Of a stretch of 64,000 nt of DNA, positions 1-64,000 are shown in pieces. The notes under the pieces are model-generated. The model ran no database searches. It was not told where the DNA came from and saw only the letters and a program-made list of their open reading frames with translations. The stretch is from Planctomycetaceae bacterium (GTDB lineage Bacteria; Planctomycetota; Phycisphaerae; SM23-33): contig JBDKTA010000033.1 of NCBI GenBank assembly GCA_039680605.1, positions 82,463 through 146,462 of the forward strand. The letters run 5' to 3'. The translations under genes and the position numbers were made by a program. How positions within the stretch are numbered: position 1 is the first letter of the stretch; the number at the start of each line of letters is the position of its first letter.

Positions 1-229
1 CGAATGCCGACAGCGCATCCATGAGCCCGAAGATGCCCGCCGAGATCAGGTCGTCGACGTCTACCTCCTCGGGCAACTTGGTGTAGACGCGCTCGGCGGT
101 GTACTTCACCAGCGGCAGGTAATACTCCAGCAACTGGTTGCGCGATTCCTCATCAGAAGTTTTTCTGAATTGCTTCCACCAGTGCTCGAGTTGCTCTGGA
201 GACAACTTCTTCCGTGTTACTGCCGGCAT
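1..229 (-). CDS. fliA: Flagellar-type sigma factor (FliA/WhiG), N-terminal part
   Basis: RNA polymerase sigma factor of the sigma-28 class, which directs core polymerase to late flagellar and chemotaxis promoters. Only the first 76 codons are in the window; the rest runs off the left edge. Region 2 is visible: YLPLVKYTAERV, then KLPEEVDVDDLISAGIFGLM, which is the typical sigma-28 region 2.1-2.2 with the D-DLIS-G-FGL-DA core. The ATG at 229 is preceded by AGGAG about six bases upstream, which fixes the start. It lies downstream of flhG in the flagellar gene order, separated by 274 bases that hold their own promoter-like sequence, so it may be transcribed apart from the big operon. FliA and WhiG cannot be told apart from this fragment. 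Confidence 0.9.
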   Translation of the reverse strand, partial: MPAVTRKKLSPEQLEHWWKQFRKTSDEESRNQLLEYYLPLVKYTAERVYTKLPEEVDVDDLISAGIFGLMDALSAF

Positions 230-393
230 GATAGGCTCCTTCCATCAATGCCCAGGCCGTCCTTGGCCATGCGACTGCTGATGGTATCAGTGCGATGCAC
301 GATCATCAAGTCCCTCGATGACATTATCTTAGGAAAATATGACATTTTTTTCGCTGTGCGGAATACCTTACCCATATTGTTTAGACTGTGCAT

Positions 394-421
394 ATTATAT
401 ATGTTGTCCATCTTACGTCAA
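394..421 (-). promoter_or_regulatory. Putative sigma-70-type promoter for the sigma-factor gene
   Basis: On the minus strand TTGACG (421-416) and TATAAT (399-394) are separated by 16 bases, close to the consensus for a housekeeping promoter, inside an unusually AT-rich stretch (about 310-440) of otherwise GC-rich DNA. It points at the sigma-factor gene starting at 229 and would give a leader of roughly 150 nt. The 230-503 gap holds nothing else I can identify. No experimental start is known. Confidence 0.55.
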
Positions 422-503
422 GCGGTTTTTTACAAAATTTTCACGACTCGTCGTCTCGACGGTCCGCAATGCACCCTTGCTGTCGTCATGGCACACGTGT
501 GTC

Positions 504-1352
504 TCATTTGAGCCACCCCGCCACGCGGCGGAAGAAACCTTCGCGCCCCACGTCTTCCAGGCGCGTGCTGCACAGCGCCCGCGCCACGTCGGCCAAGCAG
601 CGGCTGGCAGCACACTGCGGGTACGCCAGGACGAGCGGTTGTCGCTGCCGCACGGCCTGGGACATCTTCAGATCACTGACGACGTAGCCGCCCTCAGCGA
701 CATGCACGTCGAGAAACTGTTTGGCCACGGCGGCGATTCGCGAGCAGGTGGCGTGCCCTTCGGCCGCGTTCCGCGCCTGGTTGGTCACCACCGTCATGGC
801 GCACGCCGCGTTGGCGCGCGTGAGAACTTTGATCAGCGCGTAGGCGTCAGTGACGGCCGTGGGCTCGGGCGTGGTGACGACGACGGCCGTGTCGGCGGCG
901 GCGGCGAAGCTCAGCACCTCCGGTCCGATCCCGGCGCCGCAGTCGATGACGACGACGTCGTTGTCGGCTTCGAGGGCGGAGAGTTCCTCGATGAGTCTGG
1001 CGCGGTCGAATGCGCTCAGGTCGGCCAGGCGCGGCAGGCCGCTGGCGCCGGGGACGAACTGCAGCCCGCAGGGCAGATTCATGACCACGTCGGCGAGATG
1101 TCCGGCGCCTTCGATGACGCGGGAGAGGTCGCAGGCGGCCTCGACGTCGAGCATGATGTCGAGGTTCGCCAGCGCCAGGTCGGCGTCGACCAGGGCGACG
1201 CGGTGGCCGGCGGCGGAGATCAGGATCGCCAGGTTGGCGGCGATGCAGCTCTTGCCCACGCCGCCCTTGCCGCTGGCGACGGCGATGGTGTGCGTGCGGC
1301 GCTGCTGCATCAGCGAGCGCAGGCGCTGGGCTTGATCGACCTGCTCGCTCAT
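504..1352 (-). CDS. flhG: FlhG (FleN/YlxH), MinD-like flagellar number regulator
   Basis: A 282-aa ParA/MinD-family ATPase that works with FlhF to set the number and site of flagella. The deviant Walker A is GKGGVGK at residues 28-34, followed by the Walker A' region VDADLALANLD near 56-66. The N-terminus carries DQAQRLRSL (residues 6-14), the DQAxxLR motif that in FlhG stimulates FlhF GTPase activity; this separates it from cell-division MinD. The start overlaps the flhF stop in ATGA (1349-1352), so translation is probably coupled. It is the last gene of the long flagellar operon. Confidence 0.9.
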   Translation of the reverse strand: MSEQVDQAQRLRSLMQQRRTHTIAVASGKGGVGKSCIAANLAILISAAGHRVALVDADLALANLDIMLDVEAACDLSRVIEGAGHLADVVMNLPCGLQFVPGASGLPRLADLSAFDRARLIEELSALEADNDVVVIDCGAGIGPEVLSFAAAADTAVVVTTPEPTAVTDAYALIKVLTRANAACAMTVVTNQARNAAEGHATCSRIAAVAKQFLDVHVAEGGYVVSDLKMSQAVRQRQPLVLAYPQCAASRCLADVARALCSTRLEDVGREGFFRRVAGWLK

Positions 1353-2443
1353 GAGAGCACCTCGCCCAGGATCATCTGCGCCAGGCGGTCGGCCTTGGCC
1401 GGGGCAATGTCGTCGGGCACTTCCTGGCCGAACGTCGTGTAGCTCAGCGGGGCCTTGCTGGCCTCGACCATGTTGAGCACCAGGCCGTACGTGACGGCCT
1501 CGTCGAGCTTGGTCAGCGTGAGGCGGTTGGCGCCGATCTGGGCGAACTTCTCCACGGCCCGGCGCGTGGCGGCCTGGTTGCCGGTGGCCGAGGCGACCAG
1601 GTGTACCTCGTCGGCCTCGGCGGCGTCCAGAAAGCTGCGCAGCTGCCCCAGGCGGAGCTGGTCGCCGGGGCTGCGACCGGTAGTGTCGATGAGGATGACG
1701 TCGGCGGCCGTGGCGGCCTTGATGGTCCGGCGCATTTCCGTTGGGCTCAGGACCGCCTGGATGGGCACCTCGATGATGTCGGCGTAAGTTTTGAGCTGAT
1801 CGACAGCCGCAATGCGGTAGGTGTCGATCGTGATCAGCGAGACGCTCTTGTGCTGGGCGATTTTAAAGTTGGCGGCGAGCTTGGCGATGGTGGTGGTCTT
1901 GCCCACGCCGGTAGGGCCGACAAAGGCGATGACTCTCGGGCCGGCGGCGCTCTCGGCAGGCGGGGCGGTGCGGATGCGCGCGGCGATTCGCTTTCGCAGT
2001 TCGGTGCGGACGGCGGATTCATCCTGCATCTGCTGTCCGGTCAGGTCGCGGGCGGTCTGGTCGATCAGTTCCGCGGCCAGCGCCGCCTCGACATCCTGCG
2101 CCAGCAGGTGGTCGTGCAATTTCTGCAGCACCAGCGGGCGTTGCGCCGCCGCCGACGCGGGGCGGCGGGCGAGTTGCTCGACGAGGATCTTGATCTCGGC
2201 GATCTGCCCTTCGAGCGGACCGGCCGGGGCGGGGGCGTCGCTGGCGTACACGCCGGTCAGGGGCGCCAGGTCTCCGCTGTGCGGAGCGGCGGTGATTTCC
2301 CACGCCCGGCGCGAGCCGATGCCCATCCATCCGCCGATGCGGCAGCGGCGCGTCCGCAGGATCACCGCGTCGCGCCCCAGGTCGCCTTTGACAGCCGCCA
2401 GAGCCTCGGCCATCGTCGCTGCTTTATAATTCTTCGCGTTCAT
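1349..2443 (-). CDS. flhF: FlhF, SRP-type flagellar GTPase
   Basis: A 364-aa SIMIBI-class GTPase related to Ffh and FtsY, which places the first flagellar components at the membrane. The N-terminal B-region begins with KNYKAATMAEAL and GRDAVILRTRR, as is usual for FlhF. The NG domain fills the C-terminal half, with P-loop GPTGVGKTTTIAKLAA near residue 177, then LITIDTYRIAAVDQLKTYA and the G3/G4-type ILIDTTGR and LTLTKLDEA. It overlaps the end of flhA by 20 bases and flhG by four. Length and domains are normal. Confidence 0.93.
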   Translation of the reverse strand: MNAKNYKAATMAEALAAVKGDLGRDAVILRTRRCRIGGWMGIGSRRAWEITAAPHSGDLAPLTGVYASDAPAPAGPLEGQIAEIKILVEQLARRPASAAAQRPLVLQKLHDHLLAQDVEAALAAELIDQTARDLTGQQMQDESAVRTELRKRIAARIRTAPPAESAAGPRVIAFVGPTGVGKTTTIAKLAANFKIAQHKSVSLITIDTYRIAAVDQLKTYADIIEVPIQAVLSPTEMRRTIKAATAADVILIDTTGRSPGDQLRLGQLRSFLDAAEADEVHLVASATGNQAATRRAVEKFAQIGANRLTLTKLDEAVTYGLVLNMVEASKAPLSYTTFGQEVPDDIAPAKADRLAQMILGEVLS

Positions 2444-4526
2444 AATTATCTTCCGTGATCGTCACCGGCTGCACCTGCACGCCGGACACTTCGTCGTATC
2501 CCAGAACCACCGCCGCGGGGACCGCCGTCGCCACCGCGCCGGCCAGGGCCTTGCGCAGCATTGGTCGGCACAGCACCACCGGACGGTGCCCCCCCACTCG
2601 CAACCGGCTCGCGCCAGCCGAAACCGCCTGGGCGAGAGTCTCGGCCAAAGCCGGCGAGAGCACCCCGCCGCCGCGCCCGAGTTCCTGGGCGGCGGCTTGC
2701 TCGGTTTTCTCGTCCAGGCACAGGCACCACAGCGCGCCGTCGGCGGCGCAGTACTGTTGCGACAGCGCCGGGCCCAGTTGGCGACGGATGTAATCGCACG
2801 CTTCTTCGATGGGCTCCTCGACCGGTCGCTCGGCCAGGGCTTCGAGGATCGTCTCCAGGTCGCGTACCGAAACGCCCTGGCCCAGCAGATGCTGCAGGGC
2901 CTTGTGAATGCGGGCCAGCGGCAGCCTGGCCAGCGTTTCTTTGACCAGCGCCTCGGCGCTGCCGCGGAGGGACTCGACGGTGGCCGCCACCTGCTGACGC
3001 GTCAGCAGCGAGGCGGCGTGGATGCGGATCATCTGCCCCAGGTGCGTCATGAGGACGTCGACCGGCTCGATAACCGTGTAGTTGAGCGCCTCGGCCGCGG
3101 CGGCCTGGTCGGGCGCGATCCACACCGCCGCCGTGCCGAATGCCGGCTCGATCGTCTGACGCCCCAGCAGTTGGCCGCTCGTCGCCCCTGCCGCCACCGC
3201 CAGAAATTGCCCCGGATACAGCATTCCGCCGGCGACGCGGGCGCCGCGGATCTTGACGACGTACTCGTGCGCCCGCAGGCGCATGTCGTCGCGGATGCGA
3301 ATGGCCGGAACGATCAGCCCCAGCTCCAGCGCCACGTCGCGCCGCAGGGTAGCCAGGCGGTCCAGCAGGTCGCCGTCGCGGCTCTTGTCCGCCAGCGACA
3401 GCAGGGCGAAGCCCAGGTCCAGTTCCATCGCCTCGACGGCCAGGAGACCTTTGAGCTCCTTCTCGTCGGCGGCGGGTTTGGAAACGGTGGAGATGCCCGA
3501 GGCGCCGGCGATGGGCAGCACCCGCCGGCGCGACAGCAGCAGCGCCAGACCCGCGCACCCGGCCCCCATCAGCAGCAGCGGCACCTTCGGCAGACGCGTC
3601 AGCATCAGCGCCGCCAGGAACCCTGCCGTCACCGCCAGGGCAATCGGGCGGGCGATCAACTGTCCGATCACCTGCTCGGCAAAGTTCGTGCGGTCCATGC
3701 TCCGCGAGACGATCAGCGCCGCCGCGACGCTGACCAGCAGCGCCGAGATCTGCGCGACCAGTCCGTCGCCAATGGTCAACCGCGTGAACAAATCCAGCGT
3801 CTGCTCCCATCCCCAGGAGTACTGGACCATGCCCACGTACAGCCCGCCGCCGATGTTGACCAGCACGATGACCACCGCCGCCACCGCGTCGCCGCGGACG
3901 AACTTGGACGCGCCGTCCATCGCGCCGTAGAAGTCGGCCTCGCGGGCGATCTTGCGCCGCCTCTGGTGGGCCTGGGCCTCGTCGATGGTGCCGGCGTTGA
4001 CGTCGGCATCGATGGCCATCTGCTTTCCGGGCATGGCGTCGAGTACGAACCGGGCGGCCACTTCGCTGATGCGGGCGGCGCCCTTGGTGATCACCACGAA
4101 CTGCACCACCGCGATAATCGCAAACAAAATCACGCCCACCGCCAGGCTGCCGCTGGTGACGAACTGGCTGAACGACCAGACCACGTGCCCGGCCGCCATG
4201 CGGGCGGTCTCGATATCCGCCCCGCCGGCCCCGGCGGTCAGGATCAGCCGCGTCGTGGCGATGTTGAGCACCAGTCGCAGCAGCGTGGCCCCCAGCAGCA
4301 CCGACGGGAACACGCTGAACTCCAGCGGGCTATGCACGGAGATCGCCGTCATCAGGATGATCGCCGAGAGGGCGATGTTGGCCGAGAGCAGCACGTCCAT
4401 CAGCAGCGGCGGCAGCGGCACCAGCAGCACCAGCACCATCATGGCGGCGCCGCCGGGCAGCAGCAGCCCGCGATATCGCGCCAGCACCCGCGCCGCGCCG
4501 TTCATGGTGTCGTTCAAGTCAGCCAT
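2424..4526 (-). CDS. flhA: FlhA, flagellar export gate protein
   Basis: A 700-aa FHIPEP-family protein that forms the nonameric export ring. Residues up to about 320 hold the membrane helices plus the conserved cytoplasmic loop (READFYGAMDGASKFVRGDA), which couples to the proton motive force. The rest is the cytoplasmic docking domain that receives chaperone-substrate complexes, with RIRDDMRLRAHEYVVKIRG in it. It starts inside the end of flhB (overlap 4519-4526) and overlaps flhF, so the export genes are tightly packed. Length is normal for the family. Confidence 0.95.
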   Translation of the reverse strand: MADLNDTMNGAARVLARYRGLLLPGGAAMMVLVLLVPLPPLLMDVLLSANIALSAIILMTAISVHSPLEFSVFPSVLLGATLLRLVLNIATTRLILTAGAGGADIETARMAAGHVVWSFSQFVTSGSLAVGVILFAIIAVVQFVVITKGAARISEVAARFVLDAMPGKQMAIDADVNAGTIDEAQAHQRRRKIAREADFYGAMDGASKFVRGDAVAAVVIVLVNIGGGLYVGMVQYSWGWEQTLDLFTRLTIGDGLVAQISALLVSVAAALIVSRSMDRTNFAEQVIGQLIARPIALAVTAGFLAALMLTRLPKVPLLLMGAGCAGLALLLSRRRVLPIAGASGISTVSKPAADEKELKGLLAVEAMELDLGFALLSLADKSRDGDLLDRLATLRRDVALELGLIVPAIRIRDDMRLRAHEYVVKIRGARVAGGMLYPGQFLAVAAGATSGQLLGRQTIEPAFGTAAVWIAPDQAAAAEALNYTVIEPVDVLMTHLGQMIRIHAASLLTRQQVAATVESLRGSAEALVKETLARLPLARIHKALQHLLGQGVSVRDLETILEALAERPVEEPIEEACDYIRRQLGPALSQQYCAADGALWCLCLDEKTEQAAAQELGRGGGVLSPALAETLAQAVSAGASRLRVGGHRPVVLCRPMLRKALAGAVATAVPAAVVLGYDEVSGVQVQPVTITEDNYEREEL

Positions 4527-5310
4527 TGCCGCCCTCCCTCACCCGTCGCAGCGACGCCCATCCGCGGCGCTTGCTCATTTCCTTGCGGCGGGCCAGGCGG
4601 ATCTGTGGATCGCCTTCCATCTTCCGCATGTCGTCGAGGTACTCGCGCCGCGTCATCTTGAGATCCTGGCGGAATTGCCATCGCTGATAGAACAGGTCCA
4701 CCACCGCCAGCGCCAGCAGCGCCGCCGAGGCGCGCATGGCGATCTTCAGGACCGTCGAGCCGCCCCACGAGGCAATCTCGTCGGTGCTGCCGCCCGGCGG
4801 CAGAGCACCCCCCGCGCCCGCCGAGAATAGCGCCGCCCCGGCCATCACGCCGGCGGCTGTGGTCTTGGCCAGACCCAATCCCAGGCGCACGATCGACCGG
4901 CGGCCGAATAGCCCGCGCAGACCTTTCATCACGCCCAGGCGCGACAGGTCGAGCTTGAGCGGTTCGCTCGTCATCAGCGGCCCGACCTGCCCCATCCCCG
5001 CCCCCACCGCCAGCAGCGCTGCGGCCACGCACAACGCCCCGCCCAACCACAGCACCTCGCCAAGGGCGGGTATCTCCATCGCCGCAGCCGCACTGGGGGC
5101 GCCGGCGCCCGCCGAGTGCAGGCACGCGGCGAACATCTCCTTCAGCGCGCCGGTGAGCGGGCCCGCCAGCGCCATCAGCAACATCAAGCTGCCAAAGACG
5201 ACCACGGCGGAGGAAAGGTCCGCGCTGCGCGCAACCTGTCCGCGCCGCCGGGCCTCCTGCAGCCGCAGGGGCGTCGGCATCTCAGTCCGGGATGTCGTGT
5301 CGTCGCTCAT
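4519..5310 (-). CDS. flhB: FlhB export gate protein lacking the C-terminal autocleavage domain
   Basis: The N-terminus matches FlhB (RTEMPTPLRLQEARRRGQVA), followed by four membrane segments and the linker MTRREYLDDMRKMEGDP, which in other FlhB proteins leads into the cytoplasmic FlhBC domain with the self-cleaving NPTH motif. Here the protein ends about 20 residues later (ARRKEMSKRRGWASLRR...), at 263 aa instead of roughly 350-380. No NPTH is present, and flhA begins at once, so there is no room for a frameshifted FlhBC. FlhBC normally takes part in switching from rod/hook to filament substrates; it must be absent or encoded elsewhere. The start is preceded by AGGA next to a repeat array. 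Confidence 0.88.
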   Translation of the reverse strand: MSDDTTSRTEMPTPLRLQEARRRGQVARSADLSSAVVVFGSLMLLMALAGPLTGALKEMFAACLHSAGAGAPSAAAAMEIPALGEVLWLGGALCVAAALLAVGAGMGQVGPLMTSEPLKLDLSRLGVMKGLRGLFGRRSIVRLGLGLAKTTAAGVMAGAALFSAGAGGALPPGGSTDEIASWGGSTVLKIAMRASAALLALAVVDLFYQRWQFRQDLKMTRREYLDDMRKMEGDPQIRLARRKEMSKRRGWASLRRVREGGNG

Positions 5311-5320
5311 TCAAATATCC

Positions 5321-5385
5321 TGGATGGTTGGATGAATGGATGGTTGATAGTTGCTGCATCCATTCATCCATTCATCCACTCATCC
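5321..5385. repeat. Facing arrays of ATGGATGA-type units between fliR and flhB
   Basis: TGGATGGTTGGATGAATGG and its continuation (5321-5346) face CATCCATTCATCCATTC and its continuation (5357-5385) across about ten bases, giving a strong imperfect hairpin. It is the only clear intergenic spacer within the export operon and ends ten bases upstream of the flhB start codon, next to its ribosome-binding site. Confidence 0.85.
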
Positions 5386-5394
5386 GTTCCTTCC

Positions 5395-6177
5395 TCACCC
5401 GCCGGCGGCGAGCTGCGCGGCTTTGGCGCCGAGCATGTCCGCGCCGCGTTCGATCATGGGCAGCATCAGCGCCAGCCCTCCGGCCAGGGCCACCAGGCCC
5501 ACCAGCGCCTGGGCGGGCAGGCCGACGGTCAGGAGGTTCAGTTGGGGCATGGTGCGGCCGAGCACGGCCAGCACCGCGCCGATCACCAGCAGCGTCACCA
5601 CGACCGGGGCGGCGATCTTGATGGCCATGACGAACGACGCCGCCAGGACCGAGAGGGCGATGGTCAGCATTCCCTGCCCGCTGCCGATAGCACCCGGCGC
5701 GACGGCGGTGAACGTGCCCATCACCCCGCTGAGCAGCCCGCGGTGTCCGCCGACGGCCAGGAACACCACCACGCCCAGCAGGTACATCAGGCGCGTCAGC
5801 GGGTCGCTGCCGCCCTCGCCGGCCTCGGCGTCGGGGTAATACACCTGCCCCAGCGTCAGACCCATCTGTTGGCCGATCAGCGCGGCGGCCACTTCGACTC
5901 CCGCCAGCAGCATTCGGGCCGCCAGGCCGATCACCGACCCGATCAGTGCCTCGACGGCCAGGGCGACCAGCCCCGCGCCAAGCGAGGCGGGCATGGCCAG
6001 CGGCGCGGCGATCTGCGCCGCGGCGCCCACGGCCAAGGCCACGCACAGCAGGTATCGCAGGCGGGCCGGAAGCACGGAACTGCTGAAGACCGGCGCGATC
6101 ACGAACAACCCGCCGATGCGGGCCATCAGCAGCGCCAGCGTCCAGCCCCAGATTGTGTACTGCGACAAATCCATCAT
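5395..6177 (-). CDS. fliR: FliR, flagellar export gate protein
   Basis: A 260-aa membrane protein of the FliR/SpaR family that, with FliP and FliQ, builds the helical export gate. It has about six hydrophobic segments, beginning WTLALLMARIGGLFVIAPVF, with the conserved LIGQQMGLTLGQVYYPD loop near the middle. The start codon overlaps the fliQ stop (ATGA, 6174-6177). Two consecutive ATGs (6177 and 6174) could serve as start. Downstream an 84-base repeat-bearing spacer separates it from flhB. Confidence 0.92.
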   Translation of the reverse strand: MMDLSQYTIWGWTLALLMARIGGLFVIAPVFSSSVLPARLRYLLCVALAVGAAAQIAAPLAMPASLGAGLVALAVEALIGSVIGLAARMLLAGVEVAAALIGQQMGLTLGQVYYPDAEAGEGGSDPLTRLMYLLGVVVFLAVGGHRGLLSGVMGTFTAVAPGAIGSGQGMLTIALSVLAASFVMAIKIAAPVVVTLLVIGAVLAVLGRTMPQLNLLTVGLPAQALVGLVALAGGLALMLPMIERGADMLGAKAAQLAAGG

Positions 6178-6428
6178 CCCGTCCCGAACATCACTTTGGC
6201 GAAATCGATCAACCGCGTCAGCATCCAGTGCCCGGCCAGTGCGGCCGTCACCGCCACGGCGATCAGCTTGGGCACGAAGGTCAACGCCTGGTCCTGGATC
6301 TGCGTGGCGGCCTGCAGCAGGCTCACCACCAGGGCGATCACCAGCGTGGCCACGAGCATGGGCGCGCCGACGACCAGCGTCACCTTCAGGGCCTCGCGGG
6401 CCAGATCCATTGCATGGGCGGCGTCCAT
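6174..6428 (-). CDS. fliQ: FliQ, flagellar export gate protein
   Basis: An 84-aa protein with two membrane helices (TLVVGAPMLVATLVIALVV and PKLIAVAVTAALAGHWML) and the family's LLQAATQIQDQALTFVPK between them. FliQ packs around the FliP5FliR1 core of the export gate. Length is typical (about 85-90 aa). The ATG at 6428 follows AAGGAAA eight bases after the fliP stop, and the stop overlaps the fliR start. Confidence 0.93.
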   Translation of the reverse strand: MDAAHAMDLAREALKVTLVVGAPMLVATLVIALVVSLLQAATQIQDQALTFVPKLIAVAVTAALAGHWMLTRLIDFAKVMFGTG

Positions 6429-6436
6429 CGTTTTCC

Positions 6437-7237
6437 TTACGCGAAACTTTGCATCAGCGTGCCGACGACCAGGTGCCATCCGTCGGCCAGCACAAACAGC
6501 AGCAGCTTGAACGGGATCGAGACCATCACCGGCGGCATCATCAGCATGCCCATCGACGTCAGCACCGACGCCACCAGCAGGTCGACCACCAGGAACGGCA
6601 GGTACACGCGAAAGCCGATCCAGAAGGCGGTCTTGAGCTCGCTGACGACAAACGCGGCGATCACCGCCGGCGTCGGCACGTCCTTCCACGTCAGCTTGCC
6701 CACCCGCGAGGCCTCGGCCTGTTTGGCGTCCAGGAACAGCACCACGTCGTTCTGGCTGCGGGCGGCCTCGATCTGGCGGATCATGAACGTCCGCACCGGC
6801 GCCGCGCCGGCGGCCAGGGCGGCCTCGCCCTGCGCCCTGCCGGCCAGGTACGGTTCGATGCCATCGCGATAGACCGCCGAGTACACCGGCGCCATGACCA
6901 CCACCGTCATCAGCAGCGACAGACCGAAGAGCACCTGGTTGGGCGGCAGTTGGTTGGTCGCCAGCGCCTGTCGCAGCAGCCCCAGCACCACGACGATCCG
7001 CGTAAAGCAGGTCATCAGGATCGCCACGGCCGGAGCGACCGACAGCACCGTCACCAGGGCGACCCACTTGAGGGCGTTGCCCGCATCCTGCGGGCTCGAC
7101 AGGCTCGGGAGGGTAACGCCGCTGGCGGGTGCGGTCGCTGCGTGCGGCGTCGCGGGCGGCGCGGCAGGCGCCGACTGCGGCGCAAACAGCGCCCCGGCCA
7201 GCACCACCACCGCCAGAATGTTCGTCTTTAAGGTCAT
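6437..7237 (-). CDS. fliP: FliP, flagellar export gate protein
   Basis: A 266-aa FliP with an N-terminal signal-like segment, as in other FliPs that are made with a cleaved leader. Family signatures: AVAILMTCFTRIVVVLGLLR, then ATNQLPPNQVLFGLSLLMT, and the C-terminal half FWIGFRVYLPFLVVDLLVAS with SMGMLMMPPVMVSIPFKL. It forms the pentameric pore of the export gate. It overlaps fliO by four bases (ATGA, 7234-7237). Confidence 0.95.
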   Translation of the reverse strand: MTLKTNILAVVVLAGALFAPQSAPAAPPATPHAATAPASGVTLPSLSSPQDAGNALKWVALVTVLSVAPAVAILMTCFTRIVVVLGLLRQALATNQLPPNQVLFGLSLLMTVVVMAPVYSAVYRDGIEPYLAGRAQGEAALAAGAAPVRTFMIRQIEAARSQNDVVLFLDAKQAEASRVGKLTWKDVPTPAVIAAFVVSELKTAFWIGFRVYLPFLVVDLLVASVLTSMGMLMMPPVMVSIPFKLLLFVLADGWHLVVGTLMQSFA

Positions 7238-7863
7238 TTCGATTCAGCGGGTTTTTCTGCCACCGTCTGCGTCGTCGCGGTTCCCAGCAGCGCCGCCACT
7301 TCATCCGGGTCTGTCACTTCCGACAGCGTGGTCATCTGCTCGGGCCCAATGCCCACCAGCACCAGGCGGCGGCCCATGCGAACCAGGATCACCTGGTGGC
7401 GGTACGTCACGCCGCGGCGGCCGACGATCTCGATGACCGCGCCGCCGCGCCCGCCGACCCTGGGCCCACCCATGCGTTTCATGACCGAGCGAATGATCAG
7501 GATCAGCGCGATCACCACCGCCAGCGCCCCTGCCGTCCGCAGCAGGTCCCACTCCGTCGCCGGGGCGGCGCTGTTGCCGATAGGACGGTCCTCGATCGAC
7601 TGCAGCGGGCGGGTGGAAACGTCGGCTGTCGCCGGGGCGCTCTGGGCGACTGCGGGAGCGACCACGGCAAGAAGGATGATCGCTGCAGCGACGATCAGGG
7701 ACATGGCGGCTGAGAAACGGCCGTCATGGCACCCCGCCGGTAGCACGGGCATCTTGCCCGTGAGTCGCATGGGCGTCTCGCCCATGCCCCGTGTCGCGGA
7801 CGTCCCGTCCGCGCGTGTCGCGGGCGTCTCGCCCGCGTCTTGTTGTTTCTCTGATCTCTTCAT
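7234..7863 (-). CDS. fliO: FliO, flagellar export assembly factor, with repeat-derived N-terminus
   Basis: FliO helps the FliP ring assemble. The family part is the membrane helix ALAVVIALILIIRSVMKRM followed by the small basic domain YRHQVILVRMGRRLVLVGIG and EQMTTLSEV. The ATG at 7863 overlaps the fliN stop (ATGA), which argues for a 209-aa product. Its residues about 10-42, however, are encoded by palindromic repeats (7739-7840) and read as low-complexity GETPATRADG and MGETPMRLTGKMPVLPA. A second possible start at 7704 gives a normal signal-peptide-like beginning (MSLIVAAAIILLAVVAPAVA) without the repeats. Either the repeats are translated as a leader or they separate fliN from fliO. Neither start has a clear ribosome-binding site. 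Confidence 0.85.
   Translation of the reverse strand: MKRSEKQQDAGETPATRADGTSATRGMGETPMRLTGKMPVLPAGCHDGRFSAAMSLIVAAAIILLAVVAPAVAQSAPATADVSTRPLQSIEDRPIGNSAAPATEWDLLRTAGALAVVIALILIIRSVMKRMGGPRVGGRGGAVIEIVGRRGVTYRHQVILVRMGRRLVLVGIGPEQMTTLSEVTDPDEVAALLGTATTQTVAEKPAESK
7739..7840. repeat. Four palindromes of the GGGCG-tctc-CGCCC family inside the 5' part of fliO
   Basis: Consecutive hairpins: CACGGGCATCTTGCCCGTG, CATGGGCGTCTCGCCCATG, CGCGGACGTCCCGTCCGCG and CGCGGGCGTCTCGCCCGCG. Stem bases differ between copies but stay paired. The same family occurs at 16896-17018, 24481-24562 and 34635-34662. Confidence 0.9.
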
Positions 7864-8084
7864 GTCGTTCTCACGCCGTCTATCCGCACGCCCAGGCGGT
7901 CTTGCACGCTCACCAGCGACCCGACGGCCATCGGCTGCCCTTCGCAGCAGATCTCGACCGCTCCCGTCGCGGCGGTATCGAGCGTGATGATCGATCCTTC
8001 CGCCAGGCGCCGCAGCGCGGCGGCATCGGTCCACGCCCCGCCCAGGTCGATGCGCATAGCCGTTTGCGATTCAAGCGTCTTCAT
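7860..8084 (-). CDS. fliN: FliN-like SpoA (C-ring) protein, minimal form
   Basis: A 74-aa protein that is essentially one SpoA domain (LRRLAEGSIITLDTAATGAV, then MAVGSLVSVQDRLGVRI). SpoA domains of FliM and FliN form the lower ring of the flagellar switch. Position between fliJ and fliO and ATGA overlaps on both sides (8081-8084, 7860-7863) support FliN. It lacks the N-terminal extension many FliN proteins have, and no fliM is in the window. It could in principle be another SpoA-only export accessory protein. Confidence 0.78.
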   Translation of the reverse strand: MKTLESQTAMRIDLGGAWTDAAALRRLAEGSIITLDTAATGAVEICCEGQPMAVGSLVSVQDRLGVRIDGVRTT

Positions 8085-8536
8085 GGCAGCGTCTCCCCGG
8101 CCGGTCGCCGGGCCGCGTAGGCTTCGTCATCCGCGGCCGCGGCTATCGCCGCGTCGCGCAGGCGTTGCTGCCTGCGGCGGCGGTCAGCCAGCGCCCGGGC
8201 GGTCCGCACCAGCAGGACGGCGTCGAGAAGCTTCTTGCGGCTGCGGACCAGCGAGCTCTCGCCGCTGCGGGCCTGCTGTTGCAGCGCGCCCGTTTGGGCA
8301 CGAATCTCGCTTACGCTGGCGCGGTATCCCGCCGGCACGCCTGCGCCGGCGCCGGACAGCAGGCTTCGCCGCGCTGCGGCGTCCTGTTCTTCCAGCGAGG
8401 CATCGAGATCCGTCAGCCGGTTCCGCAGGCACGTCAGGTCGCGGTACGCGCGCGCCAGGACCGCGGCGGCCTCGTCTTGCCCCCGGCGGCGAAACCGCAC
8501 CAGCATGTCAGCACACTGCGTGCGTCGGTCGATCAT
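8081..8536 (-). CDS. fliJ: FliJ-like export chaperone
   Basis: A 151-aa charged, largely helical protein (LVRFRRRGQDEAAAVLARAY ... LRNRLTDLDASLEEQDAAAR ... RKKLLDAVLLVRTARALADR) of the size and place expected for FliJ, the coiled-coil stalk linking the FliI ATPase to FlhA. Sequence identity to FliJ is weak in general, so the call rests on position directly after fliI and on the coiled-coil character. The ATG at 8536 lies 29 bases inside the end of fliI. Longer in-frame starts would run backwards through fliI and are less likely. Confidence 0.75.
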   Translation of the reverse strand: MIDRRTQCADMLVRFRRRGQDEAAAVLARAYRDLTCLRNRLTDLDASLEEQDAAARRSLLSGAGAGVPAGYRASVSEIRAQTGALQQQARSGESSLVRSRKKLLDAVLLVRTARALADRRRRQQRLRDAAIAAAADDEAYAARRPAGETLP

Positions 8537-9869
8537 CGCGGTACGTTCCTGTTTCTTGCGGCTGGCCGGCGAAGACCAGTTGCTGCAGTTCAGCCGTCGT
8601 CTGGGCAAAATCGCATTGCTCACCCACGCCCTGGCGCAGGAAGGCGTCGATCTCATCCTGCGCGGCGATCGCCTCGTCAAAATGCGGATTCGCCCCGGCC
8701 TGGTAGACGCCCAGGTTGAGCAGTTCCTCGACCTCGCGGTACAGCCCGACCATCCGCCGCACGCGGGCGGCGGCGGACTGATGTTCTGCTGAAGCCACCT
8801 CGCCCATCACGCGCGAGACGCTGGTGACGATGTCGATAGCGGGCCAGTGCCCGCGATTGGCCAGCGTTCGCGTCAGGTGGATGTGCCCGTCAGCCACGGC
8901 GCGGACGGCGTCGGCCAGCGGGTCGCCGGCGTCGCCTTCTTCGGCCAACACGGTGTAGAAACCGGTGATGGATCCGGCGGCGGTGCGTCCGCAGCGCTCC
9001 ATCAGTTGCGGCAGGAGGTTGAAGACGCTGGGCGTGTATCCGCGCACGGTGGCGGGTTCGCCGGCGGCCAGCCCGATCTGCCGCTGGGCGGCGGCCAGGC
9101 GCGTCAGCGAGTCCATCACCAGCAGCACGTTGGCGCCGCGGTCACGGAAGTACTCGGCCACCGCCGTGGCGACGGCGCCGGCTTGCACGCGCAGCAGCGG
9201 CGGTTCGTCGCTGGTCGATGCCACCACCACGCAGTGCTTCAGGGCGTCGGAGCCCAATTCCTTGTCGACGAACTCGCGCACCTCGCGGCCGCGCTCGCCG
9301 ATCAGCGCCACCACCGTCACGTCTGCGACGGCGCGCCGGGCGATCATGCCCAACAGCACGCTCTTGCCCACGCCGCTGCCTGAGATAATGCCCATGCGCT
9401 GGCCCTGGCCGACGGTGAGCATCGCGTCGATGGCTCGCACGCCGGTGGGCAGCGGCGCGTCGATGCCCCGCCGCGACAGCGGGGCGATGGGCAGCGGCCA
9501 CAGGCTCTGCGGCATGGCCGCGGCCGGAGCGGCTCTGCCGTCGATGCAGCGCCCCAGACCGTCGAGCACGCGACCAAGCAGGCCTTCGCACACGCCAACG
9601 GTCTGCTCAGCGAAGGTGCAATGCACCAGGTCGCCGCGGCGGATCCCCGTCATGGCGCCAGCCGGCATCACCAGCGTGCTGCGCCCGTCGAAGCCGATCA
9701 CCCGCGCCTCGAGTCCTCCGCCGGCGCAGGCGATCCGGCAGCCGGCGCCCAGCGGCACGGCGAAGTCCGCCACGCTGACCGTCAGCCCGCGCACCGCCTC
9801 CACGCGACCGGTGACGTCCACCGGCTCGATGCGGTCCAGGGCTTCGGATTGTCGTTCAAATATCTGCAT
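8508..9869 (-). CDS. fliI: FliI, flagellum-specific ATPase
   Basis: A 453-aa hexameric ATPase of the F1-beta/FliI/SctN family that energises unloading of export substrates. Walker A GSGVGKS is near residue 165, followed by LIGERGREVREF and the Walker B region VLLVMDSLTRLA. The N-terminal barrel and the C-terminal chaperone-binding region are present, with the family hallmark VRGYTPSVFNLLPQLMERCG. It starts 14 bases inside the end of fliH. Confidence 0.96.
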   Translation of the reverse strand: MQIFERQSEALDRIEPVDVTGRVEAVRGLTVSVADFAVPLGAGCRIACAGGGLEARVIGFDGRSTLVMPAGAMTGIRRGDLVHCTFAEQTVGVCEGLLGRVLDGLGRCIDGRAAPAAAMPQSLWPLPIAPLSRRGIDAPLPTGVRAIDAMLTVGQGQRMGIISGSGVGKSVLLGMIARRAVADVTVVALIGERGREVREFVDKELGSDALKHCVVVASTSDEPPLLRVQAGAVATAVAEYFRDRGANVLLVMDSLTRLAAAQRQIGLAAGEPATVRGYTPSVFNLLPQLMERCGRTAAGSITGFYTVLAEEGDAGDPLADAVRAVADGHIHLTRTLANRGHWPAIDIVTSVSRVMGEVASAEHQSAAARVRRMVGLYREVEELLNLGVYQAGANPHFDEAIAAQDEIDAFLRQGVGEQCDFAQTTAELQQLVFAGQPQETGTYRDDRPTHAVC

Positions 9870-10623
9870 GCACTTTCGAATCCGCGGCCGCGATGTACTG
9901 GCCGGTCATGTTCTGTTGAGGCTCGACAGCGCGACCGAGCAGCGCTTGGGCGACTCGCCGCAGTTGCGTTTCGATGGTCGCGTCGACCGCCCCGCAGCGC
10001 GTCAGCACGCGGGCGCCGCCGGCGGCGATGGACTCGTCGCCCTGGAGCCTGACTCGCCCGGCGCGGCCGAGCTCGCGCCACAGGCGCAGTGCTTCCTGCT
10101 CCAACGCAGGCAGTTGCGCGGGATTGACGCACACGATGATTTCGTCGCCGTCGCTGGAGCGTTCCATCGCCCGTCGAAGGTTGACCAGCGCCGCGCCGAT
10201 GTCGACAGCCGCCACCTCGCCCACGATTCGCCGCGCCAGCTCGATAGCGAACAGCAGCAGTTGCTCCTGGCGGTCCTGCAGGGTCTGCGTCTTGGCCGCG
10301 ACCAATTCGTCCACGATCTTGCCCGCCGCCTGGGCCAGGGCGGACATTCGCAACTGGCTCTTCTGGGCGGCTTGGCGCAGGCCGTGGGCGTATCCTTCGG
10401 TCTGCCCTCGCTGGAAACCCTGCTCGTAGGCGCTGCGGTTGTAGTTGGTCTGTGCCGACTCGAGCTGGGCCTGGGCGGCGACGACAATCCGCTGGGCCTC
10501 TGCCCGGGCCTGGTCGAGAATCTGCTTGCCCTGGGCCTCGAAGTCCGGCAGGGACAGTTCGGGCGCATCGCCGGCGTCGCAGGCGGCGGCGCGGATGATC
10601 CAGGCTGTCTTGGAGGCGCTCAT
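9856..10623 (-). CDS. fliH: FliH, negative regulator of FliI
   Basis: A 255-aa FliH/SctL-type protein. It has a long helical region with the glycine-spaced heptads EQGFQRGQTEGYAHGLRQA, then the C-terminal V-ATPase E-like domain ending GGARVLTRCGAVDATIETQ. FliH binds FliI and links it to the C-ring. The start codon overlaps the fliF-fliG stop (ATGA, 10620-10623). Confidence 0.9.
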   Translation of the reverse strand: MSASKTAWIIRAAACDAGDAPELSLPDFEAQGKQILDQARAEAQRIVVAAQAQLESAQTNYNRSAYEQGFQRGQTEGYAHGLRQAAQKSQLRMSALAQAAGKIVDELVAAKTQTLQDRQEQLLLFAIELARRIVGEVAAVDIGAALVNLRRAMERSSDGDEIIVCVNPAQLPALEQEALRLWRELGRAGRVRLQGDESIAAGGARVLTRCGAVDATIETQLRRVAQALLGRAVEPQQNMTGQYIAAADSKVHADI

Positions 10624-12479
10624 GTGGCGGCGGCCTCCTGTGCTTCGTCGGTCGTGGTGCCGCAGCGGCGCACCGCGCGGGCGACGTGGTCCTGGGCGGC
10701 TTCCACTTCGCTGAGGCGCACCGGCGGCAGGGTGTCCATCTGGCGGCGCAGGTCCCGCGTCGCGCGGCTGCCCAGGCAGTGGAAGATCTTCGAGCGAACG
10801 ACCTGACCTGCCGTGCGCAGCGCTACGGCCAGCACCTGCGGATCGAGCGTCGCCAGGGCGTCGCGGAGTTCGTCGTCGCCGACGAGTCCGAGGTCTTCAA
10901 AGGCCAGCAGGTCGCGGCGGATGTTGCGCGCCAGTTGCGGCTGCGATGAGGCGACCAGTTGCATCACCGCCCCGCCGGAGGCGCCGTCGGCGTGAGTAAG
11001 GATCTCACGGATGACGGCCTGGCCTTGCCCCTGCGGCGTGTGCAGGGCGTTGAGGCGGTCGGTCAGCGTGGCCAGCACGTCCTGCACGGTGCGTTCGTCG
11101 ACTGCCGGCGGACGCGCCAGGTGCATCACCACCTGTCGGGCGACGGGCCCGTCGAGCGCCGCCAGGACGGCCGCCGCCCGCCGCGGACTCATGCGCGACA
11201 GCACGATGGCGATGGTCTGCGTCTGCTCCGAGGCCAGAACCCACAGCAGATCGTCGTCGGCCAGACGCTCCAGACGGCGAATGGCGCCGTCGTCGGCCGA
11301 ACCATGCTCTGCGGGCGATGGGGGCTGTTCGCTCGCGCTGGCTGCTTTGGGGCGGCGCCGTCGGCGGCGCAGCACGGCCACGGCGCAGCCGGCGCCGGCC
11401 AACACGAGCGCCGCCGAGGCGGCGATGGCCCAGGCGCCGCGACGCGGCTGAGAGTGGCCGACAAACGCCGCGGCGAGCGCTTCGTCCGACAAGGCGTCAG
11501 TGTAGGAATCAACCATGACGGCCCGGGCGTCGGCGCCGATGATGCGTGCCGCGGCCGCGGCGATGCGGGCGAGTTCGTCGCGCGTGACCTGCTGGAGATC
11601 GAGATTGCGTGTGCGGGCGATGGTCTCAAAGTAGCTCCGCGGCGCCAGCAGCGACGCGGCGGTGCATGACTCGCCCTCGGGCGCCACCTGAACCGTGACG
11701 GTCAGACCGGGGACATAGGTCAAGGCCCCGGCGATGCGCTGCTGCCAGTAGTCGCTCACGCGGGCGCGATTGGCCAGGCGGTCTTCCTGCATGAGCGTCT
11801 CGTCGCCGGCCGCGTAGCTGCGCCCGCGCTGGTCGATGATTCGGACGGCGGCGCGATCGAGCCCGGCGATGCTTCCGGACAACAGGTCGGCGATGGCGTT
11901 GACGAGCTGCGCTGTCATGCGCGACTGGGCCCGCATGCGCAGATTGACCGCCGCGGTGGCCGAGACGGACGGCTGACCGATCTTACCCGGCTGGGCGGGC
12001 TCGAAGAGAACCTCCGCAAACTCGACGTCGGGGAACTGCCCGATCAGGCGTGCGAGCCGGTCGGCCTTGGCGGCCGCCGCTCGCTGGGCGCGCTGCGACT
12101 CCGAGAGCCAGATGTCTTCCTGGGCGGTGGCGGCCTGGGCGGCCAGGTCCTGCGGGGTCAGCGAGGCGTCGATGAGAATTTTCCGCGCCGCGGCGAGCGA
12201 GTCGGGATGCACGAGCAACCGCCCGCCGACGATCTGACACTCGATGCCCCCTCCGGCAAGCATGCCCGCGGCGTTCTTGACGTGCTCGGCTGGCAGAGGC
12301 TGGGCGAAGACGGCTTTGCGTTGCGGGGCGGCGTCGCTGGCCATCAGCCAGATGCCCCCCGCCACGGCCAGCACCGCCAGCGCAGCGGCAGCGCCCTGCC
12401 AGATGCGTCCGGTGACCGACGCCTGGGCCTTGAGCCTCAACCAGAGCTTGTGAAACACCTTCACTGGGCGGTCCTCCAT
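10620..12479 (-). CDS. fliF-fliG: Natural FliF-FliG fusion (MS-ring plus rotor switch protein)
   Basis: One 619-aa frame holds both proteins. FliF part: first membrane helix about 29-47, ring-building motifs (GGGIECQIVGGRLLVHPDSL; QFPDVEFAEVLFEPAQPGKI; LMDRAAV-like region), LLAPRSYFETIARTRNLD, and a second membrane helix about 346-370 ending in RRRRRR. FliG part: a middle-domain match about 398-470 (LWVLASEQTQTIAIVLSRMS, where FliG has the EHPQTIA-type motif) and a C-terminal motor domain about 505-612 ending PPVRLSEVEAAQDHVARAVR. The FliG N-domain, which normally binds the FliF tail, is missing, and the FliF periplasmic part is short. The ATG at 12479 was chosen over a GTG at 12500 that lies in a repeat; neither has a strong ribosome-binding site. 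Confidence 0.9.
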   Translation of the reverse strand: MEDRPVKVFHKLWLRLKAQASVTGRIWQGAAAALAVLAVAGGIWLMASDAAPQRKAVFAQPLPAEHVKNAAGMLAGGGIECQIVGGRLLVHPDSLAAARKILIDASLTPQDLAAQAATAQEDIWLSESQRAQRAAAAKADRLARLIGQFPDVEFAEVLFEPAQPGKIGQPSVSATAAVNLRMRAQSRMTAQLVNAIADLLSGSIAGLDRAAVRIIDQRGRSYAAGDETLMQEDRLANRARVSDYWQQRIAGALTYVPGLTVTVQVAPEGESCTAASLLAPRSYFETIARTRNLDLQQVTRDELARIAAAAARIIGADARAVMVDSYTDALSDEALAAAFVGHSQPRRGAWAIAASAALVLAGAGCAVAVLRRRRRRPKAASASEQPPSPAEHGSADDGAIRRLERLADDDLLWVLASEQTQTIAIVLSRMSPRRAAAVLAALDGPVARQVVMHLARPPAVDERTVQDVLATLTDRLNALHTPQGQGQAVIREILTHADGASGGAVMQLVASSQPQLARNIRRDLLAFEDLGLVGDDELRDALATLDPQVLAVALRTAGQVVRSKIFHCLGSRATRDLRRQMDTLPPVRLSEVEAAQDHVARAVRRCGTTTDEAQEAAAT

Positions 12480-12494
12480 GACCGCTGTACTGGG

Positions 12495-12545
12495 TGGCAC
12501 AGCCTTTCAAGGCTGTGATCGTCACAGGCTGGAAAGCCTGTGCCA
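12495..12545. repeat. Full-length copy of the TGGCACAGCC / GGCTGTGCCA palindrome
   Basis: A 51-base palindrome: TGGCACAGCCTTTCAAGGCT with its GTG end, nine spacer bases, then CACAGGCTGGAAAGCCTGTG with its CCA end. It lies between the MerR-type gene and fliF-fliG and covers the alternative GTG start of the latter. Two further copies lie inside the coding sequence at 34670-36085. Confidence 0.92.
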
Positions 12546-12570
12546 CCGCTCGATCATCCTTGACAGAGCG

Positions 12571-12912
12571 TTACGTCGCCGGCGATGTCGAAAGCCGCTG
12601 GCGAATCTGCCCGAGCTTCATGCCCTGGGCTTTCAACTTTTCAATCGAATCCAACCGCTCGAACGCCGACTCGTCATAGAGCCGGTGCCCGCCGCGGGTC
12701 CAGCCGCATTCCTGCAGCAGCCCCATGGCGGTGTAGTTGTGAATCGTCTGACGGCTGGCGCCGAGATAGTCCGCCAGTTCGCTGATGCGATACACCTTGG
12801 GCGGCCGCCGCCGTCCGTCGCACCGCGTCGCAGTCACCGCGCCGGCGTCAGAGGCCGCGTCGCCCGAGGAGCTACCGGCAGGCGTCTGCGGATTTGTGTC
12901 TATCGCATCCAT
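12571..12912 (-). CDS. MerR-type DNA-binding protein
   Basis: A 113-aa protein with a MerR-family winged helix: YRISELADYLGASRQTIHNY, then GLLQECGWTRGGHRLYDESA and a dimer helix RLDSIEKLKAQGMKLGQIRQ. No C-terminal ligand-binding domain follows, as in HspR-like or small MerR proteins. The ATG at 12912 is preferred over a TTG at 12930. It sits about 90 bases upstream of fliF-fliG on the same strand, so it may be the first gene of the flagellar operon and a candidate regulator of it; that link is inference. Confidence 0.82.
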   Translation of the reverse strand: MDAIDTNPQTPAGSSSGDAASDAGAVTATRCDGRRRPPKVYRISELADYLGASRQTIHNYTAMGLLQECGWTRGGHRLYDESAFERLDSIEKLKAQGMKLGQIRQRLSTSPAT

Positions 12913-13077
12913 AAAAGTCTCAAGTGCCAACCTCGCGTCGACCGGCTACCGCTTTTTACGCTTTGCAAAATGTATAGTGGCCGCGGTGAAGCAGCAACCC
13001 AAAAATCTTTAGAAAATCTGAAAAAATGTTCCCGGCGACTTGCCTCCTGCCGGTGCGCCCCGATTTGGCGGGGGGAT

Positions 13078-13358
13078 ATTAGCCGCTGAGGTCGCAGGGG
13101 ACGCTGAGGTGAGAGACAGAAATGGAATGATGGAATATTGGAATATTGGAATATTGGAATGTTGGGGTACCGAACCCATCCGGAAGCCGTGTGGCATGGC
13201 GACGCGTTGTTCAGCGGGTCGCCGTGGACGTGCGCCAACCCTTCATGGCGACCTACGAAGAACAGAAACGTGTGTCGCCATGCCACCCGCCGGTTATTCC
13301 ATCATTCCATCATTCCTTGCCGGTTTTCCTCAGCGTCCTCAGCGACCTCAGCGGCTAA
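13078..13358. repeat. Nested inverted-repeat structure, about 280 bp
   Basis: The 503-base gap 12913-13415 is mostly this element. Outer arms are nine-base GCTGAG-type units (13078-13109 facing 13328-13358). Inside are eight-base TGGAATAT units (13122-13163 facing the ATTCCATC units at 13292-13319). Inside those is GTGGCATGGCGACGCG (13191 on) facing CGTGTGTCGCCATGCCAC (ending 13286), and near the centre GGTCGCCGTGGA faces TCATGGCGACCT. No convincing reading frame lies inside. It separates divergent genes (MerR-type on minus, TPR lipoprotein on plus). Confidence 0.85.
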
Positions 13359-13415
13359 GTCACCCCTGCCGAAAGAAAAACGCGATGTCGCCATGGCGGC
13401 CGTTTTCTCGGTACA

Positions 13416-14531
13416 ATGTTGCCCATGCACTGCCTTCGTTTGACCATCGTGATTGCCTTCGCCGCGGCGGCGGGTCTGGGCGGATGCCGAAAGGCGCCCT
13501 CCCCCCCTTCCGCTCCAACGGCCGTGTCACGCCCGGCGGCGTCAAATCCGCAGCCTGCCCGGCCCGTGTCGGGCAACAGGGGCGGAAAGCCGCCGGCAGC
13601 GTTGCAGGCCAAGAGGGTCTCAGGTCCGTCCCCTGCTACCGCCCCCGCTACGCGGGGGGTGCAAGCGGCACGGATTTCAGCGGGCAAGCAGGAGTATCTG
13701 CCCCTGCCCAAGGCGGCCACGACCCGGGCCGCATCGGGTCCCAGCGTCGATCTTGATATTGCCGAGGGTGACGCGGCACTGGCGGCAGGAAACTTGCGCG
13801 GGGCCGAAGCGGCGTTCCGGCGAATGCTCGAGCGCCATCCCGACGACTATGACGCCCTGTGCGGCCTGGCGACGACGCTGACGGCAGGGGGCGACAATCT
13901 GCCGGCGATGTTGACGTACCGGCGCATTGTGGCCCTGCGCGAGAACGACCGCACGGCGAGGTTTAACCTGGCGGTGGCGCTGTCGCGTCTGGAGCGTTTC
14001 GACGAAGCCCGGCAGGAGTTCCTCCTCCTGCTGCGGCAGAACGCCGACGACGTGCGGGCTCGCTACAACCTGGGGATGATCCTGGCGGCCCAGGGCAAGC
14101 TCGACGAGGCCCGCCATCATCTTCAGGGCGTCGTCAGCCGCACCGACTCGCTTCCGTCAGCGTATGCGATCCTCGGCCAGGTGCTGACCGATCTGGGCGA
14201 CAGCGAGGGCGCGATGGAGGCCTACGGCAAGGCCGCCTCGCTCCAAGGCGACGACATCGACACCTGGAAGAACTACGCCGTCGCCGCCCAGGCCGCCGGC
14301 AGCTACGGGCGGGCGATCATGGCCGCGTCGCGCGTGACGAGGCTGAACTCCTCCGACCCCGCCGCCTGGGCGTACCTGGGCGACCTGCACATGACCGTGT
14401 ACCAATCGACGCAGAAAGAACACTTTCTGATCCAGGCCCGCCAGGCGTGGACGCGGTCGCTATCGCTCAACAGCGACCAGCAAAACGTGCGGGCAAAACT
14501 GCAAGCCGCCCCGCGACCCAAGGAGCCGTAA
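13416..14531 (+). CDS. TPR-repeat lipoprotein
   Basis: A 371-aa protein with a lipoprotein signal (hydrophobic LTIVIAFAAAAGLGGC, lipobox GLGGC), a Pro/Ala-rich linker to about residue 110, then tandem tetratricopeptide repeats such as GDAALAAGNLRGAEAAFRRM and RFNLAVALSRLERFDEARQE to the C-terminus. It is probably anchored to a membrane facing the periplasm and acts as a protein-protein scaffold. The true start may be the second ATG (13425). The next gene starts four bases after its stop, with AAGGAG inside its own 3' end, so the two are probably cotranscribed. Its function is not identifiable. Confidence 0.85.
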   Translation: MLPMHCLRLTIVIAFAAAAGLGGCRKAPSPPSAPTAVSRPAASNPQPARPVSGNRGGKPPAALQAKRVSGPSPATAPATRGVQAARISAGKQEYLPLPKAATTRAASGPSVDLDIAEGDAALAAGNLRGAEAAFRRMLERHPDDYDALCGLATTLTAGGDNLPAMLTYRRIVALRENDRTARFNLAVALSRLERFDEARQEFLLLLRQNADDVRARYNLGMILAAQGKLDEARHHLQGVVSRTDSLPSAYAILGQVLTDLGDSEGAMEAYGKAASLQGDDIDTWKNYAVAAQAAGSYGRAIMAASRVTRLNSSDPAAWAYLGDLHMTVYQSTQKEHFLIQARQAWTRSLSLNSDQQNVRAKLQAAPRPKEP

Positions 14532-14535
14532 CCTC

Positions 14536-15414
14536 ATGCTTGATCTGAAAACTTTCGCCAAGACCGTCCGCATCAGCGATGGCGCCTGGGGCACCGAGCT
14601 TCAGAACGCCAGTCTCGAAGCCGGCGCCTCGCCCGAACTGCTGAACGTCGAGAACCCCGCCGCCGTCGCGGCGGTCGCACGCGCCTACGTGCAGGCCGGC
14701 TCTGACGTCATCCTCACCAATACCTTCGGCGCCAACCGCTTCATCCTGGCCGGACACGGTCTGGGCGAGCGCACCGGCGAACTGGCCCGCGCGGGCGCGG
14801 AGATCAGCCGCCGCGAAGCCGGCGCCCGCGTCAAGGTCTTCGCCTCGATGGGACCCACCGGCAAGATCGTCATGATGCAAGAGGCGCCCGAGGCCGACAT
14901 CTCGGCGGCCTTCGCCGAAGCGGCCGTTGCGCTGGCCGAGGGCGGCGTCGACGCGATCCTGCTCGAGAGTTTCGCCCAACTCGACGAGATGGCCCTGGCC
15001 CTTCGCGCCGTGCGCGGGGCGGTGGACCTGCCCGTGGTGGCGTCGATGACCTTCGCCTCCGGCCCCGACGGAACCTCCACGATGATGGGCAATTCACCGG
15101 GCGATCTGGCCGCGCTGGCCGCCGAGTGCGGCGCCGCGGCCGTTGGCGCCAATTGCGGCGCCGGTCCGGAAGGATTTCTCAAGGTCGCCCGGCTCTTTCG
15201 CGCAGCCGGCGACCTGCCGATTTGGATCAAGCCCAACGCCGGACTGCCCCAGCGCGGACCCGATGGCAAGACCTTCTTCCCGATGAATCCTCAGGATTTC
15301 GCAGCCGCCGCCGCGGGGCTGATCGAAGCGGGCGCCAATTTCCTGGGCGGCTGCTGCGGAACCACCCCGCGGCACATAGCGGCGGTGAGAAAAGTGGTGA
15401 GTTGTGAGTTGTGA
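14536..15414 (+). CDS. Homocysteine S-methyltransferase family protein
   Basis: A 292-aa protein equivalent to the N-terminal homocysteine-binding barrel of cobalamin-dependent methionine synthase: ISDGAWGTELQ at the start, NTFGANR, and the zinc ligands C207 (GANCGAGPEG) and C273-C274 (GGCCGTTP). It would transfer a methyl group from an unknown donor to homocysteine; stand-alone forms can use S-methylmethionine, betaine or a corrinoid partner. Its last codons (VVSCEL, stop) lie in a repeat arm. It is probably in an operon with the TPR lipoprotein. Confidence 0.88.
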   Translation: MLDLKTFAKTVRISDGAWGTELQNASLEAGASPELLNVENPAAVAAVARAYVQAGSDVILTNTFGANRFILAGHGLGERTGELARAGAEISRREAGARVKVFASMGPTGKIVMMQEAPEADISAAFAEAAVALAEGGVDAILLESFAQLDEMALALRAVRGAVDLPVVASMTFASGPDGTSTMMGNSPGDLAALAAECGAAAVGANCGAGPEGFLKVARLFRAAGDLPIWIKPNAGLPQRGPDGKTFFPMNPQDFAAAAAGLIEAGANFLGGCCGTTPRHIAAVRKVVSCEL

Positions 15415-15482
15415 GTTTTTCACTCACCACCCACCACTCACCACTCACCACTGGTCTCTTTCACTCACCACTCACCACTGGT
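15390..15482. repeat. Facing arrays of GTGAGTT / CACTCAC units at a convergent gene end
   Basis: Seven-base units AAGTGGTGAGTTGTGAGTTG and so on (15391-15416) face CACTCACCACCCACCACTCA and its continuation (15421-15482, two blocks). The first arm encodes the last residues and stop of the plus-strand gene, and the last block encodes the end of the minus-strand M81 gene. The structure could act as a two-way terminator. Confidence 0.85.
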
Positions 15483-16871
15483 CTTCTTGTCCAGCGGCCA
15501 GATCGGGCGCTTGAGGTGCTTGAAGGGCAGGCGGTCGAGGCGCAGGTCGGTGAAGCCCGGGCTCAGGGCCATCAGTCCCAGCGGGGCGTTGTCGCGCACG
15601 TCGGGCCAGAGATAGCCCTGCTTGACAACCGCGATCTTCTTCTTGAAGACGTCCACGCCCATCTTCTCAAAGTACCAGACCATCACGAACGGCCAGCGAT
15701 CGCTCTGCAGCACGACCTCGACGCCGCCGATCTCCACCAGCGCCCGCGGACCCGAGGCGCCGCTGTCGGTCACCAGGCGGATAATCTTCGCGCGGGTCGC
15801 CAGGGGCTTGCAGAACGTGTCGTCCAGCTTGCCGCCGATCACCAGGGCGATCTCCTTGCCCTCGCCGGCCGCGAAGCATGCCTGCACTGCCGCCGGGTCT
15901 GTGATCCCGCCGACGATGGCGTCTTTGACGCCCAGGGCGATCAGACGCTGGAGGATGATGGTGCTGTCGCCGCCGCCGCCGGCGGTGGGATTGTCGCCGC
16001 TGTCGGAGATGAAGACCGGCGCCTGCGGCGCCGCCAGGGCTGCCGCAATCGTCTCGTCCACATCCGCCACCGGCACGTCCGGACCGAACTGCTCGCGGCG
16101 CGACCAGATCTCCCGCGCCAGGCCCGCCGCCTCGCGCTTCACGGCCGCCGCGTCCGTGCCGCTGACGAGCACGCTGACGCCCGTGTCAGGGCTGTCGGTC
16201 CAGGCACAGCCGATGAGGATCGACGAGGTCAGGATTCCGGGCACCCGGTCGATTTCCTCCAGCCGCGCATATAGCGACCGGGCCGGTTCGACTTCCGTCA
16301 CCGCCCACTCGCCCGCCAGCAGCAGCGGCAGCTTGATCAGTTCGGTCACCGGGCGCACGTTCTGGCCAAGGCAGTGCTGCATCAGATCCACGGCACGCTG
16401 GGTCGTTTCTGCGCAGTCTCGATGGGGGGCGGTGCGATACGCAGTGAGGAAGTCGCAGGCATGTACGAACCGCGGCGAAAGGTTACCGTGAAGGTCCAGC
16501 GTGCCGCAGATGAAGACCTCATCGCCGGTTACGGCACGGATGCGGTGCAGCAGTTCGCCTTCGCCGTCGCCGATCTCTTCCACCTCCATCGCCCCGTGAA
16601 GCCCCAGGAACAGCGCGTCCAGCGGCATGGCGGCGGCGATCTTCTCGACCATCTCGCCGGCGATGCGATCGAACGCGTCGCGCGTGATGCGCCCAGACGG
16701 GCCCGCCGAGGCGAACATCAACTGCTTCACGTCGTGGCCGTCGGCCAGAATCTGCCGCCAGGCGGCATCTTTAACCTCGCCTCCCCGGGCAACGCCGAAG
16801 TCTTCGTACCGCGTCGGCATCGTCGAGAAGGTATTGGTCTCATGAGACCAGCCCGCCGTGGCTATTCGCAT
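15465..16871 (-). CDS. M81-family metallopeptidase (MlrC-like)
   Basis: A 468-aa protein of the M81 family named after microcystinase MlrC. Features: GWSHETNTFS at the start, the central LFLGLHGAMEVEEIGDGEGE, GTLDLHGNLSPR, TAYRTAPHRD, and in the C-terminal half FISDSGDNPTAGGGGDSTII. The H-E-T-N, D-H and H-D residues are the likely metal ligands. Substrates outside microcystin degraders are unknown; most homologues probably cleave small peptides or amides. The ATG at 16871 was chosen because longer frames run into a palindromic repeat (16896-17018). Confidence 0.87.
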   Translation of the reverse strand: MRIATAGWSHETNTFSTMPTRYEDFGVARGGEVKDAAWRQILADGHDVKQLMFASAGPSGRITRDAFDRIAGEMVEKIAAAMPLDALFLGLHGAMEVEEIGDGEGELLHRIRAVTGDEVFICGTLDLHGNLSPRFVHACDFLTAYRTAPHRDCAETTQRAVDLMQHCLGQNVRPVTELIKLPLLLAGEWAVTEVEPARSLYARLEEIDRVPGILTSSILIGCAWTDSPDTGVSVLVSGTDAAAVKREAAGLAREIWSRREQFGPDVPVADVDETIAAALAAPQAPVFISDSGDNPTAGGGGDSTIILQRLIALGVKDAIVGGITDPAAVQACFAAGEGKEIALVIGGKLDDTFCKPLATRAKIIRLVTDSGASGPRALVEIGGVEVVLQSDRWPFVMVWYFEKMGVDVFKKKIAVVKQGYLWPDVRDNAPLGLMALSPGFTDLRLDRLPFKHLKRPIWPLDKKTSGEW

Positions 16872-16895
16872 AGTAAGCTCCGGAGTCGACTGCGG

Positions 16896-17018
16896 TAGCA
16901 TGGGCACCTGCCTGCCGGCAGGCAGGTCTTGCCCATGAGTAGCACGGGCGTCTCGCCCGTGCAAACCGGGACATGGCCGAGACGGCCATGCTACTCACGG
17001 GCGGGACGCCCGTGCTAC
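16896..17018. repeat. Cluster of GGGCG-tctc-CGCCC family palindromes
   Basis: Three linked hairpins: TAGCATGGGCACCTG with a CTGCCGGCAG core and matching CTTGCCCATGAGTA; TAGCACGGGCGTCTCGCCCG; and ACATGGCCGAGACGGCCATG followed by CACGGGCGGGACGCCCGTG. They begin 24 bases upstream of the M81 gene start. The gap 16872-17197 (326 bases) otherwise holds only a short stretch up to the next gene with no clear signal. Confidence 0.9.
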
Positions 17019-17197
17019 GGGGTCATTCTATCCGTGGTCGCCCGCAATGCAAAGCTTCGATGAAAACCGGTAAAAATTGGGCGACCCTGTGCCTCTTCCG
17101 CCGTGTTGAATAGGGCTTGAACGAGACCTGGCCCGTTCCACCGTCGGGACGTTGGCTTGAGGTCGAGAAACCCTGTTGAGCTATTGGGAAAGATCAC

Positions 17198-17824
17198 ATG
17201 CAGAGAAACAGACGCTATCCGCTTATCGTTCTGGTTGCAGCTTTGGGTCTGGTCGCTACCGGCTGCGAGCAGCAGTCCGCCAAGATCGACGCCGGCGACG
17301 CCAAGGCGCCCGTTGATACGCCCGCTGTGGTTGTCAAACCGGCGCCTGCCGAAAAGCCCGCTCCCGCCGTCAAGAACGGCGCTGCGGCCAAACGCCCGGC
17401 GCAGGCGGTTCTGCCCGAACCGGTCGATAAGGCCGTCCGGACGCTCTATGCCAAGGCCCCCTACCACAAGATCGAAACCGCCCAGTGCGAAGGCCTCGAC
17501 GTCTACACGGTACACGTGGCGCGGATGGCCACCAAGGTCGTCGTCACCGCCGACGGCGCGATCCTCATGGTCGGCCGCCAGCTTCCGCTCAAGGACCTGC
17601 CCAAGGACGTGGCCGAGACCATCACCAAGACCTACGGCGCTTCGACGCTGAAGATCACCAAGGACGACGTTCGCGCCGAGATCACCAAGAGCGGCGAGAC
17701 GGCCTCGGTCGTCAAGGTCGAGCCCATCCGCACGTTCTATGAAGTACAGGTCATTCGCGCCGACGATGCCAAGAACCACAAAGGCTACATGCGCGTGGAT
17801 GACAAGGGCAAGATAATGAAGTAA
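17198..17824 (+). CDS. Small lipoprotein with PepSY-like repeats
   Basis: A 208-aa protein with a lipoprotein signal (LIVLVAALGLVATGC) and an Ala/Pro/Lys linker. Two alpha-beta units follow, resembling PepSY-like domains: VDKAVRTLYAKAPYHKIETA and TITKTYGASTLKITKDDVRA, each a helix followed by strands (VYTVHVAR, FYEVQVIRADD). PepSY-like proteins are often periplasmic inhibitors or sensors, but no specific role can be given. It is monocistronic as far as can be seen and followed by a strong terminator. Confidence 0.72.
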   Translation: MQRNRRYPLIVLVAALGLVATGCEQQSAKIDAGDAKAPVDTPAVVVKPAPAEKPAPAVKNGAAAKRPAQAVLPEPVDKAVRTLYAKAPYHKIETAQCEGLDVYTVHVARMATKVVVTADGAILMVGRQLPLKDLPKDVAETITKTYGASTLKITKDDVRAEITKSGETASVVKVEPIRTFYEVQVIRADDAKNHKGYMRVDDKGKIMK

Positions 17825-17863
17825 TGGGACTGGTTGACCGGTTGACTGGTTGTCGCAATGCAC

Positions 17864-17904
17864 AGCGGGCGGCGAATCTTCGAGACTCGCCGCCCGCTTT
17901 GTTT
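17864..17904. terminator. Hairpin terminator between convergent genes
   Basis: AGCGGGCGGCGA (17864-17875) pairs perfectly with TCGCCGCCCGCT (17887-17898), followed by TTGTTT. It is a good rho-independent terminator for the plus-strand lipoprotein gene. The reverse side (AAAC-rich) would serve the minus gene less well. Short tandem GGTTGAC units precede it. Confidence 0.8.
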
Positions 17905-17927
17905 GAACTCAAGGCGTCAATGCGGCG

Positions 17928-19076
17928 TTAGTTCCGCTTGCGTCGCAGCAGGACAGCCAGGCCGCCGACAACCACCATGGCCATCGTTGCCGGCTCGGGA
18001 ACGTCACCGACTTGCGCCCGGAGGTGGTAGGTCACGTTTCCTGCCGACGTGACGAACACCAGGTCGGTCGTCTTGAGACCGGTGGTGAACGCCCCGCCAA
18101 ACCCGATGCTGTATTGGGCGCTTTGGCCGCCGGCAAGCGAAATTGGAATGTCTCCGACGAGGGTGAAGAACCCGCCGTCGGCCGTCGTTGGGTAGGCCGA
18201 CGTAATACTCAACAGGCTCGCGGCGACGCCGTTATTCCCGATTGTGACCAGCCGGTCGTCACCGGCCTGCCCCACGTCGAGGGTGCCGAAATCGATCGTG
18301 TACTCGGTCGCGGGATTGGCAAACAGAACCGGCTCCTCTGCCCACTGATACACTGTGACATTGTCCATCAGAAGTTGGGTGTTGAGTGTGCGGGTCGTTT
18401 CCTCGAACCCAATCTGCAGAGTCTGGCCCAAATTTATGCTGTCTGTGCTGACTACAGTTCGCCATGTCCTGTTACCGTTGACTATGTCCCCGGCGGTATC
18501 CCAATCAGGAGGGAGAATCTTCGAGGGATCGCTCAGCGGATCAGACGTGTAGGTATTAGTGTTATCCCAATAGAGCGTAACCTTTGTCCATCCGGAACTG
18601 GAAAGTTGATCAGACTTCGGTTCTCCCAGGTTGGTCTTGGTAATCCATCCGGTATTGCTGTTCATGAACCCGGCGTAGAATTTATAGCTATACCCTGTAT
18701 TGCTGAGATAAAACTCGATCTTGTACAGCCTGCTCTCAACGACATACCCCCCCCAAGGATCGTGTATCACCCGGCCCAAGGTATTCGTAATCCCGCCTGA
18801 ACTGGAAAAGAGCACCGCATCGTTTGTCATGCCGGCGACCCTCTTGATTGAGGGAGTACCTGACGTAGTTGTTGTTGCTACCTGCCATCCATTTGAAAAC
18901 AGGAGGTGGTTGTCAAGAGTGCCGTTGCCGCTTGGGCTGGAGTAGGAGGTCCCCAGACCTGCGTTCGAAAAGTCCCCGTTGGTCAGGTTCATGTCGACCC
19001 AAGCACCGGCACCGGCCGAACTGCAGGCAAAGGCGACGACGGCAACTGCGGTCACAGAGAACGTGAGATGGCGCAT
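17928..19076 (-). CDS. PEP-CTERM secreted protein
   Basis: A 382-aa secreted protein with signal peptide (LTFSVTAVAVVAFACSSAGA) and a C-terminal PEP-CTERM signal: VPEPATMAMVVVGGLAVLLR with a basic tail. This signal is recognised by an exosortase, which cleaves at the PEP motif. The body is Ser/Thr/Asn-rich and beta-strand rich (DNTNTYTSDPLSDPSKILPP, TTRTLNTQLLMDNVTVYQW), like a carbohydrate-binding or adhesive domain, followed by an Ig-like DFGTLDVGQAGDDRLVTIGN segment. The ATG at 19076 follows AGGAGAAGGAG, which decides the start. Confidence 0.87.
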   Translation of the reverse strand: MRHLTFSVTAVAVVAFACSSAGAGAWVDMNLTNGDFSNAGLGTSYSSPSGNGTLDNHLLFSNGWQVATTTTSGTPSIKRVAGMTNDAVLFSSSGGITNTLGRVIHDPWGGYVVESRLYKIEFYLSNTGYSYKFYAGFMNSNTGWITKTNLGEPKSDQLSSSGWTKVTLYWDNTNTYTSDPLSDPSKILPPDWDTAGDIVNGNRTWRTVVSTDSINLGQTLQIGFEETTRTLNTQLLMDNVTVYQWAEEPVLFANPATEYTIDFGTLDVGQAGDDRLVTIGNNGVAASLLSITSAYPTTADGGFFTLVGDIPISLAGGQSAQYSIGFGGAFTTGLKTTDLVFVTSAGNVTYHLRAQVGDVPEPATMAMVVVGGLAVLLRRKRN

Positions 19077-19178
19077 TTCTCCTTCTCCTTCCAAACAATC
19101 ACGTGAACCACTATGCTTCTTGTTCGCCCGGACGGTCCTCTACACCGGCCGGACGCCTCTTCTCAATCTGCACCGGAA

Positions 19179-19207
19179 AGTATACCGCGCTACGTCATTT
19201 TCTCCAA
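19179..19207 (-). promoter_or_regulatory. Possible promoter of the PEP-CTERM gene
   Basis: On the minus strand TTGGAG (19207-19202) and TATACT (19184-19179) are 17 bases apart. The -10 is good and the -35 poor. It lies about 100 bases upstream of the start at 19076, in the gap between two minus-strand genes. Confidence 0.35.
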
Positions 19208-19316
19208 GCAAAAACCAACAAAAGCAGCATTAACCGGGCAAGAAATGTAACTTATGCCTGCACAAAGGCATAGCAGCCTTCATCGAACGCTTGCGACGAA
19301 ACTTCTGTCGCCGGCT

Positions 19317-22300
19317 CTACTTCGGCGACAACGCCACGGTTGTCTGGAAATTGTACGGGCACCCGCAGCCGCTGGAGGCCTCGGGCATCAGCAGCAATCC
19401 GCATGCCGCCACCATATTCACGTAGCAGCCTGGGCGCACGCCCACGAACTTGTGGAAATCCGCCGTGCTCGTCGTGTCCACCAAGCCCGGATTTCCCGCG
19501 CGGTAGAACAGCATATTCTCCGACGCCGAGACCGTGCCGCAGCCGCCGAAACCCGCGCCCCACTTCCACGGTTCGCTGCCGGTCGAACGTTTCTCCCCGC
19601 TGCGAAGGTCGTAGGCGAACGGCTCGTCATAAACCCATTTGCCGGTGATGACAGGCGCTCGCAGGAACGCGCTGCAGTGGTGCATCGGCTGGTTGCCCGT
19701 CACCGACCAGAGCTTCTTGATCCCGCCGTCGTCGGCGCTGAAGGCCGTCATGCCCGTCATGCTCGCCGCCAGCAGGATTCCCCGCCCCAGGCGAAGCTGC
19801 TGGTAGTCGGACAGAGCTTCCTCCCACTGGAATCGTTCCTTTCCGTCAGCCAGATTGAGAACCTTGATCTTGCCCTTGAGCGGCGCCTCGGGCGTTGCCA
19901 CCGGCGGGGGCGGGCGGCGACCGCGGCGGCTCTTGGCGGCCGCCACTTCCGGAACGCTGACGCGGTCGATGAGGTAGACCTTGTCGGAGCCCAGGGCGAT
20001 GGCGTTATGCGGGACGACGTCCGCGGCCGAGTAGACCCACTTGACCGCACCGGTCTTCTTGTCGACGCCGAAGATGTACTTGGATTCCTTGGCCAGGCCG
20101 ATGATCCCCAGCACCTGACCGACCATCGGACCGGTGTAGTCGTCGCCCTCGCTGGCGTAGTCCCAGCCGTGCGCGAGGGTCTTTGGCGAATCGTTCCATG
20201 CCACCACCGACCCGACGATCGTATCGCCCTGACTGGCCATGTAGCCCCAGATCAGGTGTTCGGCCGGACCGGCCTTGTCCAGCGCAAGGTGGCGGTTGAC
20301 AGGGTCGATCGCCTGACCATTGACGGTCATCAGCGCCCGCGCGTTGGCCAGGCGGTAGCTGGCCGTGTTGGCGAACTTGTACGTGCGCTTGTTGACGCTT
20401 TTGCCGTCATCGCTGGAATTGAGGATGGCGCCGAAGGTAAAGTCCGTCGGCTTCTCGCCCGTGAGTTTGATCACATCGTTCCAGGCGATCTTGACGCGGG
20501 TGGTGCCGGGCAGAGCCGTGGCGGTGACCGCCGGAGCTTTGGCCAGCGGTCCGGACGCGACGCGCGGCTTCGGGTCTTCCGCCGATGCCGGCACAACGAT
20601 CAGGTGGAAGGCGCCACTTCCATAGAGCCCGTGGCGCTTCTGGGCGGATCGCATGTCGAAGAACAACTCCCAGGCGTCGCCGCGCACGGGCAGGCTTTCA
20701 GACTGGGCGTTGGTCACTTTCGTGTCGGGGGCTGTGAGCGTCAGTTCCAGACCGTCGGCGGCAGCGGCGATCTGCACGCTGGCGCCGCCGTCGAGCTCGA
20801 TCTTTTGCGAAGCCGCAAGCGGAAAGACCGGTTGAGCGGCGGGGATGTGGTAGGTGTTCTTGATCGCCCCGGTGTCGGCGTCGAGGCGCAGGCAGAGGTC
20901 GGCGGTGGTGATGTAGACGCTGTCGTCATCGGCGACCATGTTGCCGCCCCAGATGTCCACCACGCGCCGCTGCACCGCCGGCAGCTCGCGCGTCCAGAGC
21001 TCGCGGCCGTTGTAGGCGTCGGCGGCGATGATGCTGTGCTGTCCGAGAATGAACATGCGCCCGTTGCTGGTGACCGGGGCCGTGCCGCGCAGGTGGCGGT
21101 TCATGATGCGGGCGGGACCGGGCTTGCCGAACCACAGCACCTGCAGAGGCCACTTGACGTTGGCGTCGCCGCTGGAGGCGCTGTTGCCGGCGTCGGCGTA
21201 CTGGTGGTTCCACTCCGTCGCGCCGGGCAGCTTGCCGCGCACGGCCTTCTGGATGCCCCCGGCCAGCGGGCTTCGCGCCAGCGGGTCGCCCTCGATCCAC
21301 TGCCCCGTGACGGCCGGCAGGGCGTACGCCGCCCCGCCGTAAGGCCTCAGCACCCGCCCCACCGCCGCGGGTTTGAAGCCGCCCTGTTGAACGACCACGA
21401 GATTGGCAAAGTAATCGCCATAGGGAAGATCGCCGGCGGGAACATGATGCACCGCCACGCGCGTGCCGTACAGACCGGCGGCCGAGAGCTTCTCACGAGC
21501 GGCGGCGACCTTCTTTTCATCCGGCTCGGCGCAATAGATCATGAGCTTGGACTGATACGCCAATTCAACGGCCAGACTGCCATCGCCGGCGCCGATGAGC
21601 AGGCAGTAACCGCTGGTAAGTCTGGAGTCTTTGAGTATCTGCCCGGCCACCGGATCGGCCATGCCCGTCGCCGGTTCCCTCAGGGCCGGCTTTTGTGCCT
21701 GACCCGCGCCGCCGGCGCCGAAGCAGTAGATCTTCCCGGCGGTGGTGCTGACGATGAGCTTTCCGTCGGCCACGGCCAGACCGCGGGCCTCGCCCTCGAC
21801 CGGCGCGCTCCAGTGTACCTTGCCATCCTGGGCGGACAGCACGGTGACGATCTTGTCGCCGCCGGCGACGACCGCGTTGCCCGTCGCGATCAGGCACACG
21901 ACGTCTTTGACCGGCGCCGACCACTTGGCCGCCAGGCCCGGAACCGCCAGGGCGCTGACTTCCGCATCGCCGCCGGCGTAGACCGCATCCGGCGCCACTG
22001 CCGCCACCGTCTTGCCTCGCAGCGAGCCCATCGGCTTGCTCATGTTGGGCGGCCAGATCGTCACCGACGCCGCCCGCGGGCGAAACGCCGGGCTGGCCAT
22101 GCCGGGGAGGTTCTCGTTGCCCTTGTCGGGCCCCTGACCGGTGACGGCCGCATTGGCCCCCGACATGATCCACGCGAACGCGCCGATGCCTTTGAACGAT
22201 CCGCCGTTGCGGTCGGTCATGCAGATCGGTCCGCGCCCGGCGGGAAAGATCAGGCTCATCGCCGTCGCGGCCATGTATCCCTGCGGCGTGAAGTCCGCGT

Positions 22301-22949
22301 TGGGCTGCGTCTTGGAGATCTCGCTGCCGTCGGAGGCCTTCAAAGCCACCAGCCACACGCCGTCCATCGGCCACATGCCTGCCGTGAAGTACACCGTGCC
22401 GTCGACGACCACCAACCCGCTGCGCAGCGGCCAGTGCCCGATCATCTGCTCGTTGCCGATAATGCGATGGTCAGCCGGTCCGCCGCGGACTTTCCAGATG
22501 CACTTGCCGTCGGCGGCCGACAGGCAATACACCATCCCGTCGTCGCCGGCGACATAGACCTTGCCCTCGACGACCTGCGGGGCGAATCGCACGGGGCCTT
22601 CGGTGTAGAACGTCCAGCGCGTCTTGCCGCCGGCCGTCTCGATGGCGCGGACTGTGTGCTCGCTGCTGGAGCCGACGTACATCACGCCGCCGGCGATCAC
22701 CGGCTGGGCGGCGTAATCAAAATCCATCATCAGGCGCTCGCGCACCGGCTCGGGCCACGCCGGAGCGGGCGCGGCGCCGGCGTGCGTCCACTGAAGATTC
22801 AGTCCCGCCGGCAGAACGTCGGCCGTATAACCGCTGTGACCGACATCGCCGCGATACGCCGGCCAATCGGCGGCAGACAGCGGAATGGTTGCGGCCAATA
22901 GGAACCAGGAGGCGAGACACACGAGTCGAATACCGGCATGAAAACGCAT
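19317..22949 (-). CDS. Secreted PQQ-propeller protein with an internal methyltransferase-like domain
   Basis: A 1210-aa protein with a signal peptide (LVCLASWFLLAATIPLSA), then PQQ-type beta-propeller blades (WTHAGAAPAPAW, TRWTFYTEGPVRFAPQVVEG, GKVYVAGDDGMVYCLSAADG, GKVHWSAPVEG). Near residues 440-540 comes a Rossmann-type segment with the SAM-binding signature CLLIGAGDGSLAVELA and later YGDYFANLVVVQ. More blades follow (GRELWTRELPAVQRRVVDIW), then a CBM9/DOMON-like stretch (LPVRGDAWELFFDMRSAQ), then final blades to a Gly/Cys C-terminus. It is probably periplasmic; its catalytic or binding role is unknown. The ATG at 22949 has AAGGAG directly upstream, next to a palindrome. Confidence 0.85.
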   Translation of the reverse strand: MRFHAGIRLVCLASWFLLAATIPLSAADWPAYRGDVGHSGYTADVLPAGLNLQWTHAGAAPAPAWPEPVRERLMMDFDYAAQPVIAGGVMYVGSSSEHTVRAIETAGGKTRWTFYTEGPVRFAPQVVEGKVYVAGDDGMVYCLSAADGKCIWKVRGGPADHRIIGNEQMIGHWPLRSGLVVVDGTVYFTAGMWPMDGVWLVALKASDGSEISKTQPNADFTPQGYMAATAMSLIFPAGRGPICMTDRNGGSFKGIGAFAWIMSGANAAVTGQGPDKGNENLPGMASPAFRPRAASVTIWPPNMSKPMGSLRGKTVAAVAPDAVYAGGDAEVSALAVPGLAAKWSAPVKDVVCLIATGNAVVAGGDKIVTVLSAQDGKVHWSAPVEGEARGLAVADGKLIVSTTAGKIYCFGAGGAGQAQKPALREPATGMADPVAGQILKDSRLTSGYCLLIGAGDGSLAVELAYQSKLMIYCAEPDEKKVAAAREKLSAAGLYGTRVAVHHVPAGDLPYGDYFANLVVVQQGGFKPAAVGRVLRPYGGAAYALPAVTGQWIEGDPLARSPLAGGIQKAVRGKLPGATEWNHQYADAGNSASSGDANVKWPLQVLWFGKPGPARIMNRHLRGTAPVTSNGRMFILGQHSIIAADAYNGRELWTRELPAVQRRVVDIWGGNMVADDDSVYITTADLCLRLDADTGAIKNTYHIPAAQPVFPLAASQKIELDGGASVQIAAAADGLELTLTAPDTKVTNAQSESLPVRGDAWELFFDMRSAQKRHGLYGSGAFHLIVVPASAEDPKPRVASGPLAKAPAVTATALPGTTRVKIAWNDVIKLTGEKPTDFTFGAILNSSDDGKSVNKRTYKFANTASYRLANARALMTVNGQAIDPVNRHLALDKAGPAEHLIWGYMASQGDTIVGSVVAWNDSPKTLAHGWDYASEGDDYTGPMVGQVLGIIGLAKESKYIFGVDKKTGAVKWVYSAADVVPHNAIALGSDKVYLIDRVSVPEVAAAKSRRGRRPPPPVATPEAPLKGKIKVLNLADGKERFQWEEALSDYQQLRLGRGILLAASMTGMTAFSADDGGIKKLWSVTGNQPMHHCSAFLRAPVITGKWVYDEPFAYDLRSGEKRSTGSEPWKWGAGFGGCGTVSASENMLFYRAGNPGLVDTTSTADFHKFVGVRPGCYVNMVAACGLLLMPEASSGCGCPYNFQTTVALSPK

Positions 22950-22962
22950 TACAGCTCCTTTT

Positions 22963-23162
22963 GGAGTGCGGCAGCCTTAGCTGCCGCTTTCGGAGTTGTT
23001 CAGAAACTTCCAAAACGGGCAGTTACGGCTGACAGTCACTAGAGTATAACCCCTCTGGCCTGCCGCAAGGTTGACGATCTTTCGCTATTGCCCGCCGAGG
23101 CGGGTTAAGGTATACGGCCATTTGAGAAACTCCAAAAGCGGCAGCTAAGGCTGCCGCACTCC
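22963..23162. repeat. Pair of GCGGCAGC-taag-GCTGCCGC hairpins between divergent genes
   Basis: GGAGTGCGGCAGCCTTAGCT with GCCGCTTT (22963-22990) and its inverse, AAAAGCGGCAGCTAAGGCTG with CCGCACTCC (23134-23162), flank about 140 bases. Each is itself a hairpin. Seen from each gene, the copy ends CACTCC 13 bases (PQQ gene) or 16 bases (PHP gene) before the start codon, just ahead of the ribosome-binding site. Additional partial matches (GGAGTTGTTCAGAAACTTCC / GAGAAACTCC) lie inside. Confidence 0.9.
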
Positions 23163-23178
23163 ATAGAAGGAGACCGCC

Positions 23179-24483
23179 ATGGACCCCCAATATCGCCACT
23201 TTGACGTGCATCCGAAGATCGTTCCTGCCGGCAAGGAATGCACCGTCACCGTCCGCCCGCTGTATCCGCACGCGGCGTTTCCCGTCGACTATAAGTGGGA
23301 AGTGATGGCCGTCTCGCGCGAGCGGGTCATCGACCGCACCAGCTATCAAAGCGTCGGCACGCGCCCGGCCGTCACGCTTCACGAAGACGGCTCGTTGAGC
23401 TTTCCCTTCCGCTTCGAGGGCGAGCAGGAGCACCGCTTCCGCATCCAGGGCGGCAAGGGCGAGCACACGATCGTCCGCGGCGACTTCAACGTCTACTCTC
23501 TCGATGCCGACCTCTACTCCCGCCGCCCGTACAAGGGCGACCTGCACCTGCACACCATCTACAGCGACGGCAAGTGCAGCCCGGCGTACATGGCCGCACG
23601 CTGCCGCGAGTTGGGGCTGGACTTCCTGGCCATCACCGACCACCACACCTACCAGGGCTCCGTCGAGGCCATCGCTGCTTATAAGGATGCGCCGGTCGAC
23701 GTGCGGCTGTACGGCGGCGAAGAAGTCCACCCGCCGGGCAACTGGGTTCACATGGTCAACTTCGGCGGCTCGCAAAGCGTCAACGCACTGATCGGCCAGG
23801 ACAAGGACGCGTACCTGAAAGCCGTGGCTGAAATTGAAAAGACGCTGCCCGACATGCAAGGCCTCGCCCGACATCAGTACGCCTCGTGCGTGTGGTGCTA
23901 CCGGCAGATCCAGGCCGGCGGCGGGCTGGCCGTGCTGTGCCATCCGCACTGGAACTACTGGTTCGCCTACAGCGTCTCCGAGCCGGAGCTGGTGCGGCAC
24001 TTTGCCGACTGGCCCTGCGACGCCCTGGAGCTCATCGGCGGGTACTCGCTCAAGGAAGTCGACTGCAACGTGCTGCAGGTGGCCCGCTGGCGCGACGCCT
24101 GCGTCAAGCACGGGCGCGACTTCCCCATCGTCGGCGCCTCCGACGCCCATTCGGCCGACGAGACCGACCACATCCTGGGCTGGTACTACACGATCGTCTT
24201 CTCGCCGACGCTCGAGCTGGCCGACCTGGTCGCCTCGATCAAGGCCGGGTATTCGGTAGCCGTCGAGGCGATCCCCGGCCAGACGCCTCGCGTTCACGGA
24301 ACGTACCGCATGACCAAGTACGCGTACTTCGCACTGAACGAACTGTTCGGCCAGCACGACGAGTACTGCCGCGAGGAAGGCCGCCTGATGCGCGCCTACG
24401 CCGCCGGCGACCCCGCCGCCGCAGCCGCCCTGGCCGCGTTGCAAGGCCGCTGCGCCAAATGGCTGGAGGCCTGCCGTCAGTAG
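23179..24483 (+). CDS. PHP-domain metal-dependent phosphoesterase
   Basis: A 434-aa protein. An N-terminal Ig-like beta domain (residues about 1-110) precedes the PHP domain, whose metal-binding motif I is KGDLHLHTIYSDGKCSP, followed by DFLAITDHHTY, GGEEVHPPG, LAVLCHPHWNYW and IVGASDAHSADE. All the usual His/Asp ligands are visible. PHP enzymes hydrolyse phosphoesters such as nucleotides or histidinol phosphate; the substrate here is unknown. No signal peptide is present, so it is cytoplasmic. The ATG is preceded by AGAAGGAGA. Its TAG stop is the first three bases of a palindromic repeat. Confidence 0.88.
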   Translation: MDPQYRHFDVHPKIVPAGKECTVTVRPLYPHAAFPVDYKWEVMAVSRERVIDRTSYQSVGTRPAVTLHEDGSLSFPFRFEGEQEHRFRIQGGKGEHTIVRGDFNVYSLDADLYSRRPYKGDLHLHTIYSDGKCSPAYMAARCRELGLDFLAITDHHTYQGSVEAIAAYKDAPVDVRLYGGEEVHPPGNWVHMVNFGGSQSVNALIGQDKDAYLKAVAEIEKTLPDMQGLARHQYASCVWCYRQIQAGGGLAVLCHPHWNYWFAYSVSEPELVRHFADWPCDALELIGGYSLKEVDCNVLQVARWRDACVKHGRDFPIVGASDAHSADETDHILGWYYTIVFSPTLELADLVASIKAGYSVAVEAIPGQTPRVHGTYRMTKYAYFALNELFGQHDEYCREEGRLMRAYAAGDPAAAAALAALQGRCAKWLEACRQ

Positions 24484-24609
24484 CACGGGCGTCTCGCCCG
24501 TGTGTGGCATGGGCGTCTCGCCCATGCTCTTGCCGTGTGGCATGGGCGTCCCGCCCATGCTCCCCGATCTGATTTCACGTTCAGAGACACGCACAACGGA
24601 GTTGTGCGT
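24481..24609. repeat. Three GGGCG-type palindromes and one GCACAAC-gga-GTTGTGC hairpin
   Basis: TAGCACGGGCGTCTCGCCCG, GGCATGGGCGTCTCGCCCAT and GGCATGGGCGTCCCGCCCAT follow one another (24481-24562). At 24589-24609 is ACGCACAAC-GGA-GTTGTGCGT, a nine-base-pair hairpin. The gap to the next gene (24484-24716) holds little else apart from TATACT at 24681 and a ribosome-binding site. Confidence 0.92.
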
Positions 24610-24716
24610 GGCACCCATCCGGGGAACGTGGCCGGAACATTTTCCGAACTTTTCCGAGATCGTTAATTGGCATCGCCCGATATACTATGGATGTCGTTTC
24701 AAAAGGAGCTGAGGAA

Positions 24717-25664
24717 ATGAAAAGTCCAATCATTGCGTCCGCGGTCTGTCTGTCCCTGGTCCTGGTTCTTTGTTCGCCCGCTTTCTCGGGCACTATCCGT
24801 GACGACCGCAGCCAGAGTCAGTATCTCTCGCTGGGCGCCTCGTCGGCCTTCGCCAGCGTGGGAATGTTCGACTACTACAGCGGCTCCTCGCATTACCTCG
24901 CCTCGGGAACGCTGATTGCCAATAATTGGGTGCTGACGGCCGCCCACGTGACCTCCGGCGCCACCTCGATGAACTTCGTCATCGGCGGCACGACGTACAC
25001 CTCCAGCAAGATCGTCACCAACCCCAACTGGACGGGCGACCTCTGGGCCGGATACGACCTGGGGCTGGTGCAGTTGGCTACGCCCGTCACGGGCGTTGCC
25101 CCGGCTGCGCGATATACCGGCAAGGGCGAAAAGGGGCAGATAGCGGTCTCGGCCGGATACGGCTTGACGGGCACGGGCCTGACCGGCGCCACAACGCTGG
25201 ACTACCAGAAGCGGGCGGGAATGAACACGATCGACACCTTCTCCGGACAGCGGCTGATGCTGATGGATTTCGACAATCCGCACACCAGCGCCGATAACGT
25301 ATACGGCTCGGCGGCCCCGGTGGACCTGGAATACCTCATCGCCCCCGGCGACAGCGGCGGCGGGCTGTTCATCAACGTCAAGGGCCAGTACCAACTCGCC
25401 GGCGTTCATTCATTCGGGGCCGCCTGGGACGGCAACGTCAACAGCGACTACGGCGACATTTCCGGCGACATCCGCGTCTCCCAGTTCAACACTTGGATCG
25501 ACAGCGTCATCGGCGCCGCCACCGGCGGAGGCGGTAAAGGGGGCAAGGGTGGCAAGAGCCGTACCCTCAGCGTCTACGACACCCAGATTCCCGAACCGGC
25601 AACCATGGCATTGCTGACCCTGGGCGGCCTGGCGCTGCTGCGCCGCCGCGGAACCCGCGGCTGA
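24717..25664 (+). CDS. Trypsin-like serine protease with PEP-CTERM anchor
   Basis: A 315-aa secreted protease of the chymotrypsin/S1 fold. Signal peptide IIASAVCLSLVLVLCSPAFS; catalytic triad H77 (LTAAHV), D114 (GYDLGLVQL) and S213 (PGDSGGG). A Gly/Lys linker (GGGGKGGKGGKS) leads to the PEP-CTERM signal IPEPATMALLTLGGLALLRR with a basic tail. It would be exported and processed by an exosortase. The ATG at 24717 follows AAAAGGAGCTGAGGA. No propeptide is evident. Confidence 0.9.
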   Translation: MKSPIIASAVCLSLVLVLCSPAFSGTIRDDRSQSQYLSLGASSAFASVGMFDYYSGSSHYLASGTLIANNWVLTAAHVTSGATSMNFVIGGTTYTSSKIVTNPNWTGDLWAGYDLGLVQLATPVTGVAPAARYTGKGEKGQIAVSAGYGLTGTGLTGATTLDYQKRAGMNTIDTFSGQRLMLMDFDNPHTSADNVYGSAAPVDLEYLIAPGDSGGGLFINVKGQYQLAGVHSFGAAWDGNVNSDYGDISGDIRVSQFNTWIDSVIGAATGGGGKGGKGGKSRTLSVYDTQIPEPATMALLTLGGLALLRRRGTRG

Positions 25665-25688
25665 GCCTCGAAGAGGCTCCAGGATGCT

Positions 25689-25738
25689 CAATCCGGCACA
25701 TGGGTAACACTTTGTACCGGGCACATAGGTAACACTTT
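25689..25738. repeat. Two tandem 24-bp repeats resembling transposon ends
   Basis: CCGGCACATGGGTAACACTT and CCGGGCACATAGGTAACACT follow one another, each continuing to 24-25 bases. On the other strand they read TGTTACCTATGTGCCCGG, which resembles the terminal sequences of IS481-like elements as I remember them. No transposase is nearby. The matching is from memory and uncertain. Confidence 0.5.
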
Positions 25739-25741
25739 TAT

Positions 25742-25891
25742 CCTTCCGCAGGATCGTCCTGGAGCGCGGCGGAAGGTTTTCAACCGTAGAACGTTTGAAA
25801 CCCGCCGCCTCTGCGAGGCGGGTTGCTTTACTCAAATCCCTTTCCGGAGGCTTACGCCTCCGGCTGAATTCTGGCGTCCCTGCGGGACGCA
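25742..25891. repeat. Run of small unrelated hairpins
   Basis: CCTTCCGC pairs with GCGGAAGG (25742-25776), then CCGCCTC-tgc-GAGGCGG (25804-25820), CCGGAGGC-ttac-GCCTCCGG (25844-25863) and GCGTCCC-tgc-GGGACGC (25874-25890). They fill most of the 335-base gap 25665-25999, which has no other content I can identify besides the ribosome-binding site of the next gene. Confidence 0.8.
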
Positions 25892-25999
25892 GAAACTCTC
25901 TCGCCGCGACAAGAACTTGGACCGGCCCTCGCTTAGGGCGTGCTTGTATCAGCCGCGCCGAGCCTATAAGATCGTCGCAGTCCCCTAAGGAGACTCTCC

Positions 26000-27232
26000 G
26001 TGAGCCAAAAGCTCGTCAACGCCCTGATCGCCGAGATGGCCAAGATGCAGATCATCGACTGCCACGAGCATCTGCATCCGGAAAAGTCCCGCGTCGATTC
26101 GAAGGTCGACGCCTTCACCTTCTTCTCGCACTACACCAGCGGCGACATCCGCGTGGCCAACCTCATCGGCCCGCGCCAGCAGGATCTGCTCAACCACGAC
26201 ATCCCCCTGGCCAAACGCTGGGAGCTCTTCGAGCCGACCTGGAAGCAGATCCGCTACACCTCCTACTCCCGCGCCGCGCTGATCGCCCTGAAGAAGTTTT
26301 ACAGCGCCGACGACTTCACGGCTGACAATGTCGAGAGCATCTCGGCGGCGATGAACGCGGCCAACACGCCGGGCATCTATCGCCGCGTGCTGCGCGACGC
26401 CTGCAACATCAAGACCTCACTGACGCAGTGCGGGCAGTGGGACTTCGGCGGCGACGAGTTGATGACGCCCGTCATGCCGCTGGTCTGGCCGGAGGTCGAG
26501 AGCTGGCGCTTCGTCAACCGCCCGCTGTGGGAGCCCGACACCAGCGTCGAGACGCTCGATCAGTACCTCGCGGCCAAGCGCCGCTACGTGGCCGACATGA
26601 AGAGCAAGGGCGTCGTCGGCCTCAAGACCGTCGCCCAGCCGTACAAGACGCCCAACCGGGCCGAGGCCTTGGCGGCGTTCGAGAGCCTCAAAAACGGCAG
26701 CGTCGAGCGCCTGCCGAACGTTAATCCGCTGCGCGACTACGTCGTCGAGCAGGTGATCGCCATGGCCGCCGAGGCCGACATGGTCGTCTGCGTTCACACG
26801 GGCTACTGGGGCGACTTCCGCGACCTGTCGCCCGCGCACATGATCCCGATTTTGCAGCGAAACCCCAACGCGCGGTTCGACATCTACCACGTCGGCTATC
26901 CGTATGTGCGCGAGGCGCTGATGCTGGGCAAAGGCTTCCATAATGTGTGGACCAACTTCTGCTGGACGCACATCATCAGCCAGAAGTTCGCCACCGACGC
27001 ACTCGACGAGGCCGTCGACCTGCTGCCGGCCAACAAGCTGCTGGCCTTCGGCGGCGACTACGGCGGTATCGTCGAGAAAGTCTACGGCCACCTGGTGATG
27101 GCACGCGAAGACATAGCGACGGTGCTCGCGCGGCGCATCGAGAACGGACAGTTGAGCGAGTCGGCCGCCATCGACCTGGCCCGCCGCTGGTTCTGCGATA
27201 ATCCGAAAGAACTCTACCGCCTGAAGAATTAA
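26000..27232 (+). CDS. Amidohydrolase-superfamily protein
   Basis: A 410-aa TIM-barrel hydrolase. The N-terminal metal motif is IIDCHEHLHPE, and later conserved residues include VCVHTGYWGDFRD, FDIYHVGYPYVREALMLG and the catalytic-Asp region LLAFGGDYGGIVEKVYGH. The layout recalls the amidohydrolase-2 and uronate-isomerase group. The substrate is unknown; the sugar-related neighbours make a sugar acid or lactone possible, which is inference. The start is GTG at 26000, preceded by TAAGGAGA; there is no signal peptide. Confidence 0.83.
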   Translation: MSQKLVNALIAEMAKMQIIDCHEHLHPEKSRVDSKVDAFTFFSHYTSGDIRVANLIGPRQQDLLNHDIPLAKRWELFEPTWKQIRYTSYSRAALIALKKFYSADDFTADNVESISAAMNAANTPGIYRRVLRDACNIKTSLTQCGQWDFGGDELMTPVMPLVWPEVESWRFVNRPLWEPDTSVETLDQYLAAKRRYVADMKSKGVVGLKTVAQPYKTPNRAEALAAFESLKNGSVERLPNVNPLRDYVVEQVIAMAAEADMVVCVHTGYWGDFRDLSPAHMIPILQRNPNARFDIYHVGYPYVREALMLGKGFHNVWTNFCWTHIISQKFATDALDEAVDLLPANKLLAFGGDYGGIVEKVYGHLVMAREDIATVLARRIENGQLSESAAIDLARRWFCDNPKELYRLKN

Positions 27233-27235
27233 TAT

Positions 27236-27314
27236 GGAGTGCGGCAGCCCTAGCTGCCGCTTTGGAAGTTTTTTGCCACCGGAAGAAAAGCGGCAGCTAA
27301 GGCTGCCGCACTCC
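27236..27314. repeat. Second GCGGCAGC hairpin pair, directly upstream of a start
   Basis: GGAGTGCGGCAGCCCTAGCT with GCCGCTTT (27236-27263) faces AAAGCGGCAGCTAAGGCTGC with CGCACTCC (27291-27314), so the two hairpins can also fold on each other. It begins three bases after the amidohydrolase stop, and its last CACTCC lies 17 bases before the next start codon, as in the copies at 22963-23162. Confidence 0.92.
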
Positions 27315-27331
27315 AAAGGAAGCGACCGCCA

Positions 27332-28984
27332 ATGAAGCTTATACGATTCGCTCTGGCAGTATTCCCGACCGTGCTGCTTTGCAGTCCGGCGTTCTCCGAC
27401 GACGCCCCGGCGCCCAAACCCAAGTCGAAGTTCGACCTGGTGGCCTCGGCCAAGCTCGCCGCGGGCATGCCCAAGGTCGTCAGCGGGCTGGTGACGCTCG
27501 ACGGCAAGCCGCTGGCCAACGTGCGCGTGACGGATGGCATCCAGTTCGTCGCCACCGGGGCCGACGGGCGCTATTCCATCGAGATCAAACCCGACGCGAA
27601 GATCCCCTACCTGCCCGCCCGCACCGTCAATGTCTGCTGGCCCAGCGGCTGCTGGCCGGTACGCGACCCCAAGACCAAACAGTACCGCTGGTGGACGCGC
27701 CTGATGGACATCAAGGACGCCAGGAACGTCAACTTCGAGCTGGCCACGCAGGTCCAGACGCTGCCGGTGTGCATCGGATTCGGCACTGATCCGCACGACT
27801 CGATGCGGCGGCCGCACAACAGCGTCTACCCCGACGAGCTCGCCCGCGCGGGCAACCACGTCGCCTGGGCCGTCATGAATGGCGATCTGAGCTACATGAC
27901 CGAGGAAGGCTGTCAGGCCGACTACGCCGACGTCAAGAAGTACACCGACGAGTTCCCCGTGCCGCTGATGCAGGTCATCGGCAACCACGACCTGGTGCCC
28001 TTCGCCGAGGGCGGCTACGACGCCCCGCACGAATTGGCCGGTCAGGGCGCCTTCACCAAGTACCTGGGCCCCACGCGGTGGTCGTTCGATTACGCGGGCA
28101 TCCACTTCGTGGCGTTCAACTGGCCGATGGTCGACAAGGCCGGCGAGGACTGGCTCTGCGCCGACCTCGACAGCCTGCCCAAGGGCCAGCCCGCCTACCT
28201 GTTCATCCACATGTGGGACGCGTTCCTGGGACCCATCGTCCAGAAGCGCCCCGCCGTCAAGCTCGTGCTGGCCGGCCACTCCCACCGCAACATCTTCGCC
28301 GGCAAGGAAGGCGAAGCTGAGTTCTGGACCAAGATGAGCCTCTACACGCTGCTGTACGTGGAAAAGGACGACTTCGACATCGTCGACAACTGCGTCTACG
28401 AAGGCGCCCGCACCGCCTGGGACGGCTGGTGGAATCACCACGGCGGCAACTGCGCCCTGCATACCGAAAGCGCCGAAGAAGCCGCCGCCCAGCGTGGCAA
28501 GCACAGCGAGGCCGTCAGCGTCACGCTCGACTCCAAGACCCAGACCATCGAGCCCCCGGCGGGCAAGACCTACGACCTGCGCATCGGCGCCAAGCCCGCC
28601 GGAGCCAAGCCCGCCGCGCGCTGGGGCCTGCGCCTCACCGCCGCCGACGGCAAGACCTACGAGATCACCGCCAGCCCGCAGCGCAAGATGATCAACCTGC
28701 TCGGCCGCGAGACCTTCTTCGACCCCAAGCCCACGCCCGGCCTGGCCGGTAAAATCGACCCCAAGGAGCAGGAGTGGACGGAGTTCCGCATCTTCGTCCA
28801 GCCGGAAAAGGTCCGCGTGCTGGTCAACAGCCGCCTGCACTACCAGAAATACATCACCCCCGGCGAGCTGAAAAAGATCGAGTTCTTCGCCGAAGACGGC
28901 GCCGCCGAGTTCGGCCGAGTGGACGTCTGGCAGCGAACCTACCCCAAGGAATACAAGCCCCGCCCGATGGGAAATAGCGGGTAA
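27332..28984 (+). CDS. Secreted calcineurin-like metallophosphoesterase
   Basis: A 550-aa protein with signal peptide (LIRFALAVFPTVLLCSPAFS), an N-terminal beta-sandwich (GLVTLDGKPLANVRVTDG, ADGRYSIEI) like the N domain of calcineurin-like phosphoesterases, a central catalytic domain (AVMNGDLSYM, VIGNHD, LAGHSHRN) and a C-terminal beta domain. The GD, GNHD and GHSH motifs bind the two metals; the usual first D-x-H motif is less clear (GFGTDPHD). It is likely a periplasmic phosphodiesterase or phosphatase. The ribosome-binding site AAGGAAG abuts the palindrome upstream. Confidence 0.86.
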   Translation: MKLIRFALAVFPTVLLCSPAFSDDAPAPKPKSKFDLVASAKLAAGMPKVVSGLVTLDGKPLANVRVTDGIQFVATGADGRYSIEIKPDAKIPYLPARTVNVCWPSGCWPVRDPKTKQYRWWTRLMDIKDARNVNFELATQVQTLPVCIGFGTDPHDSMRRPHNSVYPDELARAGNHVAWAVMNGDLSYMTEEGCQADYADVKKYTDEFPVPLMQVIGNHDLVPFAEGGYDAPHELAGQGAFTKYLGPTRWSFDYAGIHFVAFNWPMVDKAGEDWLCADLDSLPKGQPAYLFIHMWDAFLGPIVQKRPAVKLVLAGHSHRNIFAGKEGEAEFWTKMSLYTLLYVEKDDFDIVDNCVYEGARTAWDGWWNHHGGNCALHTESAEEAAAQRGKHSEAVSVTLDSKTQTIEPPAGKTYDLRIGAKPAGAKPAARWGLRLTAADGKTYEITASPQRKMINLLGRETFFDPKPTPGLAGKIDPKEQEWTEFRIFVQPEKVRVLVNSRLHYQKYITPGELKKIEFFAEDGAAEFGRVDVWQRTYPKEYKPRPMGNSG

Positions 28985-28986
28985 CG

Positions 28987-29088
28987 GGTGCCGTGGCGCG
29001 CAGGGCCGAAGGCCCGGAGAGCCACGAGTCCCCGGACCTCGACCTTGCGGTCGTGGCTGTCGGGCTGAAGCCCTCCCGCCACGGCACC
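28987..29088. repeat. Cloverleaf-like palindrome downstream of the metallophosphoesterase
   Basis: Outer arms GGTGCCGTGGC (28987-28997) and GCCACGGCACC (29078-29088); within are GGGCC-gaa-GGCCC (29003-29015), AGCCACGA facing TCGTGGCT (29020-29058) and GGGCT-ga-AGCCC (29062-29073). No tRNA features are present. It could serve as a terminator. Confidence 0.8.
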
Positions 29089-29139
29089 CCTTGCTCTGAC
29101 TGATAGCTGACAGCTTCTTCTCGTTCCTGTATGCTACCC

Positions 29140-29188
29140 CCTACGACCTAAGACCTACGACCTAAGACCTACGACCTAAGACCTAAGG
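29140..29188. repeat. Array of seven 7-bp units next to the rhaM ribosome-binding site
   Basis: Units alternate CCTACGA and CCTAAGA (three of each) and end with CCTAAGG, which with the following AG makes the AAGGAG ribosome-binding site eight bases before the rhaM ATG. There are no spacers, so it is not a CRISPR array. Confidence 0.93.
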
Positions 29189-29196
29189 AGCACCCA

Positions 29197-29514
29197 ATGC
29201 AACGCGTCTGCTTCATCCTGCACGTTAAGAAAGACCGCCTGGAAGAGTACAAGAAAAAGCACGAGGCCGTGTGGCCGGAGATGCTGGCGGCCCTGAGCGA
29301 GACCGGCTGGCACAACTACTCGCTGTTCCTGCGCCCCGACGGGATGCTGATCGGCTACTGCGAGACGCCGGACTTCAAGAAGGCCGTCGAGGGCATGCAG
29401 ACCAAGGAAGTCAACGCCCGCTGGCAGAAGATGATGGCCCCGTTCTTCGAAGACATCGGCACCGCCGCCGACACCAGCATGGCCCCGCTGACGGAAGTCT
29501 TCCACCTCGACTAG
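29197..29514 (+). CDS. rhaM: L-rhamnose mutarotase
   Basis: A 105-aa RhaM/YiiL-family protein that interconverts alpha and beta anomers of L-rhamnose. Family features: FILHVKKDRLEEYKKKHEAV (with the catalytic-type His), WHNYSLFLRPDGMLIGYCET, and a conserved NARWQKMMAPFF near the C-terminus. Length matches the family. No rhamnose isomerase or kinase is adjacent, so other roles for this dimeric ferredoxin-like fold are possible. The start is fixed by AAGGAG eight bases upstream. Confidence 0.88.
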   Translation: MQRVCFILHVKKDRLEEYKKKHEAVWPEMLAALSETGWHNYSLFLRPDGMLIGYCETPDFKKAVEGMQTKEVNARWQKMMAPFFEDIGTAADTSMAPLTEVFHLD

Positions 29515-29519
29515 CCGGG

Positions 29520-29618
29520 TTATTAGCCGCTGAGGTCGCTGAGTACGCTGAGGCAGATTGAAGCAGAGACTTTCGTTGACCCAAGTCTTCCTCAGCGTCC
29601 TCTGCGACCTCAGCGGCT
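29520..29618. repeat. Facing GCTGAG nonamer arms between convergent genes
   Basis: TTAGCCGCTGAGGTCGCTGA and so on (29523-29553) faces CCTCAGCGTCCTCTGCGACC and so on (29590-29618). It is the same family as the outer arms at 13078-13358. It sits between the ends of rhaM and the minus-strand dehydrogenase, where it could terminate both. Confidence 0.88.
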
Positions 29619-29629
29619 CTAAGTAACTC

Positions 29630-30634
29630 TTACAGCGTCACAACCTGGCCGCTGTTGAGCGAATCGATCGCGCCTTGGAGGACGATCTGGGCGGCCAGCC
29701 CGTCGGCGCCGCTGCCGTCGATGTCCTCGGGCTTGACGCCGTCTGACACCTGCTGCAGGAACGTGTTGATCCGGCAGGAGAACGTGTCGTCGAAGCCGCG
29801 ATAGCCGCCGAAAACCGGGTTGGTGTAGACGGTCTTTTCCAGGCTGCCAGCCGGGTACAGCGTGGCCTGGCGCCACATGTCTTCCAGCAGGATTCGCCCG
29901 CCCGTGCCGGCCACCTCGCAGCGTTCCATCGGATGGCCGCGCTGGATGTCGTAGCTGCCCGTCAGAGTCCCGACCATCCCGTTGGCGAACTTCATGGTGA
30001 AGGTGGCCGTCGACCAGACGGTGCGGCCGGGAGCCTTGGTGGCGAAGCACTGCACGGCCACGATGTCGCCGCAGAAATGCCGCATCACGTCCACCGTGTG
30101 CGGGTGCAGCGCCTTGAGGTGGAAGTACGGCGAGCTCTCGGTCGGGTTGAGGATCCACATCGACATGTTGACGAACAGCATGTGCCCCAGCCGCCCCTCG
30201 TCCAGCCAGCGCTTCGCCACGCGGGCCGCCGGCGTGAAGCGGTGATTGAAGTCGATCCCGAAGCACTTGCCGGCCTTGCGGGCCGCGTCGACCATCTGCC
30301 TCGCCTGGCCGATGTCGTTGCTGATGGGCTTTTCGCACAGCACGTGACAGCCGGCGGCAAAGGCCTCCAGCGTCGGCTGGCAGTGGTCGCTGCCGTACTC
30401 GACGCCGCCGGTAGCGACGCTGACGACGTCGGGCTTCAAGGCCGACAGCATCGACGGGGCGTCATAGAAGCCCGGCACGCCCAGGCGCGCCGCGGCACGG
30501 TCGGCCCGCTCCTTGATGATATCGCACACGCCGACCAGTTCGGCCAGCGGCGAGGCCTTATGAATATCAGCGTGCATGTTGCCGATATGCCCCATACCAA
30601 TCACAGCCACTCGCAACGTCTTCTGCGTACTCAT
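29630..30634 (-). CDS. Gfo/Idh/MocA-family NAD(P)-dependent dehydrogenase
   Basis: A 334-aa oxidoreductase. The N-terminal Rossmann fold begins LRVAVIGMGHIGNMHADIHK (G-x-G-x-x-G type), followed by LVGVCDI and the family's CHVLCEKPISND with the conserved EKP lysine. The catalytic-region FNHRF is preserved (CFGIDFNHRFTPAARVAKRW). Such enzymes oxidise or epimerise sugars, inositols and sugar acids; the substrate is unknown. The ATG at 30634 was chosen over an upstream frame extension. It is on the same strand as, and 41 bases after, the creatininase gene. Confidence 0.9.
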   Translation of the reverse strand: MSTQKTLRVAVIGMGHIGNMHADIHKASPLAELVGVCDIIKERADRAAARLGVPGFYDAPSMLSALKPDVVSVATGGVEYGSDHCQPTLEAFAAGCHVLCEKPISNDIGQARQMVDAARKAGKCFGIDFNHRFTPAARVAKRWLDEGRLGHMLFVNMSMWILNPTESSPYFHLKALHPHTVDVMRHFCGDIVAVQCFATKAPGRTVWSTATFTMKFANGMVGTLTGSYDIQRGHPMERCEVAGTGGRILLEDMWRQATLYPAGSLEKTVYTNPVFGGYRGFDDTFSCRINTFLQQVSDGVKPEDIDGSGADGLAAQIVLQGAIDSLNSGQVVTL

Positions 30635-30675
30635 GCGTCCAACATCCTTCTTCAGCCACCTGCCAGGCGGCGGCG

Positions 30676-31371
30676 TCACGCGCCCGCGCGCCGGTACTCT
30701 TCGGCAATGAGCGTTTTAACATCAGACAGGTACGCGTTCCACAATTCTCTGCCGCCGGCGGCCGTCGCCGGCGCGGCGGCGAAAGGTCTGTTCCCGGTGT
30801 ACAGGTCCGCACCCAGGTCGCGGTCCAGACGAACCAGCGGACCGATCAACTCCAGCGAGAGGCTCGTCTCGCCGGTGTCGGCGTGGTCGATCTGGCAGGA
30901 CGAACTCTTGCCGTAGTGATACGGGTCTGCCGCGATCACTCGCATCGGCAAGGCGCGGGCAGCCGTCAGCTCCGCCGCCACGGCAGGCACCGAGTCGCGC
31001 TGATGGCCGCCGCCGTGACCGTTGATCAGCACCAGCAGCTTGGCCGGCACGGACTTGAGGCCGACGATCACATTGCGCAGCGTCGTGCGGTACAGATCCT
31101 CGGGCATGTGGTACGTCGAGGCGTGGTCGTGACAGCCGCCCGTGTTCCACCAGAACGCCGGCAGCGCCACCCCGCCGATCTCGCGGCATAGGCGCACCGA
31201 AATCTCGATGGCGTGCAGCGTGTCGGTCCCCAGCGGCAGATGCTCGTTGTGCCACTCCAGCGACCCGATGGGCAGATAAAGGATCGCCTTCTGCTCCAGC
31301 CGCGCCAGCAACTCCGCCGGCGAAAGATACGGAAAGCGGCACTCGTCGGGCAATCTCGTCAAATGGCTCAT
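30676..31371 (-). CDS. Creatininase-family amidohydrolase
   Basis: A 231-aa protein of the creatininase / FAPy-deformylase family. Metal-binding motifs: YLPIGSLEWHNEHLPLGTDT (Glu, His, Asp ligands), INGHGGGHQRDS (the NGHGGN-like motif) and DHADTGETSLSLEL. These enzymes hydrolyse cyclic amides or formamides. The ATG at 31371 follows GAGGAAGAGG; a GTG at 31392 is an alternative. It is probably transcribed with the following dehydrogenase, so the pair may act on one small-molecule substrate. Confidence 0.88.
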   Translation of the reverse strand: MSHLTRLPDECRFPYLSPAELLARLEQKAILYLPIGSLEWHNEHLPLGTDTLHAIEISVRLCREIGGVALPAFWWNTGGCHDHASTYHMPEDLYRTTLRNVIVGLKSVPAKLLVLINGHGGGHQRDSVPAVAAELTAARALPMRVIAADPYHYGKSSSCQIDHADTGETSLSLELIGPLVRLDRDLGADLYTGNRPFAAAPATAAGGRELWNAYLSDVKTLIAEEYRRAGA

Positions 31372-31411
31372 CGTCTTTGTCCTCTTCCTCACGGTCGGCC
31401 AGAGACAGCAT

Positions 31412-31504
31412 GAACCGCAGAGATCGCAAAGGCCGCAGAGAAAACGAAGGGGCTTGATCTTTGTATCAATTCACCTCTGCGTGCTCTGCGTTCTCCGCGG
31501 TGAA
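31412..31504. repeat. Facing CGCAGAG-type arms upstream of the creatininase gene
   Basis: AACCGCAGAGATCGCAAAGG with CCGCAGAG (31412-31440) faces CACCTCTGCGTGCTCTGCGT with TCTCCGCGGTGA (31472-31504). Units are roughly nine bases. It lies between two minus-strand genes, at the end of the BI-1 gene. Confidence 0.85.
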
Positions 31505-31514
31505 ATTACTGAAT

Positions 31515-32225
31515 CTAGCGGCGCAGGCGCATCAGGATCCGCAGCACGTACCACAGCAGCAAGGCCACCGAGGCGAACAACTCCAGCGCCGCGCCGACGT
31601 ACTGGCTCGAGTCGTACTCGCGCAGGATCTTCGACGTGTCGTACAGGATCGACGCCGACGCCAGCACGATCATTCCGCCCGAGAACGCCAGGCCCAGATC
31701 GAACCCGAAGATCGCCCCGCAGACGATCAGCCCCATCGCGATGATTCCCCCGACAACCAGGAACGATCGCAGGAAACTGAAGTCTTTGCCGCTGAGCACC
31801 GCCACGGCCGTCAGCGCGGCGAACAAGGCCCCCGTCAGCGCTGCCGCCTGATACAGAATCGCATCCGAGCCCGTCATCACCAAGGCGATGGCGATCAGCG
31901 GGACGAAGATCACCGCCTCGGCCGCCACGTACAGCGCCAGGCCCAGGTACTGTGCGCCCAGCGACCGGCTGCCAGCCGCGAACGAGCGGGCAATCCACCC
32001 CACCAGCACGAACCCGCCCAGGATCATCAGCCAGGCGAAGCGCCCGCTGGCGGCGAACTCCAGCATCGCCTCGGGCAACGCCGTCTGGAACAGCAGGATC
32101 TCCAGCAACAGAAACGCCCCCAGCGCCCCGGCCAGGTGGCCGTAAGTACGCCGGATAAACAGCGCCCGATCATCCACCGCCGGCGCCGCCGGCCGCCGCA
32201 CTGGCATGCCAAATCCTTGTGTCAT
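31515..32225 (-). CDS. Bax inhibitor-1 / YccA-family membrane protein
   Basis: A 236-aa protein with seven hydrophobic segments (for example GALGAFLLLEILLF, FAWLMILGGFVLVGWIA, SDAILYQAAALTGALFAALT, GGMIVLASASILYDTSKILR). The conserved D-T-S-K-I region and the C-terminal VALLLWYVLRILMRLRR fit the BI-1/TMBIM family, which leaks protons or calcium or modulates membrane proteases. The N-terminus is Pro/Ala-rich and cytoplasmic. The ATG at 32225 is the natural start. Confidence 0.86.
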   Translation of the reverse strand: MTQGFGMPVRRPAAPAVDDRALFIRRTYGHLAGALGAFLLLEILLFQTALPEAMLEFAASGRFAWLMILGGFVLVGWIARSFAAGSRSLGAQYLGLALYVAAEAVIFVPLIAIALVMTGSDAILYQAAALTGALFAALTAVAVLSGKDFSFLRSFLVVGGIIAMGLIVCGAIFGFDLGLAFSGGMIVLASASILYDTSKILREYDSSQYVGAALELFASVALLLWYVLRILMRLRR

Positions 32226-32262
32226 GGTTGTTCTCCCAGTTAGACCGTCAGGCATTCACGAC

Positions 32263-32352
32263 TTGCCACAGAGATCACAAAGGGCACAAAGGTATGCCGC
32301 TTTTGATGAGATCTCTTCGTCTACTTCGTGTTCTCTGTGATCTCTGTGGCAA
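32263..32352. repeat. Facing CACAGAG-type arms between divergent genes
   Basis: TTGCCACAGAGATCACAAAG with GGCACAAAGG (32263-32292) faces CTTCGTGTTCTCTGTGATCT with CTGTGGCAA (32324-32352). The outer 17 bases pair perfectly. Related in design, but not in sequence, to the other facing-arm repeats. It lies within the 220-base divergent region upstream of the BI-1 and kinase genes. Confidence 0.88.
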
Positions 32353-32445
32353 TCTGTTCTTAACGCTAGAAAATGCTATCCCCCGCCCGCAATATAGGCA
32401 AGAATAACTGCACAAAGCGATCAAGTGCTTATTGCGGGATGATCA

Positions 32446-32886
32446 ATGGAACTGGTGATCTTCATCGGGATGCAGGGCAGCGGCAAGTCGACGTTCTTCC
32501 GCGAGCGGTTTTTCGACACGCACGTGCGCATCAACCTCGACATGCTCCGCACGCGACACCGCGAGAATATCCTCTTCGAAGCCTGCCTGGCGGCCAAGCA
32601 GCCGATGGTGATCGACAACACCAATCCCAACCCCGCCGACCGCGCCCGCTACATCCCGGCCGCCAAAGCCGCCGGCTTCCGCGTGATCGGCTACTACTTC
32701 GACTCTGATCTGGAATCCTGCCGCGCCCGCAACGAGAGCCGCACCACCAGCAAGGCGATTCCCCTCCAGGGCCTGATCAGCACACACAAGGCGCTCGTGC
32801 CGCCGACCGTGGAGGAGGGATTCGATCAACTCTTCTGTGCGAAGATTATCGGCTGGAATGAATTTGAAACGAAGGAGAATCAATGA
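32446..32886 (+). CDS. Small P-loop kinase, polynucleotide-kinase-like
   Basis: A 146-aa ATP-binding protein. Walker A GMQGSGKST is at residues 8-16, followed by VRINLDMLRTR, the lid-like PMVIDNTNPNPADRARYIPA and IGYYFDSDLESCRARN. The D-N-T-N-P motif is typical of the T4-PNK / AAA_33 kinase group that phosphorylates nucleic acid 5' ends or small molecules. The true substrate is unknown. The stop overlaps the next gene in ATGA, so the two are translated together. Confidence 0.8.
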   Translation: MELVIFIGMQGSGKSTFFRERFFDTHVRINLDMLRTRHRENILFEACLAAKQPMVIDNTNPNPADRARYIPAAKAAGFRVIGYYFDSDLESCRARNESRTTSKAIPLQGLISTHKALVPPTVEEGFDQLFCAKIIGWNEFETKENQ

Positions 32887-33242
32887 TGGCAATTCTAGCC
32901 CAAGAAGGAATGGTGTATCCATGGATTCTACTGGCAGTCCCGGCTTGGGTGCTTGCAGGGCTGCTGTCTCTGGTCGCTCTGGTCGTTTCAATATTGAACC
33001 GCCCACGTGCGGGCATCGCGTTGGGCCTGGCCGCCATTGGATTGATGATAATCGTGGAAATTAGTCGCTTACCCGGACATCACTATAGCCTCCACAAACT
33101 GTGGTTCTACAACCCGGAAGCTTGGCCAATCTTGTTGATCCTGTACTCTCCCGCCATATTGGGAATCCTCGGTCTGGTGGTTTCACTCCTGCGGAAGAAA
33201 AAACGTGCGGCTGGATGCAAGACCCGCGACAATTCTCTTTAG
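32883..33242 (+). CDS. Small membrane protein coupled to the PNK-like kinase
   Basis: A 119-aa protein with three hydrophobic segments (WILLAVPAWVLAGLLSLVAL; GIALGLAAIGLMIIVEI; ILLILYSPAILGILGLVV) and a basic tail. I do not recognise a family. It overlaps the kinase stop in ATGA and is followed 21 bases later by the aminotransferase gene. Base use is less GC-rich than that of its neighbours. Confidence 0.65.
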   Translation: MMAILAQEGMVYPWILLAVPAWVLAGLLSLVALVVSILNRPRAGIALGLAAIGLMIIVEISRLPGHHYSLHKLWFYNPEAWPILLILYSPAILGILGLVVSLLRKKKRAAGCKTRDNSL

Positions 33243-33263
33243 AGTCATCCAGAGGAAACGCTA

Positions 33264-34637
33264 ATGGGCAAGTACAACCCAGCCAAATACGCTCTTGATC
33301 TGAAGCAGGTGCCGAAGATTGTCACGGCGCAGGTGCCGGGGCCGCGGTCGCGGGAAATGCATTCGCGGTGTACGAAGCATTTCAAGGGGCTCAGTGAGCA
33401 GGTGAAGTTGTTTCCGGTGGCGTTTGAATCCGGGAGCGGGTGCGAGTTGGTGGATGTCGATGGGAATCGGTACATCGATTTCTCGTCGGGGATTTATGTG
33501 GCGACCTTGGGGCACTGTCATCCCAAGATCACGGCTGCGGTTGCGAAGTATGCGGGGATGCTGATGAATGCCCATGACTTCACCACTGAGATCAAGACCC
33601 GGCTGGTGGAGAAGATGGCGGCTGTTTTGCCGGGGGATTTGAAGGGGTTTCAGTTTTACGACTGCGGGACGGCGGCTGTCGAGGCGGGGCTGCGGATCTG
33701 CCGGGCGGCGACGAAAAAACACGAGATGATCTCGTGCTTCTACGACTTTCACGGCAAGACGTACGGCGCGGTGTCGCTGGCGCATATCCGCTCGAGCGTG
33801 TACGGGCCCACGCGGGCGCCGGGGTTCCACATGGTCCCGCGGCCGGACCCGTACCGCCCGCACTGGACGAAGGGCGACGGCACGATCGACACCGACCGCT
33901 ACATCGCCTTCTACGAGGAATACCTCGACCGCGGGACGTGCGGGCAGGCGGCGGCGTTTGTCATCGAGCCGATCCAGGGCTGGGGCGGCTCGGTCATGCC
34001 GCCGGACGATTTCCTGCCCAAGCTGCGGGCATTCTGCGACCGCCACAAGCTGATGCTGATGGCCGACGAGGTGCTGACAAGCTGGGCCCGCACGGGCAAG
34101 TGGCTCTGCTGCGAGCATTGGGGCGTCGTGCCCGACGTCGTCACCCTGGGCAAGGGATTCGGCAACGGATTCCCCGTCACGGCCGTGGCGGTGCGCGAGC
34201 CGTTCATGGAGACCTTCGAGGCGATCTCGGCATCGAGCAGCTACGGCGGCAACCCGATGGCGTGCGCGGCTGCACTGGCGTCTATCGAGGTGATCGAAGA
34301 GGAAGACCTGCTTGCCCGAGCGGCGTCGCTGGAGGCGCTGTTTGCCGCGCGCATGAAGGCGTGGAAGGACAAGTTCGCCATCGTGGGCGACGTTCGCGTC
34401 AAGGGCTGCCTGATGGGCGTCGAGCTGGTCAAGGACCGCACGACCAAGGAACCCTTCCCCGAGGCCGGCAAGCTCGTATATCAGTGGGCATTCGCCAAGG
34501 GGCTGGCGTGGATCCCGGCTGGGCACATCCTTCGCATGAGTCCACCGGTGGTCATGCCCGACGACGTGGCCCACAAGGCGATGGACCTGATCGAGGAATC
34601 GATCGGCGAAGTCCAGAAGCAACTGGGCTACGCGTAG
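33264..34637 (+). CDS. Class-III PLP-dependent aminotransferase
   Basis: A 457-aa fold-type I aminotransferase of the class-III group (ornithine, 4-aminobutyrate and similar omega-amines). Signatures: DGNRYIDFSSGIYVATLGHC, the FYDCGTAAVEAGLRI motif, IEPIQGWGG, LMADEVLTSWARTG, and the PLP lysine K297 in VTLGKGFGNGFP. The substrate is not predictable. The first 420 or so bases use GGG, TTG and TTT codons far more than the rest of the gene. The TAG stop belongs to a palindromic repeat. It is probably in one operon with the ceramidase-like and sugar-kinase genes. Confidence 0.9.
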   Translation: MGKYNPAKYALDLKQVPKIVTAQVPGPRSREMHSRCTKHFKGLSEQVKLFPVAFESGSGCELVDVDGNRYIDFSSGIYVATLGHCHPKITAAVAKYAGMLMNAHDFTTEIKTRLVEKMAAVLPGDLKGFQFYDCGTAAVEAGLRICRAATKKHEMISCFYDFHGKTYGAVSLAHIRSSVYGPTRAPGFHMVPRPDPYRPHWTKGDGTIDTDRYIAFYEEYLDRGTCGQAAAFVIEPIQGWGGSVMPPDDFLPKLRAFCDRHKLMLMADEVLTSWARTGKWLCCEHWGVVPDVVTLGKGFGNGFPVTAVAVREPFMETFEAISASSSYGGNPMACAAALASIEVIEEEDLLARAASLEALFAARMKAWKDKFAIVGDVRVKGCLMGVELVKDRTTKEPFPEAGKLVYQWAFAKGLAWIPAGHILRMSPPVVMPDDVAHKAMDLIEESIGEVQKQLGYA

Positions 34638-34663
34638 CATGGGCGTCCCGCCCGTGCTACGGA
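34635..34663. repeat. GGGCG-type palindrome that supplies a stop codon
   Basis: TAGCATGGGCGTCCCGCCCG with TGCTAC. Its leading TAG is the stop codon of the aminotransferase gene. It is seven bases upstream of the next ATG (34670). Confidence 0.9.
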
Positions 34664-34669
34664 CGAACA

Positions 34670-36085
34670 ATGTTTAAGGCAGGCACAGGTCGCTGTGATG
34701 TATCCCCGCACGAGGCGATGTTCCTCGTGGGGTATCCGCATGCGCCGCGCATCTCGACCGGCATTGCAGATCCACTCTATGCCACGGCGCTGTGCCTCGA
34801 CGACGGCCGCACCGCGATCATCAGCGTTGCGGTGGACGTGCTGTATGTGACGGCCGAACTTACAGCCGCGTGCCGGCGGCGCATCGAAGACGCAACAGGC
34901 GTTGGCGGCAGCAATGTGCTGATCAGCGCCACGCACACTCATTCAGGGCCGGTAACGTGCGAGGTGCTGGCGTGGCGCGACGATCCCGTCGTGCCGCCGC
35001 CGGATGAGCGGTACCTGGCGCTACTGGTGGACGGCATCGTCGCTGCCGCGTGCGAAGCCTGGCGGACGCGCGCGGCGGCCGAGCTGGCGGTCGCGGCGGC
35101 ACAGATCGAAGGCGTCGGCTGTAACCGCCTGTCGCCCGAGGGTCCGCGTGATCCGCAGGCAGGTCTGATCGTCGTCCGCGGTCAGGACCGGCGGGGGATC
35201 ATCGCCGTTCAGATGTTCTACTCGATGCACCCGACGGTGCTGCACGAGGACTCGACGCTGGTTTCGGCGGACTTCCCCGGCTACGCGCGGCAGCATATCG
35301 AACAGCGTTGTGGTGGGCGGGTGATCTATCACACCGGCCCGTGCGGTGATCAGAGCCCGCGGTATCACGTGAAAGAGCAGATACTCGCCGAGGCGCGCCG
35401 CCTGGGCGGCCTCCTCGGCACTCAGATGTGCGCGGCCATCGATGCCCTGTGCGGCGCAGCTTGTTCATGCTCTGACACAGGCTGGAAAGCCTGTGCCACT
35501 GGCTTCCGCAGCGATATCACGCTTGCGGCCGCCACCGGCGCGGCGCAGCTCCCCTGCCGCACCTTTCCCCAGCCGGGCGAAGCGGCCGCTCATCTTCGCG
35601 CTGCGCGTGAGCATTACCAGCGCCTCGCGCATGACAACGCCGCGCACGGCGCGCTGCGCACGGCCGAGTGCCAGGTCTTCGGGGCCGAAGAACTGGTCGC
35701 GCTGGCCAAGGCTCAGGCCGACGGAACGCTGGCGGCCGTGCAGCGCGAGCACGCACAGGCGCCGGTGCAGGTCTTGCGGATTGGCGAGGCGTATATCGCA
35801 GCGCTGCCCGGCGAGTGCTTCGTCGAGTATGGGTTGGAGATCAAGCGCGGCGGTGGCACAGCCTTTCCAGGCTGTGAGGGACCACAGGCTGGAAAGCCTG
35901 TGCCACGGGTCTTCGTCGCGAGCCTGGCCAACGGCCATCTGCAGGGCTACATCACCACGCCCGGGGCGCGCGGCTATGAAGCCGATCTGAGCCTCTTCGA
36001 ACCCTCGGCAGGCGGACTGCTGGTCGAGACGGCGCTGGACCTGATCGCCCACTTGGAGAAGGCTCGCGATGATTCTGGCGATTGA
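34670..36085 (+). CDS. Neutral ceramidase-like (N-terminal domain) hydrolase with in-frame palindromes
   Basis: A 471-aa protein matching the N-terminal catalytic domain of neutral/alkaline ceramidases. It begins FKAGTGRCDVSPHEAMFLVG and continues with IISVAVDVLYV, ISATHTHSGP (zinc-binding H-T-H), VQMFYSMHPTVLHEDSTLVS and CGDQSPRYHV. Most bacterial homologues of this short type have no proven substrate. There is no signal peptide. Two palindromic repeats interrupt it, encoding SDTGWKACATG near residue 270 and GGTAFPGCEGPQAGKPVPR near residue 400, neither resembling family sequence. It overlaps the following kinase by 17 bases. Confidence 0.82.
   Translation: MFKAGTGRCDVSPHEAMFLVGYPHAPRISTGIADPLYATALCLDDGRTAIISVAVDVLYVTAELTAACRRRIEDATGVGGSNVLISATHTHSGPVTCEVLAWRDDPVVPPPDERYLALLVDGIVAAACEAWRTRAAAELAVAAAQIEGVGCNRLSPEGPRDPQAGLIVVRGQDRRGIIAVQMFYSMHPTVLHEDSTLVSADFPGYARQHIEQRCGGRVIYHTGPCGDQSPRYHVKEQILAEARRLGGLLGTQMCAAIDALCGAACSCSDTGWKACATGFRSDITLAAATGAAQLPCRTFPQPGEAAAHLRAAREHYQRLAHDNAAHGALRTAECQVFGAEELVALAKAQADGTLAAVQREHAQAPVQVLRIGEAYIAALPGECFVEYGLEIKRGGGTAFPGCEGPQAGKPVPRVFVASLANGHLQGYITTPGARGYEADLSLFEPSAGGLLVETALDLIAHLEKARDDSGD
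35474..35499. repeat. Half copy of the CACAGGCT-ggaa-AGCCTGTG palindrome inside a gene
   Basis: CACAGGCT (35476-35483) pairs perfectly with AGCCTGTG (35488-35495). It corresponds to the right half of the 51-base element at 12495-12545. It is read in frame in the ceramidase-like gene. Confidence 0.92.
35854..35905. repeat. Full copy of the TGGCACAGCC / GGCTGTGCCA palindrome inside a gene
   Basis: TGGCACAGCCTTTCCAGGCT with GTG, six spacer bases, then CACAGGCTGGAAAGCCTGTG with CCA. At 52 bases it is nearly the same as the intergenic copy at 12495-12545, yet it lies in frame in the ceramidase-like gene. Confidence 0.93.
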
Positions 36086-37481
36086 TCTTGGCACAACGAA
36101 TTTCAAGGCCGCCGTCTTTGACGAGGCCCTGGCGCGCCTGGGAGAAGCCTCCGCCGCGGCGCCGTACATCACCAATGACGCCATGCGCGTCGAGATGGAC
36201 GCCGGCGAAGTCTGGGCGACGTTGGTGGAATTGATCGCCCAGACGTGCAAGCTGGCAGGGACACACACGACAAATATCCAGAGCGTGGCCATCACCAGCC
36301 AGGCGCAGAGCTTCACGATTATGGACGACCACGGGCGAGCGCGCACGGCCGTGATCAGTTGGCTCGACAAGCGCGGCGCTGCCGGCCCGGAGGGCCTGAG
36401 CGAGGCGTTATCGCGCGGCTGGCACGAACACTGCAGCTTTCCGGCATTGACCGCTCAGATGCAACTGGCGCACTTGATGCGGCTGCGGGCCCAAGCGCCG
36501 CGCGTGCTGGAGGAGCCGGGGCGGGTCGTTCCGCTGCCGGCGCTGATCTTCGAGCGCCTCGGCGGCGTCAGTCTCTGCGATGACAATCTGGCGGCCATGA
36601 GCGGCATGTACTCGCTGTGGGCGGGCGCCTGGCGGGAGGAGGCCCTGGCGGCGTGCGGGCTGAAACCGCAGCAGATGCCCAGGCTGGTGTCCGTGGGCTC
36701 GGGGGTTCCGGTGGCGGAGCTGAACCCTTCGCTGCCGCTGGGCGCGGGCGCGCGGCTGGTCAGCGCGGGCAACGACCAGACCGCCGGCGCGCTGGGCAAC
36801 GGCTGCCGCGGCGGCGAAGTGGTGGTGACGCTGGGCACGGCGCTGGTGGCGTACCGGTTCGCGGGGCAACACCGCGGCCCGTACAGCCCCGGCGGGTGCT
36901 GGGGACCCTACCCGGGCGGCGGGTACTACGAATTGGCTTTCCGCGACGAGGGGTGCCTGGCGCTGGACTGGGCCGCCGAAACGCTCATGCCCGGTTCGCT
37001 CGCTGCGACGCTGATCGAAGCGGCCGCGCGCGGACAGACCGCCGTCACCGTCGAGAGCGGGTTCTTCGTGCCCGGGCGCATGCGAACGTCGCAGGCATGG
37101 ACGGGCGACCTGCCCACGCCGGACCTGAAAGCCTACGCCGTGCTCGAAGGCCTGGCCATGAGCCTCCGCCAGCTCGTGCGCGACGAGTTGACCTGTTCAT
37201 CCGGCACGGTCGTGCGCGCCATCGGCGGCGGCAGCCGCAGCGCCGTGTGGCTGCAGATTATCGCCGACGTGCTGGACTGCCCCGTGCATCGCGGCAGCGG
37301 CGACAGCCTGCTCGGCGCGGCGTTGATGGCCGCCGGTCGCTCGGCCGACGTTAGCGGCGGGGAGGTCTTTCACCCGCGCCTGGCCAAGCGCTCGCTGCTG
37401 GATGAACGATTCGATCGGTGGCGGAAGGCGACCGATATATTGGGCACCGAAACAACCGCGCGGAGCAAGCTCCGCCGCTAA
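36069..37481 (+). CDS. FGGY-family carbohydrate kinase
   Basis: A 470-aa sugar kinase with the two ASKHA domains: the phosphate-1 loop ILAIDLGTTNFKAAVFDE, the catalytic-type Asp region VISWLDKRG, NDQTAGALGNG, and the adenosine motif VVRAIGGGSRSAVWLQIIAD followed by GDSLLGAALMAA. The family includes xylulose, glycerol, fuculose and sedoheptulose kinases; the sugar cannot be chosen from sequence alone. It starts inside the end of the ceramidase-like gene, so the two are translationally linked, which suggests one pathway acting on a cyclitol or sugar derivative. Confidence 0.9.
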   Translation: MILAIDLGTTNFKAAVFDEALARLGEASAAAPYITNDAMRVEMDAGEVWATLVELIAQTCKLAGTHTTNIQSVAITSQAQSFTIMDDHGRARTAVISWLDKRGAAGPEGLSEALSRGWHEHCSFPALTAQMQLAHLMRLRAQAPRVLEEPGRVVPLPALIFERLGGVSLCDDNLAAMSGMYSLWAGAWREEALAACGLKPQQMPRLVSVGSGVPVAELNPSLPLGAGARLVSAGNDQTAGALGNGCRGGEVVVTLGTALVAYRFAGQHRGPYSPGGCWGPYPGGGYYELAFRDEGCLALDWAAETLMPGSLAATLIEAAARGQTAVTVESGFFVPGRMRTSQAWTGDLPTPDLKAYAVLEGLAMSLRQLVRDELTCSSGTVVRAIGGGSRSAVWLQIIADVLDCPVHRGSGDSLLGAALMAAGRSADVSGGEVFHPRLAKRSLLDERFDRWRKATDILGTETTARSKLRR

Positions 37482-37493
37482 CGTGGAACCGGA

Positions 37494-37976
37494 CTAATAC
37501 GTCGCAGCCTGCAGGGCGGCCTCGGCGCGCTCCATGGGTTGGCCTTGATCGGCATCTTTGAAATCGCCGCGCAGGGCCTTGAGGGCATAGCGTTCGGCGT
37601 CGATCTCTTTCATGGTCCGCACGCCGGCGCGGCGGAACAGTTCCACCGGCGGGCACCAGCCCTGAACGGCGTGCTGGAGCAGGAATCCGCCGACGGCCAG
37701 CGGCAGCACGGCCAGCCACCTCCGCCTCAGGCTCAGCAGAACCCCCAGCAGCAACACGACCGCCGCATTGGCTTCGAGCGTCCGCTCGATGTCCCACTCG
37801 CGGTCGATCTGCGACAACCGCCGATCGATGGTCTCGATCTCATGCGAGAGGCTGCGCACGCGGGCGCGGATCTGCTCGCGGATCATCTCGTTGACCTCCT
37901 CGGGCGAATGCTCCTGCACCCGCTCGGCAGTGCCGGCATCTGGTTGGCGTTGGGTGGTGGCGCGTTTGGCAGGCAT
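37494..37976 (-). CDS. Membrane protein with a DUF2892 (YgaP-type) domain
   Basis: A 160-aa protein with a charged helical N-terminus (NEMIREQIRARVRSLSHEIE), then two hydrophobic segments (AAVVLLLGVLLSLRRRWLAV, LPLAVGGFLLQHAVQGWCP). The G-W-C-P end of the second segment is characteristic of DUF2892, as in the membrane part of YgaP. The tail (MKEIDAERYALKALRGDF) is cytoplasmic. The ATG at 37976 follows AAAGGAGGGG. It is convergent with the sugar kinase (12 bases apart) and precedes the end-joining operon, whose ligD gene lies upstream on the same strand. Confidence 0.75.
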   Translation of the reverse strand: MPAKRATTQRQPDAGTAERVQEHSPEEVNEMIREQIRARVRSLSHEIETIDRRLSQIDREWDIERTLEANAAVVLLLGVLLSLRRRWLAVLPLAVGGFLLQHAVQGWCPPVELFRRAGVRTMKEIDAERYALKALRGDFKDADQGQPMERAEAALQAATY

Positions 37977-38008
37977 GGGTCCCCTCCTTTGTGAAGTTCC
38001 GGATAATC

Positions 38009-39652
38009 TTATCCGGCCTTGAGCGTCTTGCGTCGGCGACGACGGCGATTCGGCGAGGCCGCCGCGAGGTCTTCGATCCAGAGCCCCGACAGCACCGAGT
38101 ACGGCTCCGTCCGCGCGACGTCCACGTGCGTCTGGGCGGCCGCGTCGTCCTTCTTCATCAGCAGCCACTGATCCCTGCCGCCCGCCTTTGCGGACGATCG
38201 CACCAGCAAAAACACGCCGTGCAGTTTCACCCCGTGCAGGCGCACCTCGACGTGCCCTTTCCGGATCGCCTCGGCCAGGTCGGCCTCGGGATGCTTGGCG
38301 CTGGCAAGCGGTTCGAAGCTGCCGTAGTCCCACACGATGACATAGCCGGCGCCGTACTGCCCCGGCGGGATCTCGCCCTCGAACCGCGCGTACGAGAGCG
38401 GGTGGTCCTCCACGTGCATCGCCAGGCGCTTGTCGGCGGGGTTCATGCTCGGGCCCTTAGGCACCGCCCACGAGGTCAACACGTCGCCGGCCTGCAGGCG
38501 AAAGTCATAGTGCTCGTTCCGGGCGGCGTGCTTCTGCACGACGAAGATCGGCTCAGACGCCGCGGGCTCTGGGACATGCACAACGGAGTTGTGCATGGCG
38601 GCCTTTTGGGGCTGTGAAGGCGTCGGCTCGGGCGTCCGCTCAAAGTGGCGTTTTTGTTCGTAATCGGCGAGGCTCTCTGAATGACGTTTCTTGCCCTTGG
38701 CATCGCGGTTGCTCTGCCATTGCGGCGGCGATTCGAACTCGTCAGTCTTGATCCCCGGCAGGACCTGTCGCAGCGTCAGGGCTTCGGCGAACAGGTCGCC
38801 CTCCTTCTCAAGGCGCTCGATCACGCGCTGCGGACTGAACTGGAGCCGGTCGCTCTTGCCGGCCTTGACGGCCGCTTCCAGTTCCTCCCACGCCACCGGC
38901 GTTGAGACGCGGGGCTCAGGCGTGGCGCGCAGGGAATAGACGCAGACGGTGGTTTTGTGCTCGTCGTTCTGGCTCCAGTCGATGAAGATTTTACCGCCGC
39001 GGTGCTCCTTGCGCATCTTGCTGGTGACGCGCTGGGGGTAGTGTTTTTCCATCAACTGCGCCACGGTTAGGGCGAACTGCTTGGTCTGGTCGAACGTCAC
39101 CGGGGTGTTGAGCGGCACGTAGCAGTGCATGCCGTTCTTGCCCGAGACCTTCGCCAAAGCGGTCAGGCCCACGCCATCGAGCACGCGGCGCAGCAGCAGG
39201 CAGACCTCGGCGGCCTCGATCAGCCCCGCCGGCGGGCCGGGGTCGAGGTCGAACGCCACCGCCGTGGGCGTCTGCGGCGACATCCCGCGCGAAAGCAGCA
39301 CGTGCAGTTCGAGGGCGGCCAGGTTGGCCACCCAGATCAGGCCCGGCAGGTCGGTGACGCTGCAGTATCGAATGCTCGTGCCGCCGCGGTGCTGAACGGG
39401 CGCGGTGGTCATCCACTCCGGGCGGTGCGAAGGGCAGCGCTTCTCGTAGAACGCCTCGCCATGTACGCCGTCGGGATACCGCTTAAGCGTCAGCGGCCGG
39501 GCGCGCACGTGCGGCAGCAGCCACGGCGCGACGCGGCGGTAGTAGTCCAGCACGTGGGCCTTGGTCGTGCCGGCGGCGGGGTACAGCACCTTGTCGAGGT
39601 TGCTCAGATCGAGCGGGCGGTCCTGGATGACGACGCGCGTCTTGGCCATCAC
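38009..39652 (-). CDS. ligD: LigD polymerase and 3'-phosphoesterase domains, without ligase
   Basis: A 547-aa end-joining enzyme. The POL domain (residues about 1-295, archaeo-eukaryotic primase fold) has the catalytic pair D135/D137 in VAFDLDPGP. A linker follows, then the PE domain (about 365-535) with the H-x5-H-x-D motif in QKHAARNEHYDFRL, AMHVEDHPLSYARFEG and VIVWDYGSFEP. POL adds nucleotides at breaks and PE trims 3' ends. The ligase domain usual in LigD is a separate gene at 40458-41417. A 21-base palindrome encoding MHNSVVH lies in the linker. The start overlaps the Ku stop (ATGA, 39649-39652). Confidence 0.93.
   Translation of the reverse strand: MMAKTRVVIQDRPLDLSNLDKVLYPAAGTTKAHVLDYYRRVAPWLLPHVRARPLTLKRYPDGVHGEAFYEKRCPSHRPEWMTTAPVQHRGGTSIRYCSVTDLPGLIWVANLAALELHVLLSRGMSPQTPTAVAFDLDPGPPAGLIEAAEVCLLLRRVLDGVGLTALAKVSGKNGMHCYVPLNTPVTFDQTKQFALTVAQLMEKHYPQRVTSKMRKEHRGGKIFIDWSQNDEHKTTVCVYSLRATPEPRVSTPVAWEELEAAVKAGKSDRLQFSPQRVIERLEKEGDLFAEALTLRQVLPGIKTDEFESPPQWQSNRDAKGKKRHSESLADYEQKRHFERTPEPTPSQPQKAAMHNSVVHVPEPAASEPIFVVQKHAARNEHYDFRLQAGDVLTSWAVPKGPSMNPADKRLAMHVEDHPLSYARFEGEIPPGQYGAGYVIVWDYGSFEPLASAKHPEADLAEAIRKGHVEVRLHGVKLHGVFLLVRSSAKAGGRDQWLLMKKDDAAAQTHVDVARTEPYSVLSGLWIEDLAAASPNRRRRRRKTLKAG
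38576..38596. repeat. GCACAAC-gga-GTTGTGC hairpin inside ligD
   Basis: ATGCACAAC-GGA-GTTGTGCAT, nine base pairs and a three-base loop. Other copies are at 24589-24609 (outer pair changed to AC/GT) and 55559-55579. Read on the minus strand it encodes MHNSVVH in the linker between POL and PE domains. Confidence 0.92.
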
Positions 39653-40455
39653 GATGATTCCTTTGCCCGCGCCAGGCTCTCTTCAAGCGCGGCCACCAGG
39701 TCCACTTCCTCCCGCTTGGCCTTGCCCTCTTCCTGCGGCTCTTCGTCGGCAGCGTGGGGAACCTCGACCAGGGCGTGCTGTTTCTTCTTGCGGGCGATGA
39801 GCGCATCGATCCGCTCCTGGTATTCATCGCTCAGCGATTCGGGCTTGAAGTGACCGGCCGCCTTGCCGATGGCGGTCCGCATCGCCTTGACGTCCGATGC
39901 CTTGGCCGAGGCGGCCTGAACGATCTCATCGCTGGAGCGCAACTGTTCGCTGTAGCGCAGGGTGATCAGGCACAGGGCGCCGTCGATGCTCTCGATGGCG
40001 GCCAGGTACTGCTGGGCGTGCATGACGAACTGCCCGATGCCAGACTTGCGGAGGCGAGCCAGCGTCTCGACCAGGAGCTGATACGGCTTGTCGGCCCCGG
40101 TGGGCACCAGATAGTACGGCCGGTCGTACAGCGCCGGGTCGATCTGGTCGACGTCGACGAACTCGGCGATCTCGATGGTCTTGCTGCGTTTGGGCGAGAT
40201 GGCCTCGATCTCGCTGTCGTGGACGATGATGTACTTTTCGGGCTCGACCTCGTAGCCGCGCAGGATGTGCTCGGGATGCACAAACGTCTTGTGCTGTGGG
40301 CAGAACATCCGCCGCGCCAGGCGCGAGTGGTCGCTGCGGTGGAGCAGGTGAAACGCGCTGCGCGACGAATGCGCAGCCGGAACCAGCGCCACCGGAACGG
40401 CGACCAGGCCGAAGGTCACACTGCCCGACCACAACGCGTGACGGTTTGCGGGCAT
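39649..40455 (-). CDS. ku: Ku protein (copy 1)
   Basis: A 268-aa bacterial Ku, the ring that binds DNA ends in non-homologous end joining. Family features: LWSGSVTFGLVAVPVAL, FHLLHRSDHSRLARRMFCPQ, YEVEPEKYIIVHDSEIEAIS and the core YRDRPYYL-like region (PALYDRPYYLVPTGADKPYQ). The C-terminal tail is short and mixed in charge. It starts two bases after the ligase stop and overlaps ligD. A second Ku is encoded at the other end of the operon. Confidence 0.93.
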   Translation of the reverse strand: MPANRHALWSGSVTFGLVAVPVALVPAAHSSRSAFHLLHRSDHSRLARRMFCPQHKTFVHPEHILRGYEVEPEKYIIVHDSEIEAISPKRSKTIEIAEFVDVDQIDPALYDRPYYLVPTGADKPYQLLVETLARLRKSGIGQFVMHAQQYLAAIESIDGALCLITLRYSEQLRSSDEIVQAASAKASDVKAMRTAIGKAAGHFKPESLSDEYQERIDALIARKKKQHALVEVPHAADEEPQEEGKAKREEVDLVAALEESLARAKESS

Positions 40456-40457
40456 GG

Positions 40458-41417
40458 CTATTTCCTTTCCTCCAGAACGACCTCCTTGGGGTCCTTGTCG
40501 TCGCGCAGGCCCAGAAACGAGGCCTGCTGCAGTCGCTGCCCGGCCGGCCAGCGGCGATAGTCGATCTCGGCGACCAGGCGCGGGGCCAGGAAGACCGCCG
40601 GCGCCGGTCCGCGGTCGATGGGGTCTGCGAAGGGGGTTTTCTTTCGCTGCAGCTTGGCGAACAGCGCCGTCAGGTCGCGGTGAAGGCGGGCGTCGAAGCC
40701 CGTGCCGACGCGCCCGGCGAAGCGCAGGCGCCCGCGCTGGTCGTGGTAGCCCACCAGCAGCGAGCCGATCTGCGCACCCTGTCGGGCCCGGGGCTCCCAC
40801 CCGCCGATGACAAACTCCTGGCGGTGTACGATCTTGATCTTGACCCAGTCGCCGCCGCGCTGGCCGGGGCGGTACGGCGACTGCGGTCGCTTGGCCACCA
40901 GCCCCTCGAGCCCCCACTGGCGGGCGCCGGCGAGCATCTCGGGCCCGCGTCCTTCGTGGCTGGGCGGGACGCGCCAGCGTTGCTGCGTGAGCGTCACCGC
41001 GGCCAATTCCCGTCGTCGCATCCGGTAGGGTTCGTCCATCAGCGAGCGGCCGTCGCGCCAGAGAATGTCGAACAGGAAGTACATCACCGGCGCCGCCTCG
41101 GCCCCCTGCTGCACGCGGCGGCCAGTCAGGTGCATGCGATATTGAAGCCGGTGAAAGCTGGGGCGCCCCTGCTCGTCGGGGGCGATGATTTCGCCGTCGA
41201 AGATGGCGCTGCGGCAGCCTATCTCGTCGGCCCGCGGCACCAGTTCCGGATAGCGGGCGGTGATGTCGTTGAGGTTGCGGCTTTGCAGCGTCATGCGACC
41301 GCCGCTCCAATACGCCAGCGCCCGCACACCGTCCCACTTGTACTCGAAGGCCCATGACTGAGGGTCGGGCGGCATGGCGCCGCCGACAGCCAGCATCGGG
41401 CGCAGATGCGTCGGCAT
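40458..41417 (-). CDS. ATP-dependent DNA ligase (stand-alone LigD ligase domain)
   Basis: A 319-aa ligase made of the nucleotidyltransferase and OB domains only. The adenylated lysine is K27 in EYKWDGVRAL, with FDGEIIAPD, LFDILW, EGLVAKRPQSPYRPGQRGGD and WVKIKIVHRQEFVIGGW following. It seals the strand after Ku and LigD processing. The ATG at 41417 lies one base after the upstream ku stop and is preferred to a GTG at 41435. In Mycobacterium and Pseudomonas this domain is fused to POL and PE. Confidence 0.92.
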   Translation of the reverse strand: MPTHLRPMLAVGGAMPPDPQSWAFEYKWDGVRALAYWSGGRMTLQSRNLNDITARYPELVPRADEIGCRSAIFDGEIIAPDEQGRPSFHRLQYRMHLTGRRVQQGAEAAPVMYFLFDILWRDGRSLMDEPYRMRRRELAAVTLTQQRWRVPPSHEGRGPEMLAGARQWGLEGLVAKRPQSPYRPGQRGGDWVKIKIVHRQEFVIGGWEPRARQGAQIGSLLVGYHDQRGRLRFAGRVGTGFDARLHRDLTALFAKLQRKKTPFADPIDRGPAPAVFLAPRLVAEIDYRRWPAGQRLQQASFLGLRDDKDPKEVVLEERK

Positions 41418-41418
41418 G

Positions 41419-42243
41419 TCAGGCCGCACGGGCACGTTTCTTCCCTCCGCCCTTGGGGGCTTTGCCCTTGCCGCCTTTGAGCCGCGCGACGCTGGCCTCC
41501 AGCACGTCGAGCAGTTCCCTGGGCTCGGTGGGTTTGGATTTGGCGGCCTTGCGCTTCTTGACCTGCCCGCCGCCGGCCTTGGTCTTGATGAGATCTTCCA
41601 TCGCCGCCTGGAAGTCGTCGTGGTACTTGCCGATGTCGAAATCGCTCGTCAACTGCTCGACGAGATACTCTGCCGTCTTGAGCTCCTTGGGCGAGAGTTT
41701 CGCCTGGGGCAGATCGAGGTCCTTGACGGCCGCCACTTCGTCGCTGGTCCGCAGCGTCACCAGTTCGAGCACGCCCTGGCGGCTTCGGACGGCCCCGACG
41801 TACGACCGCTTGCGGAACGCCCATCGGCAGATTCCGGCCCGTCCGGACTCATCCAGCGTCTGCACCAGGGCCGCGTATTGATCGGGCTGGTCGTCGGGTC
41901 CGAGATAGTACGGGCGGTCGAAGTACCGCCCGTCGAGTTCATCGAGGGGCACGAACGCCTCGACGGCGATATCCCGCCCGCTCTGGGGCTCAAGCTCTTC
42001 CAGCTCCTGCGGTTCGACCAGGACGTAATGGTCGTCGTCGACCTCGAGCCCCTTGACGATCTCGTCGGATTCGACGGGTTTGTCCTCGAGCTGACAGACC
42101 ATCTGCTGGGCCAGGCGGACGTTGTCCTGGTCGTGCAAAAGGTGAAACGCGAGGCCGCGGCTTTCGGCGGCGGCGTACATTTTGACCGGCACGCGTGCTT
42201 TGCCAAAGACGATAACGCCTCGCCACATGGTACGAATAGCCAT
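41419..42243 (-). CDS. ku: Ku protein (copy 2)
   Basis: A 274-aa Ku with TMWRGVIVFGKARVPVKMYA, LAFHLLHDQDNVRLAQQMVC, DDDHYVLVEPQELEELEPQ and the YFDRPYYLGPDDQPDQYAAL core, ending in a strongly basic tail (LKGGKGKAPKGGGKKRARAA). Such lysine-rich extensions in bacterial Ku help DNA binding or ligase recruitment. It is clearly diverged from the other Ku. It is the first gene of the four-gene end-joining operon. Confidence 0.93.
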   Translation of the reverse strand: MAIRTMWRGVIVFGKARVPVKMYAAAESRGLAFHLLHDQDNVRLAQQMVCQLEDKPVESDEIVKGLEVDDDHYVLVEPQELEELEPQSGRDIAVEAFVPLDELDGRYFDRPYYLGPDDQPDQYAALVQTLDESGRAGICRWAFRKRSYVGAVRSRQGVLELVTLRTSDEVAAVKDLDLPQAKLSPKELKTAEYLVEQLTSDFDIGKYHDDFQAAMEDLIKTKAGGGQVKKRKAAKSKPTEPRELLDVLEASVARLKGGKGKAPKGGGKKRARAA

Positions 42244-42327
42244 GGGCGTCCCTCCGCGCCCGCCGCCGCGGCGCTAACGCCCCGGCGGCGGGCAAATCAA
42301 CAGGCGGGGGCCAGCCCGCCCAGGTGC

Positions 42328-42846
42328 TTAGAGCACCGGATTGACGTTGGTCAAGGCGATCTCCGTCAACTTATGATCGGTCTGGCCTTCTTCGTCCAGC
42401 GTCTGCTGGAGCAGATCGGCCACGTCGTCATAGTTCAGGTGCTGCGCGAACGAGCGGGCAGCGCCGTAGGCGGCGATCTCATAGTGCTCGACCCGCTGCG
42501 CCGCGGCAATCAATGCCGCGTCCTTTACCTGCGGGTCGCCGTCGGCCTTGATCAGGGCATCGCCTTCCTCCAGGATGCCCTTGATGCCATCGCAAGTCTC
42601 GCGTTCGGGTTCCATATCGAGCATTTCAAAGCATTGCTCGATGCGGCGCTTCTGGCCTTGCGTCACCCGAAGATGCTCGCGAAAGGCGGCCTTGAGCTGA
42701 GGATCGCTGGCGGCTTCTTCCATCTCCGGCAGCGCCTCGATTAACCTCGATTCCACGTCATAGAGGTCCTTGAGTTCCTCGACAAGCAGGTCTTCCATGC
42801 TGTCGAGCGACTTCATTCCGCTCTTGAGATATCCCGTGATGGACAT
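42328..42846 (-). CDS. YciF/YciE-type (DUF892) ferritin-like stress protein
   Basis: A 172-aa helical protein with SMEDLLVEELKDLYDVESRL, EMEEAASDPQLKAAFREHLR and AAAQRVEHYEIAAYGAARSF, the Glu/His pattern of the DUF892 ferritin-like fold seen in E. coli YciF and YciE. These are induced by osmotic or general stress; their chemistry is unclear. It is in a run of minus-strand stress-type genes. Confidence 0.88.
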   Translation of the reverse strand: MSITGYLKSGMKSLDSMEDLLVEELKDLYDVESRLIEALPEMEEAASDPQLKAAFREHLRVTQGQKRRIEQCFEMLDMEPERETCDGIKGILEEGDALIKADGDPQVKDAALIAAAQRVEHYEIAAYGAARSFAQHLNYDDVADLLQQTLDEEGQTDHKLTEIALTNVNPVL

Positions 42847-42857
42847 AATTCAACTCC

Positions 42858-43034
42858 TTACACCTTGGGGCCGCGCCCGCGCGTCAACCCCAGGATCAGG
42901 GCCACGATGAACACGACCACGAAAATCCAGAACAGGATCTGCGCGATCGTCGCGGCGCCGGCGGCAATGCCGCCAAAACCGAAGATCGCAGCCACGATGG
43001 CGATAATCAGAAACACCAAAGCCCAATACAACAT
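42858..43034 (-). CDS. DUF1328 small membrane protein (YtjA-like)
   Basis: A 58-aa protein with two helices: [20 protein letters not shown] and the segment ending [19 protein letters not shown]. The W-A-L-V-F-L and F-G-F-G-G motifs are those of DUF1328/YtjA. It starts at ATG 43034 and ends at 42860-42858 (TAA), just upstream of the YciF-type gene. Its function is unknown; it is often found with stress-response genes. Confidence 0.9.
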
Positions 43035-43056
43035 AGGTCACCTTCCTTTACGGCTG

Positions 43057-43944
43057 TTAACCATTAACGATGGACCCCCCGTTGGGGTGCAATACCTGGC
43101 CGGTGATAAACGACGCGTCGTCACTGGCCAGGAAGACGAAGCACGGCGCCACTTCGTCGGGCTGCCCCGGACGCTTCATGGGCGCCGACTGTCCGAACGT
43201 CTCCGTCTTCTCTTCCTCGAACGTCGAGGGAATCAGCGGCGTCCAGATCGGACCGGGCGCCACCGCGTTGACGCGGATCTTGCGATCCACCAGCGACAAC
43301 GCCAGCGATCGCGTAAACGACACGATCGCCCCCTTGGTCGACGAATAATCCAGCAACTGCCTGTTGCCCTGGTACGCCGTCACGCTGGTGGTGTTGACGA
43401 TGGCCGAACCCTCCGGCAGGTGCGGCAACGCCTCGCGGGTCAGGTAGAACATCCCGAAGATGTTCGTCCGGAACGTCCGCTGCAACTGCTCGTCGGTAAT
43501 GTCCTCCAAGCGGTCCTGCGGGTGCTGCTCAGCCGCGTTGTTGATCAACACGTCCAGCCGTCCCAGTTCCTTGAGGGTCTGCTGGACCGCCCGCCTGCAG
43601 AAGGCGCTGTCGCCGATGTCGCCGCTGATGGTGATGCATCGCACCGACTGCGCCTCGACGAGGCGTTTGGCCTCGCGGGCGTCCTCGTGTTCGTCGAGGT
43701 ACAGAACCGCCACGTCGGCGCCCTCCTTGGCGAAGGCGACGGCCGTCGCCCGCCCGATCCCGCTGTCGGCGCCGGTGATCATGACCACCTTGCCCTTCAT
43801 GCGTCCGGCGGGGCGATAGTCGGCCGCTTCGGACCGGGGCTTTTCCTCCATCTGGCTCTGGCGCCCGGGCGGCTGGTCCTGCGGTTTTCGCCCCTTCGCC
43901 GGCGGGCGCCCGCCTTTCTTCTTTTTCACGTCGCTCTTGGCCAT
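43057..43944 (-). CDS. SDR-family oxidoreductase (YghA-like)
   Basis: A 295-aa short-chain dehydrogenase with an unusually long basic N-terminal extension (residues 1-50, KKKKGGRPPAKGRKPQDQPP). The Rossmann motif is ITGADSGIGRATAVAF, then LINNAAEQ, and the catalytic Ser-Tyr-Lys appears as NTTSVTAY ... DYSSTKGAIV. The C-terminal GQVLHPNGGSIVNG is typical of YghA-like general-stress enzymes. The substrate is unknown. It is in line with DUF1328, DUF892 and the ferritin-like gene. Confidence 0.9.
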   Translation of the reverse strand: MAKSDVKKKKGGRPPAKGRKPQDQPPGRQSQMEEKPRSEAADYRPAGRMKGKVVMITGADSGIGRATAVAFAKEGADVAVLYLDEHEDAREAKRLVEAQSVRCITISGDIGDSAFCRRAVQQTLKELGRLDVLINNAAEQHPQDRLEDITDEQLQRTFRTNIFGMFYLTREALPHLPEGSAIVNTTSVTAYQGNRQLLDYSSTKGAIVSFTRSLALSLVDRKIRVNAVAPGPIWTPLIPSTFEEEKTETFGQSAPMKRPGQPDEVAPCFVFLASDDASFITGQVLHPNGGSIVNG

Positions 43945-43971
43945 ATCCGTTTCCCCTTCACGAGCCGATCA

Positions 43972-45162
43972 CTACCGCAACGACTCAATCGGGTGCGGCC
44001 CGAGGATCTCCAATCGGTACTCATCGCTGTTCTGCTCAATGACGTCGCGGCTGGGGACCGACTCGGCGTTCACCGTTTCCTGGAACTGGATATAGGTCTC
44101 AGGCGCGTCGTCACCGGAAACGATCTTCTCGCGGTTGGTCGTCAGGTGAACCTGCTCGGCCAGCACGTTCCGCACGTAGGCCTTGTTGGACTCGAAGATC
44201 ACCAGGTCGTCGGGCATCTCGTCGGGCAGGATCTCAGCCGGGTCCATCTTGCCCTGCTCCTTGAGCATTTCGCATGCGCGGTGCAGGTGGTCGATCTCGC
44301 AATCCAGGTGGAACTGCCACATCTTCTTGATGCGCTTGTCGGTCTCGCTCTGGAGGCACGAGTAGTAGAGGAAGACCTCGTTGTACTCGTGCATGACCGC
44401 TCGGGCCCACCAGCTCTCCGTCGGGTCGGCCAGCGATTCGTAGTGCGAAACGTGCTGCTCTTCGATTTGGGCGATCTCCAGGTACAACCCGCGCCCCAGG
44501 CGGTCCACCGGGCGGTTGCCGATGTTCATGTACAGGTTCATCGTCTGCTGCTCGGCCGCCACGATCGTCAGAATGTGCAGCTTGGTCAGGAAGTCGACCT
44601 TCTTGCCGTTGGCCGGCGTGCGGATCGTGTCAAACGGGTGCTGGTGCTCGACCTCGGTCGGACGTCCGGGAAATACCTCCGTCAGGTCGTCGCCGATGAT
44701 GGCTACCGCGTCGCCGCCTTCGGTCATCGCGTACAGGTTCGCGTAGCGGTACAGATGATCGAAATCCTCCAGCAGCGCGTAGTCCAAGGCGGCCTTGACG
44801 TGCGGGTTGGGCTCGGTCTTGGCCAGCCAGCTCGTCAGGTCGACAGCCACCTGCTCGAAACCCAGGGTGACCTCAATATTGGTCTGATCGCCGGGGATGA
44901 GCCAGTTGACCATTTTCTGCTGCTGCTGCTCGACGCGCCGGGTGGCGGCGAGTTTGCGACGGATATCCATGTCGTCGCAGTGCCGGGCGAACTGGTGCTT
45001 GAAGATTGCCCCCTCAACCTCGATCCCGTTCATCAAGATCACCCGCGTACGCGTGTATGGATGCACCTCGAACCGGTCGAACGGTTTGACGTTGGCCTCA
45101 TCCCAACTGAGAAACTGCTTTTCCAGCGGGATCCCTTTCTCCCCTAAAGGTTGAAAGCCCAT
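43972..45162 (-). CDS. Large ferritin-like-domain protein of unknown role
   Basis: A 396-aa, mostly helical protein without signal peptide. It contains several E/H-rich helices of ferritin-like type: LHILTIVAAEQQTMNLYMNI, LEIAQIEEQHVSHYESLAD, HEYNEVFLYYSCLQSETDKR and FHLDCEIDHLHRACEMLKEQ, with E...E-x-x-H spacing that could bind a di-iron centre. I do not recognise a named family. The ATG at 45162 follows GAGGGG. The setting among stress genes suggests oxidative or desiccation defence; that is inference. Confidence 0.7.
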   Translation of the reverse strand: MGFQPLGEKGIPLEKQFLSWDEANVKPFDRFEVHPYTRTRVILMNGIEVEGAIFKHQFARHCDDMDIRRKLAATRRVEQQQQKMVNWLIPGDQTNIEVTLGFEQVAVDLTSWLAKTEPNPHVKAALDYALLEDFDHLYRYANLYAMTEGGDAVAIIGDDLTEVFPGRPTEVEHQHPFDTIRTPANGKKVDFLTKLHILTIVAAEQQTMNLYMNIGNRPVDRLGRGLYLEIAQIEEQHVSHYESLADPTESWWARAVMHEYNEVFLYYSCLQSETDKRIKKMWQFHLDCEIDHLHRACEMLKEQGKMDPAEILPDEMPDDLVIFESNKAYVRNVLAEQVHLTTNREKIVSGDDAPETYIQFQETVNAESVPSRDVIEQNSDEYRLEILGPHPIESLR

Positions 45163-45296
45163 GGTATTTCCCCTCTTTCTTGGCCGGACAGTTTTCATGC
45201 GTCCACGGTGGCCGCACAAAATCTTAGGGCCTGGCGCAATAGCATTTCAATTGCGCCCGGCGCAGCAGACCGCTGATTTGGCAGTCAAATTAGACC

Positions 45297-46076
45297 CTAC
45301 GCCAGGTCGCCGCGGCCGATGAGGCGCAGCAGACCGTCGAGGATCGTCAGGGGATGCGGTGGGCAACCCGGAATGAACAAGTCCACCGGCACCACTTCGG
45401 ACGCCCCGCCGCAGACCTCGTCGTGACCGGCGTACGCGCCGCCGGAGATCGCGCAGGCGCCGACGGCGATGACGATCCTCGGCTCGGCCAGCGCCTGGTA
45501 CGTCTTGAGCAGCGCCAAACGCATGTTGGCCGTGACCGGACCGGTGATCAGCAGGGCGTCAGCGTGGCGCGGCGAGGCGACGAACGAAATGCCGAAGCGC
45601 CCCATGTCCCACGCGGGCGTGCCCAGCACGTTGCAGTCGGCTTCGCAGGCGTTGCACCCGCCCGCCGACACCTGCCGCAGCTTGAGCGATCGCCCGAACA
45701 CCTTGCGGGCCCGCTCGACCAGGGCGGGGGCAAAAGCCTCGCTGCCGGAGCCCACCAGCAGATCCTCGCGCGACGCGGCCGCCAGGCGGTACTCGCCGCT
45801 GAACTTGACAGCCGCATTGGGGCAGGCGTTCTCGCACGCTCGGCAGAAGAGGCATTTGCCGGTATCAATCCGCAGCGACGCCTTGCCTTCGATCATCTGC
45901 GGCTGAAGCGCGCCGCTGGGGCACAGGTCGCCGCACCCGGCACAGGCGCCGCCGGTGCATGTGGGCGAGATCACCGGCCGACCCGCGAAGCGGTCCGGCA
46001 GGACCGGCGCCGGTCCGGCGGGGTATTTCATCGTGCGATGCTTCTGAGCAAGTCGTTCTCGTATCACGCGCAGCAC
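45297..46076 (-). CDS. Fused 2x[4Fe-4S] ferredoxin and NuoB/HyfI-like small subunit
   Basis: A 259-aa fusion. Residues about 35-95 hold two [4Fe-4S] sites (CTGGACAGCGDLCPSG; CLFCRACENACPNA), as in HyfH/NuoI. The rest is the small subunit of group-4 hydrogenases and complex I, with N2-cluster cysteines in GGCNACEADCNVLG, VGACAISGG and IPGCPPHP. It passes electrons to the NiFe-like subunit next to it. The two parts are usually separate genes. It is the last gene of the six-gene complex operon, eight bases after the large-subunit stop. Confidence 0.9.
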   Translation of the reverse strand: MLRVIRERLAQKHRTMKYPAGPAPVLPDRFAGRPVISPTCTGGACAGCGDLCPSGALQPQMIEGKASLRIDTGKCLFCRACENACPNAAVKFSGEYRLAAASREDLLVGSGSEAFAPALVERARKVFGRSLKLRQVSAGGCNACEADCNVLGTPAWDMGRFGISFVASPRHADALLITGPVTANMRLALLKTYQALAEPRIVIAVGACAISGGAYAGHDEVCGGASEVVPVDLFIPGCPPHPLTILDGLLRLIGRGDLA

Positions 46077-46084
46077 GGGCTACC

Positions 46085-47626
46085 TCACAGATCGTGTCCG
46101 CAGTAGGACAGATTAAAGCTCTTGTTGCACAGGGGAAAGTCGCTGATCTGCTGGTCGCGCAACGCCATCGCCAGGCCGAACCAGTTGTGGAACGACGGGT
46201 CGACGACCTTGTACGCGGCGATGCGACCCTGGGCGTCAGTGGCCATCGCGTGACAAATCTCGCCCCGCCAGCCTTCCACCAGCGTCACGACCATCTTGCC
46301 CGTGGCCGCCGCCCCCGGCTCGTTGGCCGGCGCGCCGGCGGGCAAGGCCCGGAGCTGGTCTCGCACGAACTCGAACGACCGCTGGATTTCCTGCCACCGC
46401 ACGTACGCGCGGGCGAAACAGTCGCCGCTGTGCCAGGTCGCCACCGGCAGCGTCGCGAAGCGGTAGATGCCGTACGCGTGGTTGAACCGCACGTCGCGCT
46501 CGAGCCCGCAGGCGCGGGCGGCGGGTCCCACCAGGCCGATCTGCTCTGCCGTCTCGGCGCTGACCGCGCCGGTGCCCTCGAACCGAGCCAGGACCGACGG
46601 GGCCTCGAACATCAACTCGACCGCTGAGCGAACATCTTTCTCCACAGCCTCAAGCAAGGCGAGCATGGCGTCGGCCCGCTCGTGGTCCAGGTCCCACGCG
46701 ACCCCGCCGGGGCGGATGAGCCCGCGCCCGAAGCGGTTGCCGCAGATGGCGGCCGTCAGATTCAACAGGTCGCCACGGAGGCGCCCGCAATAATTCTGCG
46801 TGGGCAGGAACCCCACATCGCCGGCCAGGGCGCCCAGGTCGCCGACGTGGTTGGCCAGGCGTTCAAGCTCGGCGGCGATTCCTCGGATGGCCTGGGCGCG
46901 CGGGGGCACGTGGGTGCTTGTGAGCGATTCCATCGCCCGGCAGTACGCCAGCATGTGCCCGACGGTGGTGTCGCCGGCGAGGGTCTCGATGTAGTGCCGC
47001 GTGCGCGGGCCGGGGCGGGCGACCAGCGCCCGCTCGATGCCGCGGTGCTGGTAACCCAGCGAAATCTCCAGGTGGTAGACCGTCTCGCCCAGGCACTGGA
47101 ACCGGAAGTGCCCCGGCTCGATCACGCCGGCATGCACCGGGCCCACGGCCACCTCATGCACCTCCTCGCCCTGCATGTGGAAACAATCCGGAGCGGGAGC
47201 GGGGACGACACTGACAGACTCCGCGACAGAGCAAGAGCGGGCAGGAGAAAAGCGGATCGGTTTGAGCCAGGGGTGGCCGATCGGTTCAACGCCCCATTGC
47301 TCGAAGATCTCGCGTTCGAACCAGTGCGCTTGCGGACAATCCGGCGTCAGCGACGGGTATGCCCGCTCGGCGTCGGCGGCGATCACGCCCAACTCGGAGC
47401 GGTTGTCGAAGGCCAGCACGCAGATGAGGCGCACGCGCTCGGGTGGCGTGGCCGCCGTCTTCCCGCCGTCACGTCCCAGATCTGTCCCAAAAAACGAGGC
47501 GATGCGCGCGCCGGATTCCACCTGCGTGAGGATGGTCTCACGCAGGTCGTCAATGCTCACCAGCGGGACGCCGCTGGCGTCGAAGCACTCGCCGTTGCGG
47601 ATTCTCAACAGAGGGTTGGCGTTCAT
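46085..47626 (-). CDS. NuoCD/HyfG-like large subunit without NiFe cysteines (Ehr type)
   Basis: A 513-aa subunit with a NuoC-like N-terminal part and a NuoD/hydrogenase-large-subunit-like part (AVGPVHAGVIEPGHFRFQCL, SLGYQHRGIERAL). Where hydrogenases have the first C-x-x-C, the sequence reads ETLAGDTTVGHMLAYCRAME. At the C-terminus the second C-x-x-C is replaced by DFPLCNKSFNLSYCGHDL. The NiFe centre therefore cannot form in the usual way, which is the definition of the energy-converting-hydrogenase-related (Ehr) complexes. The start overlaps the upstream stop (ATGA). Confidence 0.9.
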   Translation of the reverse strand: MNANPLLRIRNGECFDASGVPLVSIDDLRETILTQVESGARIASFFGTDLGRDGGKTAATPPERVRLICVLAFDNRSELGVIAADAERAYPSLTPDCPQAHWFEREIFEQWGVEPIGHPWLKPIRFSPARSCSVAESVSVVPAPAPDCFHMQGEEVHEVAVGPVHAGVIEPGHFRFQCLGETVYHLEISLGYQHRGIERALVARPGPRTRHYIETLAGDTTVGHMLAYCRAMESLTSTHVPPRAQAIRGIAAELERLANHVGDLGALAGDVGFLPTQNYCGRLRGDLLNLTAAICGNRFGRGLIRPGGVAWDLDHERADAMLALLEAVEKDVRSAVELMFEAPSVLARFEGTGAVSAETAEQIGLVGPAARACGLERDVRFNHAYGIYRFATLPVATWHSGDCFARAYVRWQEIQRSFEFVRDQLRALPAGAPANEPGAAATGKMVVTLVEGWRGEICHAMATDAQGRIAAYKVVDPSFHNWFGLAMALRDQQISDFPLCNKSFNLSYCGHDL

Positions 47627-49080
47627 CAGTGGCCTCCCGCGGCGCGCTGCAGCAGTGCGCCCAGCCAGGGCGGCATGTAGACCCCCAGCGTCAGGGCCGC
47701 TATGCACAAGACTGCCGGCGGCGCAATGGACCAGAACGGCTCACGCCGGACTGCAAGTGTCTCTGACGTGCCCGCGCCAAACACCATCGGCAGGATGATG
47801 CGCGCCATGGCCGCGAACGCCACGCCCAGCGCCGCCAGGTACGCCGCGGCCACGAAATATCGATGGTCCGCCAGCAGACCCTGAAGGATCGCCAATTCGC
47901 TCATGAACGACCCGAACGGCGGAAAGCCCGCCACGGCCAGCAGTCCGGCCAGCCACAGCACGCCGCCTGCGGGGTTGCTCTGGAGCAGCCCCTGCACCTG
48001 CGGGCAGCTCTTGGTGCGATACGACGCCAGGATGTTGCCGGCCACCAGGAACAGCATGGCCTTGATCAGCGAGTGGTTGACGGCGTGGAACATGCCTCCG
48101 ACGGCCGCGGCGCCGCCGGCGCCGACGCCCAGGGCGATGATGCCCATGTTCTCGACGCTCGAATACGCCAGCATTCGTTTGAAGTCGACCTGGTGGATGA
48201 TGAAGATCGCCGCCAGAGCCATCGACACCAGGCCCAGCAGCACCAGCAGCGAGCCGCTGAACTCGCCCAGGCCCGCCGCCGACGTGATGGCGTGCATGCG
48301 GAGTATCGCCAGCAAGGCGCAGTTGAGCAGCGCCCCCGACAGCAGCGCCGAGACCAGCGAGGGCGCCTCGCTGTGCGCGTCGGGCAGCCACGTGTGCATC
48401 GGCGCCAGGCCCATCTTCGTGCCGTAGCCGACCAGGCAGAGGATGAATGCGGCCTTGAGCCACGTCGGGTCGAGTGCGGCCGCGTGGGCGATCATCGACT
48501 CCATGGTCAGGTGCGCGTCCTGTCCCGCTCCGGCGACGGCCAAAAAGAAGTTGCCCAGCATCGCCAGGGCGATTCCGACCGAGCAGATCAGCAGGTACTT
48601 CCAGGTGGCCTCGAGGCTGCGGTGGTGGCGGTGGAAGTAGATCAGCGGGGCGCTGGCCAGGGTAGTGGTCTCGACGGCGACCCAGAGCAGTCCCAGGTTG
48701 CGGCTGACGGCGACCAGGCTCATCGCCGCCAGGAAGATCAGCAGGCAGGCAGTGAAGGCGGCCTGGGGGCTGTTGGTGAAGAGGAAGCCTTCCTGGTAGT
48801 CGGTCAGTTCTTCATCGCCCTGGCTGCGGAGATATCCGGCGGCGTAAAACGCGGCCGCCAGGAACAGCGCGGTGGTGATGCTCAGGAACAGCAAACCGGT
48901 GGCGTCAAGTGCGAGCCAGCCCGCGGCTGTGGGGGCCGGTTGCCAAACCCAGCACGAGGCGACCATCGCCGCCTGCGCGATGGCCGTGGTCACCAGCAGG
49001 CCGCGTCGCAGGCGGTGACGGCGCAGGATCGCACAGACCCCTCCGCTCAGCGCCGGCAGCAACAGGATGGCCCAGATCAC
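47626..49080 (-). CDS. HyfF/NuoN-like antiporter-type membrane subunit
   Basis: A 484-aa membrane protein with about 14 helices of the Mrp/NuoN/HyfF family. Conserved regions: GLLWVAVETTTLASAPLIYF (the Glu in the TM5-like helix), LVGYGTKMGLAPMHTWLPDA (the Lys in the TM7-like helix) and FKRMLAYSSVENMGIIALGV. These form a proton or sodium channel module. The start is GTG at 49080 with GGAG upstream. Ser and His in conserved places match the antiporter fold. Confidence 0.9.
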   Translation of the reverse strand: MIWAILLLPALSGGVCAILRRHRLRRGLLVTTAIAQAAMVASCWVWQPAPTAAGWLALDATGLLFLSITTALFLAAAFYAAGYLRSQGDEELTDYQEGFLFTNSPQAAFTACLLIFLAAMSLVAVSRNLGLLWVAVETTTLASAPLIYFHRHHRSLEATWKYLLICSVGIALAMLGNFFLAVAGAGQDAHLTMESMIAHAAALDPTWLKAAFILCLVGYGTKMGLAPMHTWLPDAHSEAPSLVSALLSGALLNCALLAILRMHAITSAAGLGEFSGSLLVLLGLVSMALAAIFIIHQVDFKRMLAYSSVENMGIIALGVGAGGAAAVGGMFHAVNHSLIKAMLFLVAGNILASYRTKSCPQVQGLLQSNPAGGVLWLAGLLAVAGFPPFGSFMSELAILQGLLADHRYFVAAAYLAALGVAFAAMARIILPMVFGAGTSETLAVRREPFWSIAPPAVLCIAALTLGVYMPPWLGALLQRAAGGH

Positions 49081-49084
49081 GCCT

Positions 49085-49735
49085 CTACTCCTTCAGGGCC
49101 GACAGCTTGTCGGTGTCTATGTGGTCAAACTCGCGGCTGATGTGGTAGATCGCGATGCCCATCACCAGCACCGCCACCAGCACGTCCAGCAGAACGGCCA
49201 TCGCCACCAGCAGCGTCTCGTTGACGGCGAAGGCCATTCCGAATGCGTTGATCCCGTTTTCCATCGTCAGGTAGCCCAGCACCTGCGTGACGGCTTTCTT
49301 GCGGCAGATGATCAGGAACAGGCCGGTGACGGCCGTGAACAGCGCCGCCGGCAGCAGCAGGCCGTTGGACGTGTCGCCCGGGACAGGCAGCGATGAGGCC
49401 ACCAGCAGGCACAGGCCCAGCAGGGCCACGCCCAGCAGCAGCGAGAGATTGAACCCGACCAGCGGCTCGATCTCGCGGGACGCGCCCGACTCCCGCACCG
49501 CACGCCGCAGCAGCCACGGCAGCAGCACCGCCTTGATCACAACGCTCAGAATCACGATCAGACCGATCTGCCAATGCAGGTGCGGCCAGTTGATCGCCAC
49601 GGCCGTGGCGCCGAACAGCACCGCCTGCGCCGCGACCGTCTGGATGCACGCGGCGATGCGGCTGCTGCCCAGCAGACGGAAGTTCAGCAGCATCAACAGA
49701 ACGATCAGGATGTAAAGAATCGCCGGCATCGTCAC
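49085..49735 (-). CDS. HyfE-like membrane subunit
   Basis: A 216-aa protein with six hydrophobic segments. The HyfE/NuoK-like part includes GYLTMENGINAFGMAFAVNE and the C-terminal VAMAVLLDVLVAVLVMGIAI; the conserved Glu of the M-E-N-G motif is present. It overlaps the previous gene by four bases (GTGA at 49732-49735) if GTG is used, or starts at ATG 49729. Confidence 0.86.
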   Translation of the reverse strand: MTMPAILYILIVLLMLLNFRLLGSSRIAACIQTVAAQAVLFGATAVAINWPHLHWQIGLIVILSVVIKAVLLPWLLRRAVRESGASREIEPLVGFNLSLLLGVALLGLCLLVASSLPVPGDTSNGLLLPAALFTAVTGLFLIICRKKAVTQVLGYLTMENGINAFGMAFAVNETLLVAMAVLLDVLVAVLVMGIAIYHISREFDHIDTDKLSALKE

Positions 49736-50646
49736 CTCAGCACCAGCACCAGCGCCAGCAGCGAGAGCACCACGGCCGCCAGAAGCAGTTGGGGCACGCG
49801 CAGCATCCGCAGACGCGCCATGCCCGATTCCACCAGCCCTGCCGCCACGGCGATCGCGACCACGCCGGCGGCGCCCACCAACAGATCGCAGGCGGGCCAG
49901 GCGGTGCGGATCGGGATGGCGATGCTCGATAGCACCGCCGCGTACGCCCAGAGCTTCAGGGCCGCGCCGTATTGGATCGCCGCCAGGTCCGGACCGCCGT
50001 GATCGAGCACCATCACCTCGTGAACCATCGTCAGTTCCAGGTGCGTGTTCGGGTCGTCAAAGGGAATGCGGGAGTTTTCGGCCAGCAGCACGATGAAGAC
50101 CGCTGCGGCCACCAGCAGCAGCGCCGCGGCCGCCAGAGGCGGCAGGGACGCCGGCGACAGCTCGGCCAGGATCGCACTGAGGGAGAGCTTGCCCGTCAGT
50201 GCCGCCAGCGACGCCAGCCCCAGCAGCATTGCCGGTTCGGCCAGGGCGGCGAACTGCACCTCGCGGCTGGCGCCCATGCCCTCGAACGCCGAGCCGGTGT
50301 CGAGAGCGGCCAGCACCGTTGCCAGTCGCATCAGCCCCAGCATGTACGCCAGGAGCACCAGGTCGCCACTGAAGGACGCCACCGCCGCAAGTCCGCCCAG
50401 CGGCACCACCAGCAGCGCGACGATCACCGCCGCCAGGCCCACCAGCGGGCCGGCGCGGAAGACCCACGTCGTGGTCTCGCTGTAGACGGCGCCTTTGCGC
50501 AGAAGCTTGGCCAGGTCATAGTACAACTGCAGCAGCGGCTGACCGGTCCGCCCGCCGATCTTGGCCTTGACGCGGTTGACGATGCCCAGCAGCAGCGGAG
50601 CGCCCGCCAGCGCCATCGCCAGATGAATCAGCGAGTAAAGCGTCAT
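49732..50646 (-). CDS. HyfC/NuoH-like membrane subunit
   Basis: A 304-aa membrane protein of the NuoH/HycD/HyfC family, which joins the electron-transfer arm to the ion-pumping arm. Signatures: GIVNRVKAKIGGRTGQPLLQ (the conserved loop), DLAKLLRKGAVYSE, AENSRIPFDDPNTHLELTMV (the acidic loop near the quinone or reaction site) and HEVMVLDHGG. The ATG at 50646 overlaps the upstream stop. Confidence 0.92.
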   Translation of the reverse strand: MTLYSLIHLAMALAGAPLLLGIVNRVKAKIGGRTGQPLLQLYYDLAKLLRKGAVYSETTTWVFRAGPLVGLAAVIVALLVVPLGGLAAVASFSGDLVLLAYMLGLMRLATVLAALDTGSAFEGMGASREVQFAALAEPAMLLGLASLAALTGKLSLSAILAELSPASLPPLAAAALLLVAAAVFIVLLAENSRIPFDDPNTHLELTMVHEVMVLDHGGPDLAAIQYGAALKLWAYAAVLSSIAIPIRTAWPACDLLVGAAGVVAIAVAAGLVESGMARLRMLRVPQLLLAAVVLSLLALVLVLR

Positions 50647-52586
50647 GGGCGGCCCCCCAGCTTCCATGCCAGCAGCACCAGCACCGTCAGGGCCACGTAG
50701 AGAACGTAAAGCTGGTTGCGCCCCTGCTGCACCCACTTGAGCCGCCCGCCCAGCCAGCCCACGGCCATGAACGCCGGCCGAAACGCCCGCCGCATGAACG
50801 GGTCCTCGGTGCGAGTCTGGGCCGAGGCCGACTGCGGCAGCAGCCCCTGCGGGCGCTCGATCGTATCCTTCGTCCCCAGCAGCGCCCGGAACATCGCCAC
50901 CAGCGGCATGGCAAACGACGACGCCGTGTACTGCATGCGCGCGTCCGGGGCAGCGTAACCGCAGTCCCACGTGACGCCCTTGGCCACGCTGCGGCCCTTA
51001 AGCACTCGCCGACGAAGCAGCGCCAGGACGATCACCAGCACGATGAAAGCCGCACCCGCCGCACTGATCCACCACAAGGCCTGCAATGCCTCCGGCGGAC
51101 GCGGAGCCGCGGCCAGTCCCAGCACACTACCACGCAGCGAAGCGACTATCAGCGGCTGGCACAATCCCATCACCACGCACAGCCCCGCCAGAATGATCAT
51201 CGGCACGCGCATCGACGCCGGCGCTTCGTGCGCGGCCGCCGCCTCTTCGCTGCGGGGCGAGCCCAGAAACACGATCCCGAACGCCTTGGCAAAGCACGCC
51301 ACCGCAAGCCCGCCGATCATTGCCAGCGAACCGATTGCCGCCACGGCCGCCCACGCCACGCCGCCTTCCAGCGCCGACAGCGAAGCGACGTAGAGGCAGA
51401 ACTCGCCCACGAACCCGTTCAGCGGCGGCAGCCCGCAAATCGCTGCCGAGGCGATCAAGAACATCGTGGCCGTCGTGCCCATGCGTTTCATCAAACCGCC
51501 CAAGCGGTTGATCTCACGCGTGCCTGTGGCGTGCAGCACGGCCCCGGCCCCCATGAACAGCAGCGACTTGAACATCGCGTGATTAAGCACATGCAGCAGC
51601 GCGCCCGCAAAGCCAAGCACGGCCATCGTGTCATTGCCGCTGCTGCGGCCGATCAGGCCGATGCCGATGCCCAGCGTGATGATCCCGACGTTCTCGACGC
51701 TCGAATACGCCAGCAGGCGCTTGAGATCGTTTTGCGCCAACGCCAGCAGAATGCCCATCACGCCCGAGACCGCCCCGACAGCCACCAGCGTAACGCCCCA
51801 CCACATCGGCGGCGGACCGAGGACCTCAAGCATCCGCAGCAGACCGTAGATGCCCGTCTTGCTCATCACGCCGCTCATAACCGCCGTCACGTGCGACGGG
51901 GCAGCGGGATAGGTTTCGGGCAACCACGCGTGCAGCGGCAGGAATCCGGCCTTGGTGCCAAAGCCGATCACCGCCAGCAGAAAGATCACACCCGCGCCGG
52001 CCGCGTGCGGGTCCATCGCGTCGAACTCCATAGAGCCGCCGCGCCCGCAGAGCAGGAACATCACCAGCAGAAACGCCGTCCCCAGGTGCGTGGCGACCAG
52101 ATACGTCCACCCCGCCCGCACCACCTCCGGGCGATGGTGGTCGAACATCACCAGCAGGAACGACGTCAGCGACATCGCCTCCCACGCCACCAGAAACAGC
52201 ACCGCGTTGCGCGCCGTCACCACGACCCCCAAGGACGCAAACAGCAGCAAATAAAAACACCAGCACGAGCCCAGGTGCGCCCGCCCGGGCCGCAGGTAGC
52301 CACTGGCGTACACCCCCGCCAAGGCGCAGACCAAGCTGATCAAAGACAGGAACAGACCGCTCAGACCGTCCATCGCCACGTGGAGCGAGCCCATCGGCAC
52401 GCTCCAGGGAAGGTTCAAATCCCACTGCTGGCCGATGAAGCCCGCTATCCCGCAAACCAGACCCGCTGCCCCGGCGATTACCGCCACAGCCGCGCCGACA
52501 GTGTTGGCCGATGCGCGACGGCCCAGGAAAAGGCATATCGGCGCCCCCGCCGCCAGCACTGCCATGAAGATGATGTAGATAACCAT
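50643..52586 (-). CDS. HyfB/NuoL-like antiporter-type membrane subunit
   Basis: A 647-aa protein with about 16 membrane helices, the long NuoL/HyfB-type subunit. Conserved: LFLVAWEAMSLTSFLLVMFD (Glu), FGTKAGFLPLHAWLPETYPA (Lys) and KRLLAYSSVENVGIITLGIG. Its C-terminal extension runs amphipathically before the last helix (RNQLYVLYVALTVLVLLAWK). It lies ten bases after the regulator stop, so the regulator and the complex are probably one transcript. The ATG at 52586 follows GAGG. Confidence 0.92.
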   Translation of the reverse strand: MVIYIIFMAVLAAGAPICLFLGRRASANTVGAAVAVIAGAAGLVCGIAGFIGQQWDLNLPWSVPMGSLHVAMDGLSGLFLSLISLVCALAGVYASGYLRPGRAHLGSCWCFYLLLFASLGVVVTARNAVLFLVAWEAMSLTSFLLVMFDHHRPEVVRAGWTYLVATHLGTAFLLVMFLLCGRGGSMEFDAMDPHAAGAGVIFLLAVIGFGTKAGFLPLHAWLPETYPAAPSHVTAVMSGVMSKTGIYGLLRMLEVLGPPPMWWGVTLVAVGAVSGVMGILLALAQNDLKRLLAYSSVENVGIITLGIGIGLIGRSSGNDTMAVLGFAGALLHVLNHAMFKSLLFMGAGAVLHATGTREINRLGGLMKRMGTTATMFLIASAAICGLPPLNGFVGEFCLYVASLSALEGGVAWAAVAAIGSLAMIGGLAVACFAKAFGIVFLGSPRSEEAAAAHEAPASMRVPMIILAGLCVVMGLCQPLIVASLRGSVLGLAAAPRPPEALQALWWISAAGAAFIVLVIVLALLRRRVLKGRSVAKGVTWDCGYAAPDARMQYTASSFAMPLVAMFRALLGTKDTIERPQGLLPQSASAQTRTEDPFMRRAFRPAFMAVGWLGGRLKWVQQGRNQLYVLYVALTVLVLLAWKLGGRP

Positions 52587-52596
52587 CGTGTCGCCT

Positions 52597-53289
52597 CTAC
52601 GCATCCACTGCGGCGACGGCCGATGGGTCGCTCTTTTCCAGCAGCGACGCCTGGAGCAAAAGCTCGTCGCGCGAGGCGCAATCCCTGACCGCCTGGGCAA
52701 AGGCCCCCTCGCGCAGACTGAACGACAGCTTCGACAGCAGGCTCAGATGCGCCTTGATGGTCGGGCTGACGATCGTGAACAGCGTATGGACCGGCTTGTG
52801 GTCGATCGCCCCGAAGTCCACCGGCGTCTCCAGGAAGCACAGCGAGATCATCGGCCGCGGGATGTGCATCACGATCGGGTTGCGCACGTGCGGGATCGCC
52901 AGCCCCTCGCCGATGCCTGTCGAGCCCAGCGACTCGCGGGCCAGCAGCACCTGCAGCAGGAACTCGCGGTCGACATCTTCGCCCAGGGGCATGATCTCGA
53001 CGACGCTGCGAAGCACCGCCGTCTTGTCCGAACCGCCCACGCGGTAGAACACCCCGCCGGCCCTTAGCGCCTCGTGCAGGCTGGGTATGTCGCCGCCCTC
53101 ATCCTCTCTAAGGATGTCCGGCGAGACGCCCAGCCGCTGCGACGTGGCCCACTCCAGCAGCTCGGCGCGGCTGAAGCGGTGTTGGTCTCCGACGCGATAC
53201 GCCGGAAGCTTTCGCTGCGAAATCCAGCGATAGATCGTCTTTTCCGATACGCTCAACAGCGCGGCAGCGTCTCGTACGCCTAGTTTCAT
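52597..53289 (-). CDS. HTH-PtsN (EIIA-fructose-like) fusion regulator
   Basis: A 230-aa two-domain protein. Residues 1-50 are an excisionase/MerR-like winged helix (DAAALLSVSEKTIYRWISQR, YRVGDQHRFSRAELLEWA). Residues about 75-225 are an EIIA-2/PtsN-like domain with the phosphorylatable H134 in GIGEGLAIPHVRNPI. The PTS-type domain suggests that phosphorylation or cellular energy state controls DNA binding. As first gene before the Ehr complex it is the obvious candidate regulator of that operon. The ATG at 53289 is the natural start. Confidence 0.88.
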   Translation of the reverse strand: MKLGVRDAAALLSVSEKTIYRWISQRKLPAYRVGDQHRFSRAELLEWATSQRLGVSPDILREDEGGDIPSLHEALRAGGVFYRVGGSDKTAVLRSVVEIMPLGEDVDREFLLQVLLARESLGSTGIGEGLAIPHVRNPIVMHIPRPMISLCFLETPVDFGAIDHKPVHTLFTIVSPTIKAHLSLLSKLSFSLREGAFAQAVRDCASRDELLLQASLLEKSDPSAVAAVDA

Positions 53290-53313
53290 GGTGCATCCTT
53301 TTGTCCCGAACGT

Positions 53314-53339
53314 TGGACATTCCTGGACAAGGTTGGACA
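53314..53339. promoter_or_regulatory. Three TGGACA direct repeats with a 10-bp period
   Basis: TGGACA occurs at 53314, 53324 and 53334 exactly ten bases apart, on one face of the helix, 25-50 bases upstream of the regulator start. This is the pattern of an operator for a multimeric HTH protein, probably autoregulation and control of the Ehr operon. Reading the minus strand, the repeats are TGTCCA. Confidence 0.6.
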
Positions 53340-53402
53340 ATTTACCACCTAAATTAAAGCCAGTCAAGAATGTGGAATCGAAAAAGTGGCACAGTCCTTC
53401 TG

Positions 53403-55394
53403 TCAATGCCGCGAGCAGCAGGGGCAGGTGCCGCGGTGTTCCTTCTTGCGCGGACCAATCCGGGCGAAGGGGATCGGCTCAAAGCCACTCAGGTGGTTGA
53501 AGACCGGCGCGTCGGCCCTGAGGCACAGGTCGCGATTTTCGGCATCCACAAAGCCTGGATCGGCGTCGGTTGCCCAGTTGTCCGAGACATCGGAGACCTG
53601 CGTGAACTCCTTGGCCACCCAGATCGGCGCCGTCTTGTACAGCACGTTATTGCGGAAGACGTTGTGCTTAGGCCAAGCCGGCTCGTCATCGAGGATCCTG
53701 GCCAGCAGCGGGAATCGCGTCGACCACGGCGGCGTCGTATGCGGGACCGTCGCGAGGTTGTTCCGCAGGTCGTTGCCTTCCTCGGCAAAGTGCGGCGTCC
53801 AGTTCAGCGCGCGGCTGTCGAGCTGCGTATGCACCGGGCAGTCTGCCACGATGTTGTTGGTCAGCACGTTTTGCCGCCCGCCGCCGATGAGAAAGCCGCG
53901 CTGCACCTTGTAGATGATGTTGCCGTGGATGGTCACGCCGCCGCCCAGGTCGTCGACATAGATCGCCACCGCCCCGACCGGGCCCAGGCCGCTGATATCA
54001 TGCACGAAGTTGTACCGCACGATGCATCCGCCCATCGCCCAGTCGCGGCCGGTGCCGATGACGCCCACGTCGCCGGTCTCGCCGCAGACGGAGTGAATCT
54101 CGTTGTACTCGATGATCAGATCGTTGCCGTGGTACTGCACGACCGTGTGCGGACCGTCGTGCAGAAGATTGTGCGCCGCCCGCATCCCCACGCCGCGGAT
54201 CTGGATCGCCGGGGCGTAAGTCCGCTGCAGGCGGCTGAAATGGTGCATATGGCAGTTGGTGATCTGATGCCCTGCCGGCGTGAGAGTCCGGCGGTCGCCG
54301 GCGACGGCGTGCATGCCGAACGTGCCGGTGTACGAAATTTCGCAGCCGTCGACGTGATGGTCGACTCCGCCGCCGACTTGCACCCCGCTGTGGCCGACGT
54401 TGCGGATCGTGCATTCGCTGATCGCCACGCCCCGCCCGCCGACGATCTCGACGCCGTGGCCGCGACCACCTTCGATCGTCAGGCCCTCCAGACGCACGTG
54501 ACTGACGGCGTGCAGCGAGACGATCGGCGCCTTGAGCGTCGAGAGCACGCACGAGCCTTCGCCGAAGGGACCAGCGGGGTAGAAATAGAGCAGCCCGCGC
54601 CGCGCGTCGAGGTAGTACTCGCCGGGGGCGGAGAGTTCTTCCAGCAGATTGTGTACGAAGTACCGCCGATGGCCGTCAGAGTTGAAGCCGTACGTCGTCG
54701 GGGCAGCGAAGCGGATGATGCGGTTTTGCGTGTCGATGGACTCGATGCGCATCGTGTCGTAGGACCAGTCGTAGCACCAGTACCCGCTGGCCCAGACGCC
54801 TTCGTCGAGCTTCCAGCGGCAGGGCCGCTCCCCCTCGTACACGAAACCGCCGGGCTTTGCCGGCCGACCCGGCATGCGCGTGTCGTCCTCGGGATCGACC
54901 ACCTTGACGATCTTCGACCACCCCTCCTTGGGCCACCGCGCCACCACGGCCGGCGCGCCGTCGACAAACAGTTCCATCGCTCCAAACGCCCCTTGGGAGT
55001 AATCCGCCCAGGGCTCGATGCCGCCCACGCCCAGCGCGCCCAGGTCCGCCACCAGCACGTGCGGCGCTGCCGCCGGCTCCAGCCTCGCCAGCGTCCGCGG
55101 ATCGGACACCGGCTTGAACGCCGCCGGCGGAATCACCACCCCGCCCACCAGCCGCGCCGTCTCGCCCTCATACGAGCGATAGGTCACCGGCGCGTCAGCC
55201 GTCCCTGAATCGTCAGCCGTCAGTGAAAAAGACTCGCCAAGGCAGTAAATCCCCCCTCGCAGGAACACGCACGTCCCGCCAGGCTGCTTGAGCTGCCGCA
55301 CAGCCGCGGCAGCGCGAGCAAGAGTGGCAAACGGCGACTCGATCGTTCCAGAGTTGGCATCATTGCCAGCAGGTGAAACAAAGAAAGCGGTCAT
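53403..55394 (-). CDS. Right-handed parallel beta-helix protein
   Basis: A 663-aa protein starting with a DUF1565-like unit (FFVSPAGNDANSGTIESPFA, then TCVFLRGGIYCLGESFSL). Long parallel beta-helix repeats occupy the C-terminal half (VRLEGLTIEGGRGHGVEIVG, ISECTIRNVGHSGVQVGGGV, NNIVADCPVHTQLD). This fold is common in pectate lyases, other polysaccharide lyases, mannuronan epimerases and some GH families. No signal peptide is seen at the ATG at 55394, which is unusual for such proteins. Substrate and activity are unknown. Confidence 0.84.
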   Translation of the reverse strand: MTAFFVSPAGNDANSGTIESPFATLARAAAAVRQLKQPGGTCVFLRGGIYCLGESFSLTADDSGTADAPVTYRSYEGETARLVGGVVIPPAAFKPVSDPRTLARLEPAAAPHVLVADLGALGVGGIEPWADYSQGAFGAMELFVDGAPAVVARWPKEGWSKIVKVVDPEDDTRMPGRPAKPGGFVYEGERPCRWKLDEGVWASGYWCYDWSYDTMRIESIDTQNRIIRFAAPTTYGFNSDGHRRYFVHNLLEELSAPGEYYLDARRGLLYFYPAGPFGEGSCVLSTLKAPIVSLHAVSHVRLEGLTIEGGRGHGVEIVGGRGVAISECTIRNVGHSGVQVGGGVDHHVDGCEISYTGTFGMHAVAGDRRTLTPAGHQITNCHMHHFSRLQRTYAPAIQIRGVGMRAAHNLLHDGPHTVVQYHGNDLIIEYNEIHSVCGETGDVGVIGTGRDWAMGGCIVRYNFVHDISGLGPVGAVAIYVDDLGGGVTIHGNIIYKVQRGFLIGGGRQNVLTNNIVADCPVHTQLDSRALNWTPHFAEEGNDLRNNLATVPHTTPPWSTRFPLLARILDDEPAWPKHNVFRNNVLYKTAPIWVAKEFTQVSDVSDNWATDADPGFVDAENRDLCLRADAPVFNHLSGFEPIPFARIGPRKKEHRGTCPCCSRH

Positions 55395-55558
55395 ACCTGT
55401 ATCCTTTCAAGAATCCTGAGGGCCTCCAAGGCTGCAGCCCGGGCGCCGGCAGATTATACCACCCCCTTGGCTGGCTGCTGTTTTTGCCCGACAATAACGG
55501 ATCGCCTGTGTCACCGTGGAGCCATGGTCCCTTAAGACGGCCGTGGCTGTCTTCCTGC

Positions 55559-55579
55559 GCGCACAACGGAGTTGTGCGA
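55559..55579. repeat. GCACAAC-gga-GTTGTGC hairpin
   Basis: CGCACAAC-GGA-GTTGTGCG, an intergenic copy 52 bases upstream of the next gene. The rest of the 236-base divergent gap (55395-55630) has no other identified signal. Confidence 0.9.
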
Positions 55580-55630
55580 TACGCGAGGCGGCGTGGCGGG
55601 TTTATCATGTCCAGCGAAAGGATTTTCAAC

Positions 55631-57169
55631 ATGAAGAGCATGATCGTGATTTGCGTGATTGCGGCGATGGCGACGGCGGCGGTGGCGGCTGACGCTGCGG
55701 CGCCGACGAGCCCGGGCAACACCGCGCCTTGGAGCGAGAAGAACTTCGTCAACCCACCGCTGAAGTGCATGGAGCGGTATCTGCGGTTTGACGCGTTCCC
55801 GATAGCGGCTTGGTGCTTCCACGGCGACCGGCAGAAGGACCCCAAACGCCGCCAGCCGTACGACGAGTCGTACTGCGAACGGGCCAAGGCCGCCGGGTTC
55901 ACCGTTTTGATCGACGACGACCGGATGCTCGAGCCTTGCCTCAAGACGAACATGCGGTTGATCGTCCCGACGTTCCGCGTCACGCCCGAGCATCTGGCAG
56001 AACGGTTCTTCAACAAGGCCGGCGTCGGCGACCATCCGGCGCTGCTGGGCTTCGTCATGGACGACGACTGCGAGGGATATCGCGGACAAGTGATGCGCAC
56101 CGCGACCGCGCTGAAAGGCACCCACCCGCACCTGGCGGCGTTCATCTCGAAGTATCCCACCGCCAACCCGCGCAACGACACCGACTGCCGCATCCTGGCG
56201 ACCATGAACTACCAGTTCATGAAGGGCAAGGGCGGCGCCTGGTCGCGCATCCGCTACTACGCCGAAATGGAGTACGAGCGGGAAGTCTGCAACAAGGGCA
56301 GCCTGGCGATGTGGCCGATCATCTTCGGTCACTCCTACAGCGAGCATCGCTTCAGCATCACGGCCGGCCTGGCGTACGGCGCCCAGGGATTCATCTACTT
56401 CGCCTACCTGCCCCACAAGCTGCAGTGGATGATCCCCGAACGCCTCGACTTCCACAAGAACTCCGGCGACATCCAGAACTACGCGTGGAAAGTGGTCGGC
56501 CGCCATCTCTGGGGCACGCGAAGCCTGGGCGTGTACCACACCGACTTCCAGGGAGATACTCACAAGAGCGCCCTGAAGTGCGGGCCGGATCAACCCATCC
56601 GCGAGATGGACGATGCCCTTTTTGCCGGCGTACACGTCGTCGAGAGCCGCATGGGCGCCAAGGATGCCAAGACCAACCCGGACTACGTCATGGTCGGCGA
56701 CAAACGCGCCATCCGCGTGGGCGACGACCCGCCGCTGCGGAAGACCTGGGTGGCGTTGGGCCAGACGATCCCACTGGTCGAGATTCTCGACCGCGACGCC
56801 ATGGACCCCAAGGCCCCGCGCAAGTTCTGCCCCGGACGCTACGTGGCCGTGGAACTCAAAGGCGGCGACGGCGTCCTCCTGCGGGCTAACCCCGCCGACA
56901 TCGACAAGGCCCTGGGCGCCGATGCCGCCAAGGCCCTGCTCGCCTTCGCCGCTGAACTGGCCAAAGTCAACGCCGGCGACGCCAAGGCCTGCGACGCCGC
57001 CAAGGCCCAGTCGCAGAAAGTCCAAGCCGCCCTCACCGCGGCTGTGACCGACAAGAAGATCGAATCCGCCCAGCGCGACGCGGTCATGAAGTGCATCACG
57101 GCGGCGATCGAAGGGCTGCGGACGCCCCCGGCGCCGGCACCGGCGCCCCAGGCGAAGAAGCAGGGATAG
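55631..57169 (+). CDS. Secreted protein, probably a TIM-barrel glycoside-hydrolase-like fold
   Basis: A 512-aa protein with signal peptide (SMIVICVIAAMATAAVAADA). The central part has the rhythm of a TIM barrel: AAGFTVLIDDDRMLEPCLKT, LIVPTFRVTPEHLAERFFNK, HPALLGFVMDDDCEGYRGQV, FIYFAYLPHKLQW. The MDDDCEG segment is where an active-site acid might lie. The C-terminal tail is a helical, Ala/Lys-rich region. I recognise no named family. It begins at ATG 55631 with AAAGG upstream; a longer frame upstream is not needed. Confidence 0.7.
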   Translation: MKSMIVICVIAAMATAAVAADAAAPTSPGNTAPWSEKNFVNPPLKCMERYLRFDAFPIAAWCFHGDRQKDPKRRQPYDESYCERAKAAGFTVLIDDDRMLEPCLKTNMRLIVPTFRVTPEHLAERFFNKAGVGDHPALLGFVMDDDCEGYRGQVMRTATALKGTHPHLAAFISKYPTANPRNDTDCRILATMNYQFMKGKGGAWSRIRYYAEMEYEREVCNKGSLAMWPIIFGHSYSEHRFSITAGLAYGAQGFIYFAYLPHKLQWMIPERLDFHKNSGDIQNYAWKVVGRHLWGTRSLGVYHTDFQGDTHKSALKCGPDQPIREMDDALFAGVHVVESRMGAKDAKTNPDYVMVGDKRAIRVGDDPPLRKTWVALGQTIPLVEILDRDAMDPKAPRKFCPGRYVAVELKGGDGVLLRANPADIDKALGADAAKALLAFAAELAKVNAGDAKACDAAKAQSQKVQAALTAAVTDKKIESAQRDAVMKCITAAIEGLRTPPAPAPAPQAKKQG

Positions 57170-57175
57170 CCCGCG

Positions 57176-58291
57176 TTACAGGATCAACATCGCGTCGCCG
57201 TAAGAGAAGAAGCGGTACTTCTCCCGCACGGCTTGCTGATACGCCTGGCGGATCATCCCCACGCCGTCGGTCGAGCCGGGGCTGCAGAATGCCGCCACCA
57301 GCATCAGCAGCGTGCTGCGGGGGAGATGAAAGTTCGTGATCAGCGCGTCGACGGCGCGAAACACGGCTGGCGGATAGATGAAGATGTCCGTCCATCCGCT
57401 GCCGCTGACGAAAAGGGGGCATGGGGCGGCCTGTCGGGCTGAACTCTCGCCCGCACCCCCCGCCGCGTTGGCTGACGCGATCGTCTCCAGCACGCGGACG
57501 GAGGTGGTGCCCACGGCCACGATGCGTCCGCCAGCGGCGCGGGCGGCGTTGAGCCGTTCGGCGGCGGGGGCGGAAAGCTCGTACCACTCGCTGTGCATCT
57601 GGTGGTCGGCGAGGCGGTCGGCCTTGACCGGGGCAAAGGTGCCCACGCCCACGTGCAGCGTCACGCGGACGACGTCGACGCCCATGCCGGCCAACTCGGC
57701 CAGAAGCTCCTGCGTGAAGTGCAGCCCCGCCGTCGGGGCGGCCACCGCGCCGTCGCGGCGGGCATAGACGGTCTGGTACCGCAGGCGGTCCTGCTGGTCG
57801 TCGCAGCGGCCGTCGCGGCGAATGTACGGGGGCAAGGGAACCGTCCCGGCGCGGGCGAGGATTCCGCCGGCGGCCTCAGACGTGGACGTGGCGACCTGCC
57901 AGTGTCCCTGCCCGAGGTTGCGTTGGAGCGTCAGCGAAATATCTTCGGCGTTTTCCAGAACAAGAACCTCGCCGATGCGGCATCGCCCGGCGCCTTTAAG
58001 GAGCACTTGCCACTGCCGGGGCTGGCTCTGGTGGAGAAAGAGCCCCTCGATGCGCCCCCGCGACGCGCGGCGGCAGAAGAACCGCGCCGCCAGCACGCGC
58101 GTGTCGTTGACCACCAGCACGTCGCCGCGACGAAGGAATCGCGGCAGATCGGCAAAGCTACAGCCGCTGAGGCCGCCCCGCGGGCGGTCGAGCACCATCA
58201 TGCGCGACTGCCCCCTCTGCGGCGGGGGAAACTGCGCGATCAGATCGGGCGGCAGAGCGTAGTCGAAATCATTTGTACAGAGCGCTTCCAC
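57176..58291 (-). CDS. queA: tRNA preQ1-34 S-adenosylmethionine ribosyltransferase-isomerase
   Basis: A 371-aa QueA, which uses the ribosyl part of SAM to build epoxyqueuosine at position 34 of tRNA. Family motifs: NDFDYALPPDLIAQFP at the start, VLVVNDTRVLAARF, VAAPTAGLHFTQELLAELAG, THVGVGTF-like LHVGVGTFAPVKADRLADHQ, MHSEWYELS and VGTTSVRVLET. Length is slightly above the usual 340-350 aa. It is convergent with the TIM-barrel-like gene. Confidence 0.95.
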   Translation of the reverse strand: MEALCTNDFDYALPPDLIAQFPPPQRGQSRMMVLDRPRGGLSGCSFADLPRFLRRGDVLVVNDTRVLAARFFCRRASRGRIEGLFLHQSQPRQWQVLLKGAGRCRIGEVLVLENAEDISLTLQRNLGQGHWQVATSTSEAAGGILARAGTVPLPPYIRRDGRCDDQQDRLRYQTVYARRDGAVAAPTAGLHFTQELLAELAGMGVDVVRVTLHVGVGTFAPVKADRLADHQMHSEWYELSAPAAERLNAARAAGGRIVAVGTTSVRVLETIASANAAGGAGESSARQAAPCPLFVSGSGWTDIFIYPPAVFRAVDALITNFHLPRSTLLMLVAAFCSPGSTDGVGMIRQAYQQAVREKYRFFSYGDAMLIL

Positions 58292-58306
58292 AGGTGATTT
58301 ACCTAG

Positions 58307-58325
58307 GTGTTTCCTAGGTGCTTTC
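58307..58325. repeat. Two CCTAGGTG direct repeats
   Basis: CCTAGGTG-ttt-CCTAGGTG lies about 20 bases upstream of queA on its coding strand (reading the reverse), within the AT-richer divergent gap 58292-58495. Possible operator; not otherwise identified. Confidence 0.45.
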
Positions 58326-58419
58326 TCCTATCATTTCCCAAATCTCCTAACAGCGACCGCAACAGTCTACCTTGCGGTAACTTTTTAACAACTAGAAGGT
58401 TACCATCTTCGTCCAACGC

Positions 58420-58439
58420 TTATCCACAAATTGTTCACA
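58420..58439 (+). promoter_or_regulatory. DnaA-box-like pair
   Basis: TTATCCACA (58420-58428), a perfect DnaA box, is followed 11 bases on by TTGTTCACA, a weaker match on the same face of the helix. They lie in the AT-richer gap upstream of the 72-aa gene. No other origin features (dnaA, more boxes, an AT-rich unwinding element) are here, so a regulatory site or chance is more likely than an origin. Confidence 0.4.
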
Positions 58440-58495
58440 GCCGCGGCCTAGTCATCCGATAGAAGCTAGGGCGCCCTTGTTGGCAGGTTTCTTTA

Positions 58496-58714
58496 ATGCC
58501 CCCAAAACACGCAATCGAGTTCGTGGCTTCGCTGCAGACGCTGGACCGCTGCGAGTTGATCCGGCTGCTGCGGGGCATCCAATGCGATTTTGACATGGAC
58601 TTCACCGACGATTTCCTGAACAGCATCAGCGTCGAGCGACTCCGCCACATCCTGACAGCCGCCAGTCTTCACGCCACCAACCTCGGCCCGCATAGTCAGG
58701 CCGGCACATCGTAG
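58496..58714 (+). CDS. Small conserved-looking protein of unknown function
   Basis: A 72-aa acidic helical protein: FVASLQTLDRCELIRLLRGI, then DFTDDFLNSISVERLRHILT. It resembles a small helical-bundle domain but no family is recognised. It overlaps the end of lpxI by 19 bases on the opposite strand. Support for being real is its coding-like composition and its own upstream region; confidence is moderate. Confidence 0.5.
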   Translation: MPPKHAIEFVASLQTLDRCELIRLLRGIQCDFDMDFTDDFLNSISVERLRHILTAASLHATNLGPHSQAGTS

Positions 58715-59586
58715 CTTTTCGGCGGCGTCGCGGCGGCGCCCTTTCCGACGACGGCGATGCCCAACTTGTCGGCCAGCGCCAGCGTTGCGGGCTTGTCGAC
58801 GATGAGCGTCTTTCCGGCCTCGACGACCAGGCAGGCGCACTTGGCGTCTCGCAGGTTTCGGATGGTGCTTGGGCCGACGGTGGGCACGTCGAACCGCATG
58901 TCCTGCTTGGGCCGGGCAACCTTGACCATGATCCACTTGCCCTTGCGGCAGACGCGCCCCGCTCGGCGGATCATCGCGTCGGTGCCCTCCATCGCCTCGA
59001 CGGCGATGATGTCGCGCTCCTTGACGGCGATGCTCTGGCCGATGTCCAGGTCCGCGCTGGCGCGGGCGATGTACCAACCAAAGTCCACGTCGGCCGCCAC
59101 GCCGCCGGGCAGCGGTTTGTGCGTCATCAGCCCTTCGTCGGCCAGATGCTCCTGGCAGTATTTCACGCTGGACACCAGTTCGATTCCTTCGCTTCGCAGT
59201 TCGTCGGCCACCGAAAGCAGCACGGCGTTGTCGCGTTTGTCTTTGCGCAGCCGCAGGTACCATATCTTAGCCGAGCGGATATCGGGAACATACCGCAAAA
59301 GCCTCAGCGGGGTGTAGATGGCCTGCTTCTTGACCCCGCCGACCATGACCGCCTCGTGAACGCCATGCTTCTTGAAAAAGCGGATCCATTCCCCCGCGCG
59401 AACAATCCCCACCCAACTGAAATTATCCGATAATCCCTTGAGCCGCACCGACGCCAGGCTGGAAAAGCCTATCGTGATCAGGGGTCGACCGGTGGCGATG
59501 ATCCCGTTGGCCACCAGGAACGGCAGGCGTCCGCTTCCAGCGATCAATCCCACGGGCTCGCGTTTGAGGTCGGTGTCCATCGGCAT
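58696..59586 (-). CDS. lpxI: UDP-2,3-diacylglucosamine pyrophosphatase, LpxI type
   Basis: A 296-aa LpxI, which hydrolyses UDP-2,3-diacylglucosamine to lipid X in lipid A synthesis (an alternative to LpxH). N-terminal domain: VGLIAGSGRLPFLVANGI, GIVRAGEWIRFFKKHGVHEA and MVGGVKK. C-terminal (DUF1009) domain: DIGQSIAVKERDIIAVEAME, GTDAMIRRAG, KWIMVKVARPKQDMRFDVPT. It begins two bases after the lolD stop. It shows that the organism makes lipid A and so has an outer membrane. Confidence 0.94.
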   Translation of the reverse strand: MPMDTDLKREPVGLIAGSGRLPFLVANGIIATGRPLITIGFSSLASVRLKGLSDNFSWVGIVRAGEWIRFFKKHGVHEAVMVGGVKKQAIYTPLRLLRYVPDIRSAKIWYLRLRKDKRDNAVLLSVADELRSEGIELVSSVKYCQEHLADEGLMTHKPLPGGVAADVDFGWYIARASADLDIGQSIAVKERDIIAVEAMEGTDAMIRRAGRVCRKGKWIMVKVARPKQDMRFDVPTVGPSTIRNLRDAKCACLVVEAGKTLIVDKPATLALADKLGIAVVGKGAAATPPKSYDVPA

Positions 59587-59588
59587 GC

Positions 59589-60284
59589 TCAACTGCTCAA
59601 CCGCCCGTCGGTGAGGCGAAAGATGCTGTCGGCCTGCTGGGCGAGATTGTTGTCGTGCGTGACCATGAGGATCGTCTGTCCGTGCTGGCGGTTGAAGTCC
59701 TTGAGCACCGAGATGATCTGCTTTCCGGTGACGCTGTCGAGGTTTCCGGTGGGTTCGTCGGCCAGCAGCACCTTGGGGTTGTTGATCAGCGCTCGGGCGA
59801 TGGCGACGCGCTGGCGTTCGCCGCCGGAGAGCTCGCGCGGGCGGTGGCGCAGGCGCTGGGCCAAGCCCAGCGACTCGAGCAATTCTGCCGCGCGCGTCCG
59901 GGCGGCGCGGCGCCGCCGCGGCCAGGACAGAATCGGGCTGTCCACCTTCACCGGCAGCAGCACGTTCTCGACGATGTTCAACTCGGGCACGAGATGGTAG
60001 AACTGGAAGACGAAGCCGACGTCGCGGCAGCGCACCAGGTTGCGCCCGGCCGCGGGCAGTTTCGCCGCGTCGATGCCGTCGAGCCAGATCGAGCCGCCCT
60101 CGGGCTTGTCCAGCAGCCCGATCAGGTGCAGCAGCGTGCTCTTGCCGCTGCCCGAGGCGCCGACCACCACGGCGAACTCGCCCTTGCAAACCTGCACGTC
60201 CACCCCGCGCAGCACCCGAAGCGTCGAGCGCCCCATGCGGTAGCTCTTGGTCAGCCCTTGCGCCTTGATCGCCAGGTCACTCAT
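59589..60284 (-). CDS. lolD: LolD-type ABC transporter ATPase
   Basis: A 231-aa ABC ATPase of the MacB/LolD/FtsE class: Walker A GASGSGKST, Q-loop FVFQFYHLVPELNIVENVLL, signature LSGGERQRVAIARALI and Walker B VLLADEPTGNLD. Together with the permease next to it, it probably releases lipoproteins from the inner membrane for the outer membrane. It overlaps the permease gene by eight bases. Confidence 0.9.
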   Translation of the reverse strand: MSDLAIKAQGLTKSYRMGRSTLRVLRGVDVQVCKGEFAVVVGASGSGKSTLLHLIGLLDKPEGGSIWLDGIDAAKLPAAGRNLVRCRDVGFVFQFYHLVPELNIVENVLLPVKVDSPILSWPRRRRAARTRAAELLESLGLAQRLRHRPRELSGGERQRVAIARALINNPKVLLADEPTGNLDSVTGKQIISVLKDFNRQHGQTILMVTHDNNLAQQADSIFRLTDGRLSS

Positions 60285-62295
60285 AGCGCAGGGCCTCCAC
60301 CGGCTGCATACGCGCCGCCCGCACCGCCGGAATCAGCGCCCCGATCAGCCCGGCCACTATCGCCCCGGCGATGATCCAGACCGCGGCAGACCAGTCCAGC
60401 TCGTTGGGGATCTTCTCGAACATGAACGTCTCGCGGTCCCAGACGCGGAACCCGAACACCGCGTCGGTCCAGTCCTGCACGGGGTTGATGTTCCTGACGA
60501 ACAGCCACCCGAGAACAGCCCCCAGCACCGAGCCGATCAGGCCGATGATCGCCCCGTAGCCGAAGAAAATGCCCGCCACGCCCCACGACGAACCGCCCAC
60601 GGCCTTGACGATCCCGATGTCGGCTGTCTTCTGCACCACGATCACGTACAAAATCACCACGATCAGCAGCACCGAAACGCCCCACATGATGCTGTTCATC
60701 ACGATCGCCAGCGTGCGCTGCTGCTGGATGGGCCCGATGACGTGCCGCTGCAACTGCCGCCACGTCACGATTGAAACGTCGGCCGACATCGCCCGGCGCG
60801 GGTCCGCCGAGAAAGTCTTCCAGAGGTCCTGGATCTTGCCCGCAACGTCCTGAAGCATTTCTTCTTCCGAGGGGCGTCCGCGCCACCACGGCCGCGAGGC
60901 CATGAGCGCCGAGGGCTTCCACTGATCCAGGTCGACCTTGAAGTGGATCTGCGAGCAGCGAGGCGGCACGACCATCCGCGTGGGGTCCTCGGCGGAGTGC
61001 TCGGCGGCCATGTTGTTCATCGCCTGGAGCGTCTCGAAGGGAATGTACACGAACTTCGAGTCGATGCTCGAGACGTCGCTGCGGTTGTCGTCGACGATGG
61101 TGAAGTCGGCCATCTGCACTTCGGGCAAAGCCGTCCCGGTCGCCTTGCCCAACGGCAGCATCAGCAGCGAGATCTTGTTTCCCGGCACGACGTGGCGGAT
61201 CGTCTCGCCGTTGGAGGAGCGGAACGACAGCCCGCCGATGCCCAGTCCCAGAACCACGCGGTGGGCCTCGTCGCCCATCAGGTACTCTTGCGTCAGTGCC
61301 AGGCAGGTGTCCAGGGCGTCGACCGTCTCGACAGTGGGCAGGCCGTCCCCGGAGCGTTTGAGTTCGTCCTTGAGAGCGGGCATCTTGGCCGCGACCGCCT
61401 TGTTCGTGCGCAGAAAATCCTCGGCCGCCAGCCTATCCAGCAGCACCAGGGCTTCACCGAGGGCGGCGGTGGTGGAGGCGGCGGGGCCTTTGTCCCGGGC
61501 CTGAGCCAGTTCCTTGTACAGGCTCGCCCGCTGCTGGCGGTACTTCTGGGTATTGAGGATGCACCGCTGAGCGCGGCGGCGGAAGATCGAGGTCGTCTGG
61601 ATCCGTTCGGCCATCGCCTGCGCGCGGAGGATCTCGTGCATCTGCGATTCAGTCAGGTCGTCAGCCGTCTTCTGCGGCAGGGTGCTGAGCCAGTCCATGT
61701 CATCGCCGCTGACCGGCGGCGAGGCGTCCAGCAGCGTGTCCAGGCGACGGCGCTGGATGGGCAGAAGTTTGTTCCGGTCGGTCCTCAGGGCGTAGACCTT
61801 GAGCAGCTCGCGCTGGCGGATCGAGGCCACCCAGTCGTCGTCCTGCTTGATCCGTTCCAGCAGCAGTTTCGCCGGCGGATCGAACGTCGGGCGATCGACG
61901 CCGGCCTGGAAATACAGCCCCTGCTCGAAGTCCGACACGTCGACGCGCTGGGGCAGGCGGATTCCGGCGATCTGGATCGTCTGGCGGAAATCGGTGCCCG
62001 GCACCGGCAGAAGACCGTACGCGAGAATGAACGGCGAACCGGCTTTGACCTCGGGCACCTTGGCCGTCACCTCGGAAATGAACTCGTCGTAGTACGCCAT
62101 TCCGGAGACGCCGCCGGCCTCGACGACCACGTCGCCGAAAAGCCCCTTGGCCGCCCGCTCGATCTTCCACAGGAACCCGCTCATGACGCTGACGCTGACG
62201 AGCATCAGAAATACGCACGCCATGACGCCCAGCACCGCCAGAATGGCCAGCGCCTTGCTTCGCAGGTAGGTCAGGAGTAGGTGGAGTTTGTACAT
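60277..62295 (-). CDS. LolC/LolE-type permease with an enlarged periplasmic domain
   Basis: A 672-aa MacB/FtsX-type permease: helix 1 at about 14-36 (RSKALAILAVLGVMACVFLM), a very large periplasmic domain (about 40-540), then three helices (NSIMWGVSVLLIVVILYVIV; GYGAIIGLIGSVLGAVLGWL; VWIIAGAIVAGLIGALIPAV) and the FtsX motif VRAARMQPVEALRYE. E. coli LolC and LolE have about 400 aa; the extra periplasmic 250 residues include a helical part (ILNTQKYRQQRASLYKELAQ). The call as lipoprotein exporter rests on the neighbours lolD and lpxI. Confidence 0.88.
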   Translation of the reverse strand: MYKLHLLLTYLRSKALAILAVLGVMACVFLMLVSVSVMSGFLWKIERAAKGLFGDVVVEAGGVSGMAYYDEFISEVTAKVPEVKAGSPFILAYGLLPVPGTDFRQTIQIAGIRLPQRVDVSDFEQGLYFQAGVDRPTFDPPAKLLLERIKQDDDWVASIRQRELLKVYALRTDRNKLLPIQRRRLDTLLDASPPVSGDDMDWLSTLPQKTADDLTESQMHEILRAQAMAERIQTTSIFRRRAQRCILNTQKYRQQRASLYKELAQARDKGPAASTTAALGEALVLLDRLAAEDFLRTNKAVAAKMPALKDELKRSGDGLPTVETVDALDTCLALTQEYLMGDEAHRVVLGLGIGGLSFRSSNGETIRHVVPGNKISLLMLPLGKATGTALPEVQMADFTIVDDNRSDVSSIDSKFVYIPFETLQAMNNMAAEHSAEDPTRMVVPPRCSQIHFKVDLDQWKPSALMASRPWWRGRPSEEEMLQDVAGKIQDLWKTFSADPRRAMSADVSIVTWRQLQRHVIGPIQQQRTLAIVMNSIMWGVSVLLIVVILYVIVVQKTADIGIVKAVGGSSWGVAGIFFGYGAIIGLIGSVLGAVLGWLFVRNINPVQDWTDAVFGFRVWDRETFMFEKIPNELDWSAAVWIIAGAIVAGLIGALIPAVRAARMQPVEALRYE

Positions 62296-62306
62296 GGTCT
62301 AAAAAG

Positions 62307-62512
62307 AAAATCCGAAATTCGAAATCCGAAATACGAAACAAACAACAAACAGCGAAAAAACAAAAGCAAGGACCAAATGAACGCACACATAAAGTACGTC
62401 CGCTGTCGCGGCGAGTCCAGCGAGCCACCCTTGCCTGCTGTTTCCTATTGTTCCTTGTTTCTTGCTTCTCATTGTTGTTTGTTTCGAATTTCGAATTTGG
62501 GATTTCGAATTT
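62307..62512. repeat. Facing GAAATTCGAAATCC-type arms upstream of the permease gene
   Basis: AAAATCCGAAATTCGAAATC and so on, followed by AACAAACAACAAAC (62307-62351), faces ATTGTTGTTTGTTTCGAATT and so on (62471-62512). Units are about nine to ten bases. It lies between lysS and the permease gene. The 120 bases between the arms hold nothing identified. Confidence 0.85.
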
Positions 62513-62517
62513 GTTTC

Positions 62518-63978
62518 TCAGCTTCTCAACAGCGGAAACAAAACCACATCCCTGATGCTCTGCCGATTCGTCAGCAGCATCACCACTCGATCGATCCCGA
62601 TCCCCAGGCCGCCGGCTGGGGGCATGCCGTGGCGCAGGGCGGTGACGAAATCTTCGTCCATCTGCCGCATGGCCGCGCCGTCGCCTTCGCCCTTGACCTG
62701 CTGGAGGAAGTTGGCTTCCTGAATCGCCGGGTCGTTGAGTTCAGTATACGCGTTGCCGATCTCCATTCCCGCGATGAACACCTCGAACCGCAGGGCGATG
62801 GTCGCGTCGTCCGGTTTGCGGCGCGTCAGCGGGCAGATCTCGGCGGGGTAGTCCTTCACGAACAGCGGCGCGGTCATTTTGGCCATCGCCGGCTCGACGG
62901 TAGCCTCGAAGACCTCGTTGATCACCACCGCGTCGTCCTTGTTGGACTCCTGCAGGCACAGCTCGCGCGCCTTGGCGCGCACGGCGGCCGAATCGCGCAT
63001 CGCCACGCCGGCATATTGCTGCAGCAGGTCGCCGTAGGTCGCGCGCGGCCAGGGACGCGTCAGGTCCAGCGTCGTCTCGCCGTAGGGAATCTTGAGCCCG
63101 CCGGCGACTTTTTCAGCCGCCGTGGCGATCAGATCTTCGGTGATCTCCATCATGACTTCGTAGTCGGCGTACGCCTCGTAGAGTTCCATCATCGTGAACT
63201 CAGGATTGTGCCGCGTGTCGATTCCCTCGTTGCGGAAGTTGCGCCCGATCTCGAAGACCTTCTGCATTCCGCCCACCAGCAGGCGCTTGAGGTAGAGTTC
63301 CGGGCTGATGCGCAGGAACAGGTCCGCGTCGAGGGTGTTGTGGTGCGTCGTGAACGGCCGCGCCGCCCCGCCGCCGTAGATCGGCTGCAGGATCGGCGTC
63401 TCGACCTCGGCGTATCCGCGGGCAGCCAGCTTGGCGCGAATGTGGTTGATGATCGCCACGCGCTTCTGAAAAACGGCCATCGAGTCCGGGTTGGCCGCCA
63501 GGTCCAGGTATCGCTGGCGGTAGCGCGTCTCGGTGTCGGTGAGGCCGTGGAACTTCTCGGGCATCGGCTCGAGGCTCTTGCACAGCAGCGTCAGGCGCTT
63601 GGCCCAGACGGTGATCTCGCCGGTCTTGGTGCGTTGCAGCGGCCCCGCGGCCGCCACGATGTCGCCCAGGTCCAGCAGCTTGGCCAGGGCCCAGCTTTTT
63701 TCGTCCAGGTCATTCTTTCGCAGGGCGATCTGCATCTGCCCGCTCTGGTCGCGCAGGTGGGCGAAGATCATCTTGCCCATGTCGCGAAACAGCACGACGC
63801 GCCCCGCCACGTCGGCGGCTTGGCCTTCCAGGGCGTGACCTTCAGCGTCTTCCTTATACCCTTCCAGGACGGCCGTGACCGGCGCAGCGGTGTCATACCG
63901 CCAACCGTAGGGGTCGATGCCCAACTCGCGAACCTTGTCGAGGTTGGCCTGCCTGTCTGCCTGCACTTTTTCCAGCAT
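62518..63978 (-). CDS. lysS: Lysyl-tRNA synthetase, class II
   Basis: A 486-aa class-II LysRS. The OB-fold anticodon domain (residues about 50-150) contains VAGRVVLFRDMGKMIFAHLR. The catalytic domain has motif 1 YAEVETPILQP, motif 2 FEIGRNFRNEGIDTRHNPEF and motif 3 GLGIGIDRVVML. Length and motifs are normal. The start ATG at 63978 is near the window's right edge and the rest upstream is unseen. Confidence 0.96.
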   Translation of the reverse strand: MLEKVQADRQANLDKVRELGIDPYGWRYDTAAPVTAVLEGYKEDAEGHALEGQAADVAGRVVLFRDMGKMIFAHLRDQSGQMQIALRKNDLDEKSWALAKLLDLGDIVAAAGPLQRTKTGEITVWAKRLTLLCKSLEPMPEKFHGLTDTETRYRQRYLDLAANPDSMAVFQKRVAIINHIRAKLAARGYAEVETPILQPIYGGGAARPFTTHHNTLDADLFLRISPELYLKRLLVGGMQKVFEIGRNFRNEGIDTRHNPEFTMMELYEAYADYEVMMEITEDLIATAAEKVAGGLKIPYGETTLDLTRPWPRATYGDLLQQYAGVAMRDSAAVRAKARELCLQESNKDDAVVINEVFEATVEPAMAKMTAPLFVKDYPAEICPLTRRKPDDATIALRFEVFIAGMEIGNAYTELNDPAIQEANFLQQVKGEGDGAAMRQMDEDFVTALRHGMPPAGGLGIGIDRVVMLLTNRQSIRDVVLFPLLRS

Positions 63979-64000
63979 GAATGGACTTTCCAGAAGACCC

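Follow-up and report, generated by a model that had tools for sequence, protein, structure and literature searches.

A natural fusion of FliF to FliG that lacks the N-terminal domain of FliG (FliG-N) is known from Chlamydiaceae (C. pneumoniae Cpn0860; Bergeron 2016, PMC4768692), and such an architecture is therefore not new in itself. In C. pneumoniae, FliF, FlhA and FliI interact (Stone 2010, PMC2830194). Abby and Rocha (2012; PMC3459982) encountered non-flagellar type III secretion systems (NF-T3SS) in Chlamydiae, Proteobacteria and Verrucomicrobia and nowhere else, and engineered FliF-FliG fusions have been studied in Salmonella and Vibrio (PMC11481574, PMC7355467). For Planctomycetota, a search of the open-access literature found no report of a FliF-FliG fusion or of a flagellum-derived secretion system, which is weak evidence of absence. 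Here, we analysed a 64,000-nucleotide stretch (the window) from the genome of a Planctomycetaceae bacterium of the class Phycisphaerae, in which a fusion of this kind lies in an export operon. The fusion probably forms the ring of a type III apparatus of flagellar descent, predicted to export, that has no rod, hook, filament, torque or substrate switch.

The fusion is encoded by a single open frame on the minus strand, running from an ATG at 12479 to a stop at 10620 (10620-12479, 619 aa). Pfam searches placed YscJ_FliF at residues 61-221 (1e-17), FliG_M at 411-481 (5e-14) and FliG_C at 510-606 (4e-23), with no match to FliF_C and none to FliG_N upstream of the FliG_M region. A FliG_N match that overlays FliG_M was rejected as a sign of retained FliG-N, because helical repeats of this kind are related and cross-match; in the fusion model, the counterpart of the FliGn structure is residues 418-482, in the FliG_M part. 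An AlphaFold2 model built from 18 relatives (mean pLDDT 81.6) showed RBM1, RBM2, RBM3 and TM2 (350-373), followed by the FliG M and C domains, while its pTM of 0.38 makes the inter-domain arrangement unreliable. Residues 125-223 of the model fit RBM2 of Salmonella FliF (Z 16, rmsd 1.3), residues 127-329 superpose on Salmonella FliF 125-438, and residues 407-611 on T. maritima FliG 115-322. The ring-building domains of FliF, two transmembrane helices and FliG_M thus share one frame in the absence of FliG-N, which is the combination of the Chlamydia type. Alignment with native Phycisphaerae FliF shows a single gap of ~90 residues in the RBM3 of the fusion, where the beta-collar, the part of FliF that surrounds the rod, is missing; the RBM3 core is kept. 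Nothing after TM2 matches native FliF, the conserved FliG-binding C-terminal tail being gone.

The fused frame occurs in 18 of the 35 genomes that make up one Phycisphaerae family. Among the matches listed for the 298 class genomes surveyed, a list without the weakest matches, none lay outside that family. The fusions of the 17 other genomes are 513-658 aa long, contain no internal stops and are 28-35% identical to the window copy. An assembly artefact or a frameshift joining two genes was rejected, because the intact frame recurs in so many genomes of the family. A single-sequence search of genome contigs with the window fusion gave no match; with a 5-row fusion alignment, the named relatives were Phycisphaerae MAGs, e.g. 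UBA12270 and fen_1349. With dN/dS ratios of 0.12-0.31 (five pairs), the fusion is under purifying selection. As far as the protein itself is concerned, the original prediction of a natural in-frame FliF-FliG fusion that had dropped FliG-N is borne out: no stop or frameshift separates the halves in the other genomes, and FliG-N was lost together with the FliF tail. Both membrane helices and both quoted FliG motifs were read correctly, the second helix having been placed at about 346, and the suspected reduction of the periplasmic part corresponds to the missing beta-collar. The dispensability of FliG-N under a covalent link and the 1:1 ratio of FliF to FliG, also claimed there, follow from the architecture.

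The genes around the fusion (Table 1) are ordered merR, fliF::fliG, fliH, fliI, fliJ-like, short fliN, fliO, fliP, fliQ, fliR, flhB, flhA, flhF, flhG and sigma-28, and this order is kept in relatives. The export gate (FliPQR, FlhA and FlhB, the last truncated) and the ATPase are all present in the operon; no rod, hook, filament or stator gene was found in it. The merR gene upstream of the fusion is conserved in relatives and also lies near fliF/fliG in flagellar loci of the sister family (G001 and G002), and a sigma-28 homologue adjoins the operon in at least six relatives. The TPR lipoprotein-like gene beyond merR (13416-14531) has no homologue in the flagellar loci examined and is a possible accessory factor of the fusion system. 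The gap separating merR from the fusion contains a palindromic repeat (12497-12550). The N-terminal region of FliO (within 7234-7863) carries a dispersed-repeat-like sequence, GETPATRADGTSATRGMGETPMRLTGKMPVLP, and similar sequences occur near 16900 and 24500.

Table 1. Coordinates of the fusion operon and adjoining genes in the window.
Feature	Position	Strand	Evidence or domains
sigma-28 type sigma factor gene (start)	1..229	-	runs off left window edge
flhG, MinD/ParA-type ATPase	504..1352	-	
flhF, SRP-type GTPase	1349..2443	-	
flhA, complete including cytoplasmic domain	2424..4526	-	FHIPEP 1-653/657
flhB, truncated	4519..5310	-	covers profile positions 2-239 of 335; lacks the NPTH autocleavage motif and the C-terminal switch domain
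fliR	5395..6177	-	
fliQ	6174..6428	-	Bac_export_3 1.8e-28
fliP	6437..7237	-	
fliO	7234..7863	-	Pfam FliO 1.5e-10
short fliN, single SpoA domain, ~74 aa	7860..8084	-	FliMN_C 5e-12; genome match C33:90337
fliJ-like coiled-coil gene	8081..8536	-	position and weak similarity to same-place genes only; no Pfam match
fliI export ATPase	8508..9869	-	Pfam ATP-synt_ab and T3SS_ATPase_C; tree
fliH	9856..10623	-	Pfam FliH 4e-13; conserved next gene in subtype-1 loci
fliF::fliG fusion	10620..12479	-	TM1 ~29-47; RBM1 ~54-113; RBM2 ~125-223; RBM3 without beta-collar ~227-329; TM2 350-373; FliG_M ~397-480; FliG_C ~484-611
MerR-type regulator, directly upstream of fusion	12571..12930	-	Pfam MerR_1 7.5e-13
TPR lipoprotein-like gene, beyond merR	13416..14531	+	homologues near fusion in 7 other genomes

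In the FliI tree, which contains no SctN, the fusion systems form one clade (98/95) that is sister to the flagellar FliI of a sister family (100/99), and the second flagella of the fusion-bearing family form a clade of their own (100/100) apart from the fusion systems. The fusion operon is thus derived from the resident flagellum; the flagellum used for swimming belongs to another lineage. By profile, FliI scored 529 bits with NCBIfam FliI_clade1 and 517 bits with SctN, both under the cut-off. The sister family (f2) has adjacent, separate and full-length fliF and fliG in the order flgB-flgC-fliE-fliF-fliG-fliH-fliI-fliJ, in which flgB, flgC, fliE and fliJ were named by sight and position. The fusion presumably arose by a deletion that ran from the fliF tail through FliG-N across such adjacent genes, and the simplest account of the data is that the resident flagellar operon gave rise to it once, within this family of Phycisphaerae.

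Residues tied to rotation and to substrate switching have changed in the fusion systems. At the equivalents of the FliG torque pair, which we take to be D288/D289 in E. coli numbering, both residues are acidic in only 1 of 18 fusions (that of G012), compared to all 20 other FliGs (9/9 and 11/11); the window fusion has R/Q. A basic residue is mostly retained at the K264 and R297 positions. NPTH was seen in no FlhB of a fusion system, and in most of them the profile match stops at ~225-247 of 335, whereas the FlhB proteins of the second flagellum and of the sister family cover the whole profile. In one relative, G015, the FlhB frame carries a stop.

In addition to the short fliN, a FliM-like SpoA gene (250 aa) was found unlinked to the operon (G000 C44:115451-115645; L019:11443-12195, minus strand), with homologues in nine other fusion-carrying genomes (ten in total). 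In G006, the gene's match to Pfam FliM (6e-5) falls below the curated cut-off. Genes named by sight as HflX-like, CstA-like or RNase Y-like neighbour the FliM-like gene. Five relatives (G014, G018, G019, G021 and G022; loci L069, L061, L057, L056 and L058, respectively) jointly lack fliH, fliI, fliN and the FliM-like gene, and their operons appear, judged by gene content, to be an even smaller, ATPase-less version of the fusion system. Four of these five have lost RBM1 as well, and G014 has lost most of RBM3. In flagella, the EHPQ motif of FliG binds FliM. Where a genome retains FliN or the FliM-like protein, the fusion mostly still carries this motif (the window fusion reads EQTQ); it is degraded in the fusions of the five relatives, from whose fusion systems FliN, FliM-like, FliH and FliI are absent. 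That these were lost together suggests a role for the FliG half as a docking ring for a sorting platform.

A separate flagellum is encoded elsewhere in the window's genome. Contig C13 carries separate fliF (504 aa) and fliG (339 aa) genes in a cluster with genes resembling flagellin, fliD, motAB, fliL/M/N, flgBC, fliE and chemotaxis genes, which were partly named from sequence starts; further profile matches confirmed flagellin, the FliM/N C-domains, FlhA and a sigma factor, and further rod and hook genes lie on contig C17. This second flagellum has its own FliF, FliG, FliI, FlhA, FlhB and sigma factor. The original prediction had named a full-length separate fliG, coupled with a fused part that is not conserved, as evidence against itself; the separate fliG exists, but the fused part is conserved all the same, presumably because it serves a different machine.

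In seven genomes (G004, G006, G012, G024, G026, G035 and G036), the fusion is the only FliG_C match. None of these seven matches Flg_bb_rod, the one short Pfam model by which rod and hook genes were detected, whereas all 11 two-FliG genomes have 2-7 such matches (Fisher p 3e-5, kinship ignored). Flagellin gave no match in six of the seven; the exception, G006, has one match near a contig end (C5:436-849) and 6% contamination, and this match is contamination or a relict. The fusion-only genomes are MAGs that are 68-91% complete and belong to five genera, not fully independent, and the absences are therefore statistical, given this incompleteness; missing data alone are unlikely to account for the absence of rod genes. 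In genomes with both a flagellum and the fusion system, parts could be shared between the two.

The original prediction had placed the fusion in the MS ring and rotor of a working flagellar motor, its covalent link making FliG-N dispensable. The retention of FliG_M and FliG_C with their folds and of the basic residues discussed above would fit such a motor, and engineered fusions, as stated in that prediction, can support function. This role is nevertheless very unlikely, given that the window's organism encodes another flagellum, complete with fliF and fliG genes, that the fusion-only genomes have no rod or hook matches and mostly no flagellin, and that the beta-collar, the acidic pair (in 17 of 18 fusions) and the FlhB switch have all been lost. 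Part exchange, in which the fusion operon provides an alternative ring and export module to the second flagellum and forms no machine of its own, is hardly to be expected: both systems are present in many genomes, but seven keep the operon with neither a separate fliG nor a rod-gene match, and the second flagellum of the window's genome is equipped with its own counterparts.

The operon may also be viewed as a decaying, functionless remnant of the ancestral flagellum, kept by chance after the second flagellum took over swimming. Its patchy presence in the family (18 of 35 genomes), the loss of several components and the stop in the G015 FlhB frame are all compatible with decay. Against it stand the low dN/dS ratios and the intact frames in 18 genomes as divergent as their identities to the window copy indicate, the intact and ordered gate operon, and its retention in genomes that have no other flagellum. 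Moreover, the losses are specific (beta-collar, FlhB switch and FliG-N), while FlhA and FliPQR are complete. We consider a remnant unlikely.

The preferred reading is that of an export apparatus, and we propose the following model. The resident flagellum would have turned into an apparatus for type III export that has neither rod nor torque. Its FliF half would build an MS-like ring, set in the inner membrane and encircling the gate of FliPQR, FlhB and FlhA. On the cytoplasmic side, the FliG M and C domains tethered to FliF would make up a second ring, with one FliG per FliF (1:1), so that the fusion is a combined MS-ring/C-ring scaffold. On this FliG ring, a sorting platform of the short FliN, the unlinked FliM-like SpoA protein and FliH-FliI-FliJ may be scaffolded, which would feed substrates into the gate. 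FlhF and FlhG may place the apparatus at one site, and MerR and sigma-28 may control expression of the operon. Members like the window's organism would swim by means of the second flagellum, of another lineage.

The fusion system shares homologous FliF, FliG_M/C, FliHIJ, FliOPQR, FlhAB and FlhFG with the flagellar MS ring/switch and its type III export system, and its FliI falls inside Phycisphaerae flagella. What sets it apart from a flagellum is an operon devoid of genes for rod, hook, filament and stator, together with the loss of FliG-N, of the beta-collar, of the acidic pair for torque and of the FlhB switch. Injectisomes, including the secretin-less Myxococcales form, are likewise flagellum-derived export apparatuses without motility parts. 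The fusion system, by its FliI in the tree without SctN, descends from a Phycisphaerae flagellum, and it keeps FliG, FlhF, FlhG and sigma-28. Injectisome SctU proteins keep NPTH, which the FlhB of the fusion system lacks. The engineered Salmonella and Vibrio fusions also link FliF and FliG covalently but are man-made and part of a real rotor.

Chlamydiaceae come closest, with a reduced FliF fused to FliG without FliG-N, with FliI and FlhA kept, in a non-flagellated host of the same superphylum as the window's organism. Judging by its length, NCBIfam NF004606 (341 positions, 'type III secretion system protein') probably represents the family found in Chlamydia; it matches the window fusion (10623-12479) at 2.8e-6, slightly better than TIGR00206 FliF. 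In the relative G035, NF004606 also matches the FliG_M part of the fusion. The Chlamydia fusion is ~340 aa, has lost RBM1 and has FliG_M only, whereas the window-type fusion is ~600 aa, with RBM1-3 minus the collar and both FliG_M and FliG_C; in Chlamydia, a handful of flagellar genes accompany a genuine injectisome, whereas the window-type system has a complete export operon. By its gene content, the fusion system would be the second case after Chlamydia, and a far more complete one, in which a flagellum has become a machine for export without motility. With chances we judge to be even, it is a distinct Planctomycetota T3SS lineage from a converted Phycisphaerae flagellum that exports without rod, needle or substrate switch via an MS/C ring made in one piece, and the relict FliF-FliG/FliI/FlhA set of Chlamydia may be a homologue of which this system is the complete version. 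The beta-collar, FliG-N, the torque charges and the FlhB switch would then be parts of flagellar type III export that can be discarded together, and the five reduced relatives appear to dispense even with FliH, FliI, FliN and FliM. The system bears on the origins of injectisomes and on the roles that FliG, FliN and the ATPase have in export when rotation is set aside. The unfused sister family pictures the state before conversion, and since the phylum is related to Chlamydia, the system offers a way to read the unexplained flagellar remnants of Chlamydia.
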